A stretch of 64,000 bases of DNA from Bacteroidaceae bacterium (GTDB lineage Bacteria > Bacteroidota > Bacteroidia > Bacteroidales > Bacteroidaceae): NCBI GenBank assembly GCA_017416805.1, contig JAFQBB010000020.1:124001-188000 (forward strand). Reading direction: 5' to 3'. The notes below the pieces were generated by a model. It made no database searches and was not told where the DNA came from. It saw nothing but the letters and a program-made list of their open reading frames with translations. Below, one piece after another: positions 1 to 64,000 of the stretch. The translations under genes were made by a program, and so were the position numbers. Numbering within the stretch: the first letter of the stretch is position 1; each line of letters begins with the position of its first letter.

Positions 1-47
1 ACGAGAAACGCGACGACAGCCATAAGCTGAAACTGACCGAAGAATAA
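1..47 (+). CDS. C-terminal end of an upstream gene (partial)
   Basis: Reading from base 3, an open frame runs in from the window edge and stops at TAA 45-47 with the hydrophilic tail HKLKLTEE. It lies in the same direction as, and 40 bp ahead of, the PgpA-like gene, so it may be the preceding member of the same operon. Too little is present to name a family. The call rests only on frame continuity, the plausible tail and the position. Confidence 0.35.
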   Translation, partial: EKRDDSHKLKLTEE

Positions 48-87
48 CCAACCACAATGACTGGCCTCAATCCACCGGCCTGACAGA

Positions 88-573
88 ATGAACAACGCAA
101 ACACACCAACGGGTTGGGACATCTTCCTGACCACCGGCTTCTACTCGGGCTTCTGTCCCGTGGCACCCGGCACGGCCGGAGCTGCACTGGCCACACTGTT
201 ATGGATGGCAGCAGCATGGAGTCTCCCATACGTATGGGTGTGGGGCGGTACCTGCGTGGCCATTATCCTCTTTACCCTATTGGCCATACCCTCTATCCGC
301 CGCATTGAGCAGGTATGGGGCGAGGACCCTTCGCGTGTGGTCATTGACGAGGTGGTCGGTGTGTGGATAACCCTGCTGGCCGTCCCGCAAGGTGCCTCGT
401 GGCTCTATCCTCTCGGAGCATTCCTCCTGTTCCGCCTGTTCGACATCTGGAAACCCCTTGGGGTCAGGCGCATGGAGCGCATATCCGGAGGGTGGGGAGT
501 CATGCTCGATGATGTTCTGGCCGGCCTTTATGGAGCCATAGTCATGATAATAATCCCACTGTTGCCACTATGA
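88..573 (+). CDS. PgpA-family phosphatase, probable phosphatidylinositol-phosphate phosphatase
   Basis: This is a 161-residue membrane protein of the phosphatidylglycerophosphatase A family, which removes the terminal phosphate from phosphatidyl-alcohol phosphates at the inner membrane. Family features seen are PVAPGTAGAA near residue 25, the acidic DEVVGVW near residue 88 and DDVLAGLYGA near residue 143, with several hydrophobic helices. Length is normal. The stop overlaps the next start by 4 bp (ATGA), so translation is coupled. Its neighbours are a CDP-alcohol phosphatidyltransferase and an inositol phosphate synthase, so I infer that it dephosphorylates phosphatidylinositol phosphate, as the PgpA-like member of Bacteroides inositol-lipid clusters is thought to do. 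Housekeeping PgpA activity on phosphatidylglycerophosphate is the alternative. Confidence 0.85.
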   Translation: MNNANTPTGWDIFLTTGFYSGFCPVAPGTAGAALATLLWMAAAWSLPYVWVWGGTCVAIILFTLLAIPSIRRIEQVWGEDPSRVVIDEVVGVWITLLAVPQGASWLYPLGAFLLFRLFDIWKPLGVRRMERISGGWGVMLDDVLAGLYGAIVMIIIPLLPL

Positions 574-1007
574 ACGGTAAGGCAACGGGCAGCGGCAGCA
601 TAGCCGTGCAGTTCTGCAAGGCACAAGCCTCTTCACTACTGGCTACAGTGGCCGATTTTGGAGTGACAGCCTTCTGCATACATTGCTTTGGTATCTACTA
701 CGTATGGGCCACCTTCATTGGAGCCATCTCGGGAGGGGTGACCAACTGTCTGGTCAATTACAGCTGGACCTTTCGGGACAGTGGGCGTGGAAAAACCTCT
801 GTGGCTTTGAGATACATGTTAGTGTGGATTGGAAGCATCCTGCTCAACACATGGGGGACAGCCTATGGCGTGAGCCTCGTGGCAGGGTGGCATCCCGAAG
901 GAATGGACGTGGTCCTTCTCGTCAAGGCTGCTGTGGCATTGCTGGTAGGCGTATTGTGGAACTTCCTCATGCAGAAGTACTATGTATATAAAGCGACTGG
1001 CTGCTAA
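570..1007 (+). CDS. GtrA-family membrane protein
   Basis: This is a 145-residue protein with four hydrophobic segments and the GtrA-type pattern: FCKAQASSLLATVADFG near residue 15 and FIGAISGGVTNCLVNYSW near residues 49-66. GtrA proteins are small four-helix membrane proteins associated with flipping or transfer of polyprenyl-linked or lipid-linked sugars. The start overlaps the stop of the PgpA-like gene (ATGA). Lying between a lipid phosphatase and an inositol phosphotransferase, it may help move or present inositol lipids, but this is inference from position. No catalytic motif is visible. Confidence 0.8.
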   Translation: MNGKATGSGSIAVQFCKAQASSLLATVADFGVTAFCIHCFGIYYVWATFIGAISGGVTNCLVNYSWTFRDSGRGKTSVALRYMLVWIGSILLNTWGTAYGVSLVAGWHPEGMDVVLLVKAAVALLVGVLWNFLMQKYYVYKATGC

Positions 1008-1027
1008 CTGTCAGTTACCGGTGTCCA

Positions 1028-1132
1028 CTCGTAGCTCATCACTCATCACTCGTAACTTGTAGCTCGTAACTCGTAGCTCGTAGCTCGTAACTCGTAGCTC
1101 GTAGCTCGTAACTCGTAGCTCGTAACTCGTAA
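1028..1132 (+). repeat. Heptamer array CTCGTAR, 15 units
   Basis: Fifteen contiguous 7-bp units, mostly CTCGTAG or CTCGTAA with variants CTCATCA and CTTGTAG, fill the gap between the GtrA-like gene and the phosphatidyltransferase and end 13 bp before the ATG. The same word recurs at 25974-26065, 29892-29980, 30811-30845, 31242-31290, 32415-32492 and, diverged, 58877-58981. It interrupts an otherwise tightly packed operon. Confidence 0.95.
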
Positions 1133-1145
1133 CTAATAAAAAGAT

Positions 1146-1841
1146 ATGAACATCTCACAACTTGCCAAGAGTGCAAGAGACAAAATCCAACTGGGAGTCT
1201 ATAAAGTGATAGACCCCGCCGTGAAACTGATGGCCCGATTGGGCATCACCCCCAATGTGATAACCACCGTGGGCTTTGTAGGCAATCTGCTGGCCACAGC
1301 CCTGTTTGTCTATGCGGCCATTTGGATGCCGGACGATGACTACTCCATGGTAGGGCTTGCCGGATGGGTCATTATCCTGGCCAGTCTTTTTGATATGGTG
1401 GACGGATACCTGGCCCGCACCTCCGGACAGTGTACCACTTTCGGAGCCTTCTACGACTCTGTGCTCGACCGTTATTGCGAACTCTTCACCTTGGGCGGCA
1501 TAGCATTCTACTTTATGGCACATACTTTCTATATGCCAGCACTCATCACCCTCTTCTCGCTTATTGGCTCCATCATGGTCAGCTATGTGCGTGCCCGTGC
1601 CGAAGGGCTTGGAGTGGAGTGCAAGGTGGGACTGATGCAACGTCCTGAGCGGGTGGTGCTCACCAGTCTTGGTGCCATACTCTGCGGCCTTCTGGCCGAT
1701 AGTGTGGAGGAATATTTCTGTCCCCTGTGGCTATTACTCGCCCCGCAGATACTCATTGCCATACTGGCCAACTGGACAGCCTGTGTCCGCATCCTGCATG
1801 TATATAAGAAAATAGGTAAGGAAGAGGAGACTGGCCGATGA
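1146..1841 (+). CDS. CDP-alcohol phosphatidyltransferase, probable phosphatidylinositol-phosphate synthase
   Basis: This 231-residue integral membrane enzyme belongs to the CDP-alcohol phosphatidyltransferase family. The full signature D-x2-DG-x2-AR-x8-G-x3-D-x3-D is visible, beginning DMVDGYLAR near residue 81 and ending GAFYDSVLD. These residues bind the metal and CDP-diacylglycerol. Six or so hydrophobic helices follow the family plan. With myo-inositol-phosphate synthase and a PgpA-like phosphatase alongside, the likely reaction is CDP-diacylglycerol plus inositol phosphate giving phosphatidylinositol phosphate at the inner membrane. The end overlaps the PAP2 gene by 4 bp. Substrate is inferred from context; the family also makes phosphatidylglycerol phosphate. 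Confidence 0.85.
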   Translation: MNISQLAKSARDKIQLGVYKVIDPAVKLMARLGITPNVITTVGFVGNLLATALFVYAAIWMPDDDYSMVGLAGWVIILASLFDMVDGYLARTSGQCTTFGAFYDSVLDRYCELFTLGGIAFYFMAHTFYMPALITLFSLIGSIMVSYVRARAEGLGVECKVGLMQRPERVVLTSLGAILCGLLADSVEEYFCPLWLLLAPQILIAILANWTACVRILHVYKKIGKEEETGR

Positions 1842-2806
1842 AACTGATTGATATAGCATCACGTCGCACTGTTGTACTCTCCTTGCTGGTCTGTGCAGCC
1901 TATGCCATGGCCAATAGCCTCTTGTTGGACTTCTCCCTCTTTGTCATCATCGCTACGGCAGTAGTGTGGGTGGCTTTCTGCTTGTCACTCCCTCTCAGGC
2001 AGTTTCTTGTCACCTTCCTGCCATTCATGCTCTTTGGAGCCATCTACGACTTTATGCGGCTCTATCCCAACTACTTGGTGAATCCTATTGACATTGTCGG
2101 ACTCTATGAGGCTGAGAAGAGCCTGTTCGGCATAGCCACTGCATCAGGGACTCTCATCCCCTGTGAGTTCTTCAAGTTGCATCATTGGCCGGTGGCCGAC
2201 CTCCTTTCCGGCATCTTTTACCTCTGTTGGGTACCCCTGCCTATCCTATATGGCTTCTACCTCTACTTTACAGGCCGTCGCGGAACGGCCTGCCGCTTTG
2301 CTTCCGCATTCCTTTTTGTCAACCTCATAGGTTTTGCCGGGTATTACATCCATCCGGCTGCTCCTCCCTGGTATGTCATGGACTATGGCTTCGTTCCCGA
2401 TTTCTCCGTGGGTGGCAATGTGGCCGGTTTCCTCCGTTTCGACCAGTTGGTCGGTGCTGAAGTCTTCCAGTCCATCTACGGCAAGAACTCCAATGTCTTT
2501 GCAGCAGTCCCCTCGCTCCATTCAGCCTACGTCCCCGTGGCCCTCTATTATGCCATCAAGGATGGCCGTAGTCGGGTGTGGATAGCCCTGTTGGCCTTGG
2601 TCAGTGCAGGCATTTGGTTCTCAGCGGTCTATAGCGGCCATCATTACATCATTGACGTCCTCTTGGGTATATCCTGTACCCTCCTTGGGTTGCTTCTTTT
2701 TGAGGGCATAGTCATGCGGCTCCCCTTCGTCCGGCGTCTCGCCACTTTGGTAAACAGCTACATATCCGGCCACTTCGGGCAGACTCAAAAGGAAATCAAG
2801 GGTTAA
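1838..2806 (+). CDS. PAP2-superfamily membrane transferase, probable inositol phosphorylceramide synthase
   Basis: This is a 322-residue polytopic membrane protein with PAP2-superfamily catalytic motifs: AAVPSLHSAY near residue 226 and VYSGHHYIIDVLLG near residue 266, where the two His residues and the Asp form the phosphotransfer centre. A long N-terminal region holds several more hydrophobic helices, as in AUR1-like inositol phosphorylceramide synthases. It is translationally coupled to the phosphatidyltransferase. The cluster suggests transfer of phosphoinositol from phosphatidylinositol to ceramide, giving inositol sphingolipids known from gut Bacteroides. A generic lipid phosphatase role cannot be excluded. 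Confidence 0.8.
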   Translation: MKLIDIASRRTVVLSLLVCAAYAMANSLLLDFSLFVIIATAVVWVAFCLSLPLRQFLVTFLPFMLFGAIYDFMRLYPNYLVNPIDIVGLYEAEKSLFGIATASGTLIPCEFFKLHHWPVADLLSGIFYLCWVPLPILYGFYLYFTGRRGTACRFASAFLFVNLIGFAGYYIHPAAPPWYVMDYGFVPDFSVGGNVAGFLRFDQLVGAEVFQSIYGKNSNVFAAVPSLHSAYVPVALYYAIKDGRSRVWIALLALVSAGIWFSAVYSGHHYIIDVLLGISCTLLGLLLFEGIVMRLPFVRRLATLVNSYISGHFGQTQKEIKG

Positions 2807-2868
2807 ATCTCCTACTTTTAGGACGTAAAAAATGAAAGAACGGACATGGTACTACGGATAGAAAATCC

Positions 2869-2876
2869 TATCTTTG
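2869..2876 (+). promoter_or_regulatory. -7 box of the inositol-phosphate synthase promoter
   Basis: TATCTTTG matches the Bacteroidota -7 consensus TAnnTTTG, 52 bp ahead of the ATG at 2929. It implies that the synthase can be transcribed independently of the lipid genes upstream. Confidence 0.7.
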
Positions 2877-2928
2877 CACCCGCTTTCCGATAAGGAAGGA
2901 AAATAGAAACAAACATAACAATAAAGAT

Positions 2929-4236
2929 ATGAACAATCAGAATGTAAAGCCGGCAGACGGCAAATTGGGAATCATGGTTGTAGGACTCGGTGCCGTGACT
3001 TCCACCTTTATGACCGGTGTGCTGATGGCACGCAAGGGACTGACCAAGCCCGTAGGTTCTATGACACAGTATGACAAAATCCGTGTAGGCAAAGGAGCCG
3101 ACAAGAAATACCTTCCCTATTCCGAGATTGTCCCTCTGACAAGCCTTGATGACATCGTTTTCGGCGCATGGGACGTATATCCGGCTGATGCCTACCGCTC
3201 GGCCATGTATTGCGAAGTGTTGAAGGAGAAGGACATCAACCCGGTGAAGGACGAACTGGAAAAGATTGTCCCCATGAAGGCCGCTTTCGATAAGAACTTT
3301 GCCAAACGCCTTGATGGCGACAACGTGAAGGATTGCCGTACCCGTTGGGAAATGGTGGAGCAGTTGCGTGAAGACATCCGCCGCTTCAAGCAGGAGAACA
3401 ATTGTGCCCGTATCGTTGTGGCATGGGCTGCTTCCACGGAGATTTATGTGCCTATCTACGAACCTGTGCATGGCTCATTGGCGGCCCTCGAACAGGCTAT
3501 GAAGGACAACGATACCGAACATATTGCCCCTTCTATGTGTTATGCCTATGCCGCTTTGGCCGAAGGTGCTCCCTTCATTATGGGTGCGCCCAACACTACT
3601 GTCGATATTCCCGCCATGTGGGAACTGGCCGAAAAGACCCGTATGCCCATTGCCGGTAAGGACTTCAAGACAGGACAGACACTCGTCAAGTCTGGCTTTG
3701 CCCCCATCATCGGAACTCGTTGTCTGGGACTCAACGGATGGTTCTCTACCAATATCCTTGGAAACCGTGACGGATTAGTACTTGACGAACCGGCCAATTT
3801 CCGTACCAAGGAGGTGTCCAAACTCTCTACTCTTGAGTCTATCCTTGTGCCCGAGGCACAGCCCGACCTCTATACCGACTACTATCACAAGGTTCGTATC
3901 AATTATTATCCGCCTCGCAATGATGACAAAGAGGGATGGGACAACATCGACATCTTCGGTTGGATGGGCTATCCCATGCAGATTAAGATTAACTTTCTCT
4001 GTCGTGACTCCATTTTGGCAGCCCCCCTGCTGCTCGACCTTTGTTTGCTGTCCGACCTCGCAGCCCGTGCAGGCCGCTATGGCATCCAGCGTTTCCTCAG
4101 CTTCTATCTCAAATCGCCCATGTATGACTACCGTACTGACGAAGTGCCGGTCAACCACCTCTTCCAGCAATACACCATGCTGAAGAATGCCATCCGCGAA
4201 ATGGGAGGCTACGAAGCCGACGAGGAGATTGATTAA
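2929..4236 (+). CDS. ino1: Myo-inositol-1-phosphate synthase
   Basis: This 435-residue cytosolic enzyme converts glucose 6-phosphate to 1D-myo-inositol 3-phosphate using NAD as an internal redox cofactor. The N-terminal Rossmann motif GLGAVTSTFMTGV is at residues 20-32, and the signature GWFSTNILGNRDGLVL lies near residue 270. The C-terminal lobe is full length, ending EADEEID. It supplies the inositol phosphate for the phosphatidyltransferase encoded just upstream. It has its own promoter (box at 2869) and is followed by a hairpin terminator. Confidence 0.95.
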   Translation: MNNQNVKPADGKLGIMVVGLGAVTSTFMTGVLMARKGLTKPVGSMTQYDKIRVGKGADKKYLPYSEIVPLTSLDDIVFGAWDVYPADAYRSAMYCEVLKEKDINPVKDELEKIVPMKAAFDKNFAKRLDGDNVKDCRTRWEMVEQLREDIRRFKQENNCARIVVAWAASTEIYVPIYEPVHGSLAALEQAMKDNDTEHIAPSMCYAYAALAEGAPFIMGAPNTTVDIPAMWELAEKTRMPIAGKDFKTGQTLVKSGFAPIIGTRCLGLNGWFSTNILGNRDGLVLDEPANFRTKEVSKLSTLESILVPEAQPDLYTDYYHKVRINYYPPRNDDKEGWDNIDIFGWMGYPMQIKINFLCRDSILAAPLLLDLCLLSDLAARAGRYGIQRFLSFYLKSPMYDYRTDEVPVNHLFQQYTMLKNAIREMGGYEADEEID

Positions 4237-4266
4237 AAGATTTTCTTTCATTGTTTTATTGGTGAG

Positions 4267-4304
4267 GGAGGATGTGCCTGCATTTGTGGGTGCATCCTCC
4301 TTTT
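4267..4304 (+). terminator. Rho-independent terminator after ino1
   Basis: GGAGGATG (4267-4274) pairs with CATCCTCC (4293-4300), followed by TTTTATTTG. It lies 31 bp past the synthase stop codon. Confidence 0.75.
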
Positions 4305-4365
4305 ATTTGTTATACCCTGTATGTGCCTTTTTGTGGGAAGAAATTCTGAAAAAGCGTCAATATTC

Positions 4366-4396
4366 TTGCTTGTCTTGCAGAAATAGTGTACTTTTG
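4366..4396 (+). promoter_or_regulatory. Promoter of the sigma-54 activator operon
   Basis: TTG at 4366-4368 and TACTTTTG at 4389-4396 are 20 bp apart, the usual Bacteroidota -33/-7 spacing. The box lies 25 bp ahead of the ATG at 4422 and downstream of the in-frame ATG at 4386, so it settles the start codon. Confidence 0.75.
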
Positions 4397-4421
4397 CCCA
4401 TTCATAGAAGAAAAACAAAAT

Positions 4422-5687
4422 ATGGTGACTCCTGAAATACAGCAAGTGAAGCTACGGTTTGGTATCATCGGCAATGCCGAGGGGCTCAATCGGGCTATTG
4501 ACATAGCCATGCAGGTGGCTCCTACTGATTTGTCTGTGCTGATAACTGGTGAGAGTGGAGTGGGAAAGGAGGTTTTCCCGAAAATAATCCATGAGTTCAG
4601 CCGTCGTAAGCATAGCCGTAAGTATATTGCGGTAAACTGTGGAGCCATTCCGGAGGGAACGATAGACTCTGAACTGTTCGGACATGAAAAGGGCGCTTTT
4701 ACTGGTGCCATAGGGGAACGGCAGGGTTATTTCGGTGAGGCTAACGGAGGAACCATATTTCTGGATGAAGTGGGAGAATTGCCATTGGCAACTCAGGCAC
4801 GTCTGTTGCGTGTGTTGGAGAGTGGGGAATATATTCGTGTAGGTTCATCGAAGGTGGAAAAAACAGACGTGCGCATTGTGGCAGCTACGAATGTGAATCT
4901 GATGGAGGCTATTGCTGATGGCCGTTTTCGTGAGGACCTCTATTACCGACTGAATACAGTGCCCATTACCATTCCACCCTTGCGTGAGAGAGGAAATGAT
5001 ATAGGCTTGTTGTTCCGAAAGTTTGCCAACGATTTTGCCGACACTTATCGCATGCCTGCCATTCAACTGAATGGGGAGGCACAACAGATTCTGCAGGCGT
5101 ATCCTTGGCCGGGTAATGTACGTCAGTTGAAGAACATAACGGAACAAATCTCTATCATTGAACGCAATCGTGATATAACACCGGAAATACTTCAATCATA
5201 TATTCCTGAACAACCAATGTCGCACATGCCGGCATTGATGGGCAGACATTCATCGGCATCGGGAAAGACTTTTGAAAGCGAGAGGGAGATTCTTTATCAG
5301 ATTCTTTTCGATTTGCGCCGGGACATGACAGAATTAAAGAAATTGGTGCATTCCAATTTGGGGCAGATGAAGGCGCAGCCCATGGAAACCGCTTCGGAAC
5401 AGTTGGCATACTATCCGGCCGAAACTGTGCATTATCCAACAGAGATGACCTCGCCAACCTTGAATCTGCATGGAGCACCAACTCCAGCCAATAAGGTGGT
5501 GATGGACGATGATATCCAGGACACGGAAGAGTATGTGGAGGAGTCTTTGTCATTGGACGATTTGGAGAGAGAGATGATACGCAAGGCTTTGGACAAGCAT
5601 CGGGGAAAAAGGAAGTATGCAGCACAGGACTTGAATATCTCGGAACGTACCTTATATAGAAAAATCAAGGAGTATGGATTGGATTAG
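4422..5687 (+). CDS. Sigma-54-dependent transcriptional activator (AAA+ and Fis HTH)
   Basis: This 421-residue activator has no N-terminal receiver or PAS domain. The AAA+ core starts almost at once, with Walker A GESGVGKE near residue 43, the sigma-54 contact loop EKGAFTGA near residue 87, Walker B GGTIFLDEVGE near residue 109, and the arginine-finger/sensor region around LPPLRERGNDIG. A low-complexity linker precedes a C-terminal Fis-type helix-turn-helix (KRKYAAQDLNISERTLYRKI). Such proteins remodel RNA polymerase carrying RpoN at -24/-12 promoters. The missing sensory domain suggests control by abundance or partner proteins. It heads the operon with the LptE-like, TPR and SecG genes and overlaps the LptE-like gene by 14 bp. 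The promoter at 4389 rules out the earlier ATG. Confidence 0.9.
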   Translation: MVTPEIQQVKLRFGIIGNAEGLNRAIDIAMQVAPTDLSVLITGESGVGKEVFPKIIHEFSRRKHSRKYIAVNCGAIPEGTIDSELFGHEKGAFTGAIGERQGYFGEANGGTIFLDEVGELPLATQARLLRVLESGEYIRVGSSKVEKTDVRIVAATNVNLMEAIADGRFREDLYYRLNTVPITIPPLRERGNDIGLLFRKFANDFADTYRMPAIQLNGEAQQILQAYPWPGNVRQLKNITEQISIIERNRDITPEILQSYIPEQPMSHMPALMGRHSSASGKTFESEREILYQILFDLRRDMTELKKLVHSNLGQMKAQPMETASEQLAYYPAETVHYPTEMTSPTLNLHGAPTPANKVVMDDDIQDTEEYVEESLSLDDLEREMIRKALDKHRGKRKYAAQDLNISERTLYRKIKEYGLD

Positions 5688-6192
5688 ACGAATATATATA
5701 TGGGTGGCATTGATGCTCTTTTTGACTTTGGGAGGTTGTACAGTGTCATATAAGTTCAATGGAGCATCCATCAATTATGATAAGGTGAAAACCATCACTA
5801 TTGAGGATTTCGTGAACCGTGCGGCATACGTGTGGGGACCGATGGCTACCATGTTCAATACTGATTTGCAGGATATATACGTGCAGCAGACACGCCTTCA
5901 ACAGGTGAAACGGGGAGGAGACCTCAATGTGGGGGGAGAGATTGTTGCATATGACCAATACAACAAATCTGTTTCCGCTGAAGGGTATTCGGCAGTTGTA
6001 GAACTGAAGATGGTGGTCAATGTGCGTTTCACTAACAACACGAATCATGCCGAGGACTTTGAGAAGACTTTCTCGGCAACATGTGAATATGATGCAACCC
6101 AGCAGTTGAGTGCTGTACAGGAAGAGTTGGTAACCCAAATGATTGACGAAATAACCGAACAGATATTCAACGCGACTGTAGCCAACTGGTAG
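5674..6192 (+). CDS. lptE: LptE-family lipoprotein for LPS assembly
   Basis: This 172-residue protein begins with a lipoprotein signal (hydrophobic stretch, then LTLGGC with the lipobox Cys near residue 22). The body matches Bacteroidota LptE-like proteins (VSYKFNGASI, then NRAAYVWGPMATMFNTDLQD). LptE plugs the LptD barrel and helps insert lipopolysaccharide in the outer membrane. The gene overlaps the end of the sigma-54 activator, and the order activator, lptE, TPR, secG looks like a conserved Bacteroidales operon. Sequence divergence from proteobacterial LptE is normal for this phylum. Confidence 0.8.
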   Translation: MDWIRRIYIWVALMLFLTLGGCTVSYKFNGASINYDKVKTITIEDFVNRAAYVWGPMATMFNTDLQDIYVQQTRLQQVKRGGDLNVGGEIVAYDQYNKSVSAEGYSAVVELKMVVNVRFTNNTNHAEDFEKTFSATCEYDATQQLSAVQEELVTQMIDEITEQIFNATVANW

Positions 6193-6234
6193 GAATAAAC
6201 AGGTTGGGTTTTAAAAGTGTGACAGGAATTAGCC

Positions 6235-7005
6235 ATGGCAGTAAACATTTCCGAATTGATAGCAAAGCCTGAAAGACTGGCAGACCGTGCAGTATTGCAC
6301 GAACTAAGGCAACTGATAGAAACATATCCCTACTATCAGACGGTTCGTTTGCTTTACTTGAAGGGGCTTTTCTTGTTGCATGACATTTCATTCGGTGAAG
6401 AGTTACGGCGTACGGCACTTTATGTGGCCGACAGGAAAGTGTTGTTCAATCTGGTGGAAGGGGATTATTATACGTTGAACCCCGTAGTCCGTAAGGCTCC
6501 TGTTTCGGAAACGGGAAATAAGGAGGAGAAGAAGGATCGCACACTGGTGCTGATAGATGCTTTCCTTAATGGAGTACCTTTGGAAAAGGATGAGCCTGCT
6601 CCGGTTTTGACGGATGATGGTGGACTCAGTGCCGACTATACTACCTACATATTGCGTGAAGAAGAGGTGGATCAGACTGGAAAAACAGGCAATGGCATAC
6701 ATCCGATGAAGGGGATGCATTTGATTGATGATTTTATCAAGAATAGTGATGAAAATAGGACGGAGAATGATGGAGAATCTGCAAATCTGGCAGAAGGTGA
6801 AGAAAGCTTGGTTTTGCCATCTGTAGATGAAGAAGATGGTTATTTTACAGAAACTTTGGCCAAAATATACATAAAACAGCAACGATATACCAAGGCTCTT
6901 GAAATTATTCGGCGATTAAGTTTGAAATATCCAAAAAAAAATGCTTACTTTGCAGACCAAATTCGTTTCCTTGAGAAATTAATTATAAATTCAACTAATA
7001 AATAA
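6235..7005 (+). CDS. Tetratricopeptide-repeat protein
   Basis: This 256-residue soluble protein has no signal peptide. The N-terminal part (residues 1-80) is helical, with PERLADRAVLHELRQLIETYPYY resembling a degenerate TPR. The middle is acidic and low in complexity, and the C-terminus holds a clear TPR-like pair (YFTETLAKIYIKQQRYTKALEI, then a helix from LKYPKKNAYFADQI). It lies between lptE and secG in the same direction, 11 bp before secG, so it probably belongs to the same transcript. Function is unknown; a scaffold role is the usual expectation for TPRs. Confidence 0.7.
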   Translation: MAVNISELIAKPERLADRAVLHELRQLIETYPYYQTVRLLYLKGLFLLHDISFGEELRRTALYVADRKVLFNLVEGDYYTLNPVVRKAPVSETGNKEEKKDRTLVLIDAFLNGVPLEKDEPAPVLTDDGGLSADYTTYILREEEVDQTGKTGNGIHPMKGMHLIDDFIKNSDENRTENDGESANLAEGEESLVLPSVDEEDGYFTETLAKIYIKQQRYTKALEIIRRLSLKYPKKNAYFADQIRFLEKLIINSTNK

Positions 7006-7016
7006 AGAAGAAAAAG

Positions 7017-7364
7017 ATGTACACATTATTGATTGTATTGATTCTTATTGCCTCTATTCTGATGTGCTTTGTTGTCATGATTCAGAATTCAAAAGGTGGC
7101 GGCTTGGCTTCAACCTTCGCTTCGTCAAACCAGATTATGGGTGTGCGTAAGACTACCGACTTCATTGAGAAGTTTACTTGGGGATGTGCCATTTTTATGG
7201 TAGTGTTGAGTATTGCCACAGCTTATGTGTTGCCTCATGGGACCATAGCTACTCATTCAGTTCTTGAAGATGAGGCTGTGAATGAGAATGTGATTAATCC
7301 GAACACCCTTCCTGTTATGGATGCCACTCAGGAGGTACCAACAGAAGAGCCTGCTAATAACTAA
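7017..7364 (+). CDS. secG: Protein translocase subunit SecG
   Basis: This 115-residue protein has two transmembrane helices, residues 2-22 and about 54-74, joined by the conserved cytosolic loop MIQNSKGGGLASTFASSNQ. SecG is an accessory subunit of the SecYEG channel that assists SecA-driven export. The acidic C-terminal tail (residues 80-115) is longer than in E. coli, as is usual in Bacteroidota. It ends the operon before a strong bidirectional terminator. Confidence 0.92.
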   Translation: MYTLLIVLILIASILMCFVVMIQNSKGGGLASTFASSNQIMGVRKTTDFIEKFTWGCAIFMVVLSIATAYVLPHGTIATHSVLEDEAVNENVINPNTLPVMDATQEVPTEEPANN

Positions 7365-7384
7365 TTGGTAATCGGGAAATAGAA

Positions 7385-7420
7385 AAACGGACGTATCCCT
7401 TCGGATACGTCCGTTTTTTT
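7385..7420. terminator. Bidirectional terminator between secG and the SGNH hydrolase
   Basis: A 14-bp perfect stem (AAACGGACGTATCC, 7385-7398, with its complement 7403-7416) has a 4-nt loop and a run of T to 7420. The A-rich left flank makes it work for the convergent minus-strand gene as well. Confidence 0.9.
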
Positions 7421-7439
7421 ATTGGGGTATGTTAATCCG

Positions 7440-8198
7440 TTATTTCTTTACCTCCTTTTGTTCTTTCAACAGTTCCTTTATTGCTTTCAATTCGGATTTG
7501 ATTTCTTCCAACTCTTTATTGAGTGCTTCTTTCTCAAGGAAACTTTGCACTTGGGAACTGATGCTTTTCATTCCACTGATAGAGGGGTGTGAACGCTGTT
7601 TGTCTATCTCATAAAGATTGATTACAGGAATCTCATAATGAGTGCAGATGGTATAGACTGAACTGTTTATTTCGGAGCGTAGTTCACTATTTAATATAAA
7701 ATAGGTACGCGCGCGAGGATAAAGCTTTCTGATTCCATCCAACAAGTATGCCATAGCAGGGCGGAAACTGTAAAGTTCTTTATCTGTCCAGTTGGCATAT
7801 TTGTATTCACCGATTGGCGACTTGGCCCAACTGTCATTGGTTCCTCCAAAAATGAGGATGATGTCCGGGTTGCCCAATTTGTCCATACGGGTGATGAATG
7901 AGCGGTCACTGTAGTCCTCTTTGCGGTATCCTGTGTTGCAGATAGTTGATCCGCTGAATGAGTTGTTCACCTCCAATAGGTAACCATAGTTGTTGATGAA
8001 CTGGTGCCACCAGGTTTGTTCCAGTTTTATCACGTCGTTTTTATCGGCCGGATACCATACGAAGTTTGTGTCGGGTTGGACATATCCTTTGAATGTAGAG
8101 TACGAGTCACCAAGGATGGATACTTTCTTTTGTACTTGTGCCCATCCGCTTGCTAATGTGCAAGCAAGAAGAACCAATAGGATTAAATGCTTTTTCAT
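7440..8198 (-). CDS. Secreted SGNH/GDSL-family hydrolase
   Basis: This 252-residue protein has an N-terminal signal peptide (residues 1-20, ending ASGWA). Block I of the SGNH fold is GDSYSTFKG near residue 31, with the nucleophile Ser in a GDSYS context. Block III is GGTNDSW near residue 116, and a late SHPS supplies the probable catalytic His. The family removes acetyl or other acyl groups from glycans or lipids. The last 40 residues form a charged coiled coil (LEEIKSELKAIKELLKEQK), an odd addition that may mediate oligomerisation. It has its own promoter and is convergent with secG. The next gene is a glycosidase, so carbohydrate ester cleavage is a reasonable but unproved role. Confidence 0.8.
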   Translation of the reverse strand: MKKHLILLVLLACTLASGWAQVQKKVSILGDSYSTFKGYVQPDTNFVWYPADKNDVIKLEQTWWHQFINNYGYLLEVNNSFSGSTICNTGYRKEDYSDRSFITRMDKLGNPDIILIFGGTNDSWAKSPIGEYKYANWTDKELYSFRPAMAYLLDGIRKLYPRARTYFILNSELRSEINSSVYTICTHYEIPVINLYEIDKQRSHPSISGMKSISSQVQSFLEKEALNKELEEIKSELKAIKELLKEQKEVKK

Positions 8199-8233
8199 GT
8201 CTTTATTTGCTTAATAATAGATGTATAATACCG

Positions 8234-8241
8234 CAAAAGTA
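8234..8241 (-). promoter_or_regulatory. -7 box for the SGNH hydrolase
   Basis: On the minus strand this reads TACTTTTG (TAnnTTTG), 36 bp upstream of the hydrolase ATG. Confidence 0.65.
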
Positions 8242-8351
8242 GGTATTTTTTTTCTATTATATACAGGTTTGGATGTGATTTTCTTATTGCTTGTATGCTA
8301 TTTTTGTTGTCATTAATACATTCCTATAGTTCTTGAAAGAAAAAAAACAGT

Positions 8352-8359
8352 TATATTTG
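8352..8359 (+). promoter_or_regulatory. -7 box for the rhamnosidase gene
   Basis: TATATTTG matches TAnnTTTG and lies 20 bp before the ATG at 8380. A TTG at 8334-8336 is only 15 bp upstream, shorter than the usual 19-20 bp, so the -33 element is uncertain. Confidence 0.6.
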
Positions 8360-8379
8360 CCACTCCAACTATTACCGTT

Positions 8380-11300
8380 ATGAAGAAAGTATTGAGAATG
8401 CAGGTGGCAAGATTATGGATTACTCTTGCTCTTCTAATATTATGCAATGTGGATATCTATGCCCGCAAGGGAAAGTTGCCGTTGGTTGGTTTGACAGACT
8501 TGCGGATAGAGAACCTGACAAATCCGTTGGGTATTGATGTCGATAAACCACGATTCAGCTGGAAAATTACTTCCAATGAAAAGGGTGTGATGCAGCAGAA
8601 CTATCACATTCTGGTGGCTTCTTCGCTGGAGAAGTTGGCAGAGGGGAAAGGTGATATGTGGGATTCGGGTATTGTGCAGGCGGATTGTTCCATTTGGGTA
8701 CCTTATGGTGGAAAATCCTTAAAGGATAACCAACGGTATTATTGGAAAGTCCGGGTGCATACTACGGTTGGTGAAAGTGCTTGGAGCGAACCTGCTATGT
8801 GGAGTATGGGCTTATTGATTGAGAATCATTGGCGCGGGCGTTGGATAGGCTTGGATAAAGCTATGTCTTGGGAAAGTGAAACCCAATGGAGCCGTTTGGG
8901 CGCACGCTATTTACGTCATGAGTTTGTGACGGGAAAACCAGTGAAACAGGCAACCCTGCATATTTGCGGATTGGGTTTGTATGAAGCTTATATCAATGGT
9001 GCAAAGGTCGGTGATGGTGTGTTGACTCCTGCGCCTACGGATTATAGGAAGACGGTGTTCTACAATACGTATGATGTGACTGCTCTTTTGGCAGATTCGG
9101 CCAATGCTATCGGGGTTATTTTGGGTAATGGACGTTTTTATCATATGCGTCAAGATTATAAACCCTATAAGGCTCCCAATTTCGGCTATCCTAAAGTTAG
9201 GGCAAATCTTATTGTAGAGTATGAGGGAGGAGGACGCCTGGTGGTTGCAACTGATGACCGTACTTGGAAACTGACTGCTGACGGACCAATCCGTTCCAAT
9301 AACGAATATGATGGTGAGGAGTATGATGCTCGCAAAGAATTAGGAGATTGGACCCGACCAGGATACGATGATAGCGCCTGGCAATCTGCACAACGGGTGT
9401 CAATTCCTGATGGAACTTTACGGGCACAAATGATGCCAGCCATGAAGGTGGTGAACAGGATTTCGCCATTGTCAATATCTGCCCATGGAGAAAGGATTAT
9501 TTTGGATATGGGGCAAAACATGTCCGGTTGGTTGCGTATAGGGAATCTACGCGGATATCATGAAGGAGATACTATACGGTTGAGATTTGCTGAGCGTCTT
9601 CAAGAGGATGGAACACTTTATACGGAGAATCTGCGTGATGCCAAGGTAACGGACATATATGTATGTAACGGTGAAGAGAAGGGGAGTTCGTGGGCACCTG
9701 CTTTTGTAACACATGGATTCCGTTATGTAGAGCTGACGGGGATGAGAAATCCTGCAATCGGAGATTTTGTTGGTGAAGTCGTTTCTGATGAGATGACGGT
9801 GACGGGGTCTTTTGAATGCAGTGATACTATGGTGAACCGTATTTATCGTAATGCTTATTGGGGTATTTTGGGAAATTATAAGGGAATGCCTATTGATTGC
9901 CCTCAACGGAATGAAAGGCAACCCTGGTTGGGCGATCGTACCAGAGGGGCTTTGGGAGAAAGCTATGTTTTTGCGAATGAACGGCTGTACAACAAATGGA
10001 TGGATGATATCCGTGAAGCTCAGCGAGAGGATGGTCTTGTTCCTGATGTGGCACCGGCATATTGGAATTATTATACGGGTGATGTTACCTGGCCGGCAGC
10101 TTTCCCTTTCATTTGTGACATGCTGTATGTGCAGTATGGAAACAGAGGACCTATAGAACGCCATTATCAGGCTATGGCGAAATGGACTCTTTTCTTGAAA
10201 AATGAGTATATGAAAAATGGGCTCATAATCAAGGATAAGTATGGTGACTGGTGTGTACCTCCTGAGAAATTGAACTTGGTACATAGTCAGAATCCGACTC
10301 GTAAGACCGATGGAGTGCTCATTGCTTCTGCTTATTATATCCGACAGTTGCAACTGATGGAGAAGTTTGCACGTATGCTTCAGTTGCCTGCAGAAGCTGA
10401 AGGATGGGGACAGATGGAAAAGGCAATGATACAGGCTTTCAACAAACGTTTTCTTGTAGTCAAACCCGGATCCTCTCCGCGTCCTGACCATATACTTTAT
10501 CCTGATAGCATCTATTATGATAACAATACAATTACTGCAAACTTGCTCCCATTAGCTTTTGGTATTGTTCCCAAAGAGTATGAGAATGCAGTCTTTCGTC
10601 ATGTGTTGGCCAAATTGCTTCCCGAACCTAATTGTATTCCAAGCATAGGTTGTGGGGTCATTGGTGTACAGTGGCTTATGACGGAGTTAAGTCGGCGTGG
10701 ACGTGCCGATGTGGCTTTTGCTTTGGCCAAGACAAAACATTATCCCTCATGGGGCTATATGGTTGAGAATGGAGCTACGACCATTTGGGAATTGTGGAAT
10801 GGAGACAAGGCTGATCCATCGATGAATAGCGGAAATCATGTGATGTTGTTGGGCGATCTTGTAACTTGGATGTATGAGTACATAGGTGGAATCAGTCCTG
10901 ATACCAATAGAGGGGAGATGGCTTTCAAGCATATTACGCTTAAACCGGCATTTGATGTGCCCGAACTGAGTTATGCCAAGGTCTCATACGAAACGCCCTA
11001 TGGTATGGTGGCCAGTTCATGGAAGAAGAATCTGGCAGAGTACACATGGGAAGTGACCATACCTTGTAACACGACAGCATCGGTACATTTGCCTGATGGA
11101 ACAGTAGAACAAGTCGGATCGGGTGTGTATCATTTTAATGGGACTTTCGCAAAAAAACATCCAGCCGTGGTGGAAAGCCAGTTCCTTTATGAGGAAGCTT
11201 CTTTCCCTGAATGTCACAGTCCCAGTATCATACAACTGAGAAATGGAGACTTGCTGACCACATATTTCGGAGGAACCAAGGAACGTAATCCTGATGTCTG

Positions 11301-12240
11301 TATCTGGATTAGCAGGAAGGCGAAAGGAGAAACTGAGTGGCAAGTACCACAATTGGTTGCTGATGGAGTGTATTGTGAAGGTGTCCGTTCTGCTTTCAAT
11401 GAAGAAGATATAAAGGGAGGACTTACACGCAAGGCATGTTGGAATCCGGTATTGTTTGAGACACCCGAAGGAGAACTGTTGTTGTTCTATAAGATAGGTT
11501 CCAATGTGGCAGATTGGACAGGGTGGCTTGTCCGTTCGAAAAACAATGGAAAGAGTTGGAGTAAGCCTGAAGCTTTACCCAAGGGCTTTCTTGGACCAAT
11601 AAAAAACAAACCTGTCATTGTGGACAACAAAATAATCTGTCCATCCAGTACGGAAGCAGGCGGGTGGAAATTGCATTTTGAGATTTCCGATGATTGGGGA
11701 AGAACATGGCGTATGGTGGGACCTCTTCAGGCTGAAAAGGCCTTGAGAACACAGTATATTGCTCCTGATGGTCTTTGGGGGGATTCTACGAAATTGGAAC
11801 CGTTGGTTACAATCCAACCAACTATTTTGCAACATTCAGATGGAAAGTTGCAAGCCTTGGCCAGAACACGTAATGGGTTTATGGCAACAACCTATAGTGA
11901 GGATAAAGGGGAAACATGGAGTAAAGTGACCCTGATTAGGAAGCTACCGCAGAATAATTCGGGTATTGATGCTGTAACAGCTGCGGATGGCAGGCATTAC
12001 CTTATATATAATAATTTCTATACTATCCCCTCTACTCCCAAAGGGGTGCGTACGCCATTGGACATTGCTTGCTCTGCAGATGGGAAGGAGTGGAGACATG
12101 TCATTTGTTTGGAAGACAGTCCGGTGAAACAATATTCCTATCCGGCGATTATTCAAGGTGATGATGGCATGTTGCATGTTGTATATACTTGGCGACGTGA
12201 GCGCATCAAGTATGTAAAAATTGATTCGAATCAGTTGTGA
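8380..12240 (+). CDS. GH78 alpha-L-rhamnosidase fused to a BNR/sialidase-like propeller
   Basis: This 1286-residue exported protein (signal peptide about 1-29) has two enzyme-like halves. Residues 30-150 form the N-terminal Fn3-like rhamnosidase domain (VGLTDLRIENLTNPLGID). A jelly-roll domain follows, then the helical GH78 barrel with DCPQRNERQPWLGDRTRGAL near residue 506 and GATTIWELWNG near residue 798, and a C-terminal beta domain to about 920. Residues 930-1286 are a separate BNR/sialidase-type propeller with Asp-box motifs SKNNGKSW, SDDWGRTW and SEDKGETW. GH78 releases terminal alpha-L-rhamnose; the propeller may cut or bind the next sugar. The adjacent mannonate dehydratase points to uronic-acid-linked rhamnose, but this is inference. 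No SusC/SusD pair is beside it. Confidence 0.85.
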   Translation: MKKVLRMQVARLWITLALLILCNVDIYARKGKLPLVGLTDLRIENLTNPLGIDVDKPRFSWKITSNEKGVMQQNYHILVASSLEKLAEGKGDMWDSGIVQADCSIWVPYGGKSLKDNQRYYWKVRVHTTVGESAWSEPAMWSMGLLIENHWRGRWIGLDKAMSWESETQWSRLGARYLRHEFVTGKPVKQATLHICGLGLYEAYINGAKVGDGVLTPAPTDYRKTVFYNTYDVTALLADSANAIGVILGNGRFYHMRQDYKPYKAPNFGYPKVRANLIVEYEGGGRLVVATDDRTWKLTADGPIRSNNEYDGEEYDARKELGDWTRPGYDDSAWQSAQRVSIPDGTLRAQMMPAMKVVNRISPLSISAHGERIILDMGQNMSGWLRIGNLRGYHEGDTIRLRFAERLQEDGTLYTENLRDAKVTDIYVCNGEEKGSSWAPAFVTHGFRYVELTGMRNPAIGDFVGEVVSDEMTVTGSFECSDTMVNRIYRNAYWGILGNYKGMPIDCPQRNERQPWLGDRTRGALGESYVFANERLYNKWMDDIREAQREDGLVPDVAPAYWNYYTGDVTWPAAFPFICDMLYVQYGNRGPIERHYQAMAKWTLFLKNEYMKNGLIIKDKYGDWCVPPEKLNLVHSQNPTRKTDGVLIASAYYIRQLQLMEKFARMLQLPAEAEGWGQMEKAMIQAFNKRFLVVKPGSSPRPDHILYPDSIYYDNNTITANLLPLAFGIVPKEYENAVFRHVLAKLLPEPNCIPSIGCGVIGVQWLMTELSRRGRADVAFALAKTKHYPSWGYMVENGATTIWELWNGDKADPSMNSGNHVMLLGDLVTWMYEYIGGISPDTNRGEMAFKHITLKPAFDVPELSYAKVSYETPYGMVASSWKKNLAEYTWEVTIPCNTTASVHLPDGTVEQVGSGVYHFNGTFAKKHPAVVESQFLYEEASFPECHSPSIIQLRNGDLLTTYFGGTKERNPDVCIWISRKAKGETEWQVPQLVADGVYCEGVRSAFNEEDIKGGLTRKACWNPVLFETPEGELLLFYKIGSNVADWTGWLVRSKNNGKSWSKPEALPKGFLGPIKNKPVIVDNKIICPSSTEAGGWKLHFEISDDWGRTWRMVGPLQAEKALRTQYIAPDGLWGDSTKLEPLVTIQPTILQHSDGKLQALARTRNGFMATTYSEDKGETWSKVTLIRKLPQNNSGIDAVTAADGRHYLIYNNFYTIPSTPKGVRTPLDIACSADGKEWRHVICLEDSPVKQYSYPAIIQGDDGMLHVVYTWRRERIKYVKIDSNQL

Positions 12241-12299
12241 TTAGATTACTCTGTAATATTGGATGATTGAAGATTTTGGCTATATTTGGGGTAAATGAA

Positions 12300-12340
12300 A
12301 TTCGACCGTTGTTTCAATTTAGGTTAAACAACGGTCGAAT
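12300..12340. terminator. Bidirectional terminator between rhamnosidase and uxuA
   Basis: A 15-bp perfect stem (12300-12314 with 12326-12340, containing TTCGACCGTTG) has an 11-nt loop, is followed by ATTTTAAC and is preceded by an A-rich stretch. It separates convergent genes. Confidence 0.85.
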
Positions 12341-12391
12341 ATTTTAACACCTATTCTTTGGCGTGTCTCCGCATTTAAAAGAGCAAATGAG

Positions 12392-13567
12392 TTATAGATT
12401 TTCTAATTGGCGAACAGTTGCCATGATTCCATCTACTTTTCCGAGTGCCAACATTCGGCCGTGGAAAGAATATCCGGCATTATAACCCTTATCTTCATCG
12501 CCCAGCATGGTAGGACCATGATCCACGCGCATAGGAAGATTGGGGTTTTCTCGTTCGAAGATACGGACCAATTCTATTACGTTTGCCCGGCCTCCCAAAT
12601 GGTCTGCTTCTTGGAAATAACTGTTGTCGGGAGCAACTTCTGTACTGCGTAGATGGACAAAGTGTGTGCGTGAAGCAAATTCGCGTGCCAATGCAGGTAC
12701 ATCATTCTGCAAACCAGCACTGAGTGATCCGGCACAGAAGGTTAGCCCGTTGTGTGGATTGTCAACGGCATTAAGGAACCAACGGATGTCTTCCGCACAA
12801 GTGACGATACGTGGAAGACCAAGAATTTGCATAGGAGGATCATCAGGATGTACGCACATGTTGATGCCATATTCATCGCACACAGGCATGATGGCAGCGA
12901 GGAAATAGCGCATGTTCTCGCGTAGGGTATCTTTGTCTATTCCCTGATATAAGGCCAATAATTTGCGGAACAGTACTACGGGTTCGCGGTCATTTTCTGT
13001 GATATTGCCATTGACGAATCCTTGTGTCTTAACAATGATTGTGTCAATCAGCTTGGCATCATCTTCTGGTGTCATCTGTTTGGCCATTTCCTCTACGGCT
13101 GCCAATTCTGTTTCGGTATAGTCCTTTTCGGCTCCTTCGCGTTGCAGGATACGGCAATCAAAGTAGGCAAATGTCTTGCGGTCGAAATAGAGCGAAGTGG
13201 TGCCATTGGGGTAGGGATGTGCCAAATCTGTACGTGCCCAATCAAGCACAGGCATGAAATTGTAGCAAATGGTTTTCACTCCGGCTTTTCCCAAATTCGC
13301 CAAACTGACCTTATAGTTCTCAATCAGCTGTTCGCGTTCTGGACCGGCATATTTGATTGCTTCACAAACAGGCAAACTTTCAACAACAGACCAGCGAAGT
13401 CCGTATGACTCGATATATTGCTTTAAATCAAGAATGGCTTCTAAGGGCCATATTTCACCGTTGGGAATCTCGTGTAGAGCTGTGACTATACCCTCTACGC
13501 CTATTTGGCGTAGCATAGAAAGAGTGATTTTGTCCTTCTTTCCGAACCATCTCCAAGTTTTCTCCAT
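12392..13567 (-). CDS. uxuA: Mannonate dehydratase
   Basis: This 391-residue enzyme dehydrates D-mannonate to 2-keto-3-deoxygluconate in glucuronate catabolism (EC 4.2.1.8). It is recognised by MEKTWRWFGKKDKITL at the start, LHEIPNGEIWP near residue 37, MPVLDWARTDL near residue 104, NMCVHPDDPP near residue 235 (metal ligands) and a C-terminal MRVDHGPTMLGD. Length and order of motifs are normal. It is a lone gene with its own promoter, convergent with the rhamnosidase and divergent from the AraC-type regulator, which suggests a small uronate/rhamnose locus under that regulator. Confidence 0.95.
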   Translation of the reverse strand: MEKTWRWFGKKDKITLSMLRQIGVEGIVTALHEIPNGEIWPLEAILDLKQYIESYGLRWSVVESLPVCEAIKYAGPEREQLIENYKVSLANLGKAGVKTICYNFMPVLDWARTDLAHPYPNGTTSLYFDRKTFAYFDCRILQREGAEKDYTETELAAVEEMAKQMTPEDDAKLIDTIIVKTQGFVNGNITENDREPVVLFRKLLALYQGIDKDTLRENMRYFLAAIMPVCDEYGINMCVHPDDPPMQILGLPRIVTCAEDIRWFLNAVDNPHNGLTFCAGSLSAGLQNDVPALAREFASRTHFVHLRSTEVAPDNSYFQEADHLGGRANVIELVRIFERENPNLPMRVDHGPTMLGDEDKGYNAGYSFHGRMLALGKVDGIMATVRQLENL

Positions 13568-13611
13568 AATTTTGTAGTTAATTTAGAATTCTGTATTTAT
13601 TTATTCGAGAG

Positions 13612-13619
13612 CAAAGATA
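13612..13619 (-). promoter_or_regulatory. -7 box for uxuA
   Basis: The minus strand reads TATCTTTG, 45 bp upstream of the uxuA start codon, in the intergenic region shared with the divergent regulator. Confidence 0.7.
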
Positions 13620-13768
13620 GTAGTTTTATTGTTCGTGAACAAGTCATTTTTTTGTTTTTTTTATGGATAAATTATCGTTTCTCATAGAATTACATGGTAA
13701 AAACTTGAAGTTCTTTGCTTATTTCTCTTTTTTTAGTTTTCTTTGTAGTCCAAAACTTTGAGAAGACT

Positions 13769-16700
13769 ATGGGAAAGAAAACTGCTATAAGCATATTTTT
13801 AATGTTATTCACTATTGTTGGGCAAGCAAAAGACTATATGTTCAAACATATAGAGGCTCCTGAGGGTTTGTCGAACAGTCAGATAAATACAATATTCAAG
13901 GATTCGCGTGGGTTCATGTGGTTTGGTACCTCTTCGGGCTTGAACCGTTATGATGGATGCAGGATTAAGGTGTATCGTAGTGTGCAGCAAGAGGCGACCA
14001 CATTACCAGACAGTTATGTTCGTTATATATGTGAGGATAGTAATGGGAAATTGTGGATTGAGACTTCTGTAGGTTATACACTGTATGATCCCGAAACAGA
14101 TTGTTTTGAGCGTGATATTCGTTCGGTGGTTTTCAAATATGGGTTAGCTGATAAGCCGGATAAGGTCTTTGTGGACAGTCAAGGGGATTTATGGTTTTAT
14201 GTAGCAGGAAAAGGATTTTATTGGTACAGTATGGCCCATAAAATTCTATATCCATTTGAATTTGGTGAGAAAACAGGCATGTTGCCACCAGGAGATATAA
14301 CCTGTATAACGGAAAGTAAGGAAGGAACTTTGTTGGTTTATAATACGGGACTACTGGTTTGCTTGAGTGGGGATGCACGCAGGATTGTATGGATGAATGA
14401 TTATATACCTGTTACGATAGGTGGAAAACGGAGTTATACCTATTCGGCGTTTGTTGACAAGAATGAGAATGTATGGGTGTATAATAATATTTCTGGGGTA
14501 CGTGTTTTTAATAAGGCACAAAACAAATGGGTGACCTCTTTGGAGATGCTGATTGGGCAATGGGGAATCCCCTCTTTCCCAGAAGTCAATAATGGAGTTG
14601 TTGGTATAGGACAAGATGGACAAGGGGTAATATGGATTGCTACCCGTCATCATGGATTGATGATTGTTGATCCGGTTAAGAAAACCCTTGTTTGGGAAAA
14701 GGCTGATAAAAATGACAAGCGGGCTTTGAAGCATAACTCCATGAAGACCTTGTATGTATCGCCTGAAAAGGATGTGGTATGGATTGGTGCCGCAAAAAGC
14801 GGATTGGCATATTATGCAGAGAGTATGTTTAAGTTCCACACGGATGTCACGGTGGATGTGACAGCTGTCTCACCAAATGGAGCTGAAGAGTATTGGTTGG
14901 GAACTTCTATGCATGGAATTATGGGGTACAATCCTCGAACGGGCGAATCATATCCTTATAGTAAAGGTGGCGATACGGACTTGTCTGGCCATGAGATTTC
15001 CGCATTGTTGACAGCTCGTGATGGTTCGTTGTGGGCTGCAACAAATAAGGGGGTGTTGTTTCATCTTCAGGGAAATCAGTGTCAAAGATATCAGGTTACG
15101 TCAGAAGATGGAACATCGAGTAGAACGACATATGTTATTGCAGATTTGTTAGAAGATGTACATGGGCATATATGGATTGCAACATTGGGGGTAGGCGTAC
15201 AGCGTCTGGACGTAAAGAGTGGAACCTTTGTCAGATATACCAAAGCGGACAATTATATGCCATCGGACAAAGTGAATTCCCTTTCGATTACACGTGATGG
15301 AAATTCGCTCCTGATGGGAACTGTAGATGGTGTGGCTCTTTTAGATTTTGACAAGAATACAATAACATCGTATAGTGGAACGCAAAGTGGAAATAATCTC
15401 TACACAAGTTCGTACGTAAATGATGTGGTTGAAGATAAGCGGGGCTTGTGGTGGATTGCTACCCGAGATGGAATAAATATTTATGATACGCAGAGGGATA
15501 GACTGGATGTTATAGGGGCAACCGAAGGACTTCACAATGCAGTAGTGTTAGGTGTTGTATGTAGCGGTGAAGAGTCGGTGTGGGCTACTACAGCAGGAGG
15601 TATCTGCAATGTTGTCGTGGATAAGGATGAAACGGGGATGAATTATTTGTATCGTGTATATACCTACGGCGAACAAGACGGGTTGCAAGGATATGAATTC
15701 AATCAACGCTCTATTATGGTGAGACCGAATGGAGAAGTTGCAATGGGGGGGACTCATGGAGTTAATGTTTTTCGTCCGGATGAGATTGAATATAATAAGA
15801 AGAGACCTAAAGTCCTGTTCTCCGGATTGTATATGAATGGTAGGGAAATGGAAGTTGGGGAAGAGGTTGATGGAGTAGTGGTCATGCCTAAAGCTCTTGG
15901 ACATGGCAGGCAGATAGAACTCAAGAAAGACCATCCGGCTTTAACTGTCATGTTTGGTACAGATGATTATGGAATGCCTGAGAGAACCCGGTTCAGCTAT
16001 AAACTTGAGGGGCTTCGGGATGAGTGGATTGATTGTCATCCTCTGCGTAGCGGTATAACCTTTACCAAACTCCCTCCAGGAAAATATCAACTGAAAGTGA
16101 AGGCTATAGGTGGTGATGGATATGGTAATAATGAGGTAGTAGGTTTGAGTATTGTTGTTAGAGAGCCTTTTTGGATTTCTTTTTGGGCGAAACTCCTGTA
16201 TGTGCTTTTGGCTATAGTGTTAGTAGCTTTGGCAATAAAGGTCTGGTTGCAGCATGAACGTCGTCGAATCAGAAAAGAGTTAGAATTGGAAAAAGAGAGT
16301 TTGCAATCCGGCTGTCCTATAGTTGAGCAGGAGAATGCAACCAATGAATTGCCTGTATCTGTATCTACGGGTGAATTGCAAACTACTGATATGGAGGTGC
16401 TGCCACGAGTTGTTGTTGTAGATGAGAATCCTGAATATCGGCAATATATTTGTGATTGTCTTTCGGGGGTATATGAAACTGAGGCTATCGATGATGCAGA
16501 TATGGCATGGGAGATTATTGGAGAGACGCGGCCGGATTTGGTGGTGTTGAGTGTGTCGTCCATCGATTCGGAGGTCTATTTCTTGAGCCATAGAATGAAA
16601 GCTGATAGTGAAAAGACTACTATCCCTCTCGTATTGCTGATTTCCAGTCAGATGAAAGATGAATTGGAGGCTGTTGATGCTGATGATGTATGTTTGGTAA

Positions 16701-17137
16701 AACCAATAACACGAGAGCTGTTGCAGAAACGGTTGCGTATGCTGTTGGCGGGAGAGGTATCTGATGAAATGGAAAAAGAGGAAGCTGTATCCGTTCCTTT
16801 GACTGCAGACCAACAACTGTTGGCTAATGCTACCAGCTATGTCGAGGAGAACATTTCGCGTCCGGATTTGTCGGTTGAAGAAATGGCACGCCATATAGGG
16901 ATGAGTCGTGCACATTTGTACAAACGGTTAATGGCTGTAAGTGGTAGGACACCTGTAGAGTTCATTCGTGATATACGCCTTAAACGGGCTGCTGAATTGT
17001 TGAAGGATTCCCGATTCAATGTGTCTGAAGTGGCCTATCAGGTGGGCTTTAATCACCCTAAGTATTTCTCTAAGTATTTTTCTGAGGTCTATGGAGTACT
17101 TCCTTCTGTTTATCAAGGGAAAGGCAGAAAAGGATAG
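13769..17137 (+). CDS. Kinase-less hybrid-sensor-like regulator: propeller, Y_Y_Y, TM, pseudo-receiver, AraC HTH
   Basis: This regulator of about 1122 residues follows the Bacteroides hybrid two-component plan but lacks its kinase. A signal peptide (MGKKTAISIFLML) leads into two propellers of Reg_prop repeats (GLSNSQINTIFKDSRGFMWFG and many like it), a Y_Y_Y domain, and one transmembrane helix (LLYVLLAIVLVALAIKVW) encoded near 16190-16245. Only about 50 linker residues separate the helix from a receiver-like domain (RVVVVDENPEYR). No HisKA H-box or ATPase N/G boxes are present. In the receiver the expected phospho-acceptor is replaced: PDLVVLSVSS has Ser where the family has Asp, although the Lys of VKPI remains. 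An AraC HTH ends the protein. I chose the ATG at 13769 for its signal peptide; 13715 is an alternative. It likely senses a sugar in the periplasm and acts without phosphotransfer. Confidence 0.85.
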   Translation: MGKKTAISIFLMLFTIVGQAKDYMFKHIEAPEGLSNSQINTIFKDSRGFMWFGTSSGLNRYDGCRIKVYRSVQQEATTLPDSYVRYICEDSNGKLWIETSVGYTLYDPETDCFERDIRSVVFKYGLADKPDKVFVDSQGDLWFYVAGKGFYWYSMAHKILYPFEFGEKTGMLPPGDITCITESKEGTLLVYNTGLLVCLSGDARRIVWMNDYIPVTIGGKRSYTYSAFVDKNENVWVYNNISGVRVFNKAQNKWVTSLEMLIGQWGIPSFPEVNNGVVGIGQDGQGVIWIATRHHGLMIVDPVKKTLVWEKADKNDKRALKHNSMKTLYVSPEKDVVWIGAAKSGLAYYAESMFKFHTDVTVDVTAVSPNGAEEYWLGTSMHGIMGYNPRTGESYPYSKGGDTDLSGHEISALLTARDGSLWAATNKGVLFHLQGNQCQRYQVTSEDGTSSRTTYVIADLLEDVHGHIWIATLGVGVQRLDVKSGTFVRYTKADNYMPSDKVNSLSITRDGNSLLMGTVDGVALLDFDKNTITSYSGTQSGNNLYTSSYVNDVVEDKRGLWWIATRDGINIYDTQRDRLDVIGATEGLHNAVVLGVVCSGEESVWATTAGGICNVVVDKDETGMNYLYRVYTYGEQDGLQGYEFNQRSIMVRPNGEVAMGGTHGVNVFRPDEIEYNKKRPKVLFSGLYMNGREMEVGEEVDGVVVMPKALGHGRQIELKKDHPALTVMFGTDDYGMPERTRFSYKLEGLRDEWIDCHPLRSGITFTKLPPGKYQLKVKAIGGDGYGNNEVVGLSIVVREPFWISFWAKLLYVLLAIVLVALAIKVWLQHERRRIRKELELEKESLQSGCPIVEQENATNELPVSVSTGELQTTDMEVLPRVVVVDENPEYRQYICDCLSGVYETEAIDDADMAWEIIGETRPDLVVLSVSSIDSEVYFLSHRMKADSEKTTIPLVLLISSQMKDELEAVDADDVCLVKPITRELLQKRLRMLLAGEVSDEMEKEEAVSVPLTADQQLLANATSYVEENISRPDLSVEEMARHIGMSRAHLYKRLMAVSGRTPVEFIRDIRLKRAAELLKDSRFNVSEVAYQVGFNHPKYFSKYFSEVYGVLPSVYQGKGRKG

Positions 17138-17193
17138 ATTGGGCGGATTTCTGATTTGTTGGATACCAATAGTTAAAATTAGGGGAAAAATAA

Positions 17194-17271
17194 GAACATA
17201 TGTTCAAATGGCCACGAACATATGTTCGTTGGCACTTGGACATATGTTCATTGGCACTTGAACATATGTTC
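17194..17271. repeat. Palindrome array, 4 x GAACATATGTTC, period 22
   Basis: Copies start at 17194, 17216, 17238 (GGACATATGTTC) and 17260, exactly 22 bp apart. Spacers 2 and 3 share TTGGCACTT. The array sits in the 490-bp gap after the regulator. The rest of that gap holds a C7 tract (17337-17343), an AT-rich stretch and the G9 promoter region. Confidence 0.95.
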
Positions 17272-17521
17272 ATTTTTCAGGTCTGTTTTCTACATTTTTT
17301 TTATTGGTGTCTGGTAAAAACTTCAGAGATTTCTCTACCCCCCCTCCGCCTAAAGGCTCGTCCCCCTACTAAGGGGACAGTTGGATACTCTTGCTTGCAT
17401 ACATACCAATAAAAGTTTTGCTATCATTGACATATATGCAAGCAATAGTATTGAGAAGTGTGGTGGTAAAGGCATATAAATTAGGTGAACTTTTTAATTA
17501 ATTAACAACTATTAACCTTAT

Positions 17522-17556
17522 GGGGGGGGGTAATTTTGCATTTCTTAGTAAATTTG
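17522..17556 (+). promoter_or_regulatory. Candidate promoter with G9 tract ahead of the small-protein/LRR unit
   Basis: Nine consecutive G (17522-17530) directly abut TAATTTTG (17531-17538), a TAnnTTTG box. A second box, TAAATTTG, is at 17549-17556. The G tract would lie inside the -33/-7 spacer, so slippage could change promoter strength. No convincing -33 TTG is visible at the right distance. Confidence 0.5.
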
Positions 17557-17627
17557 GCGCAAAATTTAGTTGCTTGATAAATCTTGAACGAGAAAGTTAT
17601 TACGGAAACTTATAACAATCAATACTG

Positions 17628-18248
17628 ATGAAAAGAATAATCGGCCATTATCTGAATCGGTTGCCTGTACCATCGGCACAAAATGGACAGAAGAATCCAC
17701 AACTGGATTCTTCCATTGTCAAGGGAAGTCACCAGCGAAGGATGACTCAGCAGTGTGTGAAAGAAACCCTGGAAGCTTTGATAAGAGCCAACATATTGGC
17801 AGGCAGTTATGCCGATTTTGAGGAACTTTATGAGGCTGTGAGGAAGACAATATATTCCATACCGGGTATTGGTAACCTTGCAGTTTATGACATCTCTTTG
17901 CGCATCGGTCATCTGTTGGTTCCAGAAGTGCTTCCTGTCAAGTATGTCTATGTGGCCCGAGGAGCTTTGGATGGTGTACGGATTTTGTTTGGCAAGAATG
18001 TCGTCAAGCAAAATATGGATGCAGGCGTACGGCTTCCTGTTTCACTGTTTGGCAGCCTGTTCCCGAATGTGGCGTCAGAGCATATTGAGGCAATACTTTG
18101 TATCTATAAGGGCTATTTTAAGTTAGGTGGTGTTTCCAAAGGCATATCGTTTGCCAACAATGGGAATTGTGGAAAGAAGAAGTCTGTAAAAGTGAAATCG
18201 GGAAATGGCTCTTGTCCCCGCATGGGTAAAAAATTGACAATTTGTTAA
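17628..18248 (+). CDS. Unknown small protein with helix-hairpin-helix-like segment
   Basis: This 206-residue protein has no signal peptide or membrane helix, and I do not recognise its family. Residues 45-100 are helical and contain YSIPGIGNLAVYDISLRIG, where IPGIG followed by an amphipathic helix resembles a helix-hairpin-helix DNA-binding turn. The C-terminal 40 residues are rich in Lys, Gly and Cys (NNGNCGKKKSVKVKSGNG), suggesting a basic tail. It lies 26 bp ahead of the LRR protein gene and is probably co-transcribed with it. A similar pairing, an unknown cytosolic protein 25 bp ahead of a giant LRR gene, occurs at 42559-43940. A DNA-binding or DNA-repair-like role is only a guess. Confidence 0.55.
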   Translation: MKRIIGHYLNRLPVPSAQNGQKNPQLDSSIVKGSHQRRMTQQCVKETLEALIRANILAGSYADFEELYEAVRKTIYSIPGIGNLAVYDISLRIGHLLVPEVLPVKYVYVARGALDGVRILFGKNVVKQNMDAGVRLPVSLFGSLFPNVASEHIEAILCIYKGYFKLGGVSKGISFANNGNCGKKKSVKVKSGNGSCPRMGKKLTIC

Positions 18249-18274
18249 ATGCTTAAATACTAAAACTAAAAGAT

Positions 18275-21200
18275 ATGAAAAGACATCTATTGACATTTGT
18301 AGCCTTAGTATGCAGTCTCATGGTAAGTGCGTATGATTTTGAGAAAGATCTCATCTATTACAATATCACTTCTGAGACTGATTTGACGGTGGAGGTAACC
18401 AGCTCCAGGTCGTTCAGTGAAAATCTGATTTACTCCTGGCAAGGTGCAGCAGGCGGAGCAGCCGAGAAGGGTGGTGTTGCCACCGGGCATGGCGCTTGCG
18501 AAGGACGCGTGAACTACGCCAATGGCGATTACTACACACTCAGCGTCAGCGGCAAGAAGGCCAACATTGATACGGACTATATCCTCATCACCCTTGACCA
18601 GCCTCTTGAAGCTAATGACAAGTTGGAGATTACAGCTTATCGCAACAAGGATACTGATGCCAACGGTACGCTCTACATCCTCTTCGAGAACGGACAAGCC
18701 ATTGACGAAGGTGGCGAGGTGGTATGGAACAACGTGGCACTTGGTCAGGAACCTAACACCAACAGCTACAATGTGGGTGAAGGTGCAGGAAGCAAGACAA
18801 TCAAACTCGTCCGCTCGGCGACAAGCACAAACGTGTTCATCACGAAGTTTGTGATTACACGTAGTGCCAATACCAGTAACATCACCTTTGCCGACAGCAT
18901 GGTGAAAGCAATCTGTGTGGCCAGATGGGACACCAATGGTGATGGTGAATTGTCGCCGTCAGAAGCAGCCAGAGTTACAACTATCGGAACTTTCGAAGGT
19001 AATGGAAAGATTACTTCGTTTGATGAATTTCAGTATTTTACATCGGTTGAAACTCTTTCTAAAAGTGCATTCCAAGGTTGTTCTTCTTTGACGAGCATCA
19101 CGCTTCCTGCAAGTGTGACGAGTATAGGAGACTATGTTTTCTTTGGTTGTTCTTCATTGACGAGTATCACGCTTCCTGAAGGTGTGACGAGTATAGGAGA
19201 GTATGCTTTTAGAGATTGTTCTTCATTGACGAGCGTCACTCTTCCTGCCGGTTTGACGAGTATAGGAGAATGGGCTTTCTTTGGTTGTTCTTCATTGACG
19301 AGCGTCACTCTTCCTGCCGGATTGACGAGTATAGGGGAAGGGGCTTTCTATGATTGTTCTTCATTGACGAGCGTCACTCTTCCTGCCGGTTTGACGAGTA
19401 TAGGACGTAGTGCTTTCTTTGGTTGTTCTTCATTGACGAGCGTCACTCTTCCTGCCGGTTTGACGAGTATAGGATTACGGGCTTTCTATGGTTGTAATAA
19501 CCTTAAGACCGTCATCAACCTCTCAGCCCTTGATATTGTCAAGGGTGAGAATACTCACGGACATGTGGCTTATTATGCAGACAAAGTGTTGACTCCGGGA
19601 GTCTATCTGGACCATACGGAATTGACGATGCTGGAGGACGACAAGATTGTACTTGAAGCTACCGTTATTCCTGAAGGTTCTGTCACTTGGAGCAGTTCTA
19701 ATAAAAGTGTTGCGACCGTGGACCAGGCTGGCCATGTGACAGCTGTAGGTCCGGGAACTGCAACCATTACAGCCCGAGCAGGCAACTATTCCGCCACTTG
19801 CATGGTGACAGTCGATCCCCGTTGGAGTTTTGATGCAGCTACCGGCCATTTGTATGTGGATAAGGATTATGATTATGGTTCTTCTTTGTCAAATTATCCT
19901 TGGGATTCATTCAGAGAGTCCATAAAATCCGTTGAACTCAGCTCAAATGTGACGAGTATAGGAGATTGGGCTTTCGCTTATTGTTCTTCTTTGACGAGCA
20001 TCACTATTTCTGAAGGTGTGACGAGTATAGGAGAATCGGCTTTCATGGATTGTTCTTCTTTGACAAGCATCACGCTTCCTACCGGTGTGACGAGTATAGG
20101 AAATTATGCTTTCCATGGTTGTTCTTCTTTGAGAAGTATCACGCTTCCTACCGGTGTGACGAGTATAGGAAATTATGCTTTCCATGGTTGTTCTTCTTTG
20201 AGAAGTATCACGCTTCCTACCGGTGTGACGAGTATAGGAAATTATGCTTTCCAAGGTTGTTCTTCTTTGACGAGCGTCACTCTTCTTGCCGGTGTGACGA
20301 GTATAGGAGACGGTGCTTTCTATGGTTGTTCTTCTTTGACGAGCCTCACTCTTCCTGCCGGTTTGACGAGTATAGGAGAAGCTGCTTTCTGGGGTTGTTC
20401 TTCTTTGACGAGCCTCACTCTTCCTGCCGGTGTAACGAGTATAGGACGTTCTGTTTTCTATGATTGTTCTTCTTTGACGAGCGTCACCATTCCTGCCGGT
20501 GTGACGAGTATAGGAGATTATGCTTTCTCTGGTTGTTCTTCATTGACGAGTGTCACTATTCCTGAGAGTGTGACGAGTATAGGAGTAGAGGCTTTCGCTT
20601 ATTGTTCTTCATTGACGAGCATCACTCTTCCTGAAGGTGTGACGAGTATAGGAGAAACTGCTTTCCTAGGTTGTTCTTCATTGACGAGCATCATGCTTCC
20701 TGCAAATGTGACGAGTATAGGAGAATATGCTTTCTATGGTTGTTCTTCATTGACGAGCCTCACTCTTCCTGCCAGTGTGACAAGTATAGGAGACCATGCT
20801 TTCTGGGATTGTGATAACCTTAAGACCGTCATAAACCTTTCTGCCCTTGATATTGTCAAGGGATCCGATACTCACGGATATGTGGCTTATTATGCCGACA
20901 AAGTGTTGACTCCGGGAGTCTATCTGGACCATACGGAATTGACGATGCAGGAGGACGACAAGATTGTACTTGAAGCTACCGTTATTCCTGAAGGTCCCGT
21001 GACATGGAGCAGTTCAGACGAAACCGTAGCCACCGTTAAAGATGGTGTAGTGACCACTCTGAAACCCGGTGAAGTGACCATCACTGCCAAGGCCGGTGAA
21101 CAGACCGCCATTTGCGTAATCACTGTTAAGGCTAAAGAGGTAATTGTAAATCCCGAAGAAGCCTTCTACTCCTGGCAAGGTGCAGCAGGCGGAGCAACTG

Positions 21201-21751
21201 AAAAGGGTGGTGTTGCCACTGGGCATGGCGCTTGCGAAGGACGCGTGAACTACGCCAATGGCGATTACTACACACTGAGCGTCAGCGGCAAGAAGGCCAA
21301 CATTGATACGGACTATATCCTCATCACCCTTGACCAGCCTCTTGAGGCTAATGACAAGTTGGAGATTACAGCTTATCGCAACAAGGATACTGATGCCAAC
21401 GGTACGCTCTACATCCTCTTCGAGAACGGACAAGCCATTGACGAAGGTGGCGAGGTGGTATGGAACAACGTGGCACTTGGCCAGGAACCTAACACCAACA
21501 GCTACAACGTGGGTGGAGGTGCTGGAAGCAAGACCATCAAACTCTCCCGCTCGGCGACAAGCACAAATGTGTTCATCACGAAGTTTTTGATTACACGTAG
21601 TGCCAATGGTCTTGAAGAGGTGCTGGATATTGTTGTACCGACAGAAAACATTATATACAACCTGCAGGGACAGAAACTTAATACAAACTCTACCCAAGGA
21701 CTGCCCAGAGGTCTCTACATCATCAATGGCAAGAAAGTTCTGGTGAAATAA
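18275..21751 (+). CDS. BspA-like leucine-rich repeat surface protein with Ig-like domains and sorting tail
   Basis: This 1158-residue exported protein has a signal peptide (about 1-19) and a domain at residues 53-199 that is duplicated almost exactly at 965-1111. LRR_5 (Treponema pallidum/BspA type) repeats of 23 residues, consensus LPAGVTSIGxxAFxxCSSLTS, fill residues about 262-408 and 559-847. Each block is followed by a linker (SALDIVKG...YADKVLTPG) and a BIG_2 Ig-like domain (WSSSNKSVATVDQAGHVTAV). The C-terminus (NIIYNLQGQKLN...GLYIINGKKVLVK) resembles type IX secretion sorting tails. Such proteins sit on the surface and bind host or microbial ligands. Repeat number can vary by recombination because the 69-bp units are nearly identical in DNA. 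The signal peptide MKRHLL...AYDF is shared with the two giant proteins at 37-48 kb. Confidence 0.9.
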   Translation: MKRHLLTFVALVCSLMVSAYDFEKDLIYYNITSETDLTVEVTSSRSFSENLIYSWQGAAGGAAEKGGVATGHGACEGRVNYANGDYYTLSVSGKKANIDTDYILITLDQPLEANDKLEITAYRNKDTDANGTLYILFENGQAIDEGGEVVWNNVALGQEPNTNSYNVGEGAGSKTIKLVRSATSTNVFITKFVITRSANTSNITFADSMVKAICVARWDTNGDGELSPSEAARVTTIGTFEGNGKITSFDEFQYFTSVETLSKSAFQGCSSLTSITLPASVTSIGDYVFFGCSSLTSITLPEGVTSIGEYAFRDCSSLTSVTLPAGLTSIGEWAFFGCSSLTSVTLPAGLTSIGEGAFYDCSSLTSVTLPAGLTSIGRSAFFGCSSLTSVTLPAGLTSIGLRAFYGCNNLKTVINLSALDIVKGENTHGHVAYYADKVLTPGVYLDHTELTMLEDDKIVLEATVIPEGSVTWSSSNKSVATVDQAGHVTAVGPGTATITARAGNYSATCMVTVDPRWSFDAATGHLYVDKDYDYGSSLSNYPWDSFRESIKSVELSSNVTSIGDWAFAYCSSLTSITISEGVTSIGESAFMDCSSLTSITLPTGVTSIGNYAFHGCSSLRSITLPTGVTSIGNYAFHGCSSLRSITLPTGVTSIGNYAFQGCSSLTSVTLLAGVTSIGDGAFYGCSSLTSLTLPAGLTSIGEAAFWGCSSLTSLTLPAGVTSIGRSVFYDCSSLTSVTIPAGVTSIGDYAFSGCSSLTSVTIPESVTSIGVEAFAYCSSLTSITLPEGVTSIGETAFLGCSSLTSIMLPANVTSIGEYAFYGCSSLTSLTLPASVTSIGDHAFWDCDNLKTVINLSALDIVKGSDTHGYVAYYADKVLTPGVYLDHTELTMQEDDKIVLEATVIPEGPVTWSSSDETVATVKDGVVTTLKPGEVTITAKAGEQTAICVITVKAKEVIVNPEEAFYSWQGAAGGATEKGGVATGHGACEGRVNYANGDYYTLSVSGKKANIDTDYILITLDQPLEANDKLEITAYRNKDTDANGTLYILFENGQAIDEGGEVVWNNVALGQEPNTNSYNVGGGAGSKTIKLSRSATSTNVFITKFLITRSANGLEEVLDIVVPTENIIYNLQGQKLNTNSTQGLPRGLYIINGKKVLVK
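18431..18871 (+). repeat. 441-bp direct repeat, copy 1
   Basis: This segment is nearly identical to 21167-21607, with the same length and only scattered substitutions. Both encode the same N-terminal-type domain, once at each end of the LRR protein. Recombination between them would delete all LRR repeats and leave an in-frame protein. Confidence 0.9.
19075..20815 (+). repeat. 69-bp tandem repeat blocks encoding LRR_5 units
   Basis: Two blocks of 69-bp units (about 19075-19500 and 19950-20815) contain the recurring string TTTGACGAGTATAGG or its GTGTGACGAGTATAGG variant once per unit. Two adjacent units around 20097-20234 are identical over their full length, which suggests recent duplication. 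Confidence 0.9.
21167..21607 (+). repeat. 441-bp direct repeat, copy 2
   Basis: This is the second copy of the segment at 18431-18871, placed just before the sorting tail of the same gene. Confidence 0.9.
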
Positions 21752-21794
21752 ACTGGTAATAGAACTAGAAATCTGCAAAGATTCATAAACGCTG

Positions 21795-21835
21795 AAGGCG
21801 GGAATCCTGTTGTGAAAGGCAGAGGTTCCCGCCTT
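21795..21835 (+). terminator. Hairpin after the LRR gene
   Basis: AAGGCGGGAA (21795-21804) pairs perfectly with TTCCCGCCTT (21826-21835) across a 21-nt loop, 44 bp past the LRR stop codon. Only a short T run follows, so termination strength is uncertain. Confidence 0.6.
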
Positions 21836-21844
21836 TGTGTTGTG

Positions 21845-21882
21845 AGTGACGAGCGACTAGTGAGTAGCGACTAGTGATTAGT
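21845..21882. repeat. Heptamer array AGYGACT-type, 5 units
   Basis: AGTGACG, AGCGACT, AGTGAGT, AGCGACT and AGTGATT follow one another in strict 7-bp register. The period matches the CTCGTAR arrays but the word is different. It lies in the 430-bp gap between convergent genes, which also holds a palindrome array and a terminator. Confidence 0.8.
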
Positions 21883-21963
21883 CTTTTCTTGATTTCAGTG
21901 GTTCTTCTGCAATTTAGTTGAAAAATATTCTTTGTTTTCAGCATTATAAGTTCATTGGCAAAG

Positions 21964-22023
21964 TATCTTAAGATACTTGCCCATTTATCTTAACTTCTCG
22001 GGGCATTTATCTTAAGATACTTA
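21964..22023. repeat. Palindrome array, 3 x TATCTTAA(GATA), period 22
   Basis: Copies begin at 21964, 21986 and 22008, exactly 22 bp apart. The first and third are perfect palindromes (AAGTATCTTAAGATACTT and TATCTTAAGATA) and the middle copy is degenerate (TTATCTTAACTT). It lies between convergent genes. Confidence 0.85.
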
Positions 22024-22122
22024 TTCCCACCCTAATTTCAACCAAATCGCAGAAGATCCATTTCAATGGACGTTTTTCTGTTTCATTAGCTAAAAGAATT
22101 TATCGGACACCAATATAAAAAT

Positions 22123-22161
22123 AAACACGAGGCATACAACAGCATCGTATGTCTCGTGTTT
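22123..22161. terminator. Terminator for the HIT gene
   Basis: AAACACGAGGCATAC (22123-22137) pairs with GTATGTCTCGTGTTT (22147-22161), 14 of 15 bp, with a 9-nt loop. On the minus strand it is followed by TATTTTTATA, so it ends the minus-strand block. Confidence 0.85.
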
Positions 22162-22181
22162 GAATATAGAGTAGGGGCAGA

Positions 22182-22607
22182 TTAAAGGGCTGCTTTGATT
22201 GCAGCAATCATTTCTTGATATTCTTGGTCGGTAAGGTAAACCTTTCCAGGATTCATTTGGAACGTACCACCGTAATCGGGTCCATCCACATATTTAGGAG
22301 CCAAATGGAAATGAAGATGTGACAATTTGTCGCTATATGCTCCATAATTAATCTTTTCGGGATGGAAAACTTTGTCCATAGCACGGGTTACACGAGTTAC
22401 ATCAGCCATGAATGCGTTGCGTTCCTCATCGCTCAGTTCAAACAAATCGTTTACATGGTCCTTGTATGCTACGAGACAACGTCCGTGGTAAGTTTGTTCT
22501 TTGAATAAGAACACCCGTGAAACACTCAGTTCCGCAATTTCAATCATCAGATTGTGTAAAGTCTCATTGTTGGTACAGTAGAGACAGTCTTTAGGATCAC
22601 TTTTCAT
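22182..22607 (-). CDS. HIT-family nucleotide hydrolase/transferase
   Basis: This 141-residue cytosolic protein carries the histidine triad in HLHFHLAPKY near residues 98-107, which acts on the alpha-phosphate of nucleotide substrates. An N-terminal CLYCTNNETLHNLM has the paired Cys seen in some metal-binding HIT proteins. Typical substrates are AMP-lysine-like adducts or dinucleoside polyphosphates; the specific one is unknown. It is the last gene of the minus-strand block and is followed by a strong terminator. Confidence 0.9.
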   Translation of the reverse strand: MKSDPKDCLYCTNNETLHNLMIEIAELSVSRVFLFKEQTYHGRCLVAYKDHVNDLFELSDEERNAFMADVTRVTRAMDKVFHPEKINYGAYSDKLSHLHFHLAPKYVDGPDYGGTFQMNPGKVYLTDQEYQEMIAAIKAAL

Positions 22608-22664
22608 TTTCTTTTAATATTGAGATTAATAATAGTTTATAAATCAACAGCTTTATGGGATTCC

Positions 22665-23504
22665 TTAATCTTTACTGATTCCTCTTAGCCATGCAATTTC
22701 TTCAGCCCATAAGGATTCATCGGGTGTTTCGAGAATAATGGGGATATTGTTGAATCTTGTATCTTTCATTAATTTTTCAAAGAATGATGGAGTTATGAAG
22801 CCCTTTCCTATGTTGTCGTGGCGGTCCACATGGCTGGCTAACGGCTTCTTGCTGTCATTCAGGTGAATAGCCTTCAGGTACTTCCATCCTACGACTTCAT
22901 CCAATTCTTTCCATACTTGCTCATACTGCTCGTTCAAATCGTATCCCGCGGTAAATGTATGGCAGGTATCTATGCAAACTCCTACACGGTTTTTATCATC
23001 TACCCGGTCTATGATATGACGCAAGTGATAAAAACTAAAACCCATATTGCTTCCCTGTCCGGCAGTATTTTCAATGACGGCAGTAACTCCTTGGGTCTTG
23101 GATAATACGATGTTGATACTTTCTGCTATACGGTCCAAACATGCTTCTGGTGATATCCTGTTCAGATGACTTCCTGGGTGAAAGTTGAGAAACTTTAATC
23201 CTAATTGTTCGCAGCGTTGCATCTCATCAAGAAACGCACTGCGGGATTTTTCCAATCCTTCAGCATCAGGGTGTCCCAAGTTGATGAGGTAACTATCGTG
23301 AGGAAGTATATATTCTGGTTGAAAACCGTATTGTTGGCAACGTTCCTTAAAAAGTGTAATACTTCTTTCTGTTAATGGCGGACTAACCCATTGGCGCTGA
23401 TTCTTAGTAAACAATGCGAAAGCATTGGCTCCAATCGCTTGGGCATTCAATGGAGCATTTTCTACTCCCCCTGATGCACTGACATGTGCTCCTATAAATT
23501 TCAT
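22665..23504 (-). CDS. nfo: Endonuclease IV (AP endonuclease)
   Basis: This enzyme of about 279 residues cleaves DNA 5' of abasic sites and belongs to the Zn-dependent TIM-barrel endonuclease IV family. Signatures include [12 protein letters not shown] at the start, LNFHPGSHL near residue 105, [15 protein letters not shown] near residue 142, [16 protein letters not shown] near residue 173, [22 protein letters not shown] near residue 213 and ILETPDE near residue 257, supplying the metal ligands. I start at 23504 because [12 protein letters not shown] is the family N-terminus; a further 12 residues upstream are open but unsupported. Confidence 0.95.
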
Positions 23505-23600
23505 AGTTGTAAGTTCTGTTTCTTTCTTTTCAGCCTGCAATATACGGACATTATTTGATATGACAAAAGGGTTGGAGTGAAAAAAAGTTAGCAGAATATC

Positions 23601-24533
23601 TTAGTCCGTGTCGGGAGACGTTATGGATTTCTTTACAAATTGTATGATACCGTCTTGATTGTCCGGATGAAACCAAGTGATGTCTGTGTCTCGTTTGAAC
23701 CAAGTCATTTGTTTTCGTGAATATATGCGTGAGTTCTGCTTGATTTTCTCAACAGCAAAATCAAGCGTCCAAGTTCCGTCCAGAAACATGAATAGCTCTT
23801 TATAGCCCACGGTATTCAAGGAGTTGAGATGCCGATAAGGAAGAACATTCTTGACTTCATCCAATAGTCCCTCTTCTATCATTATATCTACTCTGCGGTT
23901 GATGCGCTCGTAAAGCTCTTCCCGGTCACGTTTCAAACCTATTTTGATAACGCGGAAAGGACGTTCTTTCTCTGTTTGGGTACGGAAAGAGGTGTAAGTT
24001 TGCCCTGTCATGTGGCAAATTTCTAATGCATGGATAACCCGCTTCGGATTCTTTAAGTCCACAATGCGGTAATATTCAGGGTCGAGCAGGCGTAATTCGG
24101 CGCAAAGAGCTTCCAATCCTTCTGATTCATATCTTTCCATCATGAAAGACCGTGTCTCTTCATCTACGGTGGGGATATCGTCTATGCCTTTGCATACAGC
24201 ATCAATGTACATCATCGAACCGCCTGTCAATAAAATGCTTTCATTGGATTCAAAGAGTCGGGAGATACATTCTATGGCCTCTTCCTCATAACGGGCAGCA
24301 CTATAATAATCCGTTAGAGAAAGATTTCCTACAAAATGATGCTTTACTCGTGACAGTTGTTCTTGAGTGGGGGAAGCGGTACCGATTTTTAACTCCGCAT
24401 ACATTTGGCGTGAATCAGCAGAAACGATATCGCAGCCCAACATTTCGGCGATGTTGAGACTGAGTTCTGTTTTTCCTACACCTGTGGGGCCAATCAGTAC
24501 AAAGAGGGTTTTCAATGTGGTAAAACGTGTCAA
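23601..24533 (-). CDS. miaA: tRNA dimethylallyltransferase
   Basis: This 310-residue enzyme adds a dimethylallyl group to N6 of adenosine 37 in tRNAs reading UNN codons. The P-loop [11 protein letters not shown] is at residues 14-24, the substrate motif [11 protein letters not shown] near residue 35, [16 protein letters not shown] near residue 100, and the tRNA-contact region [11 protein letters not shown]-like ([14 protein letters not shown]) near the C-terminus. Length and motif order are standard. It is transcribed with nfo and HIT downstream, and an inverted word repeat separates it from the upstream gene. Confidence 0.95.
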
Positions 24534-24535
24534 TG

Positions 24536-24606
24536 TGTTAATATGCCAATATGCTAATACCCCAATTCTATCTTTTAAATTATTGGCATATTAGCATATT
24601 GGCACA
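24536..24606. repeat. Inverted period-8 word repeat (AATATGCY arms)
   Basis: The left arm TTAATATGCCAATATGCTAAT and the right arm GGCATATTAGCATATTGGCA are reverse complements over about 20 bp and are each built of 8-bp units (AATATGCC, AATATGCT). The spacer is AT-rich, about 24 bp. It lies at an operon junction, like the CTCGTAR elements. Confidence 0.85.
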
Positions 24607-24613
24607 TTCTGTA

Positions 24614-25168
24614 TTATTCATAAGGGATATTCTCGTCGAGTGAAGCGGCATCTCCCATGCTGAAACCATCCGGGTCGAATTCATCCATGTCGAAATCTTC
24701 GTCACCATAGAAATTTTCGCCGAGATCCAAACTGGTTTCTTTGGCCATCAATTCGTCAAAGTCGATAACCTGCTGTGGGGCTTCTCCATGTTTTTTGCTA
24801 CAGACTGCTTTATCTATATCCTGTCCATAAAGAATCTCGGACAGTTCAATGAAGAATACGCGGTCAGCCAATGGGTCAAAAACATAAAGCAAATGTTGCT
24901 TTTCATCTTCGAGCAGTTCGCTTAATTGAGTTTCGCGCATGATGTAGCTGTCCTCTTCAGAACTGCTTCCCATGTCTTCGAGAGTGATTTCCTGTTCTTT
25001 TTCCCAATTCTCGTCGCAGGTGAAGAATGAAGTCATCTGGTCATCGGTATATCCGCATGATTTCAGAATGGTTTCATGCAATTCATGAAAGGTAGCTTCC
25101 GAATCTATCTTGATTTCTCTGAGGAAATCATCTGTCTCATCAGAGATTATAGTGAATCTATATACCAT
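24614..25168 (-). CDS. pRiA4b ORF-3-like (IS1096 passenger-like) protein
   Basis: This 184-residue acidic cytosolic protein resembles the plasmid pRiA4b ORF-3 / IS1096 TnpR-like family: MVYRFTIISDE, then HELHETILKSCGYTDDQMTSFF and FFTCDENWEKEQEI, with a middle LLYVFDPLADRVFFIEL. The C-terminal 50 residues are rich in Asp, Glu, Gly and Phe and look disordered. Despite the family name no transposon is near; the gene sits between lpxA and miaA and is probably a domesticated host gene. Function is unknown. Confidence 0.75.
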   Translation of the reverse strand: MVYRFTIISDETDDFLREIKIDSEATFHELHETILKSCGYTDDQMTSFFTCDENWEKEQEITLEDMGSSSEEDSYIMRETQLSELLEDEKQHLLYVFDPLADRVFFIELSEILYGQDIDKAVCSKKHGEAPQQVIDFDELMAKETSLDLGENFYGDEDFDMDEFDPDGFSMGDAASLDENIPYE

Positions 25169-25191
25169 AATAAGAATATGTATAGTATGTT

Positions 25192-25959
25192 TTATCGAAT
25201 GATTCCTCGTGACGAACTCTCAATGAATGTCACGATGTACTCAATCTCCGGACTCATAGGAATCTCTGCTTTGATGCGCTCCAAAGCTTCGCTTACATTC
25301 AAGCCGCTGTTGTAGATGAGACGGTATGCGTTGTGGATGTTTTCAATCAATTCATTGCTGAATCCACGACGGCGCAAGCCTATAAGATTGATACCACTGT
25401 ATGCCACAGGTTCGCGGGCAGCGATGATATACGGAGGGATATCTTTACTAAAGCGAGTACCTCCTTGAATCATGCCGTATCCTCCTACCCGGCAGAATTG
25501 GTGCATCAGGACATTGGCGCTGACGATTGAATTATCATCAATGACAGTTTCTCCTGCCATCTTTGTACCATTTCCTATGATGCAATTGTTGCCCACAGCA
25601 GCATCGTGTGCCACGTGTACGCCTTCCATCAGAAGGTTGTTGTTGCCCACTACTGTCTTGTTTTTAGCTGCAGTACCGCGGTTGATGGTCACGTTTTCAC
25701 GGATGGTATTATTGTCGCCCACCTCGGCTGTTGTCTCTTCTCCACGGAACTTCAAGTCCTGAGGAACAGCACCGATGACTGCTCCAGGGAAAATACGGTT
25801 GCCATTTCCTATGCGGGCACCATAAAGGATATTCACATTGGCCATGATGACGTTGTTGTCGCCAATGACCACATTCTTGTCGATGAAGCAGAAAGGACCA
25901 ATTTCTACATTGTTTCCTATTTTGGCTTCGGGATCGATATAAGCTAATGGACTAATCAT
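25192..25959 (-). CDS. lpxA: UDP-N-acetylglucosamine acyltransferase
   Basis: This 255-residue enzyme carries out the first step of lipid A synthesis, transferring a 3-hydroxyacyl chain from ACP to UDP-GlcNAc. It is a left-handed beta-helix built of hexapeptide repeats (IGNNVEIGPFCFI and so on) with the catalytic His in GVHVAHDAAVG near residue 123, and a helical C-terminus (NAYRLIYNSGLNVSEALERI). It follows lpxD and lpxC-fabZ in the same direction, forming a lipid A operon. Confidence 0.96.
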   Translation of the reverse strand: MISPLAYIDPEAKIGNNVEIGPFCFIDKNVVIGDNNVIMANVNILYGARIGNGNRIFPGAVIGAVPQDLKFRGEETTAEVGDNNTIRENVTINRGTAAKNKTVVGNNNLLMEGVHVAHDAAVGNNCIIGNGTKMAGETVIDDNSIVSANVLMHQFCRVGGYGMIQGGTRFSKDIPPYIIAAREPVAYSGINLIGLRRRGFSNELIENIHNAYRLIYNSGLNVSEALERIKAEIPMSPEIEYIVTFIESSSRGIIR

Positions 25960-25973
25960 ATCTTTTAGTTTTT

Positions 25974-26065
25974 AGCTACAAGCTATGAGCTACGAGTAAT
26001 AGCTCAAAACTTGTAACTTGATTATTCTTCATATTAACTTGTAGCTCGTAGCTTGTCACTCGTAG
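25974..26065. repeat. Inverted heptamer arms, locus lpxC-fabZ/lpxA (empty)
   Basis: The left arm is AGCTACA, AGCTATG, AGCTACG, AGTAATA (25974-26001). The right arm is CTTGTAG, CTCGTAG, CTTGTCA, CTCGTAG (26038-26065). Arms are in 7-bp register and complementary, about 36 bp apart. The right arm ends at the stop codon of lpxC-fabZ, and the left arm starts 14 bp from the lpxA ATG. Confidence 0.92.
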
Positions 26066-26066
26066 C

Positions 26067-27452
26067 TTATTTGTTCTTTATTATCTGTGCCATGAATTCA
26101 GCTTCGCAGACAACCTTTTCGCCAACGAAGACATATCCCTTCATCGTTGAAATGCCACGACGGAGAGGAGCAGTCATTTCAACTCGGAAAATCAAGGTAT
26201 CACCAGGCACTACTTTCTGGCGGAATTTTACTCCGTCAATCTTCATGAAGTATGTGCTCCAACGATCAGGTTCTTCTACTGAATTCAGTACAAGCAATCC
26301 TCCAACCTGAGCCATGGCTTCTACTTGCAATACACCCGGCATAACAGGCTCTTGGGGGAAGTGTCCTTGGAAGAATGGCTCGTTGGCTGTTACATTCTTT
26401 ACTCCCACGATGTAGTTGGCGCCAATCTCGATGACCTTGTCCACCAATTGGAAAGGATAGCGGTGGGGGAGAAGTTCGCGGATGCGGTTCACATCCATGA
26501 TGGGAGCATCATTCGGGTTATAGATAGGAGCTTGCACGTCGTGCAATTTGATTTCTTTGCGGATAAGACGGGCAAACTTGTTATTCACCGTATGTCCGGG
26601 ACGGGTTGCAATGATGCGTCCCTTGATGGGCTTACCGATAAGGGCAAGGTCGCCAATGATATCAAGCAGTTTGTGGCGGGCGGGCTCGTTTGAATGTACC
26701 AGAGGAATATGGTTGATATATCCCAATTTGGTTGCATCCATATGGGGAACTCCCATGATGTCAGCCAATTTGTCAAAGCGTTCCTGATCCATTTGGCGTT
26801 CATAGATGACGATGGCATTGTCCAAATCACCACCCTTTACCAGACCGGCATTGAGGAGGGGCTCGATTTCGCGTACGAATACGAATGTTCGGCTTGACGC
26901 AATCTCTTCAGCAAAGTTTTCCATATTGTCCAGTGTGGCAAACTGGTTGAACAAAACTTGCGAATCGTATGAAATCAAGGCATTGACACTGAAGTGCTCA
27001 TCGGGGAGAATCATGATGGAGGAGCCAGTCTCCTCATCTCTGTATTCAATCTTAGATTTGATGATATAGTAGTCCTTGACTGCTGTCTGCTCTTCAATAC
27101 CAACTCGTTGGATATTTTCAACGTAAAACTTGGCACTACCGTCCAATATAGGGAATTCTGGGCCGTTAACCTGAATCAGACAGTTGTCTATACCCGCAGC
27201 ATACAATGCAGCCATGGCATGTTCGATGGTGCTGACCTTGATGTCGCCTTTGCAAAGGACAGTCCCGCGAGTGGTATTTCCAACATTTTCTGCGACTGCA
27301 TCAATGATAGGCAGTCCTTCCAAGTCGATACGCTGGATTTTATATCCATGATTGTCCGGTGCTGGATTGAATGTTACGGTCAGGTTAAGTCCCGTGTGAA
27401 GGCCTTTTCCGCAAAGTGAAAAGCTACCTTTTAGCGTCTTTTGTTTCAGCAT
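26067..27452 (-). CDS. lpxC/fabZ: Bifunctional LpxC deacetylase / FabZ dehydratase
   Basis: This 461-residue fusion is typical of Bacteroidota. Residues 1-300 are LpxC, the zinc deacetylase committing to lipid A: LKGSFSLCGKGLHTG at the start, STIEHAMAALYAAGIDN with a metal His near residue 75, and HKLLDIIGDLALIG near residue 236 with further ligands. Residues about 315-461 are FabZ, the 3-hydroxyacyl-ACP dehydratase: LLPHRYPFQLVDKVI and NEPFFQGHFPQEPVMPGVLQVE with the hot-dog catalytic His and Glu. The two enzymes compete for the same hydroxyacyl-ACP pool, so fusion may balance the branch. It lies 6 bp after lpxD. Confidence 0.97.
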   Translation of the reverse strand: MLKQKTLKGSFSLCGKGLHTGLNLTVTFNPAPDNHGYKIQRIDLEGLPIIDAVAENVGNTTRGTVLCKGDIKVSTIEHAMAALYAAGIDNCLIQVNGPEFPILDGSAKFYVENIQRVGIEEQTAVKDYYIIKSKIEYRDEETGSSIMILPDEHFSVNALISYDSQVLFNQFATLDNMENFAEEIASSRTFVFVREIEPLLNAGLVKGGDLDNAIVIYERQMDQERFDKLADIMGVPHMDATKLGYINHIPLVHSNEPARHKLLDIIGDLALIGKPIKGRIIATRPGHTVNNKFARLIRKEIKLHDVQAPIYNPNDAPIMDVNRIRELLPHRYPFQLVDKVIEIGANYIVGVKNVTANEPFFQGHFPQEPVMPGVLQVEAMAQVGGLLVLNSVEEPDRWSTYFMKIDGVKFRQKVVPGDTLIFRVEMTAPLRRGISTMKGYVFVGEKVVCEAEFMAQIIKNK

Positions 27453-27458
27453 ATTATG

Positions 27459-28499
27459 TTATTTGTTCAATTGTTTTTTGAGTTCTTCGATTTCTTTCTG
27501 TAATGTGTTAAGAGTAGCATACATGTCTGGCAATCTCTTGGTGACTACCGATGCGCGTGCAAACAACTTGGCGTCAATTGCAGGAGAACCCATGACGGTC
27601 TGTCCTCCCTTCATGTTGCCAGGAATGCCGGTTTGTGCGCCTACAAACAGACGGTCTCCAATGGTTGAATGACCGGCAACTCCAACTTGTCCGCCGAACA
27701 TACACCATTCACCGATTTTAGTGCTTCCGGCGATACCGCATTGGGACGCCATTACCGTGTTGGCACCCACCTCTACATTGTGGGCAACTTGGATAAGGTT
27801 GTCCAGTTTGACACCCTTACGGATGATGGTGGCTCCCATGGTGGCGCGGTCGATACAGGTGTTGGCTCCAACCTCTACATTGTCTTCGATGACAACGTTG
27901 CCTATTTGGGGAATTTTCTCGTAACCATCGGCTGCAGGGGCATGTCCGAAACCATCGGCGCCAATGACACTTCCTGCATGCAAGATGACGTTGTTGCCAA
28001 TGCGGCATTCATGATAGATGGTGACGTTAGGATAGACGATACAGCCCGCTCCCACTTTGGCGTAGTCCCCAACATAGGCATGAGCATGAATTTGTGTGTT
28101 ATCGCCAATAACCGCATTCTCGCCAATGACGGCAAATGGAGCTATATACACGTTGTTGCCGATTTGTGCAGAATCTGAAATAGATGCTAAAGGACTGATA
28201 CCAGTCTTTTTTGGCTTGCTCATTTCATAGAGCGTCAATAATTTGGCTATGCATTCATAAGCATTGTCCACCTTGATAAGTGTTGTCTTGACTTCCTTTT
28301 CAGGAACGAAGTCCTTGTTCACCAGGACTATGCTTGACTGTGTCTCATAAAGATAATGGGCATATTTGGGGTTAGCCAGAAATGATATGGCTCCAGGCAT
28401 ACCCTCTTCTATTTTTGCAAATGTTTGAACAGTAGCATTCTCGTCACCCACGACAATGCCTTGAATATATTCGGCAATCTGTTTGGCGGAAAATTCCAT
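27459..28499 (-). CDS. lpxD: UDP-3-O-acylglucosamine N-acyltransferase
   Basis: This 346-residue enzyme adds the second hydroxyacyl chain in lipid A synthesis. The N-terminal uridine-binding domain ([19 protein letters not shown]) is followed by a hexapeptide-repeat beta-helix with [19 protein letters not shown] near residue 180 and the catalytic His in [12 protein letters not shown] near residue 235. A C-terminal helix ([14 protein letters not shown]) ends the protein. It leads the lipid A genes lpxC-fabZ and lpxA. Confidence 0.96.
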
Positions 28500-28653
28500 T
28501 TCTTCTTAATTTCTTATGGTTACTTACACATCATATCGGGTATAATAAAGCTCAGTTTGTGCTTTCTCCCCTTTATTAATGTGCAAATTACGCATTTTTT
28601 TTTCAAATCTCACTACAATTAGCCAAATATTTATTATCATTTTCACACTTTTA

Positions 28654-29877
28654 TTATTCTAAACGTAATGTGCAAATGTAATATTTCCTGACTTTCTTGG
28701 ATAGAGTAGATATATTCAGCATGTCAGAAGCATAGGCGATATCGTGTGTCTCGCCATCTTTGAACATGATGTCGATGCTATCATCCTCTTTACTGTACAT
28801 GTCTTTTCCAATGGAATTGGTGCATAAGAAATACTCCGAATCCTTCAGGCTGATATTCAGGTGTGTACTTATGCCTTTAAGTAGCTTTGCTTTATATTCT
28901 TTACTGATTGGTTTGTCAGAGACTTCGACTCTGAAAAGCTTCCGATTGATAATTCCTTTACTTAATGTGGATAGGATTACGTCCGGATGGTCACACCAGA
29001 TTTTTAAGGAAGTCCAGATGTCGTTATCGTCTAATTTTGTATAATTATCTAAACAAATCGGATCTTTTTTGAAATCTTCCGAAGTTATATTATTGTATAG
29101 AAAGAAATGAAGTGCAGGTGAGGCGAATAGCTCAACACCCTTTTCGGCCAGCTCCTTAGCACGTAATAGAGCGCTTACCAACATTTTTTCTGCGGCTACG
29201 GATGTTTTGTGCAGATATACTTGCCAATACATCAGCCGTCGTGCCATCAGGTAATTTTCTATAGAATAAATCCCTTTGGAGTCAACTACCAGATGGTCAT
29301 CTTTTACATTCAGCATCTTGATGATACGTGCCGAGCCGATGTTGCCCTCTGTCACTCCCGTATAGAAACTGTCACGTCGCAAGTAATCCAGACGATCCAT
29401 GTCCAACTGGCTGCTGATGAGCTGGTGCAGAAACTTCTTCGGATATTCATCTTTGAATATCTGTATGGCCAGATTCAGTTGCCCTTTCATCTCGTTGTTC
29501 ATACGCTCCATCAGCATCAGTGAAATTTCCTCGTGGCTGATACCTTTCACTAATGTATGTTCAAGTACATGTGAGAAAGGCCCATGGCCGATGTCGTGCA
29601 TCAGGATGGCGGCTTGTACGGCCTCGGCTTCGCTATCGAAGATAAAGTTTCCCTTCATCCTCAACGTATTGATAGCCTCTGTGGTCAGGTAAAAAGCTCC
29701 TAATGAGTGCTGGAAACGCGTGTGTTGTGCCCCAGGATATACGATGGATGAGAGCCCCAGTTGCTTGATGCGTGTCAGACGTTGTAGGATAGGGTGGGTC
29801 ACGATGTCGTAGAGCAACCCTTTGGGTATGTTGATGAATCCGAAGACAGGGTCGTTGATTATCTTGCGATCTTGCAT
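28654..29877 (-). CDS. HD-domain phosphohydrolase
   Basis: This 407-residue cytosolic protein of the HD superfamily has metal-binding motifs: the first His in GAQHTRFQHSLG near residue 50, the HD pair in LMHDIGHGPFSHVLEHT near residue 92, and a later Asp in SQLDMDRLDYLRRDSFYTG near residue 160. This is the arrangement of dNTP triphosphohydrolase-like HD proteins such as SAMHD1 relatives. The substrate is unknown; nucleotide hydrolysis is likely. It lies between pyrF and lpxD in the minus-strand block, separated from pyrF by inverted heptamer arms. Confidence 0.88.
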   Translation of the reverse strand: MQDRKIINDPVFGFINIPKGLLYDIVTHPILQRLTRIKQLGLSSIVYPGAQHTRFQHSLGAFYLTTEAINTLRMKGNFIFDSEAEAVQAAILMHDIGHGPFSHVLEHTLVKGISHEEISLMLMERMNNEMKGQLNLAIQIFKDEYPKKFLHQLISSQLDMDRLDYLRRDSFYTGVTEGNIGSARIIKMLNVKDDHLVVDSKGIYSIENYLMARRLMYWQVYLHKTSVAAEKMLVSALLRAKELAEKGVELFASPALHFFLYNNITSEDFKKDPICLDNYTKLDDNDIWTSLKIWCDHPDVILSTLSKGIINRKLFRVEVSDKPISKEYKAKLLKGISTHLNISLKDSEYFLCTNSIGKDMYSKEDDSIDIMFKDGETHDIAYASDMLNISTLSKKVRKYYICTLRLE

Positions 29878-29891
29878 GCTTTATAGTTATT

Positions 29892-29980
29892 AGCTACGAG
29901 CTACAAGTTACGAGTGGAGGCAATAAACTATTTTTCTTATGTTTATTACTCACCCGTAGCTTGTAGCTCGTAACTCATTA
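29892..29980. repeat. Inverted heptamer arms, locus pyrF/HD gene (empty)
   Basis: The left arm is AGCTACG, AGCTACA, AGTTACG (29892-29912). The right arm is CCCGTAG, CTTGTAG, CTCGTAA, CTCATTA (29953-29980). The centre is AT-rich, about 40 bp. The right arm contains the pyrF stop codon (29978-29980), and the left arm lies 14 bp from the HD gene ATG. Confidence 0.92.
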
Positions 29981-30796
29981 CTTATTCAATTGTTCAGCCA
30001 TCTGCTCCTGTACCTTCTTGGCTTCTATGCCAGCCACTTCGGCAAAGCGCTCGGTCTTGTCAGCATAGATGATGGCACGGCTTGAGTTCACGATGAGGCC
30101 ACAATCTTTGGTCATACCGTATTTGCAAACCTCCTCGAGGCTGCCACCTTGTGCTCCGACACCAGGCACCAGCAAGAAGTGGTTGGGCACAATCTTACGG
30201 ATGTCCTCAAACATGCGTCCTTGGGTGGCACCTACCACATACATCATGTTTTCATCGTTGGCCCACTCTTGGCTCTTGCGGAGCACTTTCTCAAACAGAC
30301 GTTCACCTTCAGTGTCGGTAGTCAGCTGGAAATCGTGTGAACCTTTGTTGGATGTCAATGCCAACAAGATAACCCACTTGCCTTCGTAAGTGAGGAAGGG
30401 AGTCACTGAATCCTCTCCCATGTAAGGAGCTACGGTCACCGAGTCAATATCCATCTCTTCGAAGAAGGTGCGTGCATACATTTGCGATGTGTTACCGATG
30501 TCGCCACGCTTGGCATCGGCGATGATGAATTGTTCGGGGTAATTCTTCTTGATGTACTCCACCGTCTTTTCGAATGCAATCCATCCCTTCACACCCATGC
30601 TCTCGTAGAAAGCCAAATTGGGCTTGTAGGCGATACAATAGGGAGCGGTGGCATCGATGATAGCCTTGTTGAAGGCAAAGATAGGATCTTCCTCTTTCAA
30701 GAGGTGCTCAGGTATCTTCTTGATATCCGTGTCAAGTCCTACACAGAGGAATGACTTCTTCAATTTGATTTGTTCAATCAGTTGTTGTTTGTTCAT
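29978..30796 (-). CDS. pyrF: Orotidine 5'-phosphate decarboxylase (type 2)
   Basis: This 272-residue enzyme decarboxylates OMP to UMP in pyrimidine synthesis. The motif [14 protein letters not shown] near residue 17 and the catalytic [14 protein letters not shown] near residue 92 are clear, and [12 protein letters not shown] follows near residue 129. Length and the DAKRGDI context fit the longer type 2 OMP decarboxylases found in Bacteroidota. It is encoded between the four-helix-bundle gene and the HD gene. Confidence 0.96.
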
Positions 30797-30810
30797 GATT
30801 TACAGTTATT

Positions 30811-30845
30811 AGCTACAAGCTACGAGCTACAAGTGAGCAGTGCTT
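30811..30845. repeat. Left heptamer arm flanking the four-helix-bundle gene
   Basis: AGCTACA, AGCTACG, AGCTACA, AGTGAGC and AGTGCTT follow in 7-bp register. The four-helix-bundle stop codon (30827-30829) lies inside this arm, so the last residues (STAHL) are encoded by repeat units. The complementary arm is at 31242-31290. Confidence 0.88.
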
Positions 30846-31219
30846 GTATTGTTATTAGTTCTTAAAGAATTTATTAGTCCACAGAGCATCTTGATGACTT
30901 CATTTAGCGCATGATTAGCTTCTTCGTATTGTTCAGAGTTTATGTATTGAAGTCTTGTCGAGATTATGAGAAACGTTTCCAGTTCAGTTGCTGAACCTAA
31001 AGCTATGTGTAAAAACTGTATTAATTCGCTTTTGTTTTTCCGACCAGAACCTTCTGCAATATTGGCAGGAATGGAAGTTACACACCTTCTTATTTGATTG
31101 GTTAGAGCATATAACTCTTCTTTGGGATATTGTTTGGTTAAAGAGTAAATCAATATCACCAAATCCATGCTTTTTTGCCAAACTAATAAATCCTTATGTG
31201 TCTTAATATCTCCCACCAT
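30827..31219 (-). CDS. Four-helix-bundle (S23/23S intervening-sequence-type) protein
   Basis: This 130-residue protein belongs to the four-helix-bundle family first described in 23S rRNA intervening sequences and related to the Avd proteins of diversity-generating retroelements. Visible signatures are KDLLVWQKSMDLVILIYSLT at residues 9-28, LTNQIRRCVTSIPANIAEGS at residues 42-61 and the ELIQFLHIALGSATELETFL helix near residue 69. No rRNA, reverse transcriptase or variable repeat is near. It sits between prfA and pyrF and is bounded by complementary CTCGTAR-type heptamer arms. The same arms occur without a gene at other junctions, which suggests that this gene is a passenger or driver of that repeat element. 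Molecular function is unknown. Confidence 0.85.
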   Translation of the reverse strand: MVGDIKTHKDLLVWQKSMDLVILIYSLTKQYPKEELYALTNQIRRCVTSIPANIAEGSGRKNKSELIQFLHIALGSATELETFLIISTRLQYINSEQYEEANHALNEVIKMLCGLINSLRTNNNTSTAHL

Positions 31220-31241
31220 TATTCGTTATTGTCTGTTTTTA

Positions 31242-31290
31242 CTTGTAGCCCATTACTCGTAGCTCGTAGCTCATCACTCGTAGCTCATCT
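31242..31290. repeat. Right heptamer arm flanking the four-helix-bundle gene
   Basis: Seven units in strict register: CTTGTAG, CCCATTA, CTCGTAG, CTCGTAG, CTCATCA, CTCGTAG, CTCATCT. The last two bases overlap the prfA stop codon (31289-31291), as right arms do at the other loci. Confidence 0.92.
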
Positions 31291-32401
31291 ACAATTCACT
31301 CTCCTTCATCCGTTCGGCATTCTCCGCCACGGTCAGCTGGTCGATACAATCCTGGATGTCGCCATCCATGAAGGCGGCCAGGTTGTAGATGGTGTAGTTG
31401 ATGCGGTGGTCGGTGATGCGTCCTTGCGGATAGTTGTAGGTACGGATCTTGGCCGAGCGGTCGCCCGTAGATACCATCGTCTTGCGCTTGGCGGCAATGT
31501 CGTCGATGTACTTTTGGTGCTCCTTATCATATATAAAGGTACGCAGGCGCGAGAGGGCACGCTCCTTGTTCTTCGGTTGGTCGCGTGTTTCGGTGCATTC
31601 GATGAGGATTTCCTGCACCTCGCCCGTGTTGGGGTTCCGCCAGTTGTAGCGCAAGCGTACACCTGACTCCACCTTGTTCACATTCTGTCCACCCGCACCG
31701 CTTGAGCGGAAAGTGTCCCACTTGATTTCCCCTTCATTGATTTCCACATCGAAGGCTTCCGCTTCGGGGAGTACGGCCACGGATGCCGCCGAAGTGTGCA
31801 CACGTCCCTGTGTCTCTGTAGCCGGCACACGTTGTACGCGGTGAACGCCCGATTCATATTTCAGTGTGCCATATACCTTTTCGCCCGTCACCGAGCAGAT
31901 AATTTCCTTATATCCACCGGCCGCTCCTTCGCTGGCACTCGATACCTCCATGCGCCAACCTTTTGTCTCGCAATATTTGGCATACATGCGGAACAGGTCG
32001 CCGGCAAAGATGGCCGCTTCGTCTCCACCCGTACCACCACGTATTTCCAAGATGGCATTGCGGTCGTCTTGCGGGTCGGCAGGTACAAGGAGCAATTTGA
32101 TTTCTTCCTCCAGTTGGGGGATACGGGCTTCGCAGAGGTTGGCCTCTTCGCGAGCCATCTCCTTCATCTCAGGGTCACTTTCGGTGAGGAGCAATTGCTT
32201 TGCCTCTTCGTAACCGTTGAGTGCATCCACGTACTCCTTCCTTACCCGCATGATTTCGCTCAAATCCTTGTACTCCTTGGTCAACTTCACGTAGCGTGCC
32301 TGGTCGGCAATCACGTTCGGATCGGTGATGAGGGTAGAAACCTCCTCAAAACGTGCTATCAGCCCTTCGAGTTTTTCTAATATGGTGTTGTCTGTTGCCA
32401 T
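31289..32401 (-). CDS. prfA: Peptide chain release factor 1
   Basis: This 370-residue factor recognises UAA and UAG in the ribosomal A site and triggers peptide release. The universal GGQ is in RSSGAGGQNVNKVES near residue 235, and the codon-recognition region lies in the preceding domain. The N-terminal coiled coil and C-terminal domain are present, giving normal length. The PAT-type anticodon motif is represented by VPATETQGRVHTS near residue 194. It is encoded between purM and the four-helix-bundle gene. Confidence 0.96.
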   Translation of the reverse strand: MATDNTILEKLEGLIARFEEVSTLITDPNVIADQARYVKLTKEYKDLSEIMRVRKEYVDALNGYEEAKQLLLTESDPEMKEMAREEANLCEARIPQLEEEIKLLLVPADPQDDRNAILEIRGGTGGDEAAIFAGDLFRMYAKYCETKGWRMEVSSASEGAAGGYKEIICSVTGEKVYGTLKYESGVHRVQRVPATETQGRVHTSAASVAVLPEAEAFDVEINEGEIKWDTFRSSGAGGQNVNKVESGVRLRYNWRNPNTGEVQEILIECTETRDQPKNKERALSRLRTFIYDKEHQKYIDDIAAKRKTMVSTGDRSAKIRTYNYPQGRITDHRINYTIYNLAAFMDGDIQDCIDQLTVAENAERMKESEL

Positions 32402-32414
32402 TTAAAAAGTATTC

Positions 32415-32492
32415 AGCTACAAGTTACGAGCAACAAGTAAACCTGGTGCGGCATAGACTTGTCACTCGTAGCTTGTAGCTAGTCACTATTTA
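32415..32492. repeat. Inverted heptamer arms, locus purM/prfA (empty)
   Basis: The left arm is AGCTACA, AGTTACG, AGCAACA, AGTAAAC (32415-32442). The right arm is CTTGTCA, CTCGTAG, CTTGTAG, CTAGTCA, CTATTTA (32458-32492) and contains the purM stop codon (32490-32492). The left arm lies 13 bp from the prfA ATG. The spacer is only about 15 bp. Confidence 0.92.
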
Positions 32493-33662
32493 ATATTTGA
32501 ATTCTCCGAATTCGCTCTTGATGGTCAATTCCTTCTGTCCGTCGCTCTCCTCGATGCGTCCGATGATTTGTGCGTCGATGCCGAAGCTCTTGCTGATGGC
32601 GATGACCTCTTCTGCATATTCGGGTGCAAGATATACTTCCAGACGGTGACCCATGTTGAACACCTTGTACATCTCTGCCCAATCGGTGTTGCTCTGCTCC
32701 TTGATGGTTCTGAAGAGAGGAGGCACGGGGAAGAGGTTGTCCTTGATGACGCGGCAATTGTCGCCCACGAAGTGCAGCACCTTCGTTTGTGCACCTCCCG
32801 AGCAGTGTACCATACCGTGGATATTTTTTCTCAGGTTATCCAAAAGTTTTTTCACAACGGGGGCGTAAGTTCGCGTAGGTGAAAGCACCAGTTTGCCCGC
32901 ATCAATGGGGCTGCCCTCTACGGCATCGGTCAACTTCAGTCCACCGCTATATACCAACTCCTCGGGTACGCCTGCGTCGTAACTTTCGGGATACTTCTCG
33001 GCCAGATACTTGGCAAATACATCATGGCGGGCGCTGGTCAGTCCGTTGCTTCCCATACCACCGTTGTACTCCTTCTCGTAGGTGGCCTGTCCGTAAGAGG
33101 CAAGACCCACAATCACGTCACCTGGCTGGATGTTCGCATTGTCAATCACGTCGCTACGCTTCATGCGACAAGTCACTGTGCTATCTACAATGATGGTGCG
33201 CACTAGGTCACCCACGTCGGCTGTCTCGCCACCCGTAGCATACACGCCTACACCCATTTCACGAAGTTCGGCCAGCAACTCGTCCGTGCCATTGATGATG
33301 GCGCTGATTATCTCACCCGGCACAAGCAGTTTGTTACGTCCGATGGTCGAGCTCACTAGGATGTTGTCCACTGCACCTACGCAAAGCAGGTCGTCGATGT
33401 TCATGATGAGTGCATCCTGTGCAATGCCCTTCCACACACTCAGGTCGCCTGTCTCCTTCCAGTAGAGGTAAGCCAATGACGACTTGGTGCCTGCACCGTC
33501 GGCATGCATGATGTTGCAATACTCCGGGTCGCCGCCCAAGATGTCAGGGATGATTTTACAGAAAGCTTTCGGGTAGAGACCCTTATCAATGTTCTTGATG
33601 GCATTGTGCACATCTTCTTTCGAGGCCGATACGCCACGCATCATGTACCGTTGGTTACTCAT
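32490..33662 (-). CDS. purM: AIR synthase-like protein (phosphoribosylformylglycinamidine cyclo-ligase)
   Basis: This 390-residue enzyme of the PurM/AIR synthase superfamily should close the imidazole ring of AIR in purine synthesis, using ATP. Motifs include HADGAGTKSSLAYLYW near residue 54, NIDDLLCVGAVDNI near residue 88, ATGGETADVGDLVRTI near residue 141, PGDVIVGLASYGQATY near residue 181 and MVHCSGGAQTKVLHFV near residue 286. The form is longer than E. coli PurM (about 345 residues) and diverged, as is common in Bacteroidota. It starts the minus-strand block behind a good promoter. Confidence 0.88.
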   Translation of the reverse strand: MSNQRYMMRGVSASKEDVHNAIKNIDKGLYPKAFCKIIPDILGGDPEYCNIMHADGAGTKSSLAYLYWKETGDLSVWKGIAQDALIMNIDDLLCVGAVDNILVSSTIGRNKLLVPGEIISAIINGTDELLAELREMGVGVYATGGETADVGDLVRTIIVDSTVTCRMKRSDVIDNANIQPGDVIVGLASYGQATYEKEYNGGMGSNGLTSARHDVFAKYLAEKYPESYDAGVPEELVYSGGLKLTDAVEGSPIDAGKLVLSPTRTYAPVVKKLLDNLRKNIHGMVHCSGGAQTKVLHFVGDNCRVIKDNLFPVPPLFRTIKEQSNTDWAEMYKVFNMGHRLEVYLAPEYAEEVIAISKSFGIDAQIIGRIEESDGQKELTIKSEFGEFKY

Positions 33663-33713
33663 GTCTTGATGTATATTTAGTTTGTTTTATACCAGTTTAC
33701 ACACTATAGGGCG

Positions 33714-33721
33714 CAAAGTTA
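33714..33721 (-). promoter_or_regulatory. -7 box for purM
   Basis: The minus strand reads TAACTTTG (TAnnTTTG), 52 bp upstream of the purM ATG. It is the likely promoter of the purM-prfA-pyrF stretch. Confidence 0.65.
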
Positions 33722-34108
33722 CTTATTTTTTTTCAGAAATAAGGTCTGTTTCTCGAATTATGCTTTTCTTTGTGCCATTTGATGCATGAAAGTAGTCCCG
33801 AGAATGTGGCATCTGCCATCGCTTCCCCCATTAATGCCTGGGCGTGACTCTGCACTTATGTTTGTCGTTCAAGACAAGAGCACTTGCTCTGCTACGGGAT
33901 ATACTCCGTTGGCAAAGCAAGTGCTCTTGAACTTTTTAAGTGATTTCGTAATTGTCGTTATTCTAACGTTGTACAGACCTGCATGGATTCTTAATCGTCC
34001 CAAAAACAAGAACAATCGAACCATGTGGTCAAGTCTCCGTCGTTATCAAACGAGGCTCGGTCACCAAAGTCTGTCACAAAACTTCATCTGCTGATGACTT
34101 AGAATAAA
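33722..34108. other. Gene-poor interval with one long hairpin
   Basis: No convincing gene is seen in this part of the 540-bp gap. CAAGAGCACTTGCT (33875-33888) pairs perfectly with AGCAAGTGCTCTTG (33916-33929) across a 27-nt loop. A 102-codon open frame crossing the hairpin (33786-34094) has no family resemblance, no promoter box and odd composition, so it is not called. Confidence 0.5.
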
Positions 34109-34148
34109 AAAGCCAATTGCTTGACAAAACATGTAAGCAATTGGCTTT
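34109..34148 (-). terminator. Terminator for the beta-helix protein gene
   Basis: A 14-bp perfect stem (AAAGCCAATTGCTT, 34109-34122, with 34135-34148) and 12-nt loop lie 57 bp past the stop codon and are followed on the minus strand by TTTTATTC. Confidence 0.85.
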
Positions 34149-34204
34149 AATTCCAGATGAATCGATAACTCCTTTAACTTCTGAAAATAGAGTCTTTAAA
34201 GTTA

Positions 34205-36307
34205 TTATTTTTTTGATGGCGTGAATGTTTTAGAAGAGCCACCCGACAGGGTTCCTCCTGTGGTAAATGTGCCATCAAAAAGAGTGGCAGATGGAGAAGA
34301 TACAGAGGTGACATTGTACATCAGTGTATGGTTGCTTTGAGTCAACTCGGGGGCACTGACCAATATGGTAGCTCCGCTTACCGTGTTCGGACAACGATAT
34401 GAACATATCACATCACCGTTGCTATTCTTTATCGCCAAGTATTTGCCACTCGAAACGGAGACAGAAGAGAGCTTTCCGTAGTATTGCGATGCTGATGTGG
34501 GCGAACTGGTTGCTCCTCCTGTGCCGATGAGTGTGCCTCCTGCAATGATGAAAGTGTTGTTGTCACAATCGAATCCCTCTTCTGGTGCAGAAGTGCCGGA
34601 TGATAGTACTACTCCACCGTAAATGGCCAGTGTCCCATTAGAATCTATGCCATCATTGTTTGTGGCATGGCTATATATGGCTCCTCCGTTGATGGTCAGA
34701 CTGGTTGCGGCATTGATGCCGTCATCGTAGGTGGCACATTCTATCGTACCTCCGTTGATGGTCATTCTTGCTTTACTCTCCAGTCCTTCTCCGCCATCTG
34801 CTTGAGTCTTAACATAAATGCTGCCGCTATTTATCACCACATCTGCAGCTCCCTTGATGGCTTTAGGCGCAGCATTGAATCCACTTTCGCCGCCCATGCC
34901 TCCAGGCCAGCCGCCTCCACCTCCAGGCCATCCTCCACCTCCAGGCCGATTGTTGTTGCCTTGACTGGTAGAGCCTGCAGAGAGTGCAGAACCGCTGGTT
35001 GTGGCTGTTATTATGGGATAAGCGGCATTGCCGTCGGTTGTGCCTATTGTGAGCAATCCGTCAGATACAATACATTTGCCGCCATTGCCTGTGGATTTGC
35101 AGTCAATAGTGCCGCCAAGCAGGTTCATGGCTCCATCGCTTTTCAGTGCTTTTACGGAATAATAGTCGGTCGTTCCCGAAGTGGTTGTGTATGATGAACC
35201 TGTGCCGGCTATCGTTATGGTTGCATATCCATCGGTTATGTTGAGTGTGCTGTCTGCAGATATCCCTTGTCCGCCTGTTCCGTAAGCGTTCAGGGTAAGT
35301 GTACCACCGTGTTGACGGTAGTGGCCGTTGCTTTTGATAGCCGTTGCATACGAAAGATCCCCACTGTCATCATAAGCGGCATTTCCTCTCATTGTGATGT
35401 CAGTCTTTCCACCTGCTATCAGGATGTTGGTGTCGCTTTTTATACCTTTGGCTGCATCTGTCTCGGATTGTATCTCCACATGGCCGTCGTGTATGGCAAT
35501 GAGACCTTCACAATCTATCACATCGTCGTTAGCGGTCAGAGTGAGATTTCCACCATATATGACAATAGAGTCATTGGCGTGCAGGGCATCACCGGTTGCG
35601 CTACTTACGTTGATATTGCCGCTGCGCACTGCTATGTAGTCGTCGCTACAGATGGCGTGCTTGTAGTTTCCGGTGACACCGAGTGTCCCCTCTCCGAGAA
35701 ATACCAATTGGCCTTCGCTGAAGATTGTCCCTTTTTGGTCTTCTCCTGCGACAGATGTGTATGTCGGGTTGTCCGACAACAAGTTGTTGCAGCCTTCGGT
35801 AAGGTATATTTGTCCTCGTTTCTTGCATTGTATGTTTATTGCAGCCCCCTGATTGTTGCTTAATGTCAGATTGTCGAGGTGCAATTCATATTTCTTCTCT
35901 CCGTACAGCTTGAATGTTCCGGCGTCACTCACACCAGTGAGGTGATAAGCGATTTCTGTGGTCATGGCTGATGTGACGGTGACTTTGGCGCCGTCAATTC
36001 CTACCTCTACACCATCAAAGGCATAAGGATTCAATACAGTAGCTTGCTCTTGGTCGTATGTCACATATACGTCTGTGGGCAATGTTGCATATTGTATGCT
36101 GTCAAGCTCCGCAATCGGAAGACTTTCCGTCCTTGCTTGTAAGACCAATAAGAGAAGATCGTTTTCAGTATCAAAGGTAATGCTGTCTATGCGGCTCACA
36201 GCAATGCTTTTCACTTCACCGGTGTTCATGTAAAATCGGATGTCGCGCTCGGCATGTATGGTCAAAACTGCGATTATGGCCGTTAAAGTTAAGATTGCGT
36301 GTTTCAT
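34205..36307 (-). CDS. Cthe_2159-like carbohydrate-binding beta-helix protein
   Basis: This 700-residue exported protein (signal peptide 1-18) has an N-terminal domain of about 90 residues that recurs in the small protein encoded just upstream (IRFYMNTGEVKSIAVSRIDSITF). From residue 95 it has the long parallel beta-helix pattern of the Cthe_2159 family, polysaccharide-binding proteins resembling pectate lyases: NNQGAAINIQCKKRGQIYL, GDALHANDSIVIYGGNLTL and ALKSDGAMNLLGGTIDC. A Gly/Pro/Trp-rich loop (residues about 447-473, GGGGWPGGMGG) interrupts the helix. It probably binds acidic glycan at the cell surface. The start overlaps the upstream gene by 4 bp, so the two are coupled. Confidence 0.82.
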   Translation of the reverse strand: MKHAILTLTAIIAVLTIHAERDIRFYMNTGEVKSIAVSRIDSITFDTENDLLLLVLQARTESLPIAELDSIQYATLPTDVYVTYDQEQATVLNPYAFDGVEVGIDGAKVTVTSAMTTEIAYHLTGVSDAGTFKLYGEKKYELHLDNLTLSNNQGAAINIQCKKRGQIYLTEGCNNLLSDNPTYTSVAGEDQKGTIFSEGQLVFLGEGTLGVTGNYKHAICSDDYIAVRSGNINVSSATGDALHANDSIVIYGGNLTLTANDDVIDCEGLIAIHDGHVEIQSETDAAKGIKSDTNILIAGGKTDITMRGNAAYDDSGDLSYATAIKSNGHYRQHGGTLTLNAYGTGGQGISADSTLNITDGYATITIAGTGSSYTTTSGTTDYYSVKALKSDGAMNLLGGTIDCKSTGNGGKCIVSDGLLTIGTTDGNAAYPIITATTSGSALSAGSTSQGNNNRPGGGGWPGGGGGWPGGMGGESGFNAAPKAIKGAADVVINSGSIYVKTQADGGEGLESKARMTINGGTIECATYDDGINAATSLTINGGAIYSHATNNDGIDSNGTLAIYGGVVLSSGTSAPEEGFDCDNNTFIIAGGTLIGTGGATSSPTSASQYYGKLSSVSVSSGKYLAIKNSNGDVICSYRCPNTVSGATILVSAPELTQSNHTLMYNVTSVSSPSATLFDGTFTTGGTLSGGSSKTFTPSKK

Positions 36308-36774
36308 GGTTTCATTATTTTGAAGGTCTCACTTCCAATACGTACAACATATATCCCTTTTGGCAATGTTTGCATATTGTATGTCCATATTTCATTGATA
36401 ATCCCGTCAGTAATCAGTTGTCCATAAATGTCCCACAGACCTACGTGGCATCCTGCGCGTCCTTGTAAACTCAATATACCATTAGCGAAGTTTACAATAT
36501 TGCCCGCTATATGTCCGACCGCATTTTGTTGGGCCGGAGAAGCTTGTATAAAATCCAAAGAGTTCACCTCGTTGATGTTCCATATCAAGTGCGAACCGTC
36601 GTGTAGGTTCAGTACCATGTTGTCTGTAGTTCTAAATTTGATGCTCCGCACCTCGTTTATGGCATATACGGCTTCACCCATTGCACCCGCTATGTGCAGA
36701 CTCCTTGTATTGTCGTTAGCAATAGCTGTACTTGTGGCAAGTAGCAGGGATATCCCTATCAAATGGCTTCTCAT
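36304..36774 (-). CDS. Small exported protein with type IX-like sorting tail
   Basis: This 156-residue protein has a signal peptide (about 1-20, ending TAIA). A beta-rich domain contains AINEVRSIKFRTTDNMVLNL and WNINEVNSLDFIQ, two similar halves of the kind found at the start of many Bacteroidota surface proteins. The C-terminal 75 residues (GRAGCHVGLWDIYGQLI...LPKGIYVVRIGSETFKI) follow the secretion-sorting pattern of type IX substrates. It is coupled to the beta-helix protein (4-bp overlap). A 133-bp repeat carrying two promoter-like boxes lies 150 bp upstream. Function is unknown. Confidence 0.7.
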   Translation of the reverse strand: MRSHLIGISLLLATSTAIANDNTRSLHIAGAMGEAVYAINEVRSIKFRTTDNMVLNLHDGSHLIWNINEVNSLDFIQASPAQQNAVGHIAGNIVNFANGILSLQGRAGCHVGLWDIYGQLITDGIINEIWTYNMQTLPKGIYVVRIGSETFKIMKP

Positions 36775-36924
36775 GTGTGTTTAAGTTAAATTTTAAATTG
36801 TTGTTATTGTAATATGACAGGATTTGTATGAATAAAGTTCGCTTTGTAGTCTCTTTTTTTTCTGAAGAGGTTTTCTTCTTGAGATTGAGGAGGTTCTATA
36901 AATTAGTCCCAACGGTAATTCCCC

Positions 36925-37057
36925 TAAAGACGTGCCAAAGGTAGGAAAAAGCATTCAACCGAGCAAGAAACTTTCCTGTTTTTTTGATTTCATCATCTGT
37001 CGGGTGCAAAAGTAGGGGTAAAAGCAATGCCAGTCAAGTTCACATTGGTTCATTTGC
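36925..37057 (-). repeat. 133-bp repeat with two promoter-like boxes, copy 1
   Basis: This segment matches 48523-48655 over 133 bp with one mismatch. On the minus strand it holds TACTTTTG (37014-37007) and TACCTTTG (36943-36936), both TAnnTTTG. It lies upstream of the small sorted protein, in the 390-bp gap after the 5.4-kb LRR/Ig gene. The rest of that gap (36775-36924, 37058-37165) is AT-rich leader and an imperfect hairpin near 37109-37146. Confidence 0.92.
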
Positions 37058-37165
37058 CAATATGCAGATAGATGGAAATCTCTGAGCTATGATTGGGTAA
37101 TAAAAACTCCGCCGACCTTTCCGTTTGAATGGATGAGGCCAGCGGAGACGCTTATGAAACTTGAA

Positions 37166-40100
37166 TTATTTTATTATCACTTTTCTGCCTTTGATGAGGT
37201 AGATGCCTTTTTCTAAATCATTTGTCGATGTGGCATTCTTCTTGACCATACGACCGGTGATGTCGTAGATGTCGGCTGGCCAGGTGTCATCTTCTGCTTC
37301 GCTGTTTTCAATGCCATCCGCTTTTTTCACCGTCACTGTGCATGTGGCAGTCTTGTCTCCAGCTTTAGCCGTGATGGTGGTGACTCCTTCTTTGATAGCT
37401 ATGAAGATGTTCTGATAAAGGTTTATGACAATCTCTTCATCTGCAATCTCCCATACGACATCTTCGTTTGTGGCATTTTCAGGATAGATGGTGGCTGTCA
37501 GCATGAACTCGTCTTCGTCTGTCACTTCAATCTCGTTCTTGTCCAGTACAATACTGCTGATGGCTATTTCTTTTGCTTTTACTGTCACGGTGCATGTGGC
37601 AGTGTAGTTTCCTGTTTTAGCCGTGATGGTAGCCTTTCCTGCAGCTATGGCAGTTACCACTCCATCTTTCACTGTGGCAACGGTTTCGTCAGAACTTGTC
37701 CATGTAACCGTCTTGTCCGTAGCATTGTCTGGCGATACGGTAGCCGTAAGAGTCACAGTTTCTCCTTCGGTAAGTTCTGCCGATACTTTGTCAAGTGAGA
37801 TGTTTGTCGCATGTATGATTTTTGCTTTTACCGTTACTCCGCATGCAGCAATGTAATTTCCAGCTTTAGCCGTGATGGTAGCCTTTCCTGCAGCTATGGC
37901 AGTCACCACTCCATCTTTCACTGTGGCAACGGTTTCGTCAGAACTTGTCCATGTCACCGTTTTGTCCGTAGCATTGTCAGGCGATACGGTAGCCGTAAGA
38001 GTCACGGTTTCTCCTTCGGTAAGTTCTGCCGATACATGGTCAAGTATAATACCAGTCACGTTAACAACTTTCTTGTTTACTCTAATTGTACAAGTAGCTG
38101 TATGCTCACCAGCTTTCGCCGTGATGGTAGTTGTTCCTGCAGATACAGCCCTTACCACCCCATTTGCGACTGTTGCTACAGCAGTATTTGCACTTGTCCA
38201 TGTCACAGTCTTGTCTGTAGCATCTTCTGGATATACGTAGGCCGTGAGGGTAACGGTTTCTCCTACGGTAAGTTCAGTCGAATATCTGTCAAGCATAACA
38301 CTTGTCACTTCCACTGGTTCCTCATAATATGTTAGTGTAAAGTTATTGAAAAGCATCCAGTTATCACTTACATGTGAAGGTTTGTTGACTATCAGAGTCA
38401 ATTTGCCGTCATTACCTACATAGGTATAGAGTTCGTTCATGTATTTCCCTTCATTGAATGCAGCAACAGCTTGGCCTGTCCGATTCGGATAGTTGGTTCC
38501 ACTTTTTTCGCTGTACCACGATTTCAGATTGACTTCTTCACCGTTGGCCTTCAAGGTTGCAGTTGTAATTTCATATCCCTTTTCCCCGAGAGCGTTGCAT
38601 TGTACGTAACCACCTGAACGCTCAAATCCCTGCATTGTCACTTTGTAGATACCTTTGGGAAGTCCGTTGATGGTCTGCGTATAGCTTCCTGTGGCTTGCC
38701 AGAGTTCACAGAAATCTGTACCATATGCCGGTTGTGCATCTTGTGCACGTACTTCATTGTAAATCCAATTGCCTACATTTCCAGTGAATCGTGCTGTACC
38801 TATGTATGAATTCATGTCCGTGGCTATACATGTGGAGAGGTATCCTACGAATTTATCACTTGTGGAGTTTATCCCAGCAGTTGCAATAACGTGCTCATAG
38901 TTTTCGATTGTATATCCAGTCACAATAGCATCGTGTTCAGTCTTACTCTTCAACACCCACACTGTAGCTTCATTTATATCAGAAGTGGTAGTCAAAGTTT
39001 TCAGTCCATGTGAACCTTCCGCTAAAGTCAGGTATGTAGTGGTTTTTAATGATTCCAGACAATAGCCTCCATCTTTTTCTACGAATTGGAATCCTGTAGA
39101 GCTTTCGGAATCAGTATAGATGTGAGTAGGGTCTGCTTCATAAAAATACAGATTGCTGTCTAAGAATTTGATGCTTCCTTTGCCCGAATCCCAATAGAAA
39201 GGAATACCATATTTGTCCACACAGGCACAGGCACCCCAGTATTCACCTCGAGTAAGGAAACTCTGAGTTTGTGCATTGTACAAGTAGTATTCACCTGATG
39301 GCAAAGCAATTTCATCTGGTGTTACAGTTATTACACATGTTGCAGTAAATCCGTTAGCCATAGCTGTAATAGTTGTAGTTCCAATAGAAACAGCCCTCAC
39401 CACTCCATTATCAACAGTGGCAACACGACTATCACTAGTGCTCCATGTTACAGTTTTATCAGTAGCATTTGTAGGAGAAACGGTCGCAGTCAAAGTTGTA
39501 GTTTCTCCCTTTGCTAACGAAATCGAAGTTTTATCAATGGTAATACCTGACACTGCTACGGTTGCAGATTTTACTTTCACTACGCATCTGTCATTATAGT
39601 TCCCCGCGTAAGCTCTTATATAAGCAACTCCTTCAGATATTGCTGTCACCACTCCGTTATCAACCGTGGCAATACAGCTATCACTTGTGCTCCATGTCAC
39701 ATCCTTTTCTGTAGCATCTTCGGGGGTAACGGTTGCAGTCAAAGTTATAGTTTCACCTTCGACTAGCGAAACACTGGGTTCATTAATGGTAATGCCTGTT
39801 ACATCAATATATGTAGGTATCACTGTCACTATACATTCTGCAGTGTAATTTCCAGCTTTAGCAGTGATAGTCGCTTTTCCTGTTGAATGTGGTGTCACTA
39901 TTCCATTATCAACAGTAGCAACCCAGCTATCGCTTGTACTCCATATTACAGTCTTATCCGTGGCATTTTCGGGGGAAACAGCGGCACGCAATACAAAACT
40001 GGCCCCTCCTTTTATCAGCAACATTGAAGTTCGACTGAGTGTAATGCCAGTTACATCAATAATTTTTTTAACAGTAACAGAACAAGTGGCTGAATATTTT

Positions 40101-42559
40101 CCCACTTTTGCAGTGATAGTAGCTGTTCCTGCTGATACGGCAGTTACGGTTCCATATTTCACCGTCGCAATAGCTTCATTGGAACTTGTCCATGTCACAG
40201 TATTATCTGTGGTATTATCTGGCAACACAATGGCTGTAAGGATTGTGGTTTCTCCTTCGGTCAGTTCCACTGAGACTTTATCAATAATGATTTTAGCCTT
40301 TACTGTCACCGTGCAAATTGCTGTAAAATCCTCTGCTTTTGCTGTGATAGTAACGGTTCCAGATGAAACAGCTGTCACTAATCCATTTTCTACGGTCGCT
40401 ATCGCAGGATTACTACTCGCCCATGTCACAGTTTTATCTGTCGCTTCTTCTGGCAAAACGGTTGCAGTCAGTTTTATGGTTTCCCCTTCTATAATAGATG
40501 CAGTATTCTTATCAAGAGTGATACCTGTTACTGCAATATTGTTTACCGTAACTGTACATATCGCCGTGAATTCCCCTGCTTTTGCTGTAATTGTAACTGT
40601 TCCAGATGAAACAGCTGTCACTAATCCATTTTCTACGGTCGCTATCGCAGGATTGCTACTTGTCCATGTTACAGTTGGAAAAGTCGCATTCGTTGGAGAT
40701 ATGGTAGCTGTCAATGTCGTAGTCTCTCCTATCGTCAATGTCGCAGTGTTTTTGTCAAGGGAAACCCCCGTTATTTCTCTGATTCCTTGCAGATTCCAGA
40801 ATACTTTCCAATTATCCGCAGATTGATATGCTTTTAACGCTTGAGTTGGAACATTTACATTTGCGGAAAAATAATGAGATTGAGTAAAAGCATCACTTGC
40901 AAGAGTTGGAGGAATAATGGGAAGTGCAGTAAGAGTAGTTAGGCTTGTGCAGCCATCAAATGCAAGGTTTTCAATATTGGTCAATTTTTCACCTAAGGTA
41001 ATTTCCTTTAATGTTGTTATACCTTTGAACGCTATCCCAAATCCATCGCGCCCTATATAAATTTCTTCTAATGGACAATTTGCAAAATCTGTAGAAGATA
41101 AAATTAATGGTATATGGCTATCATTGATATTCAAACTTTTAAGACTTTTGCATCCCTCAAATGTGTGTTCTCCTACCTCAATGACAGAACCAGGAATGCT
41201 TACACTTGTCAAACTAGAACAACCACTAAATGCATAGTTCCCTATTGTCGTTATACTGTTTGGTATTGTGATAGATTTCAAATCGTCACAATCTTGGAAT
41301 GCTTGTTTCCCTATACTTGTTACGCTATTAGGTATAGTAGCGGAATGTAAACTAAAACATTTATAAAATACATTTTCACCTATTTTTGTTACACCTGCTG
41401 GAATCGTAATGCTCGTTAAATGCCAACAACCACTGAAAGCAGAATTACCTATACTTGTCACACTTTCAGGAATCGTGATGCTCGTCAAATCGTTACAATC
41501 TGAGAATGCTTCTGCTCCAATGCTCGTTACGGAATTGGGGATAGAAATATCTGTAAGACCTGCATATCCTGAGAATGTCCCATCTACAATGTTTGTAATT
41601 TTGCCGTTAAGGATAAATTTGGACACTTTCGCACCAATGTGTGAATGTAAGTTTCCTCCTTCCATAACTGTTGGTGATTCAATGGTTACGGTGGTTAAAG
41701 AACAACCACTGAAAATTGCATTTCCTATACTCGTCACACTTTCAGGAATCGTGATATTCGTCAAAGAAGAGCAATTTTGGAATGCATAATCTCCAATACT
41801 TGTCACGGAATTTGGGATGGTTACAGATTTTAGATTTATACAATCACTAAAAGCTTTTATTCCGATTTCGTAAGTTTTTCCATGATAATTATCAGGAAGA
41901 ATTATATTGCTATCATTCCATTTATGGCCAACTAAATAATGATTAGAATCCTTTGTTCGGAAATAGTAATCCCCCAATTCATCATCTGCAGTTATTATTT
42001 TCTTAGCATTATAGCCAATTCCCCCATAAGGATAGCCATAATCCATATGAGAATAAGGACGAATATCGAAATCAGAAAAATTTATGATTACATCAGCCCC
42101 ACTATTAAACGCATGATAACCGATAGAGACGAGAGACTTCCCGATAGTTACACTATCAAATCTACAATCAGAAAAGGCATTACTCTCTATATTTATAACG
42201 CTATGTGGTATTACTATTGTTTTTAAAGTTTCACAATAACCAAATGCACCTTTTCCTATACTTGTTATTCCATTTGGAATAATAGCACTTCTAATCTTTT
42301 CGCGTTTTTCTAAATCATCACCATCCTGAAACGCCTCATCCCCAATCCTTATAACTGATAGTGTTCTATTCTGATATTTGACGGTTGCAGGAATTTTTAC
42401 ATCCACAATATACCCTCGATCGTATCCTGCAACTTCACAAGTAAATTCCGATGCAGAGATAATATTATAATAATATCCATCGACTTCAAAGTCATAAGCT
42501 GAAGCACGTGTCCCTACTAACCCAAGCAGGATACACAAAATAAATAAATGTCTTTTCAT
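37166..42559 (-). CDS. Giant LRR/Ig-like surface protein with sorting tail
   Basis: This protein of about 1797 residues has a signal peptide (MKRHLFILCILLGLVGTRASA) almost identical to that of the 1375-residue protein upstream. LRR_5/BspA repeats (IPNSVTSIGDYAFQNCSSLT) fill residues about 60-576. Six BIG_2 Ig-like domains follow (VTGITLDKNTASIIEGETI pattern), then a 330-residue module (SGEYYLYNAQTQSFLTRGEY ... NWMLFNNFTLTYYE) at about 1083-1413 and four more BIG_2 domains. The tail DITGRMVKKNATS...GIYLIKGRKVIIK resembles type IX sorting signals. It is likely a surface adhesin or glycan binder on a long Ig stalk. I start at 42559 because the signal peptide begins there; 21 residues upstream are open but lack support. 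Confidence 0.88.
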   Translation of the reverse strand: MKRHLFILCILLGLVGTRASAYDFEVDGYYYNIISASEFTCEVAGYDRGYIVDVKIPATVKYQNRTLSVIRIGDEAFQDGDDLEKREKIRSAIIPNGITSIGKGAFGYCETLKTIVIPHSVINIESNAFSDCRFDSVTIGKSLVSIGYHAFNSGADVIINFSDFDIRPYSHMDYGYPYGGIGYNAKKIITADDELGDYYFRTKDSNHYLVGHKWNDSNIILPDNYHGKTYEIGIKAFSDCINLKSVTIPNSVTSIGDYAFQNCSSLTNITIPESVTSIGNAIFSGCSLTTVTIESPTVMEGGNLHSHIGAKVSKFILNGKITNIVDGTFSGYAGLTDISIPNSVTSIGAEAFSDCNDLTSITIPESVTSIGNSAFSGCWHLTSITIPAGVTKIGENVFYKCFSLHSATIPNSVTSIGKQAFQDCDDLKSITIPNSITTIGNYAFSGCSSLTSVSIPGSVIEVGEHTFEGCKSLKSLNINDSHIPLILSSTDFANCPLEEIYIGRDGFGIAFKGITTLKEITLGEKLTNIENLAFDGCTSLTTLTALPIIPPTLASDAFTQSHYFSANVNVPTQALKAYQSADNWKVFWNLQGIREITGVSLDKNTATLTIGETTTLTATISPTNATFPTVTWTSSNPAIATVENGLVTAVSSGTVTITAKAGEFTAICTVTVNNIAVTGITLDKNTASIIEGETIKLTATVLPEEATDKTVTWASSNPAIATVENGLVTAVSSGTVTITAKAEDFTAICTVTVKAKIIIDKVSVELTEGETTILTAIVLPDNTTDNTVTWTSSNEAIATVKYGTVTAVSAGTATITAKVGKYSATCSVTVKKIIDVTGITLSRTSMLLIKGGASFVLRAAVSPENATDKTVIWSTSDSWVATVDNGIVTPHSTGKATITAKAGNYTAECIVTVIPTYIDVTGITINEPSVSLVEGETITLTATVTPEDATEKDVTWSTSDSCIATVDNGVVTAISEGVAYIRAYAGNYNDRCVVKVKSATVAVSGITIDKTSISLAKGETTTLTATVSPTNATDKTVTWSTSDSRVATVDNGVVRAVSIGTTTITAMANGFTATCVITVTPDEIALPSGEYYLYNAQTQSFLTRGEYWGACACVDKYGIPFYWDSGKGSIKFLDSNLYFYEADPTHIYTDSESSTGFQFVEKDGGYCLESLKTTTYLTLAEGSHGLKTLTTTSDINEATVWVLKSKTEHDAIVTGYTIENYEHVIATAGINSTSDKFVGYLSTCIATDMNSYIGTARFTGNVGNWIYNEVRAQDAQPAYGTDFCELWQATGSYTQTINGLPKGIYKVTMQGFERSGGYVQCNALGEKGYEITTATLKANGEEVNLKSWYSEKSGTNYPNRTGQAVAAFNEGKYMNELYTYVGNDGKLTLIVNKPSHVSDNWMLFNNFTLTYYEEPVEVTSVMLDRYSTELTVGETVTLTAYVYPEDATDKTVTWTSANTAVATVANGVVRAVSAGTTTITAKAGEHTATCTIRVNKKVVNVTGIILDHVSAELTEGETVTLTATVSPDNATDKTVTWTSSDETVATVKDGVVTAIAAGKATITAKAGNYIAACGVTVKAKIIHATNISLDKVSAELTEGETVTLTATVSPDNATDKTVTWTSSDETVATVKDGVVTAIAAGKATITAKTGNYTATCTVTVKAKEIAISSIVLDKNEIEVTDEDEFMLTATIYPENATNEDVVWEIADEEIVINLYQNIFIAIKEGVTTITAKAGDKTATCTVTVKKADGIENSEAEDDTWPADIYDITGRMVKKNATSTNDLEKGIYLIKGRKVIIK

Positions 42560-42584
42560 ATAAATAATAGTTTTTATTGTTCTT

Positions 42585-43940
42585 TTAAATATTTTTCTCA
42601 AGAAGTTCAAGTATATTTCCACCCCATCCTATACCGTCTGAGGCTCGCCATACCGGCCATGGATCTTTTACTTCTTCGTCAGGACGTTGTATCAAATAGA
42701 TCAGGTATTTTCTGAAGTCAATGACTCCATTGTCTATACTGCAGAGTTCTTCTTTCCATGAATGAATCAATATGTTGGCAATCAATTCTCTTTCAGGTAT
42801 ATCGGGAATTTCTGTAATATTATCAATGATAACGACAGCACTGTCAGCTATGTGTGCAGGTTCAAAAATTCCTTCTTGATAACCGCTTCCAAACAGATTC
42901 TTGATGAAATTTGCCGCCATGCTGCGTGTACGTACTGTTCTACAGTCAATGTAGCAAAGGGTTTTACCTTGTGATGTACATTCCTCTTTCATCCTTTGCA
43001 GGAAATCCATCTGTGAAGGAACTATGTAACACATTTTGGGAAGCCAATCGCTATTTCCCACTTTGGGAAGACAAATATCCAATTCCTCTTTTTTGAATTG
43101 ATTCCACACTTTATCAAAGGTTATAAAGTTCTCAATATGGTCGTATATAGCTGCCCATGCAATTACACGAGGAGGGGTTATTTCGTTAAAATATTCTTTT
43201 TTTGTCAAAAGGTAAGAGTGACTTTTATTATGCGCCTTACCAATGTGCCACAAAAAATAGTCTAACAGTACGAACTTTTGCCATCCGGATGAATTCCAAA
43301 GTGTAGGGTCGTCAGTCTGTAAAGCATCTACAATACGTTTCAATCCATCAATATATGCTTCAATATTGAACGTCTTTGAAGATTGGTTGATGAGGTGTTC
43401 GGCGGTGAGCGGAATACCTATAAATCGTTGTAATTTCCGTAAAAGGCCGCGCACAATGCTGTCGTAAATGGGGAATCCCCAATCGTCCATAGGGCAAACG
43501 ATAGATACAAAGTAGAAGTATTTGGAAAGAAGCGATGGGGCTATTGCCTGCTTGCTTGGAGTAATATAACCATAGGGTTTGTAGAATGCAGATTTTATCT
43601 GCGGATTGAATGGAAGTGTAGCGGTCAGTTTTCCACTTAAGCAACCAAGTGTAGGAGTAGAAGTACTTGAGGTGCGACACAAATCCAAAATCTCATCACG
43701 CATTTCTTCAAGACCAAATTGGCGCATTCGATGTACATTAGTCGAATAGAAAGTGTCTATCAAAGCTAACTGCCGATAGATTGAATCTTTTGTGATTGCA
43801 TTTTCGCAATGCTTGCCTCCACAGGTGAACGCACCTTTTATCGCACGATGATTCGTTACAAAAGGTGTTTCTATTTTTTGTTGCTGTTGAAGCATTTCTC
43901 TTATGCTCTTATTGATATAAGCAATATTGGCTGTATTCAT
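42585..43940 (-). CDS. Unknown cytosolic protein, possibly with a degenerate AAA+ domain
   Basis: This 451-residue protein has no signal peptide or membrane helix, and I do not recognise its family. The N-terminal 300 residues are mixed helical (FVTNHRAIKGAFTCGGKHCEN, and WQKFVLLDYFLWHIGKAHNKSHSY). Residues about 305-425 loosely follow the sigma-54-activator ATPase layout: TLCYIDCRTV, then NLFGSGYQEGIFEPAHIADSAVVIIDNITEIPD where a Walker B-like hydrophobic-D is visible, then RELIANILIHSW. No Walker A P-loop is present, so it would not bind ATP normally. It lies 25 bp upstream of the giant LRR gene and probably shares its transcript. The AAA+ comparison is my inference and weak. Confidence 0.55.
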   Translation of the reverse strand: MNTANIAYINKSIREMLQQQQKIETPFVTNHRAIKGAFTCGGKHCENAITKDSIYRQLALIDTFYSTNVHRMRQFGLEEMRDEILDLCRTSSTSTPTLGCLSGKLTATLPFNPQIKSAFYKPYGYITPSKQAIAPSLLSKYFYFVSIVCPMDDWGFPIYDSIVRGLLRKLQRFIGIPLTAEHLINQSSKTFNIEAYIDGLKRIVDALQTDDPTLWNSSGWQKFVLLDYFLWHIGKAHNKSHSYLLTKKEYFNEITPPRVIAWAAIYDHIENFITFDKVWNQFKKEELDICLPKVGNSDWLPKMCYIVPSQMDFLQRMKEECTSQGKTLCYIDCRTVRTRSMAANFIKNLFGSGYQEGIFEPAHIADSAVVIIDNITEIPDIPERELIANILIHSWKEELCSIDNGVIDFRKYLIYLIQRPDEEVKDPWPVWRASDGIGWGGNILELLEKNI

Positions 43941-43978
43941 GATTTATATGATTGAAGTTAATAAATATCTTCTTCACA

Positions 43979-44070
43979 CCACCTCTAAAAAAGAGGTGGG
44001 ATTCTGCTTTCATCACTACGAGGCCCCGGACTGCCGCCGACCTTCCCGTTTGAATGGAGGAGGCCGGCGG
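43979..44070 (-). other. Two hairpins after the 1375-residue LRR gene
   Basis: CCACCTCT (43979-43986) pairs with AGAGGTGG (43992-43999) over a 5-A loop. A GC-rich imperfect stem, CCGCCGACCTTCC against GGAGGAGGCCGGCGG, follows at about 44034-44070 and recurs in diverged form after the giant LRR gene (37109-37146). Neither has a clear U tract, so they may be partial terminators or repeat remnants. Confidence 0.5.
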
Positions 44071-44090
44071 AGACGCTTATGAAACTTGAA

Positions 44091-47000
44091 TTATTTTATT
44101 ATCACTTTTCTGCCTTTGATGAGGTAGATGCCTTTTTCTAAATCATCTGTCGATGTGGCATTCTTCTTGAGCATACGACCGGTGATGTCGTAGATGTCGG
44201 CTGGCCAGGTGTCATCTTCTGCTTTGCAGTTTTCGATGCCGTCTGCCTCTATCACCGTCACAGTGCATGTGGCAGTGTGGTTTCCTGCCCTTGCCGTGAT
44301 GGTTGCAGTCCCTGCAGATATAGCAATCACCACTCCATCTTGTACTACAGCAACGGCTTGATCTGAACTTGTCCACGTTAGAGTTTTGTCCGTTGCGTTT
44401 TCGGGTGATACTGTAGCTGTCAGGATGACAGATTCCCATTCTGTTAGTTTTACTTTTGTTTTGTCGAGAGTTATCCCTGTCACTTTTACTTCCTCCTCAT
44501 AAAGAGTGAGGGTAAAATTGTTGAACAGCACCCAGTTGTCACCTACGTGCGAAGGTTTGTTGACAGTCAGTGTCAATTTGCCATCATCACCCACATAGGT
44601 ATAGAGTTCGTTCATATATTCACCTGCCTCAAATTTGGCAACAGCCTCAGTGGTATTGTTCGGATTGCTGACATCACTCTTTCCACTATACCACGATTTC
44701 AGATTGACTTCTTCACCGTTGGCCTTCAAGGTTGCAGTTGTAATTTCATACCCACTTTCACCAAGGGCGTTGCATCGTGTGTAACCACCTGAACGCTCAA
44801 ATCCCTGCATAGTCACTTTGTAGATACCCTTGGGAAGTCCGGTGATGGTCTGTGTATAGCTTCCTGTAGCTTGCCAAAGTTCGCAGAAGTCTGTACCATA
44901 AGCAGGCTGCCACTCTTGTGCACGCACTTCATTGTAGGTCCAATTGCCGACATTTCCTGCGAATCGTGCTGTACCTATATATAAAGTCATATCCGTGGTT
45001 TTACATGTGGAGAGGTATTCTATGAATTTGTCGCTTGTGGAGTTTATTCCGGCAGCAGCAATAACGTGTTCATAGTTTTTGGTTGTATATCCGGAAACAA
45101 TAGCATCGTGTCCTTCCTTACTACTCAACAGCCACACTGTAGCTGCATTTATATCAGAGGTGGTAGTCAACGTTATTAGTCCATGTGAGCCTTCCGCTAA
45201 AGTCAGGTACGTAAGGGTTATCAATGATTCCAGACAATAGCCTCCATCTTTTTCTACGAACCGGAATCCTGTAGAGCTTTCAGAATCAGTATAGATGTAA
45301 GTGGGGTCTGCTTCATAGAGATACAAATCATTGTCCAAGAATCTGATGGAACCCTTATTTGAATCCCAATAGAATGGAATACCATATTTGTCCACACAGG
45401 CACAGGTACCAAAATATTCGCCACGAGAAAGGAAACTTTGAGTTTGTGAATACAAGTAGTATTCACCTGATGGCAATACAGTTTCATCTGACGTTACACT
45501 TATTACACATGTTGCAGTAAAGCCGTTAGCCATAGCTGTAATAGTTGCAGTTCCAAAAGAAACAGCCCTCACCACTCCATTATTTACAGTGGCGACATTT
45601 GTGTTGCTACTTGTCCATGTCACCATATTGCCTGTGGCATCTTCAGATGATATGTTGGCAACCAGTGTGACCATTTCTCCTTTATTGAGAGTTACAGCAT
45701 TCCTGTCAAGGGTTATGCCTGTAACTGTATTTTTTATTTGGTAATGCGTCAATGTCAGGTTGTTAAACAGGACCCAATTGTCACCCACATGTGAAGGTTT
45801 GTTGACTGTCAGAGTCAATTTGCCGTCATCACCCACATAAGTGTAGAGTTCGTTCATGTAATACCCATAGAGAAAACGATCTACAGCCTCAACGGTATTG
45901 TTCGGATAGTTGGTTCCATCTTTCCCACTGTACCACGATTGCAAGTTCACCTGCTCGTTGTTTGCTTTCAGGTAAGCAGTTGTGATTTCATACCCCTTTT
46001 CCCCAAGGGCATTGCATTGAGCATAACCACCTGAACGTTCAAATCCCTGCATTGTCACTTTGTAGATGCCTTTGGGAAGTCCGGTGAAGGTCTGTGTGTA
46101 ACTTCCTGTAGCTTGCCAGAGTTCGCAGAAATCTATACCATAAACAGGTTGTGCAACTTGTGCACGCGTTTCATTGTAGGTCCAATCGCCCACGCTTCCT
46201 GTGAATCGTGCTGTACCTATGCATGAAGTCACATCCGTGGCTTTACATTCGGAAAGGTATTTTATGAATTTGCCACTCGTAGTGCTTATTCCAGCAGCTG
46301 CAATAACGTGCTCATAGTTTTCAATTGTATATCCAGTCACAATAGCATCGTGTTCAGTCTTACTCTTCAACACCCACACTGTCGCCGCATCTATATCAGA
46401 GGTGGTAGTCAAGGTTCTCAGTCCATGTGAACCTTCTGCTAAAGTCAGGTATGTAGAGGTTTTTAATGATTCCAGGCAATAGCCTCCATCTTTCTTTACG
46501 AATTGGAATCCTGTAGAGTTTTCGGAATCAGTATAGATGTAAGTGGGGTCTGCTTCATAGAGAAATAAATTATTGTCCAAGAATCTGATGGAACCCTTGT
46601 CTGAATCCCAATAGAATGGAATACCATATTTGTCCACACAGGCACAGGTACCAAAATATTCACCGCGAGTAAGGAAACCCTGAGTTTGTGTATTGTACAG
46701 GTAGTATTCACCACTTGCGATTGTAGCTGTTGCTTGATAATATACTGATATTTCGCATCTGGCAGTATATCCATTGGCGGTTTCTGCTGTAATGAAGGTA
46801 GAACCTTCAGATATAGCAGTTACAACACCATCATCAGAAACGGTAGCTATGCTTTCATCGTTACTTTTCCATATCACGGTTTTGTCCGCTGCATTTTCGG
46901 GATATATTGTAGCAACGAGAGTGATGGCATCTCCCTTTTTTGATAACGATGCGGTAGTATAATTCAGCGTAATACCTGTTACTTCAACCTTTACTACAGT

Positions 47001-48218
47001 ACCCACAGTGACTGTACATTTCGCAGTATGCTTGCCTGCTTTTGCTGTGATAATGGCAGTTCCTGCAGATTCAGCTGTTACAACTCCAGCTCTTAATCCT
47101 CCGTTTCCAACAGTGGCGACACGATTGTTATTGGAGGACCATTTTATTGTTTTGTCAGTACCTTCGTTGGGAAATATCGTTGCAGTCAGTCTAATGGAGC
47201 TTCCTTCCTCAAGATAAAGGGTTTCTTTATCAAGAGTTATGCCTTCCACGAAGGCGCTTCCTGCTTGCATATAATTGAAACTATTCCAAACAGCATCGGA
47301 TCTGTATATTTCTAGAGCGCCGGCAGGTACTAGTACATCTACAGACTCATAATGGTTCTGCATAAACACAGATTCATCAATTATAGGAGGAGTTGTTGAA
47401 AGAACAATGAGTTCTGTTAATTTCGCACAATTATCGAATGCTCCCACTCCAATGCTTGCCACAGAATTTCCTATGGAAACTCTTGTAAGGCTATTGCATC
47501 CGTAAAACGCTAAAGGGGCGATATCAGTCACAGAATTTGGAATAGATATGCTCGTAAGGCTATAACAATTATAAAATGCTTCCAGACTAATACTTGTCAC
47601 AGAATTAGGTATATATACGTTCGTAAGGCTATAGCAGTTCTTGAAGACGTATCTTCCAATACTTGTTACTGATTCGGGAATGTTAAAATTTACAAGGCTG
47701 GAACAAGCAACAAATGCATGTTCTCCAATATTTGTTATTGATTCGGGTAAGACTACAGTCTTAAGGTTGGAACAGCCTGAAAAAAGCCTATCTTCGATAC
47801 TTGTCACAGATTTAGGAATAGTGATATTTGTAAGTCCTGTACAACCATCGAATGCTCCACTTCCTATACTTGTCACAGATTCTGGTATAGTAATACTCGT
47901 AAGCCCTGTACAATAACCAAATGCTCCACTTCCTATACTTGTCACAGATTCTGGTATAGTAATACTCGTAAGCCCTGTACAGTCAATGAATGCACTTCCA
48001 CTTATTCTTACTACAGAAACTGTCCGGTTGTTGTAACTGACAGTAGCCGGAATTTCAATATCTCCAGCATACTTTACATCTCCACTTGTCACTTCACAGG
48101 TAAATTCCGTTACAGAAACAATGTTGTAGTAAATTCCATCGAGTTTAAAATCATAAGCTGATGCACGTGTCCCTACTAATCCAAGTAGGATACACAGAAT
48201 AAGTAAATGTCTTTTCAT
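44091..48218 (-). CDS. Large LRR/Ig-like surface protein with two copies of a 325-residue module
   Basis: This 1375-residue protein has a signal peptide (1-22) followed by YDFKLDGIYYNI, as in its paralogue. LRR_5 repeats (ITIPESVTSIGSGAFGYCTG) run from about 60 to 326. Two BIG_2 domains, the module SGEYYLYNTQTQGFLTRGEY ... NWVLFNNLTL (about 503-826), one BIG_2, a second module copy (about 917-1240) and a last BIG_2 follow. The sorting tail matches the paralogue nearly exactly. The module's second half (FCELWQATGSYTQT...GFERSGGY) looks like a beta-sandwich carbohydrate-binding domain. A 133-bp repeat with promoter-like boxes lies about 300 bp upstream, implying a long leader. Confidence 0.88.
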   Translation of the reverse strand: MKRHLLILCILLGLVGTRASAYDFKLDGIYYNIVSVTEFTCEVTSGDVKYAGDIEIPATVSYNNRTVSVVRISGSAFIDCTGLTSITIPESVTSIGSGAFGYCTGLTSITIPESVTSIGSGAFDGCTGLTNITIPKSVTSIEDRLFSGCSNLKTVVLPESITNIGEHAFVACSSLVNFNIPESVTSIGRYVFKNCYSLTNVYIPNSVTSISLEAFYNCYSLTSISIPNSVTDIAPLAFYGCNSLTRVSIGNSVASIGVGAFDNCAKLTELIVLSTTPPIIDESVFMQNHYESVDVLVPAGALEIYRSDAVWNSFNYMQAGSAFVEGITLDKETLYLEEGSSIRLTATIFPNEGTDKTIKWSSNNNRVATVGNGGLRAGVVTAESAGTAIITAKAGKHTAKCTVTVGTVVKVEVTGITLNYTTASLSKKGDAITLVATIYPENAADKTVIWKSNDESIATVSDDGVVTAISEGSTFITAETANGYTARCEISVYYQATATIASGEYYLYNTQTQGFLTRGEYFGTCACVDKYGIPFYWDSDKGSIRFLDNNLFLYEADPTYIYTDSENSTGFQFVKKDGGYCLESLKTSTYLTLAEGSHGLRTLTTTSDIDAATVWVLKSKTEHDAIVTGYTIENYEHVIAAAGISTTSGKFIKYLSECKATDVTSCIGTARFTGSVGDWTYNETRAQVAQPVYGIDFCELWQATGSYTQTFTGLPKGIYKVTMQGFERSGGYAQCNALGEKGYEITTAYLKANNEQVNLQSWYSGKDGTNYPNNTVEAVDRFLYGYYMNELYTYVGDDGKLTLTVNKPSHVGDNWVLFNNLTLTHYQIKNTVTGITLDRNAVTLNKGEMVTLVANISSEDATGNMVTWTSSNTNVATVNNGVVRAVSFGTATITAMANGFTATCVISVTSDETVLPSGEYYLYSQTQSFLSRGEYFGTCACVDKYGIPFYWDSNKGSIRFLDNDLYLYEADPTYIYTDSESSTGFRFVEKDGGYCLESLITLTYLTLAEGSHGLITLTTTSDINAATVWLLSSKEGHDAIVSGYTTKNYEHVIAAAGINSTSDKFIEYLSTCKTTDMTLYIGTARFAGNVGNWTYNEVRAQEWQPAYGTDFCELWQATGSYTQTITGLPKGIYKVTMQGFERSGGYTRCNALGESGYEITTATLKANGEEVNLKSWYSGKSDVSNPNNTTEAVAKFEAGEYMNELYTYVGDDGKLTLTVNKPSHVGDNWVLFNNFTLTLYEEEVKVTGITLDKTKVKLTEWESVILTATVSPENATDKTLTWTSSDQAVAVVQDGVVIAISAGTATITARAGNHTATCTVTVIEADGIENCKAEDDTWPADIYDITGRMLKKNATSTDDLEKGIYLIKGRKVIIK

Positions 48219-48352
48219 AATAAAATGGTTTATGTTTTCTATGTTTAATTAGTTTTTCAGTTTCTTCTCCCCACCGCACAAAAAAAGACGTGGAATTTTG
48301 CTCAATCACCATTACGAGGCTCTGGACTGCCCTGACTATGTGATATGCAAAA

Positions 48353-48410
48353 CCCACGTCGTGAAGATATATAGTTCCCCTAATGGGGAGTATATACCAT
48401 TAGACGTGGG
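48353..48410. repeat. Nested inverted repeat, 58 bp
   Basis: The outer arms are CCCACGTC (48353-48360) and GACGTGGG (48403-48410). Inside, TATATA pairs lie around CCCCTAATGGGG. This looks like a folded RNA or small palindromic element. Just upstream, 48276-48334 resembles 43978-44036 (both end in a CTACGAGGC-like word and GGACTGCC), so diverged repeat pieces flank the LRR gene. Confidence 0.7.
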
Positions 48411-48522
48411 CGTTTCTTGCTGATTATCCATAGTCATAGTGGAATTGTCCAGATTCCGTAAGTGGGATAATATTGCGTAAACGCCCTTTTCCAACGATGT
48501 CTGTCTTGTAGGGAATATTCCT

Positions 48523-48655
48523 TAAAGACGTGCCAAAGGTAGGAAAAAGCATTCAACCGAGCAAGAAACTTTCCTGTTTTTTTGATTTCATCATCTGTCG
48601 GGTGCAAAAGTAGGGGTAAAAACAATGCCAGTCAAGTTCACATTGGTTCATTTGC
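48523..48655 (-). repeat. 133-bp repeat with two promoter-like boxes, copy 2
   Basis: This is identical to 36925-37057 except at one position. Minus-strand boxes TACTTTTG (48612-48605) and TACCTTTG (48541-48534) point toward the 1375-residue LRR gene. A 63-codon minus-strand open frame (48434-48625) overlaps the boxes, but only part of it exists in the other copy. Confidence 0.92.
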
Positions 48656-48764
48656 AGGTTCTCTTCCGTCGGACTTTAGCATCGTTGGCATTTTTCTTTA
48701 CCTGTCCGTTTGTTGGCGGATAGGAATTTGACCGTTCGTATGCTTCGAAGAGTGTAAAGTAGAG

Positions 48765-48840
48765 TGCGGCACTACGCAAAAGTGCAGTGCCGCACTGTAC
48801 AAAAGTGTAATGCCGCATTGCAAAAAAGTGTAGTGCCGCA
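48765..48840. repeat. Palindrome array, 4 x AGTGCSGCACT, period 23
   Basis: TGCSGCA cores start at 48765, 48788, 48811 (ATGCCGCAT variant) and 48834, each exactly 23 bp apart, with A-rich GTACAAAAGTG-type spacers. The array lies between the divergent LRR gene and HTH gene, in an 884-bp gap whose remaining parts (48656-48750, 48850-49040) show nothing further. Confidence 0.95.
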
Positions 48841-49047
48841 CTACACTTTACACTCTCTTCGATTTTCCGGCATATCTTCTTCGGTAGGTGAACGGATGAA
48901 TAGCACTTCTCCGCCCGTCGTGTAGGTGCATTGTAGGGGAAAAGTAGGCATAGAAATTCTGAAATGTTTGTACATGGGGAGAATTTGGGTTGTTCTTGAT
49001 ACCAAAATCCAAGATAGGCTTCACCTCATCATAAAAAACAAAATTTG

Positions 49048-49079
49048 TTTTGTTCTCCGCTCGGTTTGCACTATCTTTG
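49048..49079 (+). promoter_or_regulatory. Promoter of the HTH/kinase/OMP cassette
   Basis: TTTTG (49048-49052) and TATCTTTG (49072-49079) are 19 bp apart, a good Bacteroidota promoter, 23 bp before the ATG at 49103. Confidence 0.75.
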
Positions 49080-49102
49080 TCGGCAAATAGAGAGCATACG
49101 GT

Positions 49103-49684
49103 ATGGAAACATTCGAATATAAGGCGGAGATTCAGGAACTGAAGTCATTGGTAGAGAAGAGGTTCGGGCATAGGCTATGTACGACGAACGATTTTGAGCG
49201 TTTGTCGGCCCTGTTGCTGACAGAGATAAAAACTCCCGTTTCGACTTCTACCCTGAAGCGCATCTGGCAATATGTCAATGACGAACATGCCCCTCGCATG
49301 AGTACGTTGGATATACTTGCACGCTACGTCGGACATGCCGATTTCGTGGCATTCTGCCGATGGCGGAAAGAGGGTGCGGGGCAGAGTTCCGCATTCTTTT
49401 CGGCTGAACGCATTGTGGCCGCTGACCTCTCTATCGGTGATGAGGTGGAGATTGGATGGGCTCCTAACCGCCTTGTCCGTCTGTGTCACAAAGGAGAAGG
49501 CATATTTGAAGTGGTCAGCGTACACGAATCCAAACTGATGGTGGGCGACCGTCTTCCGGTGGTGTCGTTCATTCTTGGCGAACCGCTCTCTGTACCTTAT
49601 ATAATACGTAATGGCGAAAACACCTTGCCTTTCGTGGCAGGGAAGAATGGTGGGTTGACAATCTTATCCCTTGTAGGCAAATGA
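49103..49684 (+). CDS. HTH-like protein heading a kinase cassette
   Basis: This 193-residue cytosolic protein has an N-terminal 90 residues that resemble a helical DNA-binding domain: FGHRLCTTNDFERLSALLL, then PVSTSTLKRIWQYVNDEHAPRMSTLDILARYVGHADFVAFC, where the STLKRIW segment looks like a recognition helix. The C-terminal half is beta-rich (GDEVEIGWAPNRLVRLCHKGEGIFEVV, MVGDRLPVVSFILGE) and may bind a ligand. The stop overlaps the kinase start by 4 bp (ATGA), so the two proteins are made together. A phosphorylation-controlled regulator is plausible but not shown. Confidence 0.65.
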   Translation: METFEYKAEIQELKSLVEKRFGHRLCTTNDFERLSALLLTEIKTPVSTSTLKRIWQYVNDEHAPRMSTLDILARYVGHADFVAFCRWRKEGAGQSSAFFSAERIVAADLSIGDEVEIGWAPNRLVRLCHKGEGIFEVVSVHESKLMVGDRLPVVSFILGEPLSVPYIIRNGENTLPFVAGKNGGLTILSLVGK

Positions 49685-51306
49685 AACAATCGAACAGTAC
49701 GGATACTTCCGGATTCTTGAATGGTGGGAATGGGGAGGAAGGCACTTCTGCCGCCTCTTTGCTCCCTATCGACCACTCTTTTACGGGGTGGGAGGAGGTA
49801 TATGCTTCTGCCGAAGGGTTTACGCGGCTTTTCCGTTGCCGCCGGTATGGCCGGTTGCATATCGTGAAGGTGTTGAAGGAGGAGTATCGGGGAGTCACGC
49901 TCTATGAGCAGGCGCTCCGTAAGGAGTTCGACATTGCCTATTCGTTGGATCATCCGCACATTTGTCGTATCATGGCTATGGAGGCTCTTCCTGATTGGGG
50001 AAATGCCATTGTCATGGAGTATGTGGATGGCATGACGTTGGGAGATTGGATGGATTCACCCTATTGTACGGAAAGTGAAGCTTATAAGGTGGCCTGTGAA
50101 TTGTGCGACACCTTGGAATACCTGCACCGCCGCCAGCTTGTACACCGCGACTTGAAACCCGCCAATATCCTCATTACCCATCAGGGACAACATGTCAAAC
50201 TGATAGACTTCGGCTTGGCCGATGGCGATGAGTACGAGGTACTCAAGGGACCGGCAGGCACACTCCGCTACATGGCTCCTGAGGCTATGCGGAATGACGG
50301 GCATCCTGACCTGCGTGCCGACCTTTATTCTTTAGGAGTCATCCTTGGCGAACTTGCCGGCCGGATAGGTGACAGACGGATGCATGACGTGGCAAGGCGA
50401 TGTATGGCCCACAAGCCGGAGGAACGTTATGCCTCGGCTACGGGAGTGATGGCGGCTCTCCGCCAGGCTTCAGAAAAGAAACCTTTTCACTTTTCGTGGA
50501 TGGCAACTCTATTCGGAATCTTATTGCTCCTGGTAGCAATGGGGACAATCTTTTACTTATGGAAGAATGGGGGAGAAGGAACGGCCGAAGATGTTGACAA
50601 TGTGCTTCATTTGGTGATGCCGGATACGGCATCGGTGGATTCTGCCAATAGACTATCTTCCGGCACTCCGATGGAGGGAAATCCTTTGCAAAGTGGTGAA
50701 CGGACGGAAAGACTGAAGTTGCGTACGGCCGATTGGCGGGCCGTGACCCAAAGTCACCCTTTCTATGCCGAAGCACAGAAATTGCTTGCCGGAAACTTGA
50801 AGGAGGAGGATGCGGCCAACCGCCGTTTGATATTGGACTATGTGGAGCATCTGCGCACGGCCTATACGACCAAGGATATAGATTTTTTGGAGCAGGTGTT
50901 CAGCGAAAAGGCTCTGATTATTGTTGGGACAGTAGTAAAAACGGTTGCCGACTCGGAAAATCATTTTCTCTCTCCGGCCCAAGTGACCTACAATGTCCGC
51001 ACCAAGCATGAGTACATGGGCCGTTTGCGACGTTTGTTTGCAAGCAATAGTCACATCGACCTGGAATTCAGTGACTTTAAAGTGATGCGGCATCCTACAC
51101 GAAAGGGCATCTATGGCGTTACTCTCCGCCAGGCATACCGTTCCGACCGCTATGCCGACGATGGCTATCTGTTCCTCTTGTGGGATTTCCGCGACCCGAT
51201 GGCTCCGATGATTCATGTGCGTACCTGGCAACCTTATTGGGTGGAGGAGGGACAACCGCTTCCTGTTGATGAGGTGTATGACCTTGGTAGTTTTAATTTG
51301 GAGTAG
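49681..51306 (+). CDS. Membrane Hanks-type serine/threonine protein kinase
   Basis: This 541-residue protein has a cytosolic kinase domain (about 37-263), one transmembrane helix (about 271-295, ATLFGILLLLVAMGTIFYLW) and an exterior C-terminal domain. The ATP-anchoring Lys is in HIVKVLKEEY, the catalytic loop is HRDLKPANIL, the metal motif is DFGLAD and the APE motif is APEAM. The glycine-rich loop is poor (ASAEGFTRLFRCRRYG, only one Gly before the Lys strand), which is unusual. The outer domain (residues about 385-541) resembles an NTF2-like fold and could sense a ligand. It overlaps the HTH gene, and an outer-membrane-like protein follows 4 bp later. Confidence 0.9.
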   Translation: MKQSNSTDTSGFLNGGNGEEGTSAASLLPIDHSFTGWEEVYASAEGFTRLFRCRRYGRLHIVKVLKEEYRGVTLYEQALRKEFDIAYSLDHPHICRIMAMEALPDWGNAIVMEYVDGMTLGDWMDSPYCTESEAYKVACELCDTLEYLHRRQLVHRDLKPANILITHQGQHVKLIDFGLADGDEYEVLKGPAGTLRYMAPEAMRNDGHPDLRADLYSLGVILGELAGRIGDRRMHDVARRCMAHKPEERYASATGVMAALRQASEKKPFHFSWMATLFGILLLLVAMGTIFYLWKNGGEGTAEDVDNVLHLVMPDTASVDSANRLSSGTPMEGNPLQSGERTERLKLRTADWRAVTQSHPFYAEAQKLLAGNLKEEDAANRRLILDYVEHLRTAYTTKDIDFLEQVFSEKALIIVGTVVKTVADSENHFLSPAQVTYNVRTKHEYMGRLRRLFASNSHIDLEFSDFKVMRHPTRKGIYGVTLRQAYRSDRYADDGYLFLLWDFRDPMAPMIHVRTWQPYWVEEGQPLPVDEVYDLGSFNLE

Positions 51307-51309
51307 GGC

Positions 51310-52350
51310 ATGGTGAACTTGGAGATAAAGGGAGATATAGGGAGATATCGCTTCGCTTTGGTGGAGATAAAGGCCAATAGTGTAGTAACGTACCTTCGTC
51401 ACCTTCTGCTTGCTTTTTGTTTTCTGAATATATCACAGACGGTTAAGGCGCAGCAGTTCGAAGTGGCAAGTTTCCAACAGCTTCCTCACGACCTGAGTGC
51501 ATCGGTTTCTCCGGCATACGACCTGAACGATGAGGCTTGTGCCTTGGTGAAAGTGGTGTGTCCGTCGGATTTTGTCTTTTCCACTCCTTTGGGGGTTGTG
51601 AAGCGGGTTGAGAAGGTGGGTGAAGTGTGGCTCTACTTGCCCCGTGGGTCACGGCGCATTACCTTGAAGCATCCCCGATGGGGAGTGTTAAGGGATTATC
51701 CCTTCTTCAAGCCCTTGGCCTCTAAGCAGACGTATGAACTGAGGGTGCAGGTGCCGCTTGAGGCTTCTAAACTTCCTCTTTTGGGAAAACCTGTCGGCAT
51801 CCGTGTGGAGTCTCGCCTCGAATCGCGCATTGACTGCCCTTATGAAATGAATCTTCCGGAGATACGAATACCTTGGAAACTTTTTGCCATGCTGGCGTGT
51901 GGGGTGACAGATTGGAAACAGCCCTCGTTCGGTTTGCGGGCAGGAGTGGTGCGCAAGCACGGTTTCTTCCTGTCGGTGCAGAGCGACCTTCATGCCATTC
52001 CCTCTACCGATGGCGATTGTAACCGCTATGGCATCCCGCCGGGGCAGGTGCTTGGCTCATACGACACGGGGCGCATACGCGAAGGCCGGTTCATGCTGAT
52101 GGGGGGAGCCATGCATCCCGTCCTTCCCCGTCTCTATATCTACGAAGCGTTGGGATATGGATGCCACACCGTGGCTTGGGAAAAGGTGGATGGCTCGTGG
52201 TTGCGCAATACCTACTACTCTGCCAATGGGTGGTGTGCCGAGGCCGGAGTGCTTTACCGGTTTTCTGGAAGATTCCTCCTGTCAGCAGGTGTACAGACCA
52301 TTGCGGCTTCTCATTGGGAAGGTACTGTAGGCTTCGGGTATCAGTTCTGA
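51310..52350 (+). CDS. Exported beta-rich protein of the kinase cassette
   Basis: This 346-residue protein has a hydrophobic signal segment at about 27-47 (LRHLLLAFCFLNISQTVKA) after a charged N-terminal stretch; the true start may be further in, but no other ATG fits. Residues 50-160 are beta-rich with a PEGA-like pattern (LYLPRGSRRITLKHPRWGVLRDYPF). The C-terminal 150 residues alternate hydrophobic and aromatic strands (YGIPPGQVLGSYDTGRI, RFLLSAGVQTIAASHWEGTVGFGYQF) and end in Phe, as outer-membrane barrels do. It lies 4 bp after the kinase and is probably its envelope partner. Function is unknown. Confidence 0.65.
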   Translation: MVNLEIKGDIGRYRFALVEIKANSVVTYLRHLLLAFCFLNISQTVKAQQFEVASFQQLPHDLSASVSPAYDLNDEACALVKVVCPSDFVFSTPLGVVKRVEKVGEVWLYLPRGSRRITLKHPRWGVLRDYPFFKPLASKQTYELRVQVPLEASKLPLLGKPVGIRVESRLESRIDCPYEMNLPEIRIPWKLFAMLACGVTDWKQPSFGLRAGVVRKHGFFLSVQSDLHAIPSTDGDCNRYGIPPGQVLGSYDTGRIREGRFMLMGGAMHPVLPRLYIYEALGYGCHTVAWEKVDGSWLRNTYYSANGWCAEAGVLYRFSGRFLLSAGVQTIAASHWEGTVGFGYQF

Positions 52351-52379
52351 ATATTATCCTTATTTGTCTTAAAAGAACT

Positions 52380-54086
52380 CTACTCAAATTTCATCTCTAC
52401 AATGTGTGTGAATTCTTTCCAATGCTCCGCTTCACGATAGGCTGCAGTGGCTCCTATGGGGACGTAGAGGATGCAGCTGTCCTTGATTTCAGAGATGCCT
52501 CCACCGTTGTTTTCTGTCAGGTCGGGCGGAGTGGATTGGGGAACATAGACTTGGTGTAGTGTCTCAGGGAAGTGGAAGTTGGTAATACTAATACGAGTTG
52601 CACCTTTTCCCCAATAAAGCGTTTTTAGATTTGGAAATAATCCAGAATTGAATCTCCATGAAATATAACTGATGGAGTCAGGCATACTCAAGTATTCCAA
52701 CTTTTCCATGATGACGTTTGATTGGTCTTTCAGTGTGCGTATCCCCTTGGGCAACTCCAGGTATTTGAGTTGTGAATCCATGAAAGCCATTCCGGAGGTG
52801 ACGCTTACGCCTGGCATGAACGATTCGGCGTGTGCCGTATCGCGACAGGGAGGATACCAGACAAGTTTGTTTTCGGCCCTATTGTAGAGAGCCCCGTTGT
52901 AGGTGCAGAAATAGGGCGCATCGTCGGGGATGTCAAAACTCTCAATGTTGATGGTCCCTTGTCGGACGGTCAGGGGGTAATAGTAATACTCCTCCATGTC
53001 ACGCGGGAAGGTGATATGCCGAAGATTGGTGCACCAGTCAATGGATTGAAAAGAGAAATACTTGAGCGTGGCTGGTAATTTTAACACCTCCAACCATCGG
53101 CTATGATAGAAAAGGCGACCGTCAATACAGTCGTCTTGAACAAGCCAACTGTTAGGGTACACCCCACCCATACGGATGTCAGTTTCTGTCAGGTCAAGAT
53201 AGGCCAGATTGCCAAAATCGTCAGTTCCGTTTTCGCTTCCTGTCATCATGTGTAGCACGTAGGTGTCGCTCCCGTTGATAGACCCTTTCAGGGTGAGACT
53301 CGGGATGGAGTCCTGCTCTTCGGTGGTCAGCTGGTCGGCTAATGTGCCTGCTTCGGTCAGGGTCAGCGAGTCGTTGACGGTGAAAGCGAAGGGCTGGCTG
53401 GTTGCTTCACCGGCTTTGTTGATGGCGTATGCTTGTGCCTGATAGGGGCAATCTTTCTTTAAAAGGCGTATGATGTCCTGTATCTCCGTAGGGGAATCTG
53501 TTTGCGGTGATGAGAGTTTTTGTCTCTTCTTCTCATCCTCCCGGCCTTCCGGCCAATAATAGAAGCCCGTTTCGGTGATAGGCAGTCCGCCATCGTCGTT
53601 GATGAGGCTTTGCAGTGCTATGCGGTAAGGCCCGCGGCCGGCAATGCGGAGAGGGGAGAGTATGGGGGGAATCCCCGGAGTCGTAGTGAAGCGCAGGGTG
53701 TCACTGGTGATGGTGCTGTATTCGTTGCCCGTCTCCAACACACAGCGGTAGGTCGTCTCCGTTTGCAGCCCTGTCAAGCGGGCGGTGATGGTCTGCTCTG
53801 TGGGCTTGAAGGATAGTTCGTGCTCCAGTGAGTCCGTCACCCCATAGCGTAGGCTGATGAAGCAGATGTGTCCGCTCCCGACAGGAGTGACACTTCCGCT
53901 CACCGTTGCCTCGTGGCGGGTGATGTCGTAAGCTCCGGTCAACTCTACCTGCGGAGGCAGGTTGGTAGGAATGACGCTCTCCTCCTCTTTGCAGGAGAAT
54001 GTGGCTAAAAGAAGTGCAGCAAAAAGAACTGCTGGTAATATGGCCTTTCTTCGTAAGGTGCTGTTTTGTATGTGTTTGCCGTTCAT
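52380..54086 (-). CDS. Lipoprotein with Fn3-like and LRR-type domains
   Basis: This 568-residue protein has a lipoprotein signal (LLLATFSC, Cys near residue 32). Two Fn3-like domains follow (PQVELTGAYDITRHEATVSGSV, LRFTTTPGIPPILSPLRIAG). The C-terminal half (about 290-568) has BspA/LRR_5-like spacing (LEVLKLPATLKYFSFQSIDWCTNLRHITFP, KYLELPKGIRTLK) and ends with VPIGATAAYREAEHWKEFTHIVE, a common end of such proteins. It is likely surface-exposed and involved in binding. It is convergent with the kinase cassette. Confidence 0.75.
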   Translation of the reverse strand: MNGKHIQNSTLRRKAILPAVLFAALLLATFSCKEEESVIPTNLPPQVELTGAYDITRHEATVSGSVTPVGSGHICFISLRYGVTDSLEHELSFKPTEQTITARLTGLQTETTYRCVLETGNEYSTITSDTLRFTTTPGIPPILSPLRIAGRGPYRIALQSLINDDGGLPITETGFYYWPEGREDEKKRQKLSSPQTDSPTEIQDIIRLLKKDCPYQAQAYAINKAGEATSQPFAFTVNDSLTLTEAGTLADQLTTEEQDSIPSLTLKGSINGSDTYVLHMMTGSENGTDDFGNLAYLDLTETDIRMGGVYPNSWLVQDDCIDGRLFYHSRWLEVLKLPATLKYFSFQSIDWCTNLRHITFPRDMEEYYYYPLTVRQGTINIESFDIPDDAPYFCTYNGALYNRAENKLVWYPPCRDTAHAESFMPGVSVTSGMAFMDSQLKYLELPKGIRTLKDQSNVIMEKLEYLSMPDSISYISWRFNSGLFPNLKTLYWGKGATRISITNFHFPETLHQVYVPQSTPPDLTENNGGGISEIKDSCILYVPIGATAAYREAEHWKEFTHIVEMKFE

Positions 54087-54116
54087 TATGGATTAAACAG
54101 TTTCGGTTTGTGCGGG

Positions 54117-54124
54117 CAAAGGTA
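54117..54124 (-). promoter_or_regulatory. -7 box for the Fn3/LRR lipoprotein
   Basis: The minus strand reads TACCTTTG, 30 bp upstream of the start codon. Confidence 0.65.
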
Positions 54125-54288
54125 TCTAATTTTTGTAGAAGATGCAAGCAACGGGTGATATTTGGATAGTGAAGAATCCAAAAGTTTATCCCCCCTTAAC
54201 ACACACTAACGCAAAATATTATAGTTGTTTACCGGAAAGCAATAGAATAAAATAGGGCGAAATTGAGGGTTGAATGGGCTTTTCTTCC

Positions 54289-54296
54289 TATTTTTG
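54289..54296 (+). promoter_or_regulatory. -7 box for the 5'-nucleotidase
   Basis: TATTTTTG matches TAnnTTTG; the next ATGs are 54315 and 54324. Confidence 0.65.
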
Positions 54297-54323
54297 CACC
54301 GATAATCAAATGGAATGACAATT

Positions 54324-55964
54324 ATGAAGATATGGTTGGCAATAGTCGCTATACTGTGGCTGACATCGTGCTGTACAGGATGCGGTAAGGACGGACTTCG
54401 TCATAAGGAGACGGTCTGCCCTGTTGTGGCCGATGGATCTATTACCATTGTGTATGAGAACGATGTACACTGTGCAGTGGATGGCTATGCGCGGCTTGTT
54501 GCGGTGCGGGATTCGGTGAAGCGGGAGACTCCCTACGTGAGCACCGTGTCGTGTGGCGACTTTGTGCAGGGAGGTCTGCTGGGCAGTGTGTCGCAGGGGG
54601 AGTATATTGTGGACATTATGAACCGTGTGGGCTACGACGTGGTGGCATTGGGCAATCATGAGTTCGACTACGGCATGGAGCAATTGTACGGCCTGACCGG
54701 TCGGCTCAGTGCCACGGTGGTGTGTGCCAATTTGCGGGACTTGCGGATGGAGCGGCCTGTGTTTGCTCCTTATCATATTGTCCGCTATGGACAGACTGAT
54801 GTGGCTTTCGTGGGGCTGCTCACCACTTCGACTCCCACCAGCACATCGCCCCTTACTTATCAGGACAGTACGGGCCGTGTGGTCTATACCTTCATGAAAG
54901 AGCAGTTCTACACCGAGGCCCAGCGGCAGATTGATGCGGCACGGGCCGAGGGGGCGGACTATGTGGTGGTGCTTGCCCACCTGGGGGATATTCCCGAAGA
55001 CGACCATCCGACATCGCTCACGCTGATTGCCGGAACAACGGGGGTGGACGTCGTGCTCGACGGACACAGTCACAGCACGATACCTGACACGGTGGTCTAT
55101 GACAAGGAGGGGCGGCCCGTCCACCTCTCGTCCACAGGTACGGAGCTGCAACACATCGGCCTGCTGACCATCGGGACGGACGGGACCATTGCCACCCGAC
55201 TGCAGCCATCCGGAGGGCGACAGGGTGATGTGCAGATGCAAGCCTACGTGGATGACCTGAAGGAGAAGGCATCCGAGAGCGGCCTGCACGTGGTGGCACG
55301 GAACACCGTGACACTCATTGCCGCCGACGAGGAGGGCAACCGCCTGGTGCGCCGCAAGGAGATGCCGCTGGGCAACCTCTGTGCCGATGCCTTCTGCCAT
55401 GTGCTGGGCACTGACGTGGCTCTGATCAATGGGGGCGGCATACGCTCCGACATGCCCCTGGGCGAGGTGACGTATAACGACCTGCTGGCCATCTTCCCCT
55501 TCGGAAACACGGCCTGTACGGCCACCCTCAGCGGACAGCAGCTGGCCGATGCGCTGGAGTGTTCGGTCAGATCGCTGCCCGTGGAGAACGGCAGCTTCAT
55601 GCAGGTGGGCGGCATGCGCTTCAGGGTCGACCCACAAGTGCCCTCGCCTGTGGTCCTTGGTGAGGACGGCCTCTTCTCCCACGTAATGCCCGCCGCGCCC
55701 CGCCGCGTGAGCCATATATATATAAGGAATAGGGAGAGCGGCGAATACCTGCCACTCGACCCCAAGCGCATATACACACTGGCCAGCTTCGACTACGTGC
55801 TGAAGGAGCTGGGCAGCGACGGCATGTTGCGCCATGCCACCATCATGCAGGACAACCTGGGACTGGATGCAGAAATCCTTGCCACCTACGTAGGGCAATA
55901 CCTGGGGGGCATCATCGGTGAGCCATACGACAAGAAGGAGGGGAGAATTAGTACCCAAATGTAA
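54324..55964 (+). CDS. 5'-nucleotidase / UDP-sugar hydrolase family lipoprotein
   Basis: This exported metallophosphatase of about 546 residues has a short hydrophobic start followed by LTSCCTGCG, a probable lipobox. Metal-binding motifs are IVYENDVHCAVDG (the family ND-x-H), SCGDFVQGG, ALGNHEFDYG, VVLAHLGD and LDGHSHS. The C-terminal domain (AFCHVLGTDVALINGGGIRSDMPLGEVTYNDLLAIFPFGN) carries the substrate-binding signature. It hydrolyses nucleotides or nucleotide sugars at the cell surface or in the periplasm. The ATG at 54315 is equally possible. The second half is distinctly richer in G and C than most of the window. Confidence 0.92.
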   Translation: MKIWLAIVAILWLTSCCTGCGKDGLRHKETVCPVVADGSITIVYENDVHCAVDGYARLVAVRDSVKRETPYVSTVSCGDFVQGGLLGSVSQGEYIVDIMNRVGYDVVALGNHEFDYGMEQLYGLTGRLSATVVCANLRDLRMERPVFAPYHIVRYGQTDVAFVGLLTTSTPTSTSPLTYQDSTGRVVYTFMKEQFYTEAQRQIDAARAEGADYVVVLAHLGDIPEDDHPTSLTLIAGTTGVDVVLDGHSHSTIPDTVVYDKEGRPVHLSSTGTELQHIGLLTIGTDGTIATRLQPSGGRQGDVQMQAYVDDLKEKASESGLHVVARNTVTLIAADEEGNRLVRRKEMPLGNLCADAFCHVLGTDVALINGGGIRSDMPLGEVTYNDLLAIFPFGNTACTATLSGQQLADALECSVRSLPVENGSFMQVGGMRFRVDPQVPSPVVLGEDGLFSHVMPAAPRRVSHIYIRNRESGEYLPLDPKRIYTLASFDYVLKELGSDGMLRHATIMQDNLGLDAEILATYVGQYLGGIIGEPYDKKEGRISTQM

Positions 55965-56023
55965 GGTATATTTACCATTGTTTTAAAGTCGCAAAAAAGC
56001 CCCTATATGAGGGCTGAAGATAC

Positions 56024-56107
56024 CCCACGCGTGGGTGGCAGTTGTACCCCACGCGTGGGGTATCTTGATAGGGCACGCGTGGGGTACCATCACACCCCAC
56101 GCGTGGG
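56024..56107. repeat. Palindrome array, 4 x CCCACGCGTGGG, period 24
   Basis: Copies start at 56024, 56048, 56072 (GGCACGCGTGGG) and 56096, each exactly 24 bp apart; several extend to TACCCCACGCGTGGGGTA. It lies between convergent genes, 60 bp after the nucleotidase. Confidence 0.95.
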
Positions 56108-56180
56108 GTATAATGCCCCCTTTTTTGTTCTTGCAACACGCTCATACACAGATCGTTGCAAAACGCTACTTTAAGCACTG

Positions 56181-56216
56181 AAATCTCCCTTCCATGACGT
56201 TGGAAGGGGGTGATTT
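56181..56216. terminator. Hairpin between convergent genes
   Basis: AAATCTCCCTTCCA (56181-56194) pairs imperfectly with TGGAAGGGGGTGATTT (56201-56216), with a 6-nt loop, followed by T and A bases. It may end transcripts from either side. Confidence 0.55.
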
Positions 56217-56254
56217 TACATTTCCATTTGTAAATATCCGTGACCATGCTTCAA

Positions 56255-56384
56255 GGGTCACTGTGACTTTTCATCAAGGGTCATAATGACTTTTCATCAA
56301 GGGTCATAATGACTCTTCATCATGGGTCATAATGACTCTTCATCATGGGTCATAATGACTCGTCGTCAAGGGTCATAATGACCC
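56255..56384. repeat. Palindrome array, 6 x GGGTCATAATGACYC, period 23
   Basis: GGGTCA starts at 56255, 56278, 56301, 56324, 56347 and 56370, with no deviation from 23 bp. The last copy is a perfect 7+1+7 palindrome (GGGTCATAATGACCC). Spacers read TTCATCAA/T. It is unrelated in sequence to the array 150 bp upstream. Confidence 0.95.
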
Positions 56385-56444
56385 TTGGAGGGTACTTCTG
56401 GTGGGTTTGCCGATTGTATATAATTTTCGTAACGCTATCACTCC

Positions 56445-58814
56445 TCAGAACTCAGCCGTCAGCCCTATGGAGGGGACAAGGGTGTTGCTGTCCTGCCCCA
56501 CGCGCTTCATGCGGTAGCGACGGTCGGCAAGGGGCGCTGTAGGGTTCATCACCTCGCCTGTACTCATAAAGACATCCTGCTGCTGGATGCGCACATTCTG
56601 CAGGTTGAGGAACAGCCCCATGCGCCACCGGCGGAAGTACCACTCCTTGTCGATGCGCACGTCGTACTGTGTGTAGAGGGGGCTGCGGCCGTCATTGTAG
56701 CGTGTGTAGTCGGGCAGGGAACGGCCGTTGGCATCCCAATAGGCAACGTAGGACGAGGCCACCTCGTCGTAGGGCGTATAAGGCGTGCCGCCCAGCATAC
56801 TCACCTTGGCCCCGAGGCTCCAATGGTGGGGCAGTTCATACGTGCCGCACAGATTGATGATGAAGCGGTTGTCCCATGGAGAATTGATGTAGGGCGCCTC
56901 GTCAGAAGCCTGGTAGGCACTGCGGAACCACGTAAGGGAGCCGGTGAGGTTCAGCCTGTCGGGCTTGAGCCAGCGGAAGAGCAGCTCCAGTCCGTAGGCA
57001 CGGCCCGTGGCCGTGGAGGCCAGCCGCTCGTTGCCCACTATCCCGTAGTCGGCCCCCTTGCAGGTCAGTGGGATGCCATCGGTGACGGAGAGGGGGATGT
57101 GGTAGTAGTGCTTGTAGAAGCCCTCGAGCGTGAGGGCAATGTCGTCCGTCGCCCGCCACTCGCCACCTATGGCGCTCTGCCACACACTCATGTAGCGCAA
57201 GTCGTGGTTGGCGAGGCGGCCCTGCTCCTTGAAGGCCAAGGCCGTGTAAGGGGGCAACTGGTGGTAGAGACCCGACGAGGCCGACACTGCCCAGTCCGGC
57301 GTGAGGGCATAACGCACTGAGGCGCGGGGAGACAGTTGTTTCCACACCTCCTGCATCTGCCTGGAGTAAGTGTTGCCATCGGTGCGTAGTCCCATGGAGA
57401 GTTTCAGTCGGTCGTCGTGCCCCGTATAGCCCGCCGTCAGCGAGGCTCCATAGCTGAAGAACCCCAACTGTGTGCGGTAGTTGTCCCATCGGCCCACAAG
57501 GTTCTGTTTCCGGCTGGAAGCCAGCATGTTGTGGTAGGCCAGCTCGGCATTCTCCTTCAGTGTCCAGCGGTCGTTCACCGTGGTGCGGTTCTCCACCCGC
57601 AGGGTACTCTTCTGCTCGCGTCCCCGCAGGTCGAACATCAGCCCTTCCTCCTCCGATTCGTCATTGTTGCGATATTTCACATTGCGGTTGTTCAGGTAGT
57701 TGTGGCTCAGTGTGAGCGAAGTGGTGTGCGGTCCTGCATAGTGGCGCATGACGGCTCCCACTGTAAAAGTCTCCTGCGTCACCTTGGGCAGGTAGCTGAG
57801 GATGTAGGCCGCGTTTTCATCGTCCTCCACACCAGTGTTCAGCTTCATGCGGTCAATGCCGCCAAGGGCTATCAGTGTCAGCGTGTTGTAGCGCGACAGT
57901 TTCGTCTCCACCTTGAAGAGTCCGTCAGTATAATTGGGCAGGAAGGGGAGGTCAAGCATCTTGAAAACCATCTGCAGGTACGACTGGCGGAGCGAGAAGA
58001 GGTAGGTAGTACGTTCACCGAAGTGCCCCCTCCCGCTGAGCGAAGCCTCAGCTGTTCCCAGGGTGGCTTTGAAGGTCTGCCGCTCGGCGTCACCATCCCA
58101 CAGGCTGAAGTCAAGCACCGAACTCATGGCCCCTGACCGGTCGGCAGGGAAAGCACCCGTATAGAACTGAATCTCCCGTATGAGGTCGGCATTGATGAGG
58201 CTCACCGGTCCGCCCGTGGCCCCTTGCGTGGCAAAATGGTTGATGTGCGGTATCTCGATGCCGTCCATGTAGAAACGGTTTTCCGACGGGCCTCCCCCAC
58301 GCACTATCAGGTCGTTGCGGTATCCCGCCGGCGAGAACGATACGCCTGGCATCATCCTTACGATGCGCGACACATCGCGTCCGCCACCCGGCGTCTTCTC
58401 TATCTCGCGCACCCCGATGATGTGCATGCTCAGCGGACTCTCCACCGTCTTGCGGAAAGGTGAGGGACGGACCGCCACCTCGCTCAACTCCGCCGTCCAT
58501 TCCTCCAACTCTACGTTTACACCGGGCGTCGTTGCCGCCACCTGAAACGATGGCGTCTGTGCTCCCCGATACCCCGTTGCCGTCACCCATAGCGACACGA
58601 TACCTGCCGGAACCCCTTCTATGCGGAAGCGCCCAAGTGTATCCGTCGCCGTCTGCAACTCATAGTGGCCCACCACCATGATGGCAGCCCCTACCACGGG
58701 TTCGCGCCCTTTCTTGTCAATCACCGTGCCATGTACGGCATAACTCTGTTGAGAAAAAAGCTCCCCTGCCAGGCAGAGGAGCATACATCCTAAAAACAAT
58801 CTCCTTATCTTCAT
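56445..58814 (-). CDS. TonB-dependent outer-membrane receptor
   Basis: This 789-residue protein has a signal peptide (1-21), a carboxypeptidase-like regulatory domain (VHGTVIDKKGREPVVGAAIMV, residues 27-115), a plug (about 120-225, with SRIVRMMPGVSFSPAGYRNDLIVRGGGPSENRFYMDGI) and a 22-strand-type barrel ending in LTAEF with the terminal Phe. It is not a SusC homologue of full length, and no SusD gene is adjacent, so it is more like a siderophore, metal or cobalamin-type receptor; the substrate is unknown. A 7-bp inverted repeat (ATCATCG/CGATGAT, 58818-58838) lies just upstream of the ATG. The gene is GC-rich relative to the LRR region. Confidence 0.9.
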   Translation of the reverse strand: MKIRRLFLGCMLLCLAGELFSQQSYAVHGTVIDKKGREPVVGAAIMVVGHYELQTATDTLGRFRIEGVPAGIVSLWVTATGYRGAQTPSFQVAATTPGVNVELEEWTAELSEVAVRPSPFRKTVESPLSMHIIGVREIEKTPGGGRDVSRIVRMMPGVSFSPAGYRNDLIVRGGGPSENRFYMDGIEIPHINHFATQGATGGPVSLINADLIREIQFYTGAFPADRSGAMSSVLDFSLWDGDAERQTFKATLGTAEASLSGRGHFGERTTYLFSLRQSYLQMVFKMLDLPFLPNYTDGLFKVETKLSRYNTLTLIALGGIDRMKLNTGVEDDENAAYILSYLPKVTQETFTVGAVMRHYAGPHTTSLTLSHNYLNNRNVKYRNNDESEEEGLMFDLRGREQKSTLRVENRTTVNDRWTLKENAELAYHNMLASSRKQNLVGRWDNYRTQLGFFSYGASLTAGYTGHDDRLKLSMGLRTDGNTYSRQMQEVWKQLSPRASVRYALTPDWAVSASSGLYHQLPPYTALAFKEQGRLANHDLRYMSVWQSAIGGEWRATDDIALTLEGFYKHYYHIPLSVTDGIPLTCKGADYGIVGNERLASTATGRAYGLELLFRWLKPDRLNLTGSLTWFRSAYQASDEAPYINSPWDNRFIINLCGTYELPHHWSLGAKVSMLGGTPYTPYDEVASSYVAYWDANGRSLPDYTRYNDGRSPLYTQYDVRIDKEWYFRRWRMGLFLNLQNVRIQQQDVFMSTGEVMNPTAPLADRRYRMKRVGQDSNTLVPSIGLTAEF

Positions 58815-58876
58815 TCTATCATCGTGTTATCCGATGATGAGAACAAGATAAGGAGACTTTTGGTTCAATATTCGCT

Positions 58877-58981
58877 AGCTACTATTGATTAGCGACTTGT
58901 TACGAGCTACAAGTTACGAGTTGATAGTATATCGCCTTGTCCGCATGGTCAATAGCCACCAGTCACTATTCACTATTCACT
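58877..58981. repeat. Diverged inverted heptamer arms upstream of the TonB receptor
   Basis: Left units include AGCTACT, AGCGACT, TGTTACG, AGCTACA, AGTTACG, AGTTGAT (58877-58925). Right units are AGTCACT, ATTCACT, ATTCACT (58961-58981) and overlap the stop codon of the lipoprotein gene (58980-58982). The layout is the same as at the purM-lpx loci, but with more word drift. Confidence 0.75.
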
Positions 58982-59978
58982 AATTACGGCTCTTCAGACG
59001 ATTTTCGAACAGGGCATGTCTTCTTTGGATTTGTCCTGCACGAGTTGCCTTGGCCTGGTATTCGTTTTCGTTGGGAGAAAATTCTCCTTGCTCTTCAATT
59101 GTACCGTACGTAAAGTCGTCGCTATTTGCGCGTCGGATTGTTCCGTCCTCATTGAATTCGTAGGTGTATGAGTAATTATAATTATAATTATCTGTATATT
59201 CTTCGTCTTCCCATTCTTCTACACAAACAAGATTCATCTTTACGGGCAAATAATCAGGTCCTGCTCCGAAAAGTCCGATATAGGCACATATACTGGCCGC
59301 ATCTCCGAGGAGGTAATCCACAAATGTAGCATATTGTTTATGCCTGTTTTCATACACCCTGTCTCCATAATCAAAAGTGGCAGATTCTCTATATGTCCAA
59401 CCGTCATCGTCGGAACCTGCATATTCATACTTGGTCAAAAGCCCATTGTCCCATGTCAGGTTGATGGTCAGTGTTCCTTCTGTTCGCTCTGTTTCGCCGT
59501 CGTAGGTGTATTCTTCAAAGTTTTTACCTGTAATCCTTGTCAGATGTCCTTCGCCGTCATAGGTCAAATCTGAAGTTGAGCTGTAAGTGTCTTTCTCATT
59601 CTCATCTTCGTAGCTGCCAGATTCCTGCATTTTGGAAATGAACCCATTCCCATTGAAAGAGAAGGATATAGTCTCGATATCTTCTTCCCCATAATGACTG
59701 ATTACTTGGTTTGAAGAGAATTCATGATACGAAGACCACTCAGTGGCATATTTTATTTTTCCGTCCGAAGTATAGTAGAATTTATATTCTCCTACAGAAA
59801 GAAGTTTCTTTCCGCTTCCCTGAACTATTTCTCCCACGTTTGTACTGAGTGTGCCGGTACTTCCTCCACTTCCATTATCGTCATCATCGTCATCATCGCT
59901 ACAAGCCTGTATAGAACACATTGAAAAGCCGACAAAAAGGGCAATGAAGAATCTTTGTAAATATTTGATGTTTGTCAT
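58980..59978 (-). CDS. Acidic lipoprotein of unknown function
   Basis: This 332-residue protein has a lipoprotein signal (FFIALFVGFSMCSIQAC) followed by an Asp-rich tether (SDDDDDDDNGSGGSTG). The body is beta-rich with YD- and RHS-like short repeats (YTSDGKIKYATEW, LTYDGEGHLTRITGKNFEEYTYDGETE, YTYEFNEDGTIRRANSDDF), like DUF4595-type lipoproteins of gut Bacteroidales. The acidic tether is typical of surface-exported lipoproteins in this group. Its role is unknown. It is upstream of the TonB receptor in the same direction, separated by word repeats. Confidence 0.7.
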   Translation of the reverse strand: MTNIKYLQRFFIALFVGFSMCSIQACSDDDDDDDNGSGGSTGTLSTNVGEIVQGSGKKLLSVGEYKFYYTSDGKIKYATEWSSYHEFSSNQVISHYGEEDIETISFSFNGNGFISKMQESGSYEDENEKDTYSSTSDLTYDGEGHLTRITGKNFEEYTYDGETERTEGTLTINLTWDNGLLTKYEYAGSDDDGWTYRESATFDYGDRVYENRHKQYATFVDYLLGDAASICAYIGLFGAGPDYLPVKMNLVCVEEWEDEEYTDNYNYNYSYTYEFNEDGTIRRANSDDFTYGTIEEQGEFSPNENEYQAKATRAGQIQRRHALFENRLKSRN

Positions 59979-60035
59979 AATGATAAATTTTTAATTTTAA
60001 AATAGAAGTTTGTAATAGCAATGAGTCCGCCAATC

Positions 60036-60043
60036 CAAAAGTA
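60036..60043 (-). promoter_or_regulatory. -7 box for the acidic lipoprotein
   Basis: The minus strand reads TACTTTTG, 57 bp upstream of the lipoprotein ATG. A second box further up (60276-60283) could give a longer leader. Confidence 0.6.
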
Positions 60044-60049
60044 CAGACA

Positions 60050-60283
60050 ATAAAAAAACGTGGACTCAAACTTCGTCTATGCTTATCGAGGTATCGCCAA
60101 ACACCATTGCACCATATACGAGTAAAAGACCCAAGCCAAAAGGCATGAGCATCAACTTTTATCTTGGTGCTTATTTCAATAGGCGATTCTCAATAAGCAA
60201 GAATAAAGCTAACGCTTTCTTATTTTAAGTCTTTTGTCCGTTGTGTTACATAGGCATTATATCTTTAATTTGTCGCAAAAGTA
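60050..60283 (-). other. Possible leader or small RNA region
   Basis: The minus strand has TACTTTTG at 60283-60276, and about 220 nt later a T7 run (60058-60052), so a transcript of roughly that length is possible. The plus strand carries an open stretch encoding MSINFYLGAYFNRRFSIS and ending TAA near 60228, but it has no plus-strand promoter box. I cannot decide between a non-coding RNA, a long leader and a small protein. Confidence 0.35.
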
Positions 60284-60444
60284 ATTATAATCTTTCGGAC
60301 TACAAAAAAGAATCAGAAAATTATGGGGATGCACCTTCTCTCTGAAACATTTGCTCAGAAAAAACGCTAAAGATAATGACACAGATGGATAAACCTAAAT
60401 GTCCAAAGCGCAATCAAATTGTATAAAAGTGCCGAACAATAGTT

Positions 60445-60526
60445 TATCCCAAGGTTTGGTTTAGTTATCCCAAGGCTTGGGATAACTATCTCTAAGCTTG
60501 GTTTAAGTATCCCAAATCCTGGGATA
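60445..60526. repeat. Palindrome array, 4 x TATCCCAAGGCTTGGGATA, period 21
   Basis: TATCCC/TATCTC starts at 60445, 60466, 60487 and 60508, exactly 21 bp apart. The second copy is a perfect 19-nt palindrome-like element and the others are degenerate. It lies downstream of the glycerate kinase gene. Confidence 0.92.
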
Positions 60527-60587
60527 AAGAATATATCGGCACATTTGATTTTTTAAGAGGCAGTTTTTGTTTTTCTTTATGGCTATG

Positions 60588-61745
60588 TCAGTAAGAATCT
60601 TTAGCTAAAGATGTATGTGAAAGTGAAAGAAACAGTTTTCTTCCCGTCCGCCTGACATTCTCACGTGCCACATCGGGGCGCATGGCGAGATGGAGGGGAA
60701 GTTCCTCTTCGTTGATGGAGAGGATGGAGGAAAAGCCGCTTTGCTCCAATTCGGGACTTTGCTCAATGGAACCGCCAATGGCAATGACGGGGATGTCCTG
60801 ATGGGTGGCGGCTTTCAAAACTCCCATGGGGGCTTTGCCCATCAGTGTCTGACGGTCGATGCGGCCTTCGCCCGTTACTACAAGGTCGCAACCTGCGAGA
60901 AGTTCTTCGAAATGGAGGGCATCGAGCACCAGCTCTACTCCCCGACAAAGACGGGCGCCCAACAAGGCGCTGAAGGCTCCGCCCAAACCTCCGGCAGCAC
61001 CTGCACCAGAGATGTTGGTCACATCTACCTTGTTATATTCTCTGATGACTTCGGCAAAATGATGCATCCCTCTGTCGAGTTGTTCGACCATCTGCCTGTC
61101 GGCACCTTTTTGGGAAGCAAAAATATAAGCAGCTCCTTGAGGGCCACAGAAGGGATTGGTGACATCGCAGGCCACTCGGATGTCAACAGTTTTTAGTTCG
61201 GGAAGAATATGGGAAGAATCAATCGTGGCAATCCGTTCAAGAGATTCGCCGCATCCGGCAAGAGATATTCCTTCAGCATCAAGGAAGCGGAAGCCAAGGG
61301 CGCTGAGCATCCCTGTGCCGGCATCGTTCGTGGCACTTCCGCCAATGCCTATGAGCAACTTCCGACACCCTCTTTTCAGCGCATCGGCTATCAGTTGGCC
61401 GGTGCCATAGGTGGAGGTCTTCAGAGGGTTGCGCTCTTCTTCAGCCAAAAGGGTGAGACCGCTGGCCGAAGCCATTTCAATGATGGCCGTACGTCCATCG
61501 TCAACCACTCCATAGCGGGTACGGATGGGGCGCATCAGTGGGTCCGAAACTTCCACCTCTATCCATTTGCCACCAAGGGTGCCGACCAGCGCCTCGGCGG
61601 TACCTTCGCCACCATCGGCCAGGCACACTTTCTTTACCACGCAATCGGGAAGTACGCTCCGCACTCCCTCCTCGAAAGCATCGGCCACTTCGCGCGAAGT
61701 GAGCGAACCTTTGAATGAATCGAAAGCTAAAAGAATGGTGTTCAT
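60588..61745 (-). CDS. Glycerate kinase
   Basis: This 385-residue cytosolic kinase of the GarK/GlxK family phosphorylates glycerate to a phosphoglycerate with ATP. Family features are MNTILLAFDSFKGSLTSREV at the start, VCLADGGEGTAEALV near residue 48, LLIGIGGSATNDAGTGML near residue 126, NISGAGAAGGLGGAF near residue 242 and DLVVTGEGRIDRQTLMGKAP near residue 283. The ATG at 61745 overlaps the stop of the ABC-F gene (ATGA), which fixes the start and shows coupling. It feeds glycerate from sugar-acid breakdown into glycolysis. Confidence 0.93.
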   Translation of the reverse strand: MNTILLAFDSFKGSLTSREVADAFEEGVRSVLPDCVVKKVCLADGGEGTAEALVGTLGGKWIEVEVSDPLMRPIRTRYGVVDDGRTAIIEMASASGLTLLAEEERNPLKTSTYGTGQLIADALKRGCRKLLIGIGGSATNDAGTGMLSALGFRFLDAEGISLAGCGESLERIATIDSSHILPELKTVDIRVACDVTNPFCGPQGAAYIFASQKGADRQMVEQLDRGMHHFAEVIREYNKVDVTNISGAGAAGGLGGAFSALLGARLCRGVELVLDALHFEELLAGCDLVVTGEGRIDRQTLMGKAPMGVLKAATHQDIPVIAIGGSIEQSPELEQSGFSSILSINEEELPLHLAMRPDVARENVRRTGRKLFLSLSHTSLAKDSY

Positions 61746-63688
61746 CCCATCGCGTCCTCCAACTCCATCGAAACGGCTTCCCACTCTTCGACTACAGAAT
61801 CAAGTTGCTTCTTCAGGTTGGTATGCTTCTCGTAAAGCGTCATATCTGCTGCACCTTCGGGCGTAGCCATCTGTTCTTCGAGGGCGGCAATGTCGGTCTC
61901 CAATTTCTCGATGCGGGCTTCGCAATCGGCCACAGATTTTTCCAAACGGCGGATGAGTTTCTGTTGTTCTTTCTGTTGCTCGTAGGAGAGTTTGGATGCT
62001 GAAATTTCTGCCGTGTCTGAAAGTTTTTTTTCTCCTGTAGGGGAAAAAGAATTTGCAGGTATGGAAAGTTTGTCGAGTGAGTCAATGCGTTTTTTTTGAA
62101 GAAAGTCATAAATGCCGCCCAAGTGTTCGCGCACCTGTCCGCCACCGAATTCATACACCTTGGTGACAAGGCCGTCAAGAAACTCACGGTCGTGGCTGAC
62201 AACGATGACTGTTCCATCGAATTCGCGGATGGCTTCCTTCAGCACATCCTTTGAACGCATGTCGAGGTGGTTGGTCGGCTCGTCGAGGATAAGCAGGTTG
62301 ACAGGCTCGAGCAGAAGACGAATCATGGCCAAACGGCTACGTTCGCCACCGGAAAGCACCTTCACCTTCTTCTCTATTGCTTCGCCCCCAAACATGAAGG
62401 CGCCCAAAATGTCCTTGATGCGCGTGCGGATGTCGCCCACGGCCACGCGGTCAATCGTATCGAAGACGGTCAGGTTCTCATCCAATAATTGTGCCTGGTT
62501 TTGTGCAAAATAGCCAATCTGTATGTTGTGCCCAATCTTCAAGTTGCCGTCAAAAGGTATTTCTCCCATGATACACTTGACGAGGGTGGATTTTCCCTCA
62601 CCGTTCTTTCCTACGAAAGCCACCTTTTCGCCACGCTTGATGGTAAGGTTGACGTGGGAGAAAACGGTATGTTTGCCATACACTTTCTCTACCTCTTCGC
62701 AAATGACCGGATAGTCACCGCTACGTTGGGCAGGAGGAAACTTCAGGCGGAGGGCAGAGTTATCGACCTCGTCCACCTCGATGGGAATAATCTTTTCCAA
62801 TTGCTTGATGCGGCTCTGCACCTGCACGGCCTTGGTGGGCTTGTAGCGGAAGCGTTCGATGAAGTCTTTCGTCTCCTGAATCTCCTTTTGTTGGTTCTCG
62901 TACGCATGGAGTTGCTGCTCGCGCCGCTCGGCACGGAGTTGCATGAACTCGTCGTACTTCACGCGGTAGTCGTAGATGCGTCCGCAAGAAATCTCAATGG
63001 TGCGGGTGGTGACATTGTTAATGAAGGCACGGTCGTGGCTCACCAGCACCACGGCATTACACCGTGTAGCCAAGAAGTTCTCCAGCCACTGGATACTCTC
63101 AATGTCGAGGTGGTTGGTCGGCTCATCAAGCAGAAGCACATCGGGGCGGCGCAAGAGCAACTTGGCCAACTCGATACGCATACGCCATCCGCCTGAGAAC
63201 TCCGACGTAGGCCGGTCGAAATCTGTCCGTACAAATCCTAATCCTTGCAGGGTGCGCTCTATCTCGGCATGATAATTGTTGCCACCCATCATCTGATAGT
63301 GCTCGTTGGCATGGGTGAACTTCTCTATCAGGGCCTGATACTCCTCGCTCTCGTAGTCGGTACGCTCGGCCAGTTGGTTGTTCATCTGTTCGATGCTTGC
63401 CTGCAATTCGCTGATATGCTCAAAAGCCTGTTCGGCCTCCTCCATCACCGTACGCGAATCGCTGAGCACCATCACCTGCGGCAGATAGCCCACCGAAATG
63501 TCCTTAGGAATGGCAACGTTGCCCTCGGTGGGCGATTGCAAACCGGCCAATATCTTCAATAGGGTACTCTTGCCCGCCCCGTTTTTGCCCACTAAAGCGA
63601 TACGGTCTTTCTTGTTGACCACAAACGTCACGTCCGCAAACAACGGCTTGGCGGCAAATTCCACCTGTAACTGTTCTACTGAAATCAA
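61742..63688 (-). CDS. ABC-F family ATPase (ribosome-associated)
   Basis: This soluble protein of about 648 residues has two ABC domains and no membrane segment. Domain 1 has Walker A LVGKNGAGKSTLLK, signature SEFSGGWRMRIELA and Walker B VLLLDEPTNHLD. Domain 2 has FVGKNGEGKSTLVK, LSGGERSRLAM and LLILDEPTNHLD. The inter-domain linker (YENQQKEIQETKDFIERFRY) and a C-terminal coiled coil complete the ABC-F plan. These ATPases act on the ribosome in translation or antibiotic resistance. The start is placed at TTG 63688 because the promoter box at 63728-63735 lies downstream of the only in-frame ATG (63799), and LISVEQLQVEFAAKPLF is the usual N-terminus. Confidence 0.88.
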   Translation of the reverse strand: MISVEQLQVEFAAKPLFADVTFVVNKKDRIALVGKNGAGKSTLLKILAGLQSPTEGNVAIPKDISVGYLPQVMVLSDSRTVMEEAEQAFEHISELQASIEQMNNQLAERTDYESEEYQALIEKFTHANEHYQMMGGNNYHAEIERTLQGLGFVRTDFDRPTSEFSGGWRMRIELAKLLLRRPDVLLLDEPTNHLDIESIQWLENFLATRCNAVVLVSHDRAFINNVTTRTIEISCGRIYDYRVKYDEFMQLRAERREQQLHAYENQQKEIQETKDFIERFRYKPTKAVQVQSRIKQLEKIIPIEVDEVDNSALRLKFPPAQRSGDYPVICEEVEKVYGKHTVFSHVNLTIKRGEKVAFVGKNGEGKSTLVKCIMGEIPFDGNLKIGHNIQIGYFAQNQAQLLDENLTVFDTIDRVAVGDIRTRIKDILGAFMFGGEAIEKKVKVLSGGERSRLAMIRLLLEPVNLLILDEPTNHLDMRSKDVLKEAIREFDGTVIVVSHDREFLDGLVTKVYEFGGGQVREHLGGIYDFLQKKRIDSLDKLSIPANSFSPTGEKKLSDTAEISASKLSYEQQKEQQKLIRRLEKSVADCEARIEKLETDIAALEEQMATPEGAADMTLYEKHTNLKKQLDSVVEEWEAVSMELEDAMG

Positions 63689-63727
63689 AACGCTGTCTTC
63701 TTTAATATAATTATGTGTATAACGCGG

Positions 63728-63735
63728 CAAAGGTA
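63728..63735 (-). promoter_or_regulatory. -7 box for ABC-F and glycerate kinase
   Basis: The minus strand reads TACCTTTG, 39 bp upstream of the TTG start. It places the transcription start near 63721 and excludes the upstream ATG. Confidence 0.7.
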
Positions 63736-63898
63736 CACCTTTTCGAGCAGATAAACAAACAAATTGAGGTGGATGTAAACGCACACAACGAACTTGCATA
63801 TTTATTCAAAAAGAAAGCAAAAGGATACTGTTTATTTAAAAAGTGTTATAAAATTGTTCTTTTCTGTGTCATTTCTTGCGTATGTTATCGAACACGAT

Positions 63899-63975
63899 TA
63901 TCTTTGCATCGTGTTTTTCATAGTATTAGATTTAAGGTTACAAAAGGTTGGGTCAAGGCGTTGACCCTTTTTTTT
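63899..63975 (+). ncRNA. Short promoter-to-terminator unit (small RNA or attenuated leader)
   Basis: TATCTTTG (63899-63906) is a TAnnTTTG box. Only about 45 nt after it, GGGTCAA (63950-63956) pairs with TTGACCC (63961-63967) over a 4-nt loop and is followed by eight T. A transcript of about 60 nt would end here, or this is an attenuator for a gene beyond the window edge. Confidence 0.5.
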
Positions 63976-64000
63976 ATGTCCTATCTGTGAAGTGCTGACT

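Follow-up and report, generated by a model that had tools for sequence, protein, structure and literature searches.

The window analysed here is a 64,000-nucleotide stretch of a Bacteroidaceae bacterium genome (assembly GCA_017416805.1, contig JAFQBB010000020.1, positions 124,001 to 188,000). Between prfA and pyrF, and not inside a 23S rRNA, it carries a four-helix-bundle gene of the S23 family enclosed by two facing arrays of a seven-nucleotide unit, and arrays of the same unit recur at other junctions of the window. The gene names used for these junctions (purM, prfA, pyrF, the HD-domain gene, lpxC-fabZ and lpxA) are those that we take the translations to indicate. The features are as follows.

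30827..31219, minus strand: S23 (23S rRNA-intervening-sequence-protein) gene, four-helix bundle, 130 residues (PF05635, TIGR02436)
31241..31286, minus strand: 5' arm of the S23 element, CTACRAG-type heptamers, starting at the prfA stop codon
30804..30834, minus strand: 3' arm of the S23 element, with the S23 stop codon inside
29885..29982, no strand assigned: gene-less hairpin of the CTACRAG heptamer, pyrF / HD-domain gene junction
32415..32487, no strand assigned: gene-less hairpin of the CTACRAG heptamer, purM / prfA junction, which fell below the period cut of the hairpin detector
25974..26068, no strand assigned: gene-less hairpin of the CTACRAG heptamer, lpxC-fabZ / lpxA junction
58899..58987, no strand assigned: CTACRAG array opposite a diverged TTCACTA-type array, a weak pair
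1027..1134, minus strand: lone array of about 15 CTACRAG heptamers (108 bp) without a facing arm
24524..24608, no strand assigned: gene-less hairpin built from AATRTGCY, the 8-mer unit of a second S23 gene of this genome (L003)

The S23 open reading frame (ORF) scored above the cut-offs of Pfam PF05635 (2.5e-40) and NCBIfam TIGR02436 (6.6e-40) in profile searches. It also resembled two families of Avd, a related four-helix-bundle protein of diversity-generating retroelements, PF22296 (3.1e-9) and NF033474 (1.1e-12), and stayed under the curated cut-offs of both (37.7 bits for a cut-off of 40 and 48.2 for a cut-off of 80, respectively). The S23 and Avd families were the only ones matched at 1e-3 in Pfam and NCBIfam, with no transposase family and no nuclease family among them, and Rfam gave no match at gathering score across positions 25500-33500. 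The two solved relatives of the protein (2gsc and 2rld) hold five chains per entry, and the one from Xanthomonas is reported to form a homopentameric torus of four-helix bundles (PMC4990558).

The two arms of the S23 gene are runs of CTACRAG and its complement, in which 30804-30834 and 31241-31286 align over 31 nt at 74% complementarity, with a best core of 23 nt at 87% (30804-30826/31256-31278). The final codons of the gene and its stop (CAC TTG TAG) are themselves arm units. The original prediction of an S23-type gene enclosed by complementary heptamer arms, with arm units forming its stop codon and last residues, is borne out by these alignments and by the two profile matches, and at the minus-strand sites the right arm abuts or runs into the upstream gene's stop codon, as had also been proposed. 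The pattern RGCTACRAGYTAC occurs 192 times in the 3.16-Mb genome and only once when read backwards, so the heptamer pattern is not a matter of chance.

Facing arms also exist at the three junctions where gene-less pairs had been predicted, with 29885-29916 complementary to 29951-29982 over 32 nt (84%), 32415-32438 facing 32457-32487 and 25974-25997 facing 26035-26068; their collective label of purM-lpx junctions has to be replaced by purM/prfA, pyrF/HD-domain gene and lpxC-fabZ/lpxA. The diverged pair predicted at 58877 retains one good array (58899-58922), and because its TTCACTA-type partner at about 58961-58987 is diverged, this site counts as weak. The hairpin detector reported two periodic hairpins in the 64-kb window, its period cut having missed the sites at 32415 and 24540. 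Repeats of other kinds are present as well, including neighbouring strong palindromic repeats of the CCCCACGCGTGGGG and GGGTCATAATGACTC types (56008-56113 and 56249-56390), which are not of the heptamer kind, and an imperfect inverted repeat of 46 nt (AGAGTGTAAAGTAGAGTGCGGCACTACG...) at 48749-48856.

The association of S23 genes with inverted arms was surveyed in three sets of S23 loci: the 80 best of 573 matches, taken in named genomes belonging to several phyla; the loci of the window's genus; and the best 30 from a phylum-wide sample of 395 genomes, 298 of which had an S23 match. Of 149 S23 ORF matches in 137 of 140 loci, we used the 140 whose flanks reached 100 nt or more on either side. 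Arms were scored by aligning the 250 nt preceding the gene with the 250 nt following it for their best local complementarity, with a threshold of 14 set from a preceding run and then kept. Inverted arms spanned 105/140 S23 genes and 17/470 control ORFs, these controls being the longest non-overlapping ORFs of the same loci rather than verified genes; among controls of 270-600 nt the count was 5/111. The Fisher p value of 5e-68 ignores relatedness, and since some loci are near-copies (L036/L064, with identical flanks, and L339/L340), 140 is not the number of independent events. Arms were found across 91/110 S23 genes of the named genomes and the genus, across 14/30 of the phylum set, and across 9/10 S23 genes of cyanobacterial plasmids, these ten being drawn from 46 matching plasmid records; 50,697 phage records contained no S23 match. 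The enrichment of four-helix-bundle genes between such arms, which the original prediction would lead one to look for, is present, and its first observation is confirmed and is far more general than a single locus.

Among the 91 distinct elements with a score of at least 16, the arm period was 7 in 57, 8 in nine, 9 in one and 10 in one, with no clear period in the remaining 23, and the median arm length was 32 nt (25-75%: 27-40.5). Arm lengths are compatible with four to five units, and the idea of five heptamers fitting a five-fold ring is not diagnosed by them. The 5' arm had a positive G-C skew in 78 elements, a negative one in six and zero in seven. A common core motif of the units was considered and dropped because 55 de-duplicated 5' arms shared no strong 4-mer beyond composition, leaving the G-rich polarity of the 5' arm as the feature that stands. 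Units read from the flanks included GGCAGTA in Mesorhizobium, GGGGTTA, GGGGATA and GGGAACA in cyanobacteria, AAGARTG, GGAGTTAAA (9 nt) and AATRTGCY (8 nt) in the window's genus, and AAGTTRTA-like words at what we take to be the argC-argD junction of many Bacteroidota. In two cyanobacterial plasmids (Pseudanabaena galeata, L342, and Anabaena sp. 90, L345) an armed S23 gene lies in sense between cas6 and cas4, the surrounding CRISPR operon in L345 being named type I-D.

The elements occupy a characteristic place in the operon. Both neighbours point in the direction of S23 in 99/118 cases and in 241/369 controls, and neither does in 0/118 and 33/369, respectively. In the 87 distinct elements with both neighbours, which were used for placement, the distance from the upstream stop codon to the outer edge of the 5' arm has a median of 0 (within 3 nt in 32/80, between -19 and +10 in 60/80), and the next ORF starts a median of 6 nt past the 3' arm (68 cases). 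The 3' arm starts at or before the S23 stop codon, as it does in the window, in 27/91 elements.

The unit follows the gene from place to place. Pairs of the 140 S23 genes were compared where their neighbours were non-homologous, with an arm match defined as a score of at least 16. Arms matched in 44% of the 70 pairs with proteins at least 60% identical, many of which share one member (L105), in 3.4% of the 649 pairs at 50-60% identity and in 0.3-1.1% of pairs below 50%, and a Mantel test permuting whole genes gave r = 0.17, with 0/999 permutations as high. The seven best matches to the window S23 are 63-75% identical to it. In four of them (L061, L062, L063 and L066; 66-75%) the arms are CTACRAG and the junction is not prfA-pyrF; the other three (L064, L065 and L067) bear related arms of CTAGYTA or CTAGTAG type, L065 presumably lying at a prfA-pyrF-like junction of another genome, as judged from its flanking translations. 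These comparisons show that the S23 gene and its unit are inherited together.

The arrangement of one gene-bearing and several gene-less copies, inferred earlier from the window, is supported for three unit families of the genome, which has three S23 genes with three units, the 7-mer of the window, a 9-mer (L002) and an 8-mer (L003). Among the places listed, the 9-mer has 29 sites besides its own S23 gene (31 clusters, two of which are the arms of the S23 element) and the 8-mer has 15. The 7-mer forms at least 44 clusters on contigs C1-C32 alone, a count taken from 100 of its 192 matches, all on contigs before the window's own. On these contigs 5/17 9-mer clusters lie within 300 bp of a 7-mer site, where a rough estimate expects about 0.3, indicating that the elements pile up at shared places. 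One intergenic region (L004, 1480-1800) holds four unit families, and its CTACRAG array has a higher-order repeat of 21 bp, comprising three heptamers.

Unit dimers were counted across congeners and other genomes. The 8-mer gave 45, 92 and 54 dimers in the three congeners that carry its S23 and none in the other five that were searched; elsewhere the Paludibacter genome had 20, G015 had one and the seven others had none. The 9-mer gave 47, 37 and 43 dimers in the three congeners that carry its S23. It also gave 49 in G007 and 15 in G004, two incomplete assemblies where a search found no S23 of this kind, 0-1 in each of the other ten congeners and 0-3 in nine further genomes. For the 7-mer, G000 had 161 and four other genomes with CTACRAG-armed S23 relatives had 114-314; G007, in whose incomplete assembly no CTACRAG-armed S23 was found, had 90, the other 13 congeners had 0-13, Paludibacter nine and the 28 remaining genomes 0-1. 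Samples of 8 to 240 kb were examined from ten S23-bearing genomes, the window included; five of them contained cognate gene-less sites, and each pair gave 0-2 off-target matches. Hairpin density in genome samples did not separate S23-bearing from S23-less genomes: seven S23-less genomes yielded two periodic hairpins in 700 kb, both of the heptamer kind and both from the 100 kb of G010, four S23-rich genomes two in 400 kb and six named S23-bearing genomes one in 1040 kb. Only some lineages show gene-less amplification.

Orthologous junctions vary in their occupancy, as had been anticipated for prfA-pyrF. This junction could be read end to end in 10/15 congeners (prfA was not found beside pyrF in G001, G010, G012 and G014, and the contig of G007 ended). 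With the final 12 nt of prfA counted in each length, it holds the S23 element in G000 (504), a clean spacer in G005 (24), G009 (35) and G011 (43), a hairpin without a gene, made of another 8-mer, ACACAGAG, in G003 (107) and G008 (104), another inverted element (GACCC...GGGTC) in G002 (127, L151), G004 (176, L154) and G006 (127, L150), and an unclassified spacer in G013 (378). The ACACAGAG hairpin, whose prfA-pyrF copies are L152 and L153, also occurs after pyrF in G007 (L163).

A second junction was followed in Mesorhizobium, in the 30 best-matching loci of 61 genomes searched. It is filled in 10/30 (spacer 451-549) and clean in 19/30 (21-26), and the one remaining locus (L333, G486; spacer 132) has a gene-less pair of a different heptamer, AGTAGTG/ACTACTG. 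The leader of L333 resembles that of the filled alleles, and it is perhaps a cassette that lost its gene. The array starts at the stop codon, and in four filled genomes it supplies the stop, extending the protein by one residue. Occupancy requires eight changes on the tree of the neighbouring gene, and array lengths differ between close relatives. The leader GGAGCRCC is shared by 9/10 filled alleles and missing from all 19 empty ones, so whole-allele exchange is likely to be part of the story, and part of the patchiness may reflect this exchange rather than transposition. Unit dimers elsewhere in the genome had a median of 20 in filled versus nine in empty genomes when the element's own were removed (p 0.017), and of 28 versus nine when its own matches were counted (p 4e-4). 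By eye, no target duplication was noticed in the filled and empty junctions, where variable arrays and spacers could hide one of 2-3 bp, and neither an insertion event nor a mobilising enzyme was seen. In the Mesorhizobium elements S23 has a median dN/dS of 0.07 (36 pairs), close to the 0.06 of the adjacent dehydrogenase (45 pairs), which shows that the S23 protein is under purifying selection.

The nearest described relative of the element by content is the intervening sequence (IVS) of the Coxiella burnetii 23S rRNA, which is reported to carry an S23 ORF, complementary ends forming a stem and a variable number of tandem GACAGAT heptamers before the ORF (PMC4990558). The Coxiella IVS lies inside the 23S rRNA and is reported to be processed by RNase III, whereas the element of the window sits between genes of a protein operon and gene-less copies of its unit are scattered through the genome. 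Its authors call this IVS selfish, and judge its S23 ORF to be expendable and probably not expressed (PMC4990558). The earlier remark that the protein family was new to such a role needs the qualifier that intervening sequences of 23S rRNA classically carry an S23 ORF, tandem heptamers upstream of S23 having been reported before in one of them (PMC4990558).

By analogy, REP/RAYT would be the nearest system in logic, as both have a gene flanked by inverted repeats, with cognate gene-less repeats dispersed through the genome. In REP/RAYT the repeat abundance is tied to the gene (PMC2817692); with S23 such a tie is seen in some lineages only, the 8-mer following its gene in eight congeners and the 9-mer and 7-mer mostly doing so, with G007 and G004 as exceptions. 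They differ in that a REP is described as one GC-rich palindrome, whereas S23 arms are tandem arrays of 7-10-nt units, and in that RAYT is a Y1 tyrosine transposase (PMC2817692). As no transposase family of Pfam or NCBIfam is matched by S23, the likeness drawn by the original prediction holds for the logic and not for membership, and its interpretation as a whole is partly supported.

Intergenic heptamer arrays have been described without the gene. They include GGGAATC in Xanthomonas and GGGGA(C/T)T in Nostoc, with 70 facing array pairs in one Xanthomonas and 75 in another (PMC4692102), and the TAACTGA heptamers of Beggiatoaceae, Cyanobacteria and Bacteroidetes (PMC4679880). Like the arms of S23 they are tandem, sometimes form facing pairs and have lineage-specific units, and the cyanobacterial STRR are alike as intergenic heptamer arrays. 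PMC4692102 reports no general association of the arrays with mobile elements, and a word search of the main texts of PMC4692102 and PMC4679880 did not return S23. A link between S23 genes and heptamer arrays outside rRNA was not found in the open-access literature, a search that covered few subscription papers and no preprints.

These findings are best accounted for by a cassette consisting of a gene for a four-helix bundle of 120-130 residues between two inverted arrays of a short tandem unit, in which S23 recognises its own arms and which represents the intergenic form of the 23S rRNA intervening sequence, a reading to which we give a probability of roughly 0.55. Recognition, mobility and mechanism are what we infer from the patterns described above. 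The S23 protein, a ring of five in a solved relative, would recognise its own tandem units, and this recognition would maintain the arm pair and occasionally let it spread to other intergenic sites, with gene-less pairs as its non-autonomous offspring. A cassette placed behind a stop codon and co-transcribed would do little harm to the operon, and the rRNA-borne form would avoid harm by being cut out of the rRNA. As S23 matches no nuclease family, the function that cuts and copies DNA would have to be borrowed from the host or from another element. Several results count against this reading: half of the sampled genomes had no cognate gene-less sites, hairpin density did not follow S23, arrays or hairpins occur in genomes where no matching S23 was found, the phylum set had fewer armed genes, the leader of the filled Mesorhizobium alleles points to allele exchange, and the S23 ORF of Coxiella is judged expendable.

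Much of the same evidence can be read as that of a domesticated regulator, in which the arms form an mRNA hairpin (a stabiliser, processing site or attenuator) and S23 binds its own and the gene-less hairpins in trans, with no mobility today. The excess of neighbours in sense, the position between stop and start codons and the purifying selection on S23 would all suit a regulator, and RNase III processing is reported for the rRNA form (PMC4990558). Such a role fits poorly with units that differ freely and with patchy presence at orthologous junctions between essential-looking genes. The arm mismatches on the coding strand comprise 93 G-U and 103 A-C, with no preference for wobble; selection on RNA pairing is not visible in them, which slightly favours recognition of the repeat as such (in DNA or in a single strand) over recognition of a folded RNA hairpin. 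A regulator is considered rather unlikely.

The two other explanations are already disfavoured. If the arms were ordinary transposon ends or MITEs (miniature transposable elements) that a transposase mobilises in trans, S23 riding along as a passenger, this could explain the inverted ends, the dispersed gene-less copies and the pile-ups at shared places. Such ends have a fixed terminal sequence, whereas no fixed one is found here: S23 stays constant while the arm sequence and unit length change completely between its lineages. No target duplication was noticed by eye in the filled and empty junctions either, although one of 2-3 bp could be hidden there, and the passenger explanation is held to be improbable. 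It is more improbable still that stop-codon junctions are merely a hot spot, gathering slippage arrays and small genes independently, S23 among them. Array lengths that differ between close relatives, arrays where no S23 was found and different hairpins at one junction could all arise in this way; against it, control ORFs are rarely between arms, also at lengths of 270-600 nt, both arms share one unit in inverted order, and the unit follows the S23 lineage across non-homologous junctions.

A broader form of the cassette reading is tentative, and we regard it as doubtful on present evidence. S23 rings would be the specificity factors of a widespread class of mobile elements without a transposase, each lineage reading its own unit of 7-10 nt, settling as a sense hairpin behind stop codons and leaving gene-less hairpins behind. 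The orphan intergenic heptamer arrays long known from bacteria would then be its non-autonomous offspring, and rRNA intervening sequences a special case that landed in an rRNA gene.

The structures of S23 proteins have been solved and, to our knowledge, they have no known function, and we know of no maker for intergenic heptamer arrays. The link between the two would give each a testable partner, as every S23 gene names its own candidate binding site, and the sense-oriented placement abutting stop codons can be sought in strain collections. The intervening sequences of rRNA would be recast as one case of a much commoner intergenic element.
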